33,891 nt of DNA from Mycoplasmataceae bacterium (GTDB lineage Bacteria > Bacillota_I > Bacilli_A > Mycoplasmatales > Mycoplasmoidaceae): contig JAIRTE010000026.1 in assembly GCA_031255095.1 (NCBI GenBank), forward strand, positions 1-33,891, read 5' to 3'. How positions within the stretch are numbered: position 1 is the first letter of the stretch; each line of letters begins with the position of its first letter. Shown piece by piece: positions 1-33,891 of this stretch. Below the pieces are notes generated by a model that saw only the letters and a program-made list of their open reading frames with translations, was not told where the DNA came from and did no database searches. The position numbers and the translations under genes were made by a program.

Positions 1-77
1 ATATTAAAGGTGAAATTAATAATATTAATACAAAAATTGATAATGTTATTAAACTAAATGGTTTGAAAACCAAGTAA
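1..77 (+). CDS. 3' end of coiled-coil protein (partial)
   Basis: Only the last 24 codons are in the window, ending in TAA at 75-77. The visible peptide begins IKGEINNINTKID and ends LNGLKTK. It closely matches the C-terminus of the next gene, and the first 40 bases are identical to bases 332-371. This is therefore the upstream member of a tandem duplicated pair. The Ile/Leu heptad-like spacing suggests a coiled coil. Function is unknown, and the start lies outside the window. Confidence 0.75.
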   Translation, partial: IKGEINNINTKIDNVIKLNGLKTK

Positions 78-81
78 TTTT

Positions 82-408
82 ATGTCTGTACAAAAAGAAG
101 TAACAATTGTGAAAACTGAAAATGAATATGTAAAAGTAGGTGATACTTTTATTGTTGAAATGGGTAAACATAAGGGTGGCGCTGGTGGCAAGGGAGGCGA
201 GCCAAAACAAAAGAAACCCAAAGCTAAATTACCATCATTAAGAGAATTGATTATGCAAATGCAAAATAACATCAACAATATTCAAACTGAAGTAAAAGAA
301 ATGAAGCAAGAATTTAATGAAAAAATTGATAATATTAAAGGTGAAATTAATAATATTAATACAAAAATTGACAAAATTGTAGAATTAAACAATCTTAAAA
401 CAAAGTAA
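82..408 (+). CDS. Small coiled-coil protein, tandem paralog
   Basis: A 108-aa protein beginning 4 nt after the stop of its upstream paralog, so the two are probably co-transcribed. Residues 1-28 form a polar N-terminal segment. Residues about 29-50 are a Gly/Lys-rich basic linker (GGAGGKGG, KQKKPKAK). Residues about 52-104 are a heptad-patterned coiled coil of repeated I/L-x-x-I/N motifs (NINNIQTEV, IDNIKGEINNINTKID). There is no signal peptide, membrane segment or Trp. I do not recognise the family. The basic linker plus coiled coil would suit an oligomerising nucleic-acid-binding or scaffold protein, but that is inference. Confidence 0.75.
   Translation: MSVQKEVTIVKTENEYVKVGDTFIVEMGKHKGGAGGKGGEPKQKKPKAKLPSLRELIMQMQNNINNIQTEVKEMKQEFNEKIDNIKGEINNINTKIDKIVELNNLKTK
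332..371 (+). repeat. 40-bp direct repeat of bases 1-40
   Basis: Bases 332-371 are identical to bases 1-40. The flanking codons have diverged, although both copies end in the same Leu-Lys-Thr-Lys-stop. This is the footprint of a gene duplication, with selection or recent conversion in the coiled-coil coding part. Confidence 0.85.
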
Positions 409-421
409 AATACTTAAATGC

Positions 422-482
422 TTTGATAATTTGATTTTAGATTTCTCTTATCAAATAAATAATAAGCTAATTTGTTTATAAT
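422..482 (+). promoter_or_regulatory. grpE promoter region with dyad
   Basis: A perfect -10 hexamer TATAAT lies at 477-482, 12 nt before the grpE ATG, giving a 5' UTR of only a few nucleotides. Upstream is an inverted repeat, TTTGATAA (422-429) and TTATCAAA (448-455), with an 18-nt spacer. It is not the canonical CIRCE element (TTAGCACTC-N9-GAGTGCTAA). It may be an operator or a weak terminator for the coiled-coil genes. The -10 call is firm; the role of the dyad is a guess. Confidence 0.55.
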
Positions 483-494
483 AAGGTTGAGTTT

Positions 495-1340
495 ATGAAA
501 AAAAATATTTTGTTATGGAACATTTATAAAGTAAATGACAATTTAGCATTAGTAATTGAAGATAATGAATTGTTACATGGTAATGCTGTTATTTGCAACA
601 TTGCAAATGAAAAAAAGGATGATACAGTTGCTTTAAAAATTAATGAAGAAGATTTTTTTGTTATCCCATATAGTTTTAGCACTATTGATAAAAAATTACT
701 TGAACAACAAGAAAGTTTAAATTCTGAATTATATTCATTAAATGACAATATAAAAACTGAAATTTTGTCAAAATATGAAAATATTGCCCAGAATATCTTT
801 TCTGATAAAAATTCTAAACTTGCAGAAAAAAATTCTTTGAATAAACAATTAGTTGAAAAAAACAATCGTTTGGAAGAACAATTAAAAAGTATTAACAATG
901 ATTATGTTAATAAACTTTCTGCTAAGATGGCTGAAGCTGCAGAAATGTTAAAAAAGAAACAAGCAGAATTAACTGAAAAATCTAATACTGAAATTTTGGA
1001 AGCAAAAAAATATGCAATTGCTAAGCCTGCAACTGAATTTATTACAGTTATTAATCAATTTGAAACTGCCCTAAGTTTTGAACCTAAAGATGATAAATTA
1101 AAAAATTATCAAAATGGTTTTAAAATGTTTTTAAATATGTTTAAAAATGTGTTAAGCGATGTTGGTATTGAAGAAATTTCTGTTAATGTTGGTGATGAAT
1201 ATAACACAATTACTATGGAAGCAATTGATCATATTGATGCTGAAGGTGTGAAATCTGGTAATGTTGCTGCAATAATCTCTAAAGGTTATAAACTACATGA
1301 TAGAGTTTTACAAACTGTAACAGTAAAATTAGCCAACTAA
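495..1340 (+). CDS. grpE: GrpE, DnaK nucleotide exchange factor
   Basis: A 281-aa protein. GrpE releases ADP from the Hsp70 chaperone DnaK and works as a cytosolic dimer. Residues about 65-165 form a long charged helix/coiled coil. Residues about 168-281 are the typical GrpE domain: KYAIAKPATEFITVINQFETAL, then GFKMFLNMFKNVL, and the C-terminal beta domain ending GYKLHDRVLQTVTVKLAN, which is the family signature. The N-terminal 60 residues are an extra segment, as is common in mycoplasmal GrpE, which is longer than the roughly 190-aa E. coli protein. The ATG at 495 follows TATAAT by 12 nt. dnaK, dnaJ and hrcA are not adjacent. Confidence 0.95.
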   Translation: MKKNILLWNIYKVNDNLALVIEDNELLHGNAVICNIANEKKDDTVALKINEEDFFVIPYSFSTIDKKLLEQQESLNSELYSLNDNIKTEILSKYENIAQNIFSDKNSKLAEKNSLNKQLVEKNNRLEEQLKSINNDYVNKLSAKMAEAAEMLKKKQAELTEKSNTEILEAKKYAIAKPATEFITVINQFETALSFEPKDDKLKNYQNGFKMFLNMFKNVLSDVGIEEISVNVGDEYNTITMEAIDHIDAEGVKSGNVAAIISKGYKLHDRVLQTVTVKLAN

Positions 1341-1366
1341 TTTTTACTTTATATATTTTAAATACT

Positions 1367-1759
1367 ATGGGCTTATTTGATTTTTTTAATAATCGAGATA
1401 AATACGAAAGTGATTACAATTCTGATTTACCAAAAAATGGTGCCTGTGTTTGTTTAGCAATTGCACAATATTCACATTGTTCACCTTCTACAATTGCAAA
1501 AGATATGCAAGGTAGATATGGTAGTTCATTTAATCAATTAAATAATGTTGTTGATTATTTACAAAGGAATAATTTTGTTAGGAATGTTAAATACAATCCC
1601 AATATGACTATAGATGATTTTTTGTGTTCAGATTTAACTGATGACAAATATTTAATTGTAGTACCTGGACATATACTTTATTGAAGTAAACAATTATTTG
1701 ATTTTTCAATTAATTTTAAATATAGTGATAAAATTATTTGTTTATTGAGAATGAATTAA
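1367..1759 (+). CDS. Small C39-like cysteine peptidase candidate
   Basis: A 130-aa protein once the TGA at 1682-1684 is read as Trp; it ends at TAA 1757-1759. The N-terminal block NGACVCLAIAQYSHCSPSTI resembles the Cys-box of C39/papain-like peptidases (x-C-G-x-A-C-L). A later VVPGHILYW could supply the catalytic His. It has no signal peptide, transporter domain or visible Gly-Gly substrate, and it is about the size of a bare C39 domain. It starts 26 nt after grpE with TATATT at 1352-1357, 9 nt before the ATG. Its stop lies 6 nt before the hairpin that ends the opposite-strand tracrRNA. The assignment rests on motif resemblance only. Confidence 0.5.
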
Positions 1760-1765
1760 TTTTTT

Positions 1766-1785
1766 GAGTTTAACATTGCAAACTC
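1766..1785. terminator. Hairpin between convergent gene and tracrRNA
   Basis: A perfect 6-bp stem GAGTTT/AAACTC with an 8-nt loop sits just after the stop of the + strand gene and at the 3' end of the minus-strand tracrRNA-like gene. The + side is followed by a weak T-rich stretch (ATAATATTTTTAT). The minus side is not followed by a T tract. It could serve as a weak terminator on the + strand and as the last stem-loop of the tracrRNA on the - strand. Confidence 0.45.
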
Positions 1786-1877
1786 TTGAAATAATATTTT
1801 TATCCCCTTTCGGCGGATAAATAACTTTACATTTTAAATTTATTTGAATATACAGGTGCAAAACCGCGGACAAACCG
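1766..1877 (-). ncRNA. tracrRNA-like gene beside CRISPR array
   Basis: Read on the minus strand, 1863-1842 is TTTTGCACCTGTATATTCAAAT. This pairs with the minus-strand repeat start GTTTGAGACGGGTGCAAAA. The lower stem is 7 bp (GUUUGAG with UUCAAAU, two G-U pairs), then a 3-nt AUA bulge on the tracr side, then a 12-bp upper stem (ACGGGUGCAAAA, one G-U pair). Lower stem, bulge and upper stem is the layout of type II tracrRNA:crRNA duplexes. Downstream come a 27-nt AT-rich linker-type stretch and stem-loop 1 at 1820-1800 (TTATCC-G-CC, GAAA tetraloop, GG-GGATAA). The hairpin at 1785-1766 follows. A start near 1877 is inferred from the -10 box at 1889-1884. The RNA would be about 110 nt. No transcript data are available. 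Confidence 0.7.
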
Positions 1878-1883
1878 GGAAAT

Positions 1884-1913
1884 TTTATAATTTGAGGTTT
1901 GAGACGGTTGTAA
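1884..1913 (-). promoter_or_regulatory. Candidate tracrRNA promoter inside last repeat
   Basis: On the minus strand TATAAA (1889-1884) directly follows the trailer-end repeat. A TTACAA -35-like hexamer (1913-1908) lies 18 bp upstream inside that repeat. This would start transcription near 1877, just before the anti-repeat. The -35 match is 4/6 and -35 boxes are often weak in mycoplasmas. Read-through from the array could also supply the RNA. Confidence 0.45.
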
Positions 1914-2328
1914 TTTTGCACCCGTCTCAAACTTTGCAGTCCTAATGGATGTGGAAAAACATGTTTGAGACGGTTGTAATTTTGCACCCGTCTCAAACAT
2001 GACCAAATAAGAAGTAATAAGTTATCAAGTTTGAGACGGTTGTAATTTTGCACCCGTCTCAAACAATCAACTGAGAATATAGGATTACCACTAAGTTTGA
2101 GACGGTTGTAATTTTGCACCCGTCTCAAACCAATCTGTTAAGTGCTCTTACCTTGTTCTGGTTTGAGACGGTTGTAATTTTGCACCCGTCTCAAACTTAA
2201 ATAATCTAATATAAATATTTCCATTAGTTTGAGACGGTTGTAATTTTGCACCCGTCTCAAACATACTTGATGCATAAAAAAACTAACACAATGTTTGAGA
2301 CGGTTGTAATTTTGCACCCGTCTCAAAC
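1897..2328 (-). CRISPR. CRISPR array, 7 repeats and 6 spacers, type II-like
   Basis: Seven identical 36-bp repeats start at 1897, 1963, 2029, 2095, 2161, 2227 and 2293, separated by six different spacers of exactly 30 bp. Each repeat begins GTTTGAGACGG and ends CCGTCTCAAAC, so its ends are inverted repeats. This is like the GTTTGAGA...TCAAAC repeats of many type II-A loci. The near-palindrome hides direction, but the adjacent tracrRNA-like anti-repeat fits minus-strand crRNA only, so transcription runs from about 2400 toward 1897. There are no degenerate repeats, which suggests no decay at either end. No cas1, cas2, csn2 or cas9 lies anywhere in the window; neighbours are grpE-side genes and the ribosomal operon. 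Spacer origins cannot be checked here. Confidence 0.95.
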
Positions 2329-2473
2329 CAGAAACAAAATGTTTCTGGTTTGAAATCAAAGTGTGGCATATACTGCCTTAGCAAAATTTATTACATCATA
2401 GTATAAAATGTAAAATACGATGTAAATACAACCTAATATTTGAATTTTCAAATAGCTAACTCTATTATAAACT
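2323..2473 (-). promoter_or_regulatory. CRISPR leader with junction hairpin and -10 boxes
   Basis: This is the AT-rich segment upstream of the first repeat. A perfect 14-bp inverted repeat with a 3-nt loop spans the leader-repeat junction. Its arms are 2323-2336 (TCAAACCAGAAACA) and 2340-2353, so the first six bases of the repeat are part of the stem. Candidate minus-strand -10 boxes are TATAAT at 2469-2464 and TATACT at 2405-2400. A short dyad ATTTGA/TCAAAT lies at 2438-2453. The stretch also carries the end of the rpoB operon, with no strong terminator visible. Confidence 0.55.
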
Positions 2474-2587
2474 CTAATGTAAAAAAATTAATACAAAAAC
2501 TAATACTATAGCTAAAAAAATAATAACACTACCTAATATAATAATGGTTTCTTTTTTCTTCTTGTCTAATTTATTAAGAAATTTCAT
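2474..2587 (-). CDS. 37-aa membrane peptide downstream of rpsI
   Basis: An ATG at 2587-2585, 3 nt after the rpsI stop, opens a 37-codon frame ending in TAG at 2476-2474. The peptide has a charged N-terminus (MKFLNKLDKKKKE) and one continuous hydrophobic helix, residues about 14-36 (TIIILGSVIIFLAIV...). It is a typical positive-inside single-span protein and contains no Trp. The tight spacing suggests translational coupling to rpsI. I do not recognise it, and it is too short for confident homology. Conservation beside rpsI in relatives would confirm it. Confidence 0.6.
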   Translation of the reverse strand: MKFLNKLDKKKKETIIILGSVIIFLAIVLVFVLIFLH

Positions 2588-2590
2588 TTC

Positions 2591-3010
2591 CTAACGTTTA
2601 ACGAATTGTGGAGATTTTCTTGCACCTTTCTTGTTCATTTTCTTTCTTTCTTTAACTCTTGCATCAGAAGTTAAAAGTTTTTTAGGTTTTAAACTTAATC
2701 TAGCACCGCCAATAACATGTCCATCTTTTTCATCATATTTAGCCGGATCGGCTAATTCTAAAGCTCTAGCAATAGCTAATCTAATAGCACCTGCTTGACC
2801 GGTAAAACCACCACCAGTTGCTTTTGCTTTAACATCAAATTTATCACGAGTATTAGTAACAACAAGTGGTAATTCCATATCTTGAATCACTAAATCATTT
2901 GGAAAATATTTTTTTGGTTCAACATTATTAACAGTAATTTTACCAGTACCTGGAGTTAAAATAACTTTTGCTACTGAAGATTTTCTACGACCAATTGCTT
3001 TAAACTCCAT
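2591..3010 (-). CDS. rpsI: 30S ribosomal protein S9 (uS9)
   Basis: A 139-aa protein spanning the complete S9 fold. It starts IGRRKSSVAKVIL and contains GGGFTGQAGAIRLAIARAL. The C-terminal tail ends RKSPQFVKR, the conserved basic tail that reaches the P-site tRNA. It lies 7 nt after rplM, the usual L13-S9 pair. Length is normal. Confidence 0.97.
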   Translation of the reverse strand: MEFKAIGRRKSSVAKVILTPGTGKITVNNVEPKKYFPNDLVIQDMELPLVVTNTRDKFDVKAKATGGGFTGQAGAIRLAIARALELADPAKYDEKDGHVIGGARLSLKPKKLLTSDARVKERKKMNKKGARKSPQFVKR

Positions 3011-3017
3011 AATATAA

Positions 3018-3455
3018 TTATAATTTTATTTCCTCTGGAGTTTGTGCAGAATGATCTTTTCCTTCATCTTTATAAATAAAAAGCTTTTTAATTTCAGCTT
3101 TACCTAATCTAGTTTTAGGTAACATACCTGAAACTGCATCCAACATAACACCTTCTGGGTCTTTAATCATTCTGTCTTTTAGATTGATTGTTTTTAAGTG
3201 ACCAAAATAACCAGAGTGTCTATAATATTTCTTATCTTCTAATTTATTACCAGTAACTTTAACTTTAGAAACATTTTTAATAATTAAAAAATCACCACAA
3301 TCAACACTTGGAGTGTAAATATTTTTTTCTTTACCTCTTAAGATATTAGCAGCTTTAACTGCTAAATCTCCTAAAACCTGGTCAGTAGCATCAATAACAA
3401 ATCATTTACGATTTGCTTTCATTACTTCATTTTTAGCTATAGTTGATTTTTGCAT
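3018..3455 (-). CDS. rplM: 50S ribosomal protein L13 (uL13)
   Basis: A 145-aa protein starting at the ATG at 3455. It is found by reading through a TGA codon as Trp in NRKWFVIDATDQVLG, the conserved L13 start. Other signatures are the segments DFLIIKNVSKVKVTGNK and KKYYRHSGYFG, followed by GMLPKTRLG. The Shine-Dalgarno AAGGAG is inside the last codons of rpoC, and the genes are 1 nt apart, so translation is likely coupled. L13 binds 23S rRNA early in large-subunit assembly. Having rplM directly after rpoC is not the common arrangement. Confidence 0.96.
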
Positions 3456-3456
3456 A

Positions 3457-7365
<3,909 letters not shown>

Positions 7366-7369
7366 AATC

Positions 7370-10300
7370 TTATTTTATTATACCTCCTTCATTAGTGTTT
7401 TCGTCACTTTTGATTGTAGAAACATATTCATTTACATCTTGAACAGATTTATCACTGAATTCAATTTCCATACCAATACCTAAACCTTGTAAGTACTTAG
7501 TTAATAATTTAAATGATTCTGGAGTTCTAGGTTCAGGGAAAGGCATTTTTTTAATAATTGAAGAATAAGCCATATTACGTCCTTTAACATCATCAGATTT
7601 AATAGTAAGCATTTCACGTAAGTTATATGCAGCACCATATGCTTCAAGTGCTCAAACTTCCATTTCACCCATTCTCTGTCCACCATTTTGTGCCTTACCA
7701 CCTAATGGTTGTTGAGTAATCTTAGAGTATGGTCCAATTGCACGAGCATGTAATTTATCAGCAACCATATGGTTAAGTTTTAATACATGTAATACACCAA
7801 CTGCAATTTTACCATCATATTGTTCACCAGTTTGTCCATCATATAAAGTAACTTTACCTTTATTTTCAATTGGGTTTAAACCAGCTTCAGCTTGAACAGC
7901 AATAATATCATTAATTGTTGCACCATTAAATGCTGGTGAAATTGCTTTATAGTTCAAATCTTCAATTTTTAAACCAGCAGTTTTTAAAATTGCATATAAA
8001 TCTGCAGAAGCAACTTCAGATTTCATTTGTTTAATATATTCTTTTGCAGATTTAACTAATATGTTAGCTTTTTCATATTTAATACCAAATAATTGCACTA
8101 AATCTTCTACAGAACCTTTAGAATTTACTATTTCAAGGAATTTTTTCTTAGCTAATTCTCTCATAGCAAAACCTAAGTGCATTTCACTTATCTGTCCAAT
8201 ATTCATACGTCCTGGAACACCGGCTGAGTTGAAAATAATATCAACTGGTGTACCATCTTCCATAAAAGGCATATCAGCTTCTGGAATAATTAATGAAATA
8301 ACACCTTTGTTACCATGTCTATTAGCTAATTTATCACCAATTTCAATTTTCTTCTTTTGTGCAATTGTTACAATAACTTTTTCAATTACTTCAGAGTTTA
8401 ATAAATAACCTTCAGCAATGTTCATTTTTTTAACTGAAACAATAGTACCTTCAGCACCATGAGGAACTCTTAGTGAAGTATCTTTATAGTTTTTAGTTTT
8501 AGTACCAAATAATTGTTGCATTAATTCTTCTTCTGGAGATAAATCAACTTGACCTCTTGGAGTAATTTTACCAACTAAAATATCACCTTCTTTAACCTCT
8601 GCACCAACAACAATATATCCATCTTCATCAAGATTTCTTTTTTTGTCATCAGGAACATTCATAACTTCTCTAGTAATTTCTTCATCACCATTTTTAGTTT
8701 GAATACATTCAACTTCATATGTTTCAAAAGCAATTGAAGTTAATAAATCATTTTTGTATAAACGGTCAGAAATAACAACACCATCTTCATAGTTGAAACC
8801 TTTTCAGTGCATGAAAGCAACTAATGGGTTAATACCTAAAGCAATTTCCCCATTTTTAATTGCAGGACCATCAGCTAATAAATCACCTTTTGCAATTTTT
8901 TGACCAACATAAACAATTGGAGTTTGATTAATTGAAGTAGATTGGTTAGATCTTGCATATTTAGTTAATTCATATGTTTTTAAAGATTTATCTTCAGTAA
9001 TTACAACAATTTTACTTGAGTCAACATATTTAATTTCCCCATCTTCACCAGCAACAATACTAAAACCAGAATCAGCAGCAATTTTTGCTTCAAAACCAGT
9101 ACCAATTGTTGCAGCATATGGTTCAATTAATGGTAAAGCTTGTCGTTGGAAGTTAGAACCATAAGCAACACGGACACCATCATCTGATTCAATAAATGGT
9201 ACACTTGCTGTTGAAGGAGAAAGAATTTGTGAAGGAATAATATCAACATAATTAACTTCTTTAGGTTTAAAGAATTTATTAGTTTGGTGGAAACGACCTT
9301 CAACAACTTCTTCAATAATTTTACCTTTATCATCAGTTTTTGTTCTAGAAGAAGCAACTACATAATCATATTCTTTAGTTGCTGTTAAATATTCAATTTC
9401 ATCAGTAATAACACCATCAATAACTTTCTTGTATGGAGTTAAAATGAAACCATTAGTATCTACTTTTGCATAGATAGCTAAAGAAAGAATTAAACCAACA
9501 TTAGCACCTTCAGGAGTTTCAATTGGACAAATACGTCCATAATGTGTAAAGTGAATATCACGGATTGAAAGGTTAGGGTCTTCTCTAGAAACACCACCTT
9601 CACCTAAAGAAGATATTCTACGTTTATTAGTTAATTCAGATAGTGGGTTTGTTTGATCAACAAATTGAGTTAAATCATAAGTGTTAAAGAAATTTTTAAC
9701 TGCTAATTGTAAAACTTTAGTATTAACAATATTTCTTAAATTAACCTTTTGTTCAAGTTTTTCTTTTGTTAAACCTTTAGCAGTTACTAAATATAAAGAA
9801 GCAAGTTTTTCAAAAGTAAATTTAACAATTCTTGATAAACCTTTAGAGAAGTGTTTTTTAAATTGTTCATCAACTAAACGTAAACGTTTGTTAGATAAAT
9901 CTTCTGTATCATCATAATTACCAATACCATATTCTAAACCTAAAGTATATGAAATTGCTGATAATAAATCTTGAGTTGTTAAAGCAGTTGTTTCAATTGT
10001 ATTGTTAACTGAAATAATGTTAAAAATTTGTTTAGAGTTATTCTTATAAATAGCAATAGTTTCATAAATACTATTACTTTTCTTTTGGAAAGAACAAGGT
10101 TCATTAATAGGAATTTGTTTAGAAAAATTCAAATCACCATTAGCTAAAGCTTTTTTAATAATATTTAATTCTTCAATTAAAACTAATTGATCTTTTTTTA
10201 ATAATACTTTACCATCTTTAGTTACAATATCTTGAGCTAAAGTATTAGAATATAAACGTTCAGTTAAACGAGATTTGTGAATGATTTTATATCTACCAGC

Positions 10301-11383
10301 ATTTGACAATGAATAATATTTAGAATCAAAAAAGTTACGACATAAAACATCTTGATAACAAATTTTTTCGCTTGTTCCACCAAAATCAACTGCTTTTGTT
10401 GAAATTCCTAATTCTTCAATAATATATCTAGCAGCTAATTCTGTAATAATTGAATCAATTTTTTTACTTTTTTCATTTTTAATAACTTCATTAACTAAAT
10501 TTTTTAATTTAATTTCTAATGGACTACCAGTTAAAGAATTTTCAAAACCATTTTTAATTATGTTATTTTTGATTTCCAAATAATATTTGTCGTTAAAAAT
10601 TTTTGTGTCATTATATTTATCAAAAGCTAAAGTATTTTGGATAACTGTTGAACCTGCATATACATCAGCAATATTTTTTTCACTCATACCCATAGCTTTC
10701 AATAAAATTGTCACTGGAATAGTAACAATTGATTCACCATTTAATGATCTCATTGAAACTAATAATATTTTTTCATTCTCAGCTTTACCGGTAATGTGGA
10801 AATGCATTAAAGTACCATGAGATGGTAAAATTTCACAGTTATTAGTTTCAATAACTTTTTTCTTCTTTAATAATCTAATTTGTGCATTTTCAAATGCATA
10901 TAATCCAGCAGCTTTAACTAACTGATTAACAACATTCTTTTCAATACCATTAATAATAAAAGTACCAGAATCTGTCATTAGTGGAATGTTAGTTAGGAAA
11001 ACACCACTTGAAATATTACTCTTTGTTTTTTTATTTTTAATAATTTCACCAGTTTCATTATTAACAATATAAATGTCAGCAAATAAAGATGCTTCATAAC
11101 TTTTACCTTGTTCTAAAGAATCTTTAATTGAAAATAATGGTTTAGTGAATGATACACCACCACATCTTACTTCATATTTAGTGTTTTTAGGGTTTGCAAC
11201 TGGGAATTGACTTAATACTAAATTTTTAATCTCTTTTTCTAAAAAGTTTTTGTATGCAGTTTTATTGATTTCTAAAAACTCTGATTGTTCAAAACTTGCA
11301 GGTATAAAGACTTTAGAAAAATCCTTACGAAGAATTAATGATGATATTTTTTTATCAGGAAAATTTGTAGTTTTTGAAGCCAT
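7370..11383 (-). CDS. rpoB: RNA polymerase beta subunit
   Basis: 1337 aa, with TGA-Trp at several points. The rifampicin-pocket region reads [20 protein letters not shown], followed by [17 protein letters not shown]. The residue equal to E. coli His526 is Asn (codon 9626-9628), a change linked to natural rifampicin insensitivity of mollicutes. The C-terminal half has the conserved [13 protein letters not shown], then [16 protein letters not shown] and [20 protein letters not shown]. It is first gene of an operon continuing rpoC, rplM and rpsI. The start MASKTTNFP follows a 5' UTR of about 74 nt with a stem-loop. rplJ/rplL, the usual upstream genes, are absent here. Confidence 0.98.
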
Positions 11384-11402
11384 GTAATTTATAAGTAAAA
11401 AT

Positions 11403-11471
11403 AGGAAATGTAGTTTGCCCCCAAAGCTAGTTGGTAAGTATCTAAAAACTACCTGATAAGTTAATTATACA
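11403..11471 (-). promoter_or_regulatory. rpoB promoter and structured 5' leader
   Basis: On the minus strand an extended -10 TGTATAAT (11471-11464) predicts a start near 11457. The leader then forms a perfect 7-bp outer stem GTAGTTT/AAACTAC (11452-11446 with 11416-11410). It encloses CCAA...TTGG and a GGGGG run that stand out in this AT-rich genome. Nearly all other first genes here have almost no leader, so a 74-nt structured leader may be regulatory, for example autogenous control. It matches no riboswitch I know. Confidence 0.5.
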
Positions 11472-11521
11472 TATTTTTTTAAATTAATAAATAAATTTTA
11501 AATTTTTATAATTAAAATATT

Positions 11522-12001
11522 TTAAAATATTTTATTTCTATCTAAACGTTCTTTATGCTCTGTTAAAGTGGCTTCAATCTTATCAAGTCTTCTTCCATGC
11601 TCAACCAAAGTTGCTTCAATCTTATCGAGTCTTTTTCCATGTTCAACCAAAGTTGCTTCAATCTTATCAAGTCTTTTTCCGTGTTCAACTAATGTTGCCT
11701 CAATCTTATCAAGTCTCTTTCCATGTTCAACTAATGTTTCTTCAATCTTATCGAGTCTTCTTCCATGCTCTGCCAAAGTTGCTTCAATTCTTGCAATAGT
11801 TGGCAAAAATACATTATCAACAAATTCTTTGAATCATGCTGGTTGTTTATTTCTCCTATGATGTTTTTTAATTTTCTTATGACCAGTAACTCCTTCACCG
11901 ACTTTTTCAAATTGAACAGTCATTTCAGTACCTTCCTTGATCGGTTTACCTCTTATACTGGTTATCACAAACTTTGCCACTCTTCCAAAAAATCTCTTCA
12001 T
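11522..12001 (-). CDS. Basic coiled-coil protein with 14-residue repeats
   Basis: 159 aa from the ATG at 12001, reading one TGA as Trp (QPAWFKEF). Residues 1-60 are strongly basic (MKRFFGRVAKF, HKKIKKHHRRNK). After a short amphipathic stretch come five near-identical 14-residue units (LDKIEATLVEHGKR type), two heptads each, ending RLDRNKIF. This predicts a parallel coiled-coil oligomer with a nucleic-acid- or membrane-binding head. AAAGGAGG lies about 22 nt before the ATG, unusually far, and an in-frame stop blocks an earlier start. It is 138 nt upstream of rpoB in the same direction. The family is not recognised. Confidence 0.7.
11571..11780 (-). repeat. 42-bp in-frame tandem repeats (5 units)
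   Basis: Units begin at 11571, 11613, 11655, 11697 and 11739, each 42 bp, differing at only a few positions. A partial sixth begins at 11781. They encode the 14-residue coiled-coil units. Because 42 is divisible by 3, gain or loss of units by slippage keeps the frame. Confidence 0.9.
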
Positions 12002-12184
12002 AGATGATTATAGTTATTCCCTTCCTCCTTTCTCAAACAAAGTATTTAGGAAATCCAAAATGTTTTGTTTTAAAACTAAATTAAAATTGATTTTATTTTT
12101 GATGTTTTCCATACCTATACTACAAGATTTGCTATTTTTGAGCAAATTTTTCTATAGGAAAAATGATAAAAATAAATTAGCTTT

Positions 12185-12245
12185 TATATACGTAGTATAT
12201 AACTAAAATTTTTTAAAAATTTTTGTAATATATACATAGTATATA
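12185..12245. promoter_or_regulatory. Two copies of a 17-bp palindrome, 44 bp apart
   Basis: TATATAC-GTA-GTATATA at 12185-12201 and TATATAC-ATA-GTATATA at 12229-12245 have identical 7-bp arms and a 3-bp centre that differs by one base. The 44-bp offset is close to four helical turns. This looks like a pair of operator half-sites for a dimeric regulator of the divergent genes, although AT-rich sequence makes chance dyads more likely. Confidence 0.4.
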
Positions 12246-12502
12246 TTAAATTTTTTTTCTCCTCAGCACAACATCAAACATGGCATAAAAAATGCATCAA
12301 AAAAGTTGGTTAAATTTCAACAATGTTTTTAGCAAAATTTCAGAGTCTTATAAATGAAAACTTATTTTAGCACTTCTAAGACTTATTTTATTAATGTATG
12401 GTATCTGCATATCAACACTATATATTTTATCGCTTAAAATGGTTATTTTAGCTATAAATTACCTGAATTTTAATATATTGTTATATTTACAAAAAATTTA
12501 TT

Positions 12503-12520
12503 ACTTATCAAAAGATAAGT
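12503..12520. other. Perfect short hairpin upstream of pepT
   Basis: ACTTATC-AAAA-GATAAGT forms a 7-bp stem with a 4-nt loop. On the minus strand it is followed by AATAAATTTTTTG, so it could be a weak minus-strand terminator; on the plus strand it has no T tract. Its role is undetermined. Confidence 0.35.
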
Positions 12521-12619
12521 AAAACAAGATGTTATATTAATTTTAATAATGTAATACAAATAGTATATTCATGCATGTGCATTAATGCCTTAGAAATAAA
12601 ATATATAATAAAAAATGAT

Positions 12620-13831
12620 ATGGAATTACTTGATAAGTTTTTAAAATATATTAGCATTGATACACAATCTTCAGAAGAAAATTCTGATGAAACTCCATCA
12701 ACTAAAAAACAATTTGACCTTTTAAATTATTTAAAAAAAGAAATTGAAGATTATGATTTTAAGCCAGTTTTAAGTAAATATGGTTATCTATATTTATTTA
12801 TTCCTTCAAATAATCCTAAAATTAAAAAATCTGTTGGTTTTTTAGCTCATGTTGATACTTCACCTGATGCTGATGGAAAAAATATTAAACCTAGAATTAT
12901 CAAAAATTACCAAGGAGAAGATATCAAGCTTTCTTCTAAATGGACGACAACAACTAAGAATTTCCATGAATTAAAAAAAGTAATTGGCGATAGTTTAGTT
13001 GTTACTAATGGTGAAACATTATTAGGTGCAGATGATAAAGCTGGTATTGCTGTTATCATGCATTTAATTGAATTTTATTCTAGAAACAAAGACTACCCAC
13101 ATGGTGATTTATATTTTTGTTTTACACCTGATGAAGAAATTGGCAATGGTACAAAATATATTGATTTAAAATTATTCAAACCAGAATTTGCTTTTACACT
13201 TGATGGTTCAGATGTAAATTGTTTTGAATTTGAAACGTTTAATGCTGCTAGTGCAAAAGTGACTATTGAAGGTAAATCAGTGCACCCAGGAAGTGCTAAA
13301 AATAAAATGGTTAATGCTGCTATGATTGCAACAGAATTTGAAAGTTTATTACCTCCAAAAATGAAACCTCAATATACTGAAAATTATGAAGGTTTTAATC
13401 ATTTAACAAAACTTTCTGGTAATGTAGAAAAAGCAGAAATGAATTATATCATTAGAAATCATCACCGTGAATCTTTTGAAAAACAAAAAATTTTTTTCAA
13501 GGAAGTTGAACGAGCCTTGAATAGAAAATATCATTATAAGGCAGTTAAGGTAGAAATACACGATCAATATTACAACATGGGAGAAGTGTTACATAGTAAA
13601 AAATGAATAATTAACTTAATTGTAGATTCTATGAAACAAATTGGTTTGAAACCTTATTCAATTCCTATAAGGGGTGGAACAGATGGTGCTAAACTTTCAT
13701 TTATGGGTATACCCTGTCCAAATATTGGTGCTGGTGGTTTTTGCTTCCATGGCAGATATGAATTTTTATCAATTAATCAATTAAATAAATCTTATGAATT
13801 AGTTAGGCAAATAATTGATAATATTAAGTAA
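12620..13831 (+). CDS. pepT: Peptidase T (tripeptide aminopeptidase), M20 family
   Basis: 403 aa from the ATG at 12620 (MELLDKFLKYISIDTQS), the usual PepT start; an in-frame ATG 45 nt earlier would add an atypical tail. It removes the N-terminal residue of tripeptides using two zinc ions in the cytosol. This suits an organism living on imported peptides. Metal ligands are visible: His77/Asp79 in LAHVDTSPDADG, Asp138 in GADDKAG, Glu172-Glu173 in PDEEIGNG, Asp in TLDGSD and the late His in FCFHGRYEF. One TGA-Trp occurs (KKWIINL). Length matches the family (about 405). A terminator follows directly. Confidence 0.95.
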
Positions 13832-13832
13832 T

Positions 13833-13866
13833 TGCTTAAGTAATATCATTGAGCATTTTAATTTTT
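13833..13866 (+). terminator. Rho-independent terminator of pepT
   Basis: TGCTTAA and TTGAGCA (13833-13839, 13849-13855) form a 7-bp stem with one G-U pair and a 9-nt loop, followed by TTTTAATTTTT. It starts 2 nt after the pepT stop and faces the convergent tRNA cluster. Confidence 0.65.
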
Positions 13867-13874
13867 ATACTGTT

Positions 13875-13950
13875 TGGTGGCTTTAGGCGGAATTGCACCA
13901 CCGACACGCAGATTTTCAGTCTGCTGCTCTGCTCACTGAGCTATAAAGCC
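13875..13950 (-). tRNA. tRNA-Phe (GAA)
   Basis: A 76-nt cloverleaf with encoded CCA. The acceptor is GGCTTTA with TAAAGCC, and the anticodon arm is GCAGA-CTGAAAA-TCTGC, giving anticodon GAA. It is last in a fMet-Asp-Phe cluster, only 1 nt from tRNA-Asp. Confidence 0.97.
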
Positions 13951-13951
13951 T

Positions 13952-14026
13952 TGGCGGTCTCAACGGGAGTTCAACCCGTCTCACTCCCGTGACAGGGGAG
14001 GATAATAAGCGATATACCATGAGACC
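13952..14026 (-). tRNA. tRNA-Asp (GTC)
   Basis: 75 nt with encoded CCA and discriminator G73, which is the tRNA-Asp identity base. The acceptor is GGTCTCA with TGAGACC, and the anticodon arm is CTCCC-CTGTCAC-GGGAG, anticodon GTC. It lies 3 nt after tRNA-fMet and is probably processed from one precursor. Confidence 0.97.
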
Positions 14027-14029
14027 AAG

Positions 14030-14106
14030 TGGTTGCGGGAACTGGATTTGAACCAATGACCTTCAGATTATGAGCCTGACGAGCTACCATGCTGCTCTAT
14101 CCCGCG
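14030..14106 (-). tRNA. Initiator tRNA-fMet (CAT)
   Basis: 77 nt with CCA. C1 faces A72 unpaired (CGCGGG...CCCGCAACCA), the hallmark of bacterial initiator tRNA. The anticodon arm is TCAGG-CTCATAA-TCTGA. The usual three G-C pairs at 29-41, 30-40 and 31-39 are here A-U, G-C and G-U, a weakened version of a kind reported in mycoplasmas. Confidence 0.96.
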
Positions 14107-14118
14107 ATATTAGGTATT

Positions 14119-14159
14119 AATATTTATAAACTATAAATATTCCACTCTATAATATTATA
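14119..14159 (-). promoter_or_regulatory. Promoter and leader hairpin of fMet-Asp-Phe tRNAs
   Basis: Minus-strand TATAAT (14159-14154) lies about 48 nt before tRNA-fMet. Between them is a perfect 10-bp inverted repeat AATATTTATA-aac-TATAAATATT (14119-14141), which would fold in the precursor leader and could be a processing site. The -10 is an exact match; the rest is inference. Confidence 0.45.
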
Positions 14160-14203
14160 AGTATTTAACTATAAAATTAGTTAATATTTGGGTTAAAAAG
14201 TTT

Positions 14204-14294
14204 TGGCGGAAGCTGAGGGATTCGAACCCCCGCGCGACTTGCATCGCCTCTCGGTTTTCAAGACCGAACCCTTCAACCACTTGGGTAAGCTTCC
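14204..14294 (-). tRNA. tRNA-Ser (TGA)
   Basis: 91 nt with the long variable arm of class II tRNAs, acceptor GGAAGCT with AGCTTCC, discriminator G and encoded CCA. The anticodon arm TTCGGT-CTTGAAA-ACCGA region gives anticodon TGA. It is separated by 97 nt from the fMet cluster and likely has its own promoter (TATAAT at 14351-14346). Confidence 0.95.
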
Positions 14295-14358
14295 ATATAA
14301 GTTTGTGCTTTTTTGGGAAATAAAATACACAATACCTATATATAAATTATACTAACTA

Positions 14359-15546
14359 CTATCTCTGAATTGAGGAAATTTGTATCATTTTTGTTACTGT
14401 GACATATTCCGAACCACCAACAGTAGTTGGCACTCTACTTGTCGCAATAACATTGAATTCAATTGTATCTGCAGGAATATGTTCTCACGTAAGTTTGGCA
14501 GTACCATCAAGATTTGTTACTAATTTTATTTTTTCTTTAAATGGAAATATAGATTCGGTAAGTTTCCAATTAGCTAATGCAGTAGCATTAGATGGTGTTA
14601 CATTACCAAGTGTTAATGTTGTATTTCCAATAACATCTGGGTGAGTATTAATCTTAATAGGAACATTGCTAGCATCACCTGAACCATTATTGAATATATT
14701 AAATGATAATGGCGGAATAACTTTTTCATAATAAAAGCTACCAGTATTTTCTTTTGAACTTGATTTATAATTAACTATAATTTTATAACGTAATTGTTTT
14801 AATAAATCAAATTTATGAATTGGAAAAGAAGTATTTTTGTTAAAAAATAATCTAATTGTATTAGGTATTGAACCATCATCATATCTAAACAAAATAAAAT
14901 TTGGATCAACATCAGTGCCATTATCCAAAACCTCATGTACTACACCAGCAGAATCTTCTCATGTTACTGAAACATAAGAAATGTGCACATTGCCATTAAT
15001 GTGTTGATTTCTTGAATTAACAATATCATAATTAAAGGCGATATAATTAACTTCTTTGTCTGAAAAGACAAAATTAGGTTCCCTTTGAACAATTAATTCT
15101 TCTGTACCAGTATTAATGTTAAATTCTATATCAAAAAAATGGTGATTAGCATCAAGTGCCCTGATATAAATAACTTCAGAATTTTGGAGCTTTATAACAC
15201 TGCCTTTGATAATTGTAAAAATTGCTCGATATTCATCTATTGGTTGCAAATCAAAAGCTGCTCTATTTGAAGGTTCTTTTAAAAATTTAAAAGTTGATTT
15301 AGTTGGAGCAGTTATAAGAATTGTTCGATCATAGTTCATGTTCTGATAAACAACATTATTTTCACCTAAAGGCTGAACAATTGTATTTGGAGGAATGGAT
15401 TTGCCATTACTTACAAAACCTTCAGGTAACATTGCTACACTAATACTAGAAAAATAACTTATTTTTGAACAAGATGTCAATGTAAGAATTGGCAAAAGCA
15501 AAAGCGGAGCTGAAAAAAACAATAAATATTTTATATTCTTATTCAT
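14359..15546 (-). CDS. Lipoprotein of unknown function
   Basis: 395 aa, with several TGA-Trp codons. Residues 1-26 are a lipoprotein signal peptide: MNKNIKY, a hydrophobic core, then lipobox LTSC with Cys26. LspA and Lgt in this window would process it, placing it on the outer face of the membrane. The rest is beta-rich (many V/I/T/N/S alternations, for example LPEGFVSNGKSIPP, NTTLTLGNVTPSN), compatible with Ig-like or adhesin-type domains. I recognise no named family. Its start is 3 nt after the stop of the two-TM protein, so the pair forms an operon. No LPXTG or C-terminal anchor is visible. Confidence 0.8.
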
Positions 15547-15549
15547 ATT

Positions 15550-16311
15550 TTAATTATCATTGTTTTTTTTATTCAGTGTTGGAGACGAAGCTTTAGATGT
15601 TTCCATAGTATTGTTCTTATTTGTTTCCTCGCCATATAATTTATTAAATGTTTTAATTGATTTTAAAACATCATCATTGTTAATTTTTACTAAGTTAGAA
15701 TTTTTTGAACTTTTAGTAAATGAAATTTTTGAATAATAAACATGATAATTTCTTATTTGGCGAATAATTAAATCTGCATGGCCAAAGGTTAATCTATCAA
15801 AAGCTTCTCAAGAAAATACCCAACCTAAAACTAAAATTATTTCTCATACACCTCCAATTTCACTAACATCTTCTCCAAATCGTCATATCACATACATTGA
15901 AGCAAAAACTATTAATGACAAAAATAAAAATAAAAAGGCTAACAAAAGGTTCTTTTTCTTCTTATTTTCAGTCTTAAGTGAATTATTAAAATAATGGTGT
16001 TTGAAGGCATGTGCAAACTTTTGTTTTTGCATATCCAAAGTTGCTTTATCAATATTTTTGTCACCAACTTCGATTGAAAAATTAAATTTTGTTTTTATTG
16101 GAAGATTCGAAATCATTTCTTCTAAAATTGCATAATATTCTGAGTTAATGATTTGGTATCCATTAATTTCATATGGACTAAATAAATCATCAATTTTAGC
16201 AACTTTAACAGGAATGATAAAGGAACCTTCTTTATCTTTTTTAAAGTTGTGCGTGTAATCTCATTTATGTTTTTTCTTTTTGTGCTTAAAGAAGGTTATA
16301 AACTTAAACAT
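15550..16311 (-). CDS. Two-TM membrane protein of unknown function
   Basis: 253 aa once TGA is read as Trp. Residues 1-18 are very basic (KHKKKKHK). Residues 31-110 are a soluble part (FIIPVKVAKIDDLF, FNFSIEVGD). A transmembrane helix follows at about 121-143, then a short loop and a second at about 154-170 (VWEIILVLGWVFSWEAFD). A charged region with ADLIIRQIRNYHVYY and a Ser/Thr/Asn-rich tail end the protein. The WVFxWEAFD segment resembles an uncharacterised conserved bacterial membrane family, but I cannot name it. It starts 8 nt after a TATAAT and is 3 nt upstream of the lipoprotein gene. Confidence 0.75.
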
Positions 16312-16319
16312 GCATATAA

Positions 16320-16327
16320 ATTATAAT
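16320..16327. promoter_or_regulatory. Overlapping divergent -10 boxes
   Basis: Minus-strand TATAAT (16325-16320) lies 8 nt before the two-TM protein gene. A plus-strand TATAAT (16322-16327) overlaps it and lies 26 nt before lspA. The 42-bp gap between the two start codons thus probably carries both promoters. Confidence 0.5.
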
Positions 16328-16353
16328 TACATAGTAATTAATAATTTAGAATT

Positions 16354-16911
16354 ATGAATAAAAATAAGCTGTTAAAATATATCAAAGAAAACTTTACTAA
16401 AAAATTAATTTTTTTAAGAACAATCATATTTTTAGGAGCTTTAGCAATTGTTTTAAGTATTGTTTTACCACTTAATTTATACTTTAGCAAATTTGAAGAA
16501 AATACTTCCATAGGAAATGGGTTTATTTATGTGATAATTAGACATAATACTGGTTTAAGTTTTTCGTCATTTGAAAATAATCCAACACTTTCAATTGTTA
16601 TTTCTTCATTGGTATGCAGTTTTGTCATCATTCTTTTGATTTTTCAAAAGAAATGATATTATATTTTTCTTTTATCTCTAACTGTTGCTGGATCAATTTT
16701 TAACATTTGTGATAAAATTACTAATGGTTATGTATTAGATTATTTTACTTTCAAACCTGAATGGTTAAATACTTCAGTTTGAAATATGCCTGATGTTTTT
16801 GTCTTAACAGGGGTTATTGGGTATGAATTACTCTATATTGTTTTGTTAATTGCTGGTCATGTCAAGAACAAAAAAATAAATACTAATGAAACTAACAATG
16901 AACAAAAATAA
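16354..16911 (+). CDS. lspA: Lipoprotein signal peptidase (signal peptidase II)
   Basis: 185 aa, including TGA-Trp codons. An aspartyl protease of the membrane that cleaves the signal peptide before the lipidated Cys. Four hydrophobic segments are visible (about 21-44, 78-97, 101-116, 147-166). The family blocks are present: HNTGLSFS (usual NxGAAF), ICDKITNGYVLDYFTF with catalytic Asp129, and WNMPDVFVLTGV with catalytic Asp147 (usual FNxADxxI). The C-terminus is a short polar Asn/Lys tail. Its end overlaps the start of the pseudouridine synthase gene, an arrangement common in bacteria. Confidence 0.9.
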
Positions 16912-17614
16912 TTACACTGGCTTTGAAATAATTGATGAAACTAACAATTATTTTGTTATTAATAAATTTAAAAATATTTTGGTGCATAGTGATGGAAAAG
17001 ATACTTCAATTAACATTGTTGATCAATTGAGAGATAAAATAAATGTCTCTGAATTTGATGATCAAATTAGACCAGGTGTTTTTCAACGTTTAGATAAACA
17101 AACATCAGGTTTAATGTTGATTGCTAAAAATAAAAAAACATATGATTATTTCCAAAATGCTACTCTAAATAAGACATTAGTTAAATCTTATTTAGCAATC
17201 GTTCACAATCGAATTAATGAAACACGAATGCTTTTAAAATTGCCTTTAGAACGTGTTAAAGATATTTCTAAGTTCAAAGTTTCCTCAACTCACAATGCTA
17301 AAATGTCAATTACTGAAGTGATAGTTTTAGAAAATTATCAATATTCTGCATTGGTGGAGTGTATTTTACATACTGGCAGAACTCATCAAGTGCGTGTACA
17401 TTTATCATATATCAAACATCCAATCTTTAATGATCTTTTATATGGTAAAGATGATAACTATGGAAAAGATTATGGACAATTTTTATTTTCTCATAAAATA
17501 ATTTTTACTGATATTGAAGATAACAAAGTTAAGGAGTATAAAATTCAACCTGATGCAACTTTTACAGCATTGTTGGAAAAATTACGAAATTGTAAGATAA
17601 TAAAAGTGGATTAA
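16886..17614 (+). CDS. RluA/RluD-family pseudouridine synthase
   Basis: 242 aa if the ATG at 16886 is used; an in-frame ATG at 16898 would shorten it by 4 residues. Both overlap the 3' end of lspA. It converts specific uridines in rRNA or tRNA to pseudouridine. The catalytic motif is QRLDKQTSGLML with Asp70; other family blocks are KSYLAIV and LHTGRTHQVRVHLSYIKHPIFNDLLYG (given here as adjoining segments LHTGRTHQVRVH and HPIFNDLLYG). There is no N-terminal S4 domain, so it is a short form. Which site it modifies cannot be told from sequence. The next gene starts 6 nt later. Confidence 0.92.
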   Translation: MKLTMNKNNYTGFEIIDETNNYFVINKFKNILVHSDGKDTSINIVDQLRDKINVSEFDDQIRPGVFQRLDKQTSGLMLIAKNKKTYDYFQNATLNKTLVKSYLAIVHNRINETRMLLKLPLERVKDISKFKVSSTHNAKMSITEVIVLENYQYSALVECILHTGRTHQVRVHLSYIKHPIFNDLLYGKDDNYGKDYGQFLFSHKIIFTDIEDNKVKEYKIQPDATFTALLEKLRNCKIIKVD

Positions 17615-17620
17615 AAGTAT

Positions 17621-18175
17621 ATGAATTTATTTATTGATTGCACACAGAAAAATTTCTATTTAGGAATATTTGAAAATAACAGTTTTGTTGATAAGCAAAT
17701 TATTCCAACCAACAATAACCTTACTGATATAGCGATTGAATATATTGGAAAATTATTAACTAAAAATAATCTTAAAAAAACTGATATTAAATCTATTTAT
17801 TTAGTTTTAGGACCAGGTAGTTTTACTGGAGTTAGAGTTGGAATACTAATCACACAAAGTTGAATCTCAATTTTTAAAGATGTAAAATGTAATGTTATTT
17901 CTTCATTGGAATTACAAATGCAATGTGAAAATTGCATTTCAATTATTGAAAATAAATCAAAATCATTCGTTAGTGTTAAAAAAGATAATATTTTAGTAAT
18001 ACAACCACAATATTTAGATAATATTGAAATTGAAAAAATATGCGAGCAGTATATTAATGCTAAAATTATTAAAAATTATCAAAACATTGATATTTTTGAA
18101 AATGTTATTTATAATATAAAAAACTTTAAATTAAGTGAAAATATTGAACCACTATATTTAAAGGAGGCTTTATAA
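17621..18175 (+). CDS. tsaB: TsaB, tRNA t6A biosynthesis scaffold protein
   Basis: 184 aa, reading one TGA as Trp (TQSWISIF). TsaB (YeaZ) pairs with TsaD to make N6-threonylcarbamoyladenosine at position 37 of ANN-decoding tRNAs. The diagnostic block GPGSFTGVRVG is at residues about 67-77, in an actin-like ATPase fold starting MNLFIDCTQKNFYLGIF. The C-terminal half is short and divergent, as in other mollicutes. It lies 6 nt after the pseudouridine synthase and 1 nt before the surface-protein gene, so it is part of the operon. Confidence 0.9.
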
Positions 18176-18176
18176 T

Positions 18177-21100
18177 ATGAAAAAACGTTCACATAAACCA
18201 AAATTATTTAAAAATGTTTGATTTTTAATTGGTTTACCTGTAACTGTAGTTGCAGTTACAGGTGCATCAACTGGTATTTCTTATTCATTAAATGCTTTGG
18301 TAATTAATAATTTTAGTTTGCATGCATCAAAAACATTTCTAAAGGATTTAGGAGACAAAGTTGATTTCAAATTGATTCATAATAATAATTTATATGAAGG
18401 AGAATACAAAATTAGTATTGATCAAGAATCTACACAATTTGTTAGATTGAATGAAAAGGAAAAAACAATTGTTTTTTACAACAGACCTAATAAATCAGTT
18501 AATGTTACTGTAAATGCAATTGTAAGTAATAAAGTTGTTGATCATTGCAAAATTTCACTTTCCACACAAGATCAATATACAATTACTACAATTAATGGAA
18601 ATGGAAAAACACAAAATTTTTTGAAAGAGAAATATCAGGAAACTCCAAATGTTACTCCAAATCCAGAAAGTTATATTGAATTACATACTTTTTTAAATAA
18701 TTCGTTAGTAGATTATAAATCAGTTGTGTATCAGCTTAATTCCAATGAATTTGCAGATTTTAATAGCAATCAAGGATATTTATCCAACAAGCGTGCAATT
18801 ATTCTTTTGAAACAACCACCAACACCTGTGTCATTATTAGTATCTGCAATTATTGATAATGTTATTGTTGCACAAACAACTATACAATTGTTTAATGCAG
18901 ATGCATACAATATTGATACAGTACAAGTTGGGAATCATGGAAATAAAACAACATTAAAATTTAATCCTGATACCGCAAGCACAGATCATGAAATGGAATT
19001 AATCATGAAATGTAATAATCAAAATTATAATTCTGCCGATATCAACTATCATTTATCATCACCAACAATGCCCGAATTAGAATTAAATGATTACATTCAA
19101 ATAGAACAGCCTAGAGAAGGAAATAATACTATAATTAACGCTAAGTTAACACTATTAAAAGCAACTAATTTTAACATTCCAGTTGTCATAAATTCAACAA
19201 TTTCAGGTGTAGAAGGTCCTTCAACTAATATTATGATTGTCAAAAATGATGCATATAAAATTGAAATGTCTGAAACTTCTGGAGGAGTCACACCTGCAAC
19301 TCATATTAAGTGAAAAAATGGTGTTAATGCTAATATTAATAACAAAATATATTGTAAACTAATTAAAGGTGATACCAGCGAAGTTACAGGTAGTCCTGTT
19401 ACTTTTTCAATTATCAGGGATGAGGAATTTTGTTTGACAATTGATAATACAATTCCAACTGCAGAAATTAGTTTTAGTGGACATCAGCCAACCAAAAATT
19501 ACATTGCACAAATTGAGGCAAAAATCGGTAATACCATTGTTGCCACAGCTCCATTAGCTGTTGTAATTGGAGATTTATACGCATTGGAATCTTCACAATA
19601 TGTTTTTGGTCAACAAGGTGAAGAATTTTACTTAACATTCAAGAAAAACAATGATGCTATAACTGATACCATTGCTTATACTATACAAGGAACATATAAT
19701 ACATTCATTCAACCTTCTAATCAGCCAGAAAATAAATTTTACATTGCTCAATTACCTGTAACTACAGAGTTTCTAGATATAAAAATTACAGCAAGAGTAA
19801 CTGTAGAAACAAATATCATAGAAAGAGAAATTACAGTCAGACTTTATAGAGCAGGTTCATATTATTTAAAACCAATTTCAAATTCATCTGCATCATTATC
19901 ACATTCTAACCGATCTATTGGTATTGGTTTATTTAAAAATGGTGTTCAAGTTTCTAGAAGTGATGTAAATGAAATAAATTTTGCTCTTAATAATAATAGT
20001 GGTGGTGATAATAGATTTGTTGACCTCAGTGCTTCTTCCTCATATACAACAGCAACTATAACATTAAAAAATAATTTGAACATTAATGATAATACATACT
20101 GTACAGTTTCAGCAACAATCAAGGATGAAAATGATATCTTATTTACAACAACTTTAATAATACCAATTATTAGAACAGATTCATTTATTATTTTGCCTTC
20201 ACAATCTTTTATTGGTGGAGATGGGGTTTATGATGTTAACCCTCATGATACAAAAATCACTTTTCAAGCTTTTTTTAATGGTGGTGAGGCTGCTGCCTCA
20301 TTTAGTACAACAAATACAGATTATGTAGAGATTAATAATAATGTTCTGGAACTTAAAAAAGATGGTGGTGGCAAATATATATTACCTAATCAAGATATGA
20401 GTATTGATGTCACGGCAACATCAACATATGGTAATAATAATATTGCTACAATTAAAATAGAAATACTTGCTGGTTCAGAAATGTATTTATTAGCCAATAA
20501 AACTTCTGTGCGATATATGAATGGTGATACTGCTAATAACACTGTAAATTTTACGGTAATTAAGGGAGATGAAGAAATCACTAAATCTGCTAATGGTTAT
20601 GGATTATCTTTGGATGATTCATCATTAGCAGATAAATTTATTGTTAATCCAGATGGAAATCCAAACTGATCAATTCTTATTAATGATACAATACCAGGGC
20701 AGCAAACTTTTTGAACTGCATTAGATCATGAATTTGAAGCTAAATTTAAGATCGCGCATCTTATTGGAGGAGAATCTGCAACTGCTATAGTTTTATATCA
20801 ACCCAAATCTGTTTATGGTATTGCGACTATTGATGAACTTCATTCAAATAAAGTTTATTTAAAAGGTGTTGGTGATAAAGTTTATTTAAAAATGACTATT
20901 GATGGACTTATTAATAGTGAAAATAATTACACTTATGAAATAGGAGGTAAGGCTAAGGATGAGGGCAATGTTGTTTATAGTGATTCATCTAAAACAATAG
21001 AGTTAGTAAAGGATGTTGCTTTGGACACAGAAATCACCATTGAAGCCAAAAAAAGTGATGGCACACTTGTTGCAAAAACTAAATTAGCTATTTTAGCTAA

Positions 21101-22100
21101 TGTCCAATATAAAATAGAATTTTCACAACCATATTTATTGACTACAGAAAATTCTGCCATTGAAGTTCATTGTTTTGCAAATGAAGAAAATATTGATCAC
21201 CACATTACTGCCACTTTGATACCAATTAATAATACAGCATTATATTCTCAAATTCAAACTAAACCTAATGGTGGTTATACAATTACATGAAATAGATCTG
21301 AGCTTGAATTTGATAAATCTCCTGCAACTCAAAGAATTAAAATTACTGTTTCTGATGTTAATATTGATTTGGTAAAGGATTTTGATGTTATTAGTCCTTT
21401 TCCAAATGAAATCATTAAATCAGATACTGGTAAAGATTGAACTAATATTGGTGAGGGTAAATACATTGAAAATTGTGTAATAAACTATCGTGATGATGGT
21501 ACATGCATTATCCAATCAATTTTTATTAAAGATAATTCCACATTATCTTTGCATATACCACCATTTATTAAACATAATGATAAAGTATATACCACTGTAT
21601 CAATTGATAAATTATCAGGTATGGCCAATTCAGTATTTTATGGTAATAATATTACTTTAACTGAATTTACAATACCTTTTACTATCAATGTTTTAGGTGG
21701 TGCTGTAATTGGAAGTAATCTTATTTTTAAAATTAAAAATTTTATTTTTGAAAAAAGACCAATAAATGATAAATTAAATTTCAATGGTGGTGCTGATCCA
21801 TTTTATTTATATGATATGAATAAAATTACATTTTATACTACTGAACTTGGTTTCTATAATAGACAAAGTGTATGGGGTCAAAAATCTGGTGTTATTAACC
21901 CTTTATGAACATCAAGTGCCACTACTAAAAAAATTATTCTTGTTAACAAAACATCGCTGTCTAATACTGAATTTGATACTTGAGTTTTTTCACCACTACC
22001 AGATGTTAACCCAATACAACCTGCTAATGCAGCTCCTTTCCCTGTTGTTAATCCAAATATTAAAACCAATGGGCAATGCGAAACTTCTAATAATTTATAA
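18177..22100 (+). CDS. Giant Ig-repeat surface protein, BspA-like C-terminus
   Basis: 1307 aa with many TGA-Trp codons. The N-terminus is basic (MKKRSHKPKLFKNV) followed by one hydrophobic helix at about 15-37. There is no lipobox, so it is an uncleaved anchor or classical signal. Residues about 40-1075 are about ten tandem units of 94-116 residues, each opening with a D/S-x-Y/F-x-I/L motif, seen at 132, 242, 358, 466, 560, 667, 766, 878 and 976; the pattern is of Ig-like beta-sandwiches. Residues about 1100-1270 resemble BspA/TpLRR repeats (LHIPPFIKHNDKVY, ANSVFYGNNITLTEFTIP). The start has a good AGGAGG 9 nt upstream inside tsaB. Likely role: adhesion. Classification is by pattern only. Confidence 0.8.
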
Positions 22101-22109
22101 TTTTATTAG

Positions 22110-23519
22110 ATGAACAAACCAGATTATAAATTAGCCAAAAAAAGAAATTTAAAAATTACTTTTAATACTTATAGTGATTCTACAGCACCAATTGGTAATA
22201 ATAAGACATTTTATATTAAAACATATGGATGTCAAAGTAATGTGCGCGATTCCGAAGATATCAAAGGAATTTTATTATCTCTAGGATTTAATGAAAATCC
22301 TAATATTTTAGATGCAGATTTAGTAATTCTGAATACTTGTGCGATTAGAGAAAATGCTGAAAAAAAAGTTTTTGGTGAAATTGGTTATTTAAAAGCTATT
22401 AAAATTAAAAATGAAAATTTTAAATTTGGTATTTGTGGTTGTATGGCACAAGAAGAAAATGTAGTCAAAAAAATAATTAATAACATTGAACATGTTGATT
22501 TTGTTTTTGGCACACATAATATTGCAAGTTTAGCTAACATTCTTGCTGAGGTTTATAAAACAAATAAACAAATTATTGATATTAAACCTTATTCAGAAGA
22601 AATAACTGAACAATTGCCAACTAAACATACTTCTAATATCAAAGCATTTGTTAATATTACATATGGATGTAATAAGTTTTGTACTTATTGTATTGTACCT
22701 TATACTAGAGGTCAATTACGAAGTAGAAAAAAAGAAGACATTATTAATGAAATTAACAATTTAATTAAGCAAGGCTATAAAGAAGTAACATTATTGGGCC
22801 AAAATGTTAATGATTATGGTATTGATCTATATGATGACTATGGCTTTGTTGAATTATTGGAAGAAATCGCTAAAACAAATATTAATAGAATTAGATTTGC
22901 CACAAGTAATCCATGAAACTTTTCAACAAAAATAATTGATATTGCCAAAAAATATCAAAATATTATGCCTTATTTTCATTTGCCAATCCAATCTGGTGAT
23001 GAAACAATTTTAAAGAAAATGAATCGAGAAATGGAAATAAAAAAATATTTAGACTTAGTCAATTATATTAAACACAATATTAATGACTATGCAATATCAA
23101 CTGATATTATTGTAGGTTTTCCAAATGAAACAGAAAAAGAATTTGAAAATACCATTAAACTATATGATGAGGTTAAATTTGACAATGCATATACATTTAT
23201 ATATTCTCCTAGAGAAAATACACCAGCTGCTAATTTTGTTGACAATGAAACATTAACAGCTAAACAATGACGATTGAATAAATTAAATGATTTAGTAAGA
23301 AAATATGCAAAAGAAAATTGTATGAAGTATGTTGATAAAACTGTTGAAGTTTTAGTTGAAGGATATTCAAAAACTGACAAAAATATTTTATTTGGATATT
23401 CTAGAAATTGAAAAGTGGTGAATTTTAGTGGTACAGCTAAACCGGGCGACATTGTGCATGTAAAAATTACATCTGCATCTAGGTTTAGTTTAAATGGTGT
23501 AGAAGAAAAAATACAATAA
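22110..23519 (+). CDS. miaB: tRNA methylthiotransferase MiaB
   Basis: 469 aa. MiaB is a radical-SAM enzyme that turns i6A37 of tRNAs into ms2i6A and carries two [4Fe-4S] clusters. The N-terminal UPF0004 domain has Cys41 (TYGCQSN), Cys77 (NTCAIRENAE) and Cys111 (CGCMAQ). The radical-SAM motif is C187xxxC191xxC194 in YGCNKFCTYCIVPYTRG. The C-terminal TRAM domain runs from about residue 405. The TSNPW block has Asn where TSHP is usual. TGA-Trp codons occur at 22915, 23268 and later. The start is 9 nt after the surface-protein stop. MiaB is patchy among mycoplasmas, and it needs MiaA and an Fe-S supply. Confidence 0.95.
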
Positions 23520-23534
23520 TAGAAATAATTCTAT
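23519..23534 (+). terminator. Weak hairpin after miaB
   Basis: ATAGAA-ATAA-TTCTAT forms a 6-bp stem overlapping the miaB stop, followed by the short CTTTGGAGTTTAG without a clear T run. It lies in the 99-bp gap between convergent miaB and the 658-aa gene. It is a poor terminator at best. Confidence 0.25.
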
Positions 23535-23618
23535 CTTTGGAGTTTAGTATATCATTTTTAGTTTTGCAAATTTATGAATAAAATAAACAAATAGTCTAGA
23601 ATTTTAGGACAAGCTATG

Positions 23619-25595
23619 CTAATTAGTATTGTCCACTTGTATATCAACATTACGAGGAGCAACTGGAGTATTTTGTTGTGCACTAGTATTAGTATCCACT
23701 GTTGGAGGAACAATTAATTCACAATTTTCATCGAAAGTTGGTAGTTTTTCCCTTTTGTTTTTTCTTGCAAATTCATTATGTTGATAAAAAGCTTTTTTTA
23801 CTTGACTTTCAGATTTTGTCACAAAAAGACCAGATTGTATACCGGCATCTTCCATAGAATGTCTTCTGACATATTCAATATCATATTCTGGTACAATATC
23901 ATCACCACTACTAATCACTGTTGCTCATGTTTTGAGCAATGTATCATCACCATTTTTAAGTACACCATTATCGTCATAAATACTTCTCATCATTTCAATT
24001 GCCGGTTTGTAATTATCAAATTGTGTTTTTAACATAGAAATTTTTTTAGAATTGAAAAATCTTGTAACTGCACTTCTTTCTAAATGAGTAATTTCTTTTC
24101 CTAATCTTCCACATTCATCTCTTATAATTTTTTTCTTGTGCGCATAATCAATTTCGCTAGAAAGAGCAACACACTGCATTGCAAACTTTTTACTATTTTC
24201 CACAACCGTTTTAGTTACACCTACATTTTTTAAAAACCTTTGAGGATAATTATCATCATTACAGAAAAAATTAAATTTCTTTATAAAATTATTTCTATCG
24301 TTTTCTTGGACTTGTGCAAAGATGTCATTAAGTATTGTACCTGTAATTTCTCTTTTTACAATACTTCTTAATGCTAAAATTTGCGATTCAATAACAGTTT
24401 TAATTTGAAAATCAGTTTCAGCAATATATAGATTTGAAAGACCCTTACATGCACCAATTATTGCAGCTAAAGTACTTCTAACATTATTACGGCGCATTGG
24501 TATCAATGATCTTTCTGATACTTTATTCATAGTATTATATTTTAATAGTTTACCAATAAATTCAGTGCACACATTAGCGGTAGATGCTTTAATAATATTA
24601 AGTTTTTCATTCTTTTCCATAATCCCTCATGCTTTAATTGCTAATTCTGCAAAATCAACAGCACCAGTTTCATTTCGTTTCACCGTATACCCACGTGACT
24701 CTAAAAGAGTTGCCATATAGTCAGCACCATTTCCATTTGCAGCTTGAAAACTATGTTTTTCTGATTTAACAAAGTGCGAAAATTTATTATTTTTAAAAAC
24801 AGGTTGTGGGAAATTGCGCGTTGTATAATCAACATTGCCACTTAAAAGTTCTATAAAAAAACCCAAAAAAGGTTGATTTCTATTAAATCTTTCGCGACCT
24901 TCAACACCTATAGTGGGTATTAATTTTCATGACTTTTGATTATCAACAACACATGACTTAAAATATGCTCCTGCAACATTGCCTGGTAATAAGTGTCTTG
25001 AAGAAATATCTGTACAATTTGAAATTGCAAAAACATCAAACATGTTTTCATATTTAACTAGTTCTGTAACAGTATTTTTAACAAAAAACCCTTCACGTGA
25101 ATGCAATTTTTGTATAATTTTACCATATTCTTGCTCACCATAACCTATACTTTCTGGAATACATTTTTTAGCTATAGAATGAACAAAATGATTGCGAAAT
25201 AATTCTTTTGCATTATCAATTAGCCTATGTAACCTATTTGTAGTAAAATCTTTTATATATAAAACATCTAAAACAGTTGACTCTAAAAAATCTTCTTTAA
25301 AATGTTTTGAAGCTTTATGTTTTGCAACTTCAATTGTATCAGTTGTTACAATATCAGATTTATTGAAAAAAATATCAATATAAATTTTTAAATTTAACAA
25401 TGTGCTAAAATCTTCTTGTTTCCTACTTATTTTCTTTATTGCCAATGATTTTGCAAACAAGTAAGCATCAGTATAAGTAAAAGATGTATTTCCATTAGTT
25501 AAAGAATAAAATCTAGCAGGAGAAAAATGTTCAATATCAAAATCAGATGATAATAAAAATCGTAATAATAAAAGATCTTGAAATGTTAATTGCAT
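23619..25595 (-). CDS. Unrecognised 658-aa protein
   Basis: One continuous frame of 658 aa when three TGA codons (24929, 24629, 23927) are read as Trp. There is no signal peptide or transmembrane helix, so it is presumably cytosolic or exported by an unusual route. The N-terminal half (MQLTFQDLLLLRFLLSSDFD) is helix-rich with aromatic residues. The middle has AANGNGADYMATLLESRGY. Residues about 340-560 are a Lys/Arg-rich helical region (VSERSLIPMRRNNVRS, EITHLERSAVTRFFNSKK). The last 50 residues are Pro/Thr/Asn-rich and probably disordered (PPTVDTNTSAQQNTPVAPR). TATAAT lies 6 nt before the ATG, and an 11-bp dyad lies just upstream. It resembles no family I know and may be lineage-specific. 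Confidence 0.75.
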
Positions 25596-25601
25596 ATTAA
25601 T

Positions 25602-25660
25602 ATTATATTATATTTTACAATATTAATTCATTTTTTATTGTACTATTGAATAGTACAATA
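25602..25660 (-). promoter_or_regulatory. Promoter and 11-bp dyad upstream of 658-aa gene
   Basis: Minus-strand TATAAT (25607-25602) is 6 nt before the start codon. A perfect inverted repeat TATTGTACTAT-tga-ATAGTACAATA occupies 25636-25660, about 30 bp further upstream, where the -35 region would begin. The hairpin lacks a T tract on its minus-strand 3' side, so it fits an operator better than an rpsU terminator. Confidence 0.5.
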
Positions 25661-25733
25661 AAGTATATATCAGTTAAAAAGATATTATGATAAATAGAAA
25701 TGCAATAAAATTTATTTTTGTAAAATAATTAAA

Positions 25734-25934
25734 TTAAACAGCAGCTTTTTCAGTTAAAAATTTCTTTTGTTTTTGTTTTGCTCTTTGTGCTTCTTTAGAT
25801 TTTAATTTTGCTTTTAAACCTGGACGTAAATAATATTCATGTTTCTTCATATCCTTACGTGTTTCAAAAGAAATATGACCAAAAATTTTCATTGCAAATG
25901 CTAAATCTTTATTTTTTACTGTAACTCTTGCCAT
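25734..25934 (-). CDS. rpsU: 30S ribosomal protein S21 (bS21)
   Basis: 66 aa. It starts MARVTVKNKD and has the basic helical pattern of S21 (RKDMKKHEYYLRPG, KLKSKEAQRAKQKQKK). S21 sits near the anti-Shine-Dalgarno end of 16S rRNA and aids start-codon selection. The ATG is 6 nt after TATAAT, so the mRNA is probably leaderless. It is divergent from the ferredoxin gene, with only 20 bp between start codons. Confidence 0.93.
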   Translation of the reverse strand: MARVTVKNKDLAFAMKIFGHISFETRKDMKKHEYYLRPGLKAKLKSKEAQRAKQKQKKFLTEKAAV

Positions 25935-25940
25935 GTTAAT

Positions 25941-25948
25941 ATTATAAT
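25941..25948. promoter_or_regulatory. Overlapping bidirectional -10 boxes, rpsU/ferredoxin
   Basis: TATAAT on the minus strand (25946-25941) and TATAAT on the plus strand (25943-25948) share four bases, and each is exactly 6 nt from its start codon. RNA polymerase cannot open both at once. Start codons are 20 bp apart, so both mRNAs should have almost no leader. Confidence 0.65.
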
Positions 25949-25954
25949 TATATT

Positions 25955-26134
25955 ATGGCAAAAGCTAATATAAATGTAAAAAAATGTGTAGGTTGTGGTT
26001 CATGTTGCAATGTTTGCCCTGTGGATGCAATTACTATGGAAAAAGGAAAAGCAACAATTGATAAGAATAAATGTATTGGTTGTGGTGCTTGTACAAGTGT
26101 TTGTCCTTTTGGCGCAATTTCATTTGAAAAGTAA
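25955..26134 (+). CDS. 2[4Fe-4S] ferredoxin
   Basis: 59 aa, the usual size of a clostridial-type ferredoxin. Two complete cluster motifs are present: C11xxC14xxC17xxxC21-P ([12 protein letters not shown]) and C40xxC43xxC46xxxC50-P ([12 protein letters not shown]). It is a small soluble electron carrier, usually for pyruvate:ferredoxin oxidoreductase, hydrogenase or radical-SAM enzymes; none of the first two is in the window. Ferredoxins of this type are not standard in mycoplasmas. The gene starts 6 nt after TATAAT and is followed 33 nt later by a tRNA gene. Confidence 0.95.
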
Positions 26135-26162
26135 TTTAATTATTTTATTAAATATAATTAAA
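26135..26162 (+). promoter_or_regulatory. Dyad and -10 box before tRNA(CAU)
   Basis: TTTAATTA (26135-26142) and TAATTAAA (26155-26162) form an 8-bp inverted repeat right after the ferredoxin stop. A TATAAT at 26153-26158 lies 9 nt before the tRNA, so the tRNA may start at its own mature 5' end. The dyad may act as a weak terminator for ferredoxin. Confidence 0.4.
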
Positions 26163-26167
26163 TTATT

Positions 26168-26243
26168 GGAGCTTTAGCTCAATGGTTAGAGCCCCCGACT
26201 CATAATCGGTTGGTTACAGGTTCGAGTCCTGTAAGCTCCACCA
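26168..26243 (+). tRNA. tRNA (CAT anticodon), probably Ile2
   Basis: 76 nt with encoded CCA; acceptor GGAGCTT with AAGCTCC, anticodon arm CCGA-CTCATAA-TCGG. C1/A72 mismatch is absent, so it is not the initiator. The start GGAGCTTTAGCTCA resembles B. subtilis tRNA-Ile(CAU) (GGACCTTTAGCTCA) more than elongator Met, which suggests the AUA decoder whose C34 is changed to lysidine by TilS. Elongator Met remains possible. Confidence 0.85.
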
Positions 26244-26252
26244 ATAATTATT

Positions 26253-27386
26253 CTAAACTTCTACAATTTGGTTTTTAGGCTTTATCATGCTTTTTTTAAT
26301 TGCAAAGACAAAGGTGCATAAACCAAATAAAGCAATAATTATACCAATAACTCTATTCATCAATACAGCATTATTAATTGTATTCTTGATAGCATCTTGA
26401 CTTCCTAAACTATTTGTCAAATTAATTAAAAATGTGGAATTTATGAATTCTGTTGTACCAATTCCACCAGGTAATATGCTAAATCTATTTGCCGCATTGG
26501 AACAATTTTGAATTGCAAAGAAAGTTCAAAAATAATTTATATCTCATTCCCTTAAGAATGCATACAATATAAAAAATATTGATGAGAATAAAGCAGCTGC
26601 TAAAAGTGTTATAAATAAATATATTATTGAATATTTGGAAAAAGTATAATCCCATAGAGTTTTTCTCAATTCAATATTTAAAAAATATTTTTTATAAGTT
26701 TCTTCTTTTGTATGATATGATAATTTAATTTTATATTTTATTCAATTAATAAATCATGCTAAATGATATGAAATACGACGAGAATAACCGATTATGGAAA
26801 ATATTAGTAAAGCAAATATATTAACTACCAAACCAGCAGTAGTTAGCCAAAATACTACAGTGCCTTCTACATTTGCAACAATTAATTGATATTTAATACA
26901 CAGTCAGATAAAAGAGGGGATAAATAAAATAATTTGTGATAATTCATTGAATATTTGAGTATATAACACTAATGCTGATGTGTGGAGATTACTTATTTTC
27001 TTTTTTTTCATCCAATATAGAGAATATGCACCAGAAAGTACAGCCATACTACCAACCAAGTTCAAAAAGGTACATGATAAAGTATATTCAACACATGAGC
27101 CAAAAGTTACTTCTGGAATTATTTTTTTAATTCTTAAATAAACTGCTAAGGAATTTAGAATAATTGCTAATGCTTCAGCAGCTAAAAAAATTATAAATGC
27201 AAAAATCCCTTTATTAGTTTTTAAACCTTCTGATAATTCTTGTCACAAATAGACCCAATTAATATTTAAAATTTTAACAAAAGTAATTACTAAACATGCG
27301 ATAAAAAGCAATAACATTAAAATAATGATGATTTTTCTTTTCTTGGTTAAAAAAACTGCTTCTTGTTTCTTGGCTGCTTCTGGCAT
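26253..27386 (-). CDS. Flippase-like TM protein (LPG_synthase_TM/YbhN type)
   Basis: 377 aa, all-helical membrane protein with 7-8 hydrophobic segments and several TGA-Trp codons. The hallmark NRFSILPGGIGTTEF block near residue 310 is that of the UPF0104 / lysylphosphatidylglycerol synthetase TM domain family, which is linked to lipid flipping or lipid-linked sugar transfer. The C-terminal aminoacyl-transferase domain of full MprF is absent, so lysyl-PG synthesis is not expected. It starts 3 nt after lgt, so the two are co-transcribed. This suggests envelope lipid metabolism. The substrate is unknown. Confidence 0.85.
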
Positions 27387-27389
27387 ATA

Positions 27390-28556
27390 TTAATATCTAT
27401 GATAAATATCTTCATTAGGTTTAAAAAAGCTTTGTTCTCATACATCTTTTTTAAAGTTATTGTGTAATTTTTCATTTTCTTCAATAACTTTTTTTACTTG
27501 TACATCTTTTTTGGTATCACACCATTGTTTTTGTTTTTGAAATTTAGCTATTTTGTTTTTGTGATTATAATTTTGTTTTAAATACATTCAATAATTTTTA
27601 ACCAATAAAATAATCGACACTTTTCTCATTTTGACAAATACAGTATGGTTAAGCACCAATAAAACCAAGCCAAAGCCTACAAACATTGAACTTAATATGA
27701 TGGTATTCACACTAGCGAAATCGCTATGTCTTAAAGGTTCCATAATTAAACGCAAAATTCCATACCATATGAAATATAAAATTGTTAAATCACCATCTCG
27801 ACGAAATTTTGTTGATTTAATGAATTCATAACCAATAAATAATAAAAAGAAACCAACAACATTTGCCAGTCCTTCATATAAAAATAATGGATGTCGCCAT
27901 TCACCAATACCCTCAACCGGATTTCAAACATACATAAACGGCAATGCATGACTTAAAAATTCTTGATAGTTATGATCGGTAACTACATTACCATATAATT
28001 CTTGATTCATATAATTTCCTCATCTTCCAATAAAATGAGATAGAGGAACCACGCCAGCAATAGCATCCAAATATAACATCATACTAACCTTTTTAACAAA
28101 AGTTTTTTTCTCACCAGTAGAATTTAAATCCATTTCCACAGTTTTTTGGTATTTTGGTTTAGAAAGAATTATTGGGAAATAAATAAAAGCTAATAATAAC
28201 ACAGCAACAACACCACCTTCAATTGCCATACCTCCCATACGGAAATTAAAAAATTCAGATCAATTTCCTCCAGCAGGATATCCTAACATACATGATCAAA
28301 ATCGTCCTCCAAAAATTCCTACTGGTATACCAATAATACAAAAGTAATAAAATACATCAATATTTAATTTATAAACCTTCCAAAGTTTTAAACAAACTAA
28401 AGTAATACCAACAACAAAAGCAAATAAATAACCCAATCCATATCATGTTATATCAAGTGAACCAATGCTAAAAGCTATTTTAAATTTTTCTTCATATGGT
28501 ATATCAGGCGTGATAGGTTTATCAGCAGTTAAAAATGGTTGTAAAATTTCACTCAT
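27390..28556 (-). CDS. lgt: Prolipoprotein diacylglyceryl transferase
   Basis: 388 aa, multi-pass membrane enzyme that moves diacylglycerol from phosphatidylglycerol to the lipobox Cys, the first step of lipoprotein maturation. Signature blocks are IPVGIFGGRFW, then FFNFRMGGMAIEGGVVA, and HFIGRWGNYMNQELYG with the conserved Arg and Asn. RLIMEPLRHSD follows near the end. Many Trp are TGA. It is longer than typical (about 280-330) because of a basic, coiled C-terminal tail of about 70 residues (KQKQWCDTKKD, ENEKLHNNFKKD), as is seen in some mycoplasmal Lgt. Divergent from folD across 22 bp. Confidence 0.95.
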
Positions 28557-28562
28557 TTATAA

Positions 28563-28572
28563 TATAATTATA
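28563..28572. promoter_or_regulatory. Overlapping bidirectional -10 boxes, lgt/folD
   Basis: A plus-strand TATAAT (28563-28568) and a minus-strand TATAAT (28572-28567) overlap by two bases, and each lies exactly 10 nt from its start codon (GTG 28579, ATG 28556). The whole intergenic gap is 22 bp. Confidence 0.6.
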
Positions 28573-28578
28573 AAAATT

Positions 28579-29454
28579 GTGGCAGAAGCAAAAATAATTA
28601 GTGGGAATTTAATAAGAAATCAAATAGTTGAAGAATTAAAAGAACGAATTAATTGTCTTAAAAATAATGGTATTATCCCAACACTTGCTATTATTCAAAT
28701 TGGTAATAATGAAGCAAGTAATGCTTATATTAGAAATAAAATCCGTTTATCTGAAAAATTAAATACCATAACATTATTAAAAAAATATGAAGAAACAATT
28801 ACTGAGAATGAATTAATTAAAGTTATTCAAGATTTGAATAATGATGATAAAATAAATGGTATTATATTACAATTACCAATTCCTAAACATATTAATGAAG
28901 AAAAAATAATTAACTTGATTTCGCCTAATAAGGATGTTGATTGTTTTCATACTGTAAATGTTGGTAAATTATGAACCGCTAAGAAAAATAACATTTTAAT
29001 TCAACCCTGCACTCCTTGTGGTATCATTGAAATGATTAAAAGAAGTAATATAGATTTAGAATCTAAAAATGTTGTGATAGTTGGTAGAAGTAATATTGTT
29101 GGTAAACCTTTAGCTGCATTGTTTTTATTAGAAAACTCTACTGTTACAATTTGTCATTCTAAAACAAAAAATTTGCAAGAAGTTTGTAAAAAAGCTGATA
29201 TATTAGTTAGTGCTATTGGCAAGGCAAAGTTTATTACTACTGATTTTGTATCAGCAAATCAGGTAGTAATCGATGTAGGTATGAATGTTGATGAAAATAA
29301 TAAATTATGTGGCGATGTTGATTTTGAAAATGTAAAAAATATTGTACAATATATTTCACCAGTTCCTGGCGGTGTTGGACCAATGACAGTGATGATATTA
29401 TTGAAAAATTTATTGACAGTTACTGAAGAAACATTTAAAGCAAAAGAAGTTTAA
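28579..29454 (+). CDS. folD: FolD, methylene-THF dehydrogenase/cyclohydrolase
   Basis: 291 aa from a GTG start at 28579. The earlier in-frame ATG would overlap lgt by about 90 nt and add an atypical tail, while GTG gives the standard FolD N-terminus and follows TATAAT by 10 nt. It interconverts methylene-, methenyl- and 10-formyl-tetrahydrofolate using NADP, feeding fMet-tRNA formylation and purines. Catalytic Tyr50 and Lys54 are in ASNAYIRNK; the other signatures are ILQLPIPKHI, NKDVDCFHTVN, VVIVGRSNIVGKP and SPVPGGVGPMT. One TGA-Trp occurs (GKLWTAKK). The stop lies 5 nt from that of convergent rmuC. Confidence 0.96.
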
Positions 29455-29459
29455 AAGAA

Positions 29460-30659
29460 TTAAGCTTCTTCTTTAGTTTCTAATTTATTAAGTGTAGTTT
29501 TAGTATCATCTAACAATTCTTTAGTTTCAATTAATACAGATGAAATATCATTATCTTTATTAATTTTTTCACCACCAGCAACGATTTTATAACTTGTAGT
29601 TGTTAAGTCTCTCATGGAATCAGTCAACTGATTTCATTTTTTAATGATGGCACATCATCTATCCACTCATGTTTTAAATGGGGTAGCAACAAACTTCTGT
29701 CATTCATTAGCAACAGTTGAATATTTTTGATAATCTTCCATCATTTTATTTTGGTGTATCAATGTTTGCAATATTAATCAAATAGTTGATGGAGAAGTTA
29801 AAGTTATTTTTTTACTATAAGCATAATTTTGCATATTTGGATCAAATTCATTTAAATCGGCAAGTATATTATCACTTGGAAAAAACATTAAAACATTATC
29901 ATTATATTTGCATAAACCATCAATCATTGTTTTAACATCTTTTTTAAAAGCAGTAATAAATTTACTTTTTTCATTTTCTTCATTACTAAGACGTATATTT
30001 TGATAATTTTGCATTGGAAATTTAGCATCAATAATAAATTTTTGTTTTCCAAGTTTAACTATAAAATCTGGTCTTAGATTGTTTTCTAGTGTTGGTTGTA
30101 TTTCATATGTATTTTCAGGTAAAACAGATTTTAAAATCATTTCCAATTGTTTTTCGCCAATAATGCCTCTTTGTTTAGTAATATCAAATAGTCCTGAAAT
30201 TTTTTTTATTTCAGTAACTGCGCTTGGAACTGTAGAAACATTATTAGAAAAATTTTTCATCATTTCTTCTAATTTTATCTGCATGTCTTTCATTTTATCT
30301 TGCATTTGTTTAATGTCATTATTTTGAGATCTTACTTCATTTGATGTTTTATTAATTGCTTCAGTTTTTGATTTTAAATCTTCAACTTTTTCATTCATTT
30401 TAATTCCTGATTCATTTGAGTTTTCAAATTTTTTTTCCAATTTTTCCATTTGTGTACGTAATTCAGCAAATTGTGCTAAAAAATCATAATTACCAGTGCT
30501 TGTTGCAGATTGAGTAATATCGCTAACAGCTCCACAACTTGTCAGCAAAGTAACCGAAAAGAGCAATATAGATGCTAATATAAATATTGCTAATATCTTA
30601 ACCAAATTATTATTTAAAAAATAAATTATTTTATTAAAAGTAAATTTTATTGTTTTCAT
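29460..30659 (-). CDS. rmuC: RmuC-family protein with lipoprotein signal
   Basis: 399 aa, with TGA-Trp codons in the C-terminal third. Residues 22-42 are hydrophobic and end in lipobox LTSC with Cys42. Residues about 55-140 are a long coiled coil. The RmuC domain follows: KQRGIIGEKQLEMILKSVL, the nuclease-like RPDFIV (Asp197) and FIIDAK (Asp210, Lys212), then NVLMFFPSDN and ITLTSPSTIWLILQTL. Classical RmuC is a membrane-anchored cytoplasmic protein tied to limiting inverted-repeat recombination. A cleaved, lipidated N-terminus would instead put the nuclease-like domain outside the cell. The signal is long (41 residues), so a plain TM anchor remains possible. Confidence 0.88.
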
Positions 30660-30670
30660 AAATTGTCTAT

Positions 30671-30676
30671 ATTATA
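30671..30676 (-). promoter_or_regulatory. -10 box of rmuC
   Basis: Minus-strand TATAAT exactly 11 nt before the ATG, predicting a 5' UTR of about four nucleotides. No Shine-Dalgarno is present upstream of the start. Confidence 0.55.
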
Positions 30677-30738
30677 ATTGCCTCTTAATTTTCACCAGGT
30701 CTCCAAATATTCTCTCTTTGCACTATTAACCCTAAAGT

Positions 30739-31043
30739 TTATATTTTTTCCTTTAATAAAAAATCAACAATATCAATAATTTCAATACCACTAGTGTCCT
30801 ATTAATTTTAGAATTATTAATTAAAATTTTTCTAATTCATTAATATTTAATAAATGTCTATTTTCTTTATCATCAAAATTAATATAAATAATTTGTTCCT
30901 GTTTATACTCTTTTTTAACTCTTCAATAAATTGTAATAAAAGAGTAGTTTTGCCGCATCTTCTAATGCCTGTGATTACATTTATTAGATCTGCTGTTTTA
31001 ATTTATTAAGTTTATTTAAATACTTTTTTCTTAAGACTTCCAT
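30739..31043 (-). pseudogene. Decayed AAA ATPase (AAA_14/DUF4143 type)
   Basis: Fragments of one protein appear in different minus-strand frames. First comes MEVLRKKYLNKLNKLKQ from the ATG at 31043. Next, in a shifted frame, is DLINVITGIRRCGKTTLLLQ with an intact Walker A (GIRRCGKT), running on to FIEELKK. In another frame is EYKQEQIIYINFDDKENRH ending in a stop. Then GIEIIDIVDFLLKEK. At least three frameshifts and stops separate them. The order matches the N-terminal part of AAA_14 ATPases with DUF4143; the middle and C-terminal parts are deleted. Homology may continue to about 30680. TATAAT at 31056-31051 still sits 7 nt before the old start codon. Confidence 0.75.
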
Positions 31044-31086
31044 GCAATATATTATATTTTTTCAATACACTGAAAAAACTTAATTA

Positions 31087-32169
31087 CTAAATTTTTACTT
31101 CTGCTAATAATTTTTGTTGTTCATCAGTAATTAAAGTTTCTATAATTTCATTTAAATCCCCATTCATTATTTGATCTAATTTATTTAAAGTTAAGTTTAC
31201 TCGGTGATCAGTAACTCTATTTTGTGGGTAATTATATGTTCTAATTTTTTCTGATCTTTCACCAGTACCAACTTGTGATCGACGTAAACCATCTTCACTT
31301 TCCTTTTTATCTCGTTGTAATTTATCTAAAACTTTTGTTTTTAATAAATTCATTGCTACTTCTCTATTTTGAATTTGACTTCTTTCATTTGAACATTCAG
31401 CAACCAAACCGGTTGCTAAATGTGTAATTCGAACTGCAGATTCAGATTTATTAACATGTTGTCCACCTTTTCCACCAGCTCTATATGTATCAACTCTAAT
31501 TTCACTTGGAGAAAAATTAATATCTTTTATTTCCTCTTGCTCTGGCATAACAGCAACTGTTATTGTAGAAGTATGTACCCTACCTTTTGTTTCAGTCTCT
31601 GGGACTCTTTGAACACGGTGCACACCTGATTCAAATTTCATTTTTGAATATACTTCTTCACCTTTAACACTAAAAAATATGTAATCTAATCCCATGCCAT
31701 TACTTGATGCATCCATAACAGTAATGCGTCAATGTTTACTTTCACAATATGCTTTATAACAATTAAATAAATCTTCAACAAATATTGTTGATTCATCACC
31801 ACCTGCAGCTGGTCTCATTTCAATAAAAATATTTTTATCGTTATTAGGATCAGAAGGAATTAGCATTATTTTTAATTTTTCTTCTAATATTGGAATTTGT
31901 TCATGAGCTTCAGCTAAATCTAGTTTGGCTAATTCTTTAAATTCTTCATCTTTAGAATTAAAAACAATTTCTTCAGCTTGCTCAGCATTCTTAATTAAAT
32001 TATTATATTTGTCAAATTCTATGACAATAGCCTCAAATTTTTTTGTTTGTTTATTAATACTAATAAATTGTTCGGTTGTGGTCGTTTCAGAATTTTTTTG
32101 ATTTTCTAAATCAATATATGTTTCTTTTATTTTTTGCAATGATGCAAAAAGATTTTTATTATAAATCAT
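31087..32169 (-). CDS. prfA: Peptide chain release factor 1
   Basis: 360 aa with a TGA-Trp (SKHWRITV). RF1 ends translation at UAA and UAG. The codon-recognition motif is PET at 190-192 ([14 protein letters not shown]), in the RF1-type PxT position. The catalytic GGQ is at 235-237 in [16 protein letters not shown] (usual RASGAGGQHVN), and further blocks are [12 protein letters not shown] and [12 protein letters not shown]. With UGA recoded as Trp, RF2 is not expected, so RF1 should be the sole class I release factor. It begins 8 nt after rpmB. HemK/PrmC, the usual partner, is not next to it. Confidence 0.96.
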
Positions 32170-32177
32170 TAGTGAAT

Positions 32178-32417
32178 CTAAGCAGTTTGCGTATTGTTAT
32201 TAGCTTTTTTAGTATAAGGATTAACAACTAAACCTTTTTTCTTTAAAGTTTTTAATGTTTTAGCACTAACTTTAATAGTTTTGTAATTACCTGGACTAAC
32301 TTCATATTTAACATTTTGTAAATTTAGACTTCAAATACGACGAGTGTGTCTAACAGAGTGAGACACCTTGTTACCACTCATTGCTTTTTTACCTGTTAAA
32401 AAATCAGATCTTGACAT
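32178..32417 (-). CDS. rpmB: 50S ribosomal protein L28 (bL28)
   Basis: 79 aa, with one TGA-Trp. It starts MSRSDFLTGKKAMSGNKVSH, then RHTRRIWSLNLQNVKY and a basic tail KVSAKTLKTLKKKGL, which is the L28 pattern. It has its own TATAAT 8 nt before the ATG in the 23-bp gap after the DivIVA-like gene, and is followed closely by prfA. Confidence 0.94.
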
Positions 32418-32425
32418 ATATCTTA

Positions 32426-32431
32426 ATTATA
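32426..32431 (-). promoter_or_regulatory. -10 box of rpmB-prfA
   Basis: Minus-strand TATAAT 8 nt before the rpmB start codon, inside the short gap after the upstream gene. This suggests rpmB-prfA can be transcribed independently with almost no leader. Confidence 0.5.
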
Positions 32432-32440
32432 CTTATAGAA

Positions 32441-32833
32441 TTATTTTTGTGTAATCTTTTTAAGCATTTTATTCATCTCTTCTACTTTTTTGCTTAAATC
32501 AGCATAATTACTCACTGAATTTTTAATTTCAGTAAATTCTGCATTACGACGGTAATTTTGATATCCATCTTTTTTTAATTCATCATTTTCAGTCTTTAAA
32601 AGTTTAATGTAATCATCTTTAGATGCCAACTCTTTCTCTAAAACTGTTATTTTTGACATTAAATTAGCTGAATTATTTTTTTCACTTTGAAAAGCAGCTG
32701 AGATTTTATCTAACCATTCAATTACTTTATCAAAAAAATAATCAACTTCGTCTGGATCATAACCTGCATGCAATTTTTTACCAAATTTTTTTTCTAAAAT
32801 ATCTTTTTTAAGTAATTCAATTTTGTTTGTCAT
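32441..32833 (-). CDS. DivIVA/GpsB-like coiled-coil protein
   Basis: 130 aa. The N-terminal 40 residues match the DivIVA lipid-binding domain pattern: KKDILEKKFGKKLHAGYDPDEVDYFFDKVIEWL (segments KKFGKKLHAGYD and PDEVDYFFDKV). Residues about 52-90 and 105-128 are coiled coils. DivIVA/GpsB proteins bind curved membrane or cell-division proteins and direct polar growth or division. In a wall-less cell the role may be cell polarity or cytoskeleton. Starts 8 nt after TATAAT. It is shorter than B. subtilis DivIVA (164 aa) and nearer GpsB in length. Which of the two it is cannot be decided. Confidence 0.8.
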   Translation of the reverse strand: MTNKIELLKKDILEKKFGKKLHAGYDPDEVDYFFDKVIEWLDKISAAFQSEKNNSANLMSKITVLEKELASKDDYIKLLKTENDELKKDGYQNYRRNAEFTEIKNSVSNYADLSKKVEEMNKMLKKITQK

Positions 32834-32841
32834 ATGTATAA

Positions 32842-32847
32842 ATTATA
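32842..32847 (-). promoter_or_regulatory. -10 box of the DivIVA-like gene
   Basis: Minus-strand TATAAT 8 nt before the start codon. The 128-bp gap to the upstream surface-type gene shows no strong terminator. Confidence 0.5.
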
Positions 32848-32961
32848 TTTTATTGTATGTACTATTTTTATATATCTTTATTTAGTAATAATTCAATGTG
32901 ATCATTATTTACAAAAACTTGCAATTTGAAGTCTATTTTCATTGTTCTTTAAATTAGTGTA

Positions 32962-33891
32962 TTAACCAGAATATGTTCCACATACTATAGCAGTAGCACA
33001 TTCCACAGTGGTTTGGACTCCTTGTGATGAGGCTCAAAGAAATTTGCCAGTGAGAGTCAGTAGGGTAACATCACCAGTTTCAGTAATAGCTGTGCTATTC
33101 CTTTTATAGACAACATTCAATGTTATCAATCTATCAGCTAATTGTGTATAACGTACAACTGATTCAGTAAAATACTTTGTATTACAGTTTCTAGTTACAT
33201 TTGTTAGTGTTTTTCAATCACTCTCAGTGCCTTCTGCAGTATAAGTCTTTTCGAATCAAATATAATAATCTTTAGGTATGCTTTTTGCTGCTGCATTTGT
33301 TAAATAAAAAATATTTTTATCTCTCATTCCTACTTCTACAAAATTAATTGATGGAGGTTTTTTAGTGGTATATGGATGTGCATAAAATGTTCAATAAGAT
33401 TTATAACTCACAGTTTTTTCAGTACCATCTAAATCTTTTTCTTTTAGACTAAGAGTTGCAGCTACAGTATAAATTCCACCAATATAATCTATTTCTTGTG
33501 AAAAAAATTGAATTTCCCCATTACTTTTATTAAACCTGATGTTTGCATCACTGTCAACTCTATCTAATGAACTGTTACCACCAGAATATTTACCACCAAT
33601 AATAGAATATGAAATAGTTTTTGTAGTAAGTTCAGACACATTTTTATCATGATAATAAAATGTTGGTAAATATTTAGACCCTCTGGCTAAATTAGTTGTA
33701 GTATATTCAATTCTCACTGCATGTGATAAATTTACATAAATAGGTAAAGGAGTATCAGTTTTATATACTGTAGATGTAGGTTTTGCTTTTAATGTAATTA
33801 CACCAGCATTTGCATTAAAATCTTCAATAGTTAATTCAGAGAAATTAAGGGTTTTATTTTCTTTGGCAAGAATTTTAAATACATCTTGTTC
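32962..33891 (-). CDS. Surface-type beta-rich protein (5' end outside window)
   Basis: The last 309 residues are visible, with three or more TGA-Trp codons (KSYWTFYAHP, YIWFEK, SDWKTLTN); the stop TAA is at 32964-32962. The visible part is beta-strand-rich with Thr/Ser/Asn and no membrane segment. It looks like Ig-like modules: ITLKAKPTSTVYKT and IRFNKSNGEIQFFSQ, followed by GGIYTVAATLSLKEKD. This is similar in style to the 1307-aa surface protein. The C-terminus has two Cys (VECATAIVCGTYSG) that could form a disulphide outside the cell. There is no anchor at this end, so any signal or lipobox lies beyond the window. Probably an adhesin-like or variable surface protein; the family is not identified. 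Confidence 0.7.

What the first reader, a model, noticed from the sequence alone, without database searches (positions are those of the whole stretch)
1766..2328. Stand-alone CRISPR array with its own tracrRNA and no cas genes
Minus-strand bases 1863-1842 pair with the first 19 nt of the CRISPR repeat as 7 bp, a 3-nt bulge and 12 bp, the classic type II duplex layout. A tetraloop hairpin and a second hairpin follow. Array and tracrRNA-like gene are on one strand with about 20 bp between them, yet both flanks are housekeeping genes and no Cas protein is encoded. All repeats are intact, which argues against simple decay. It could be a remote crRNA/tracrRNA supply for a Cas9 elsewhere, or an RNA unit with another use.
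Basis: partly seen in the sequence, partly recalled or inferred. Interest (0 to 1): 0.85.

Follow-up and report, generated by a model that had tools for sequence, protein, structure and literature searches.

The report
Detached Cas9 guide cassette, copied whole
A small bacterium of the mycoplasma kind carries a second copy of the RNA part of its Cas9 immune system (leader, CRISPR array and tracrRNA) far from its cas genes, with different spacers, so one Cas9 probably draws on two separate memory banks; an unusual but ordinary-mechanism arrangement.

Summary
On the minus strand, 7 identical 36-nt repeats with six 30-nt spacers (1897-2328) are followed by a tracrRNA-like element whose anti-repeat (1842-1863) pairs with repeat nt 1-19 as 7 bp, a 3-nt bulge and 12 bp. 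No cas gene or remnant is detected in the window. The rest of the genome explains it. Contig C42 carries a complete type II-A locus (cas1-cas2-csn2, leader, array, tracrRNA, convergent cas9) with exactly the same repeat and a 93-95% identical tracrRNA. The window unit is a paralogue of the whole non-coding stretch between csn2 and cas9. All spacers differ. The parts expected to matter are kept: all 13 repeats identical; the last 40 nt of the leader identical while the rest is 83%; tracrRNA changes tolerated in the predicted structures. In four other lineages of the genus the anti-repeat covaries with the repeat, but the detached copy was found only here. Most likely it supplies crRNA and tracrRNA in trans to the C42 Cas9, and Cas1-Cas2-Csn2 updates it. 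Expression, targets and function were not shown. A cas-less second array with a putative tracrRNA was reported in Spiroplasma syrphidicola, so this is a new member of a known kind.

The parts
2329..2473 (-). Leader, homologous to the C42 leader between csn2 and its array; last 40 nt identical, rest 83%
2321..2355 (-). Predicted 16-bp RNA hairpin between leader end and first repeat (3-nt loop), kept in both copies
2293..2328 (-). CRISPR repeat 1 (leader-proximal)
2227..2262 (-). CRISPR repeat 2
2161..2196 (-). CRISPR repeat 3
2095..2130 (-). CRISPR repeat 4
2029..2064 (-). CRISPR repeat 5
1963..1998 (-). CRISPR repeat 6
1897..1932 (-). CRISPR repeat 7 (terminal, not degenerate)
2263..2292 (-). 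Spacer 1 (leader-proximal), not in the C42 array
2197..2226 (-). Spacer 2
2131..2160 (-). Spacer 3
2065..2094 (-). Spacer 4
1999..2028 (-). Spacer 5
1933..1962 (-). Spacer 6 (last)
1864..1896 (-). Linker from terminal repeat to anti-repeat; conserved in C42; holds a TATAAAAT candidate -10 box (1889-1882), which the consensus scan did not report, and a GGTTTG stretch that can pair with the 3' end of the repeat
   Evidence: promoter role inferred from sequence
1842..1863 (-). tracrRNA anti-repeat: 7 bp + 3-nt bulge + 12 bp with repeat nt 1-19
1800..1820 (-). tracrRNA hairpin (TTATCC/GGATAA stem, GAAA loop), nexus-like
1766..1785 (-). Second hairpin, candidate 3' end of the tracrRNA; not conserved in C42 and lacks a U-run, so the terminator is unproven

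Best explanation
It is a second, cas-less copy of the RNA module of the organism's own type II-A CRISPR-Cas9 system. An intergenic unit consisting of leader, array and tracrRNA was copied to (or from) the space downstream of rpsI. There it would be transcribed towards lower coordinates. The tracrRNA made there, or at C42, pairs with the pre-crRNA; RNase III and the C42 Cas9 would process it and Cas9 would use the crRNAs. Because the leader end and repeats are intact, the C42 Cas1-Cas2-Csn2 can probably insert spacers in this array too, which would explain why no spacer is shared. Shown: anatomy, paralogy, repeat identity, intact cas genes in the same assembly, no cas remnants here, covariation of the anti-repeat. 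Inferred: transcription, processing, use by Cas9, trans adaptation, direction of copying.
For: cas9 on C42 with HNH and RuvC motifs, plus cas1, cas2 and csn2 over curated cut-offs. Identical repeat in 7 + 6 copies and nowhere else in the genome. Only two tracrRNA places. Leader 87.5% identical overall, last 40 nt 100%; first 100 nt after the array 93%, next 47 columns 64%. Substitutions fit the RNA: the window anti-repeat has T-A where C42 has a C-A mismatch and T-G where C42 has C-G, and the hairpin change falls on an unpaired base. With the four other genomes that carry this repeat type, pairing is kept through two-sided changes at repeat positions 9, 10, 12, 14, 16 and 18. Leader/first-repeat hairpin in both copies, a structure reported to guard crRNA production in II-A systems (PMC12080349, PMC12814883). 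Spacers completely different.
Against: No protospacer found for any spacer searched. No canonical terminator at the window tracrRNA. No transcript data. The detached copy was found in one genome only, a 52-contig draft whose read coverage cannot be checked.
Confidence: 0.8

Rival explanations
1. Remnant of a second complete CRISPR-Cas locus that lost its cas genes, now inactive.
For: No cas genes nearby; terminator region diverged; no known targets.
Against: No cas remnant by tblastn at E <= 10 beyond chance hits. All seven repeats identical, including the terminal one. The conserved parts are the functional ones: leader end, repeats, anti-repeat. The homology stops near the csn2 end and before the cas9 stop, as expected for a copied intergenic unit.
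Confidence: 0.1
2. Natural single guide: read-through from the array into the tracrRNA lets the terminal repeat pair in cis with the anti-repeat, giving a joined guide carrying the last spacer, possibly a regulatory one. (An add-on to the main reading rather than exclusive of it.)
For: In both loci array and tracrRNA are on one strand about 30 nt apart. The predicted fold of the joined stretch pairs the whole terminal repeat with the anti-repeat and linker (-42.2 and -41.0 kcal/mol).
Against: A candidate promoter box in the linker suggests separate tracrRNA transcription. No chromosomal target of the last spacer was seen. A folding prediction alone.
Confidence: 0.15
3. Assembly artefact: a chimaera, or a related strain's locus joined into this contig.
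For: Draft genome of 52 contigs; detached copy seen in one genome only.
Against: The cassette is internal to a 33.9-kb contig beside rpsI in the conserved rpoC-rplM-rpsI context. It differs from C42 by substitutions along leader and tracrRNA and by all spacers, so it is not the same DNA assembled twice. Estimated contamination 0.59%.
Confidence: 0.05

Closest known systems
Second CRISPR locus of Spiroplasma syrphidicola EA1 (Ipoutcha et al. 2019, PMC6882279)
   Same: Mollicute; array of 9 repeats without cas genes, with a putative tracrRNA, in a genome that has a cas9 locus elsewhere
   Different: Reported in one sentence as 'not shown'; type II-C genome; relation of repeat, leader and tracrRNA to the main locus not given. 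Here type II-A and a demonstrated paralogue of the main leader-array-tracrRNA unit
Orphan CRISPR2 of Enterococcus faecalis (PMC4894674, PMC5491264)
   Same: Cas-less type II array that works only with factors of another locus: Cas9 with its predicted tracrRNA
   Different: There the tracrRNA supplied came from CRISPR1-cas and the terminal repeat is degenerate; here the detached unit has its own tracrRNA copy and leader, and the terminal repeat is intact
Type II-A leader RNA hairpin with the first repeat (Liao et al. 2022, as described in PMC12080349 and PMC12814883)
   Same: The leader end pairs with the first repeat, predicted here as a 16-bp stem in both copies
   Different: Prediction only here

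Membership tests
CRISPR array | Identical direct repeats regularly spaced by unique spacers of equal length | tested here: met
   7 identical 36-nt repeats, six 30-nt spacers
CRISPR array | Leader next to the first repeat | tested here: met
   Leader homologous to that of C42; last 40 nt identical
CRISPR array | Spacers derived from mobile elements | tested here: inconclusive
   No protospacer in phages, plasmids, family genomes or, for five window spacers, viral contigs
Type II tracrRNA | Anti-repeat pairing with the repeat's 5' part, with a bulge | tested here: met
   7 bp + 3-nt bulge + 12 bp; covariation over five genomes
Type II tracrRNA | Hairpin(s) and Rho-independent terminator with U-run after the anti-repeat | tested here: inconclusive
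   Hairpins present, no U-run terminator found in window; relatives show T-runs after the hairpin
Type II tracrRNA | Match to the Rfam tracrRNA family | tested here: not met
   No such match even at E <= 5. Not a defining feature in practice: tracrRNAs of mollicutes are reported as very diverse
Type II-A CRISPR-Cas system (the genome's) | cas9, cas1, cas2 and csn2 present | tested here: met
   On contig C42, not in the window
Type II-A CRISPR-Cas system (the genome's) | crRNA/tracrRNA expressed and used by Cas9 | not testable with these tools
   Needs RNA-seq or Cas9 pull-down

The most novel reading that the evidence does not exclude
A self-contained, cas-free guide cassette that adapts on its own with borrowed Cas1-Cas2-Csn2 and gives, by read-through, a natural single guide RNA from its last spacer, so that new memory banks can be seeded by copying one intergenic unit.
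Probability: 0.15. Interest if true: 0.65.

Novelty: new member of a known kind. Interest (0 to 1): 0.42.

Why it matters
It shows that in a minimal genome the entire RNA side of a Cas9 system can exist as a second unit away from its proteins, with its own leader and tracrRNA. Two paralogous tracrRNAs and leaders, with two differing spacer sets in one cell, are a natural experiment on trans adaptation and on which tracrRNA positions tolerate change. It also warns that arrays called orphan from a local view may have their Cas9 elsewhere in the same genome.

Tried and rejected
Rfam gave no tracrRNA match; the miRNA-like hits at permissive thresholds are palindromic-repeat noise below the gathering scores. 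Protospacer searches in 95 family genomes, phages, plasmids and viral contigs gave only chance-level partial matches. The same repeat was not found in viral contigs or elsewhere among 298 genomes of the order, so there is no sign of recent transfer. The Cas9 protein scan of genome contigs found only two remote Bacteroidales hits and gave no name for the organism. Cas remnants beside the cassette: none. The second Cas9 of the genome (contig C13) as user of this array: not favoured, because the identical repeat and tracrRNA lie beside the C42 cas9; the C13 array was not seen because the contig ends. Conservation of the detached unit in relatives: not found; arrays of this repeat type lie next to cas9 in G054, G048 and G046, and in G049 on the cas9 contig and at the start of one other contig, probably the rest of the same array. 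Family searches of the neighbouring 130-aa ORF gave nothing useful.

Full report
What is there. The window is a contig (C30) of a 997-kb, 52-contig draft genome. ORFs read through TGA under code 4 and the window's G+C is 27%, which fits a mollicute; no species name could be obtained. On the minus strand, seven identical 36-nt repeats at 1897-2328 enclose six 30-nt spacers. About 33 nt beyond the terminal repeat lies an anti-repeat (1863-1842) that pairs with repeat nt 1-19 as 7 bp, a 3-nt bulge on the tracr side and 12 bp, -23.9 kcal/mol. This is the best site in the whole window outside the array and is not matched by 300 shuffled repeats. A GAAA-capped hairpin (1800-1820) and a weaker hairpin (1766-1785) follow. 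Neighbours are grpE and an unassigned 130-aa ORF on one side and rpsI on the other. No cas remnants were detected.

Where the proteins are. The same genome encodes two Cas9 proteins. Contig C42 holds cas1, cas2 and csn2, then a leader, six copies of exactly the same repeat, a tracrRNA, and a convergent 1500-aa cas9. The Cas9 keeps the RuvC-I GIDIG and HNH DHIIP motifs, seen against solved Cas9 structures. The tracrRNA query matched only C30 and C42 above noise. A second type II locus on C13 has a different Cas9; its contig ends about 110 nt after the csn2-position ORF, so its array is not seen.

What was copied. Homology between window and C42 runs from about 2473 in the leader, through the array, to about 1797 after the tracrRNA hairpin, and fades beyond. 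In C42 this is the non-coding space between csn2 and the cas9 stop. The leader is 87.5% identical overall, but its last 40 nt show no change. At the 83% seen in the rest, 40 unchanged columns would be expected with probability about 0.0007 (my estimate, treating columns as independent). The first 100 nt after the array are 93% identical and the next 47 columns 64%. Repeats are identical in all 13 copies. No spacer is shared; the best ungapped identity is 15 of 30. This pattern fits two units under similar constraint with separate spacer histories better than decay.

RNA evidence. Four other genomes of the genus carry related repeats near cas9 with an anti-repeat. Across the six loci the pairing is kept through two-sided changes at repeat positions 9, 10, 12, 14, 16 and 18, direct support that this is a tracrRNA. 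The window anti-repeat pairs at a position where C42 has a C-A mismatch, so it is at least as good a partner. In both copies the leader end and first repeat form a predicted 16-bp hairpin, like the type II-A leader hairpin reported to suppress a useless first crRNA (PMC12080349, PMC12814883). The terminal repeat can also pair in cis with the downstream anti-repeat in a read-through RNA; whether such RNA exists is unknown.

How it most likely works. Transcribed from the leader, the array would give a pre-crRNA; tracrRNA from either locus pairs with it; RNase III and the C42 Cas9 mature it. The unit is then a second memory bank for one Cas9. The shared leader end and repeat make insertion by the C42 Cas1-Cas2-Csn2 plausible; arrays with the same repeat are reported to be updated about equally often whatever their distance from cas (PMC12814883). 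All these steps are inferred; no expression, targets or activity were measured.

Distribution. Outside this genome the repeat was not found in 95 family genomes, 298 order genomes or viral contigs at the stated mismatches. The detached unit was found in this genome only, although the rpoC-rpsI context is shared by most of the genus.

Comparison. A cas-less second array with a putative tracrRNA was mentioned for Spiroplasma syrphidicola EA1 (PMC6882279), and E. faecalis CRISPR2 shows that cas-less type II arrays work with Cas9 and tracrRNA of another locus (PMC4894674, PMC5491264). The present case is therefore a new member of a known kind. What it adds is a clear demonstration that the entire leader-array-tracrRNA unit has a paralogue with a distinct spacer set.

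Noticed in passing
L020 (G000:C13:44000-56854), 7568-12745: A second type II CRISPR-Cas locus in the same genome: 1075-aa Cas9, Cas1, Cas2 and a 231-aa ORF in the csn2 position that matches no NCBIfam or Pfam family; the contig ends before any array.
   Followed up: partly
window 1367-1759 (+): 130-aa ORF between grpE and the tracrRNA, no Pfam match; weak relatives in only two of 95 family genomes (G055, G089).
   Followed up: partly
window 11520-12524; L019 (C42) 1-382 and 16600-18130: Dispersed repeat family, 75-95% identical between the two contigs, overlapping short repeated ORFs on C42; such repeats could have mediated rearrangements.
   Followed up: no
L020 3665-3828 and 4551-4714: A 164-nt stretch duplicated at 95% beside a DNA-glycosylase-like gene (MPELPEVQ start), suggesting a partial gene copy.
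   Followed up: no
window 2474-2587 (-): Possible 37-aa membrane peptide (MKFLNKLDKKKKETIIILGSVIIFLAIVLVFVLIFLH) between rpsI and the leader; its stop abuts the start of the leader homology.
   Followed up: no
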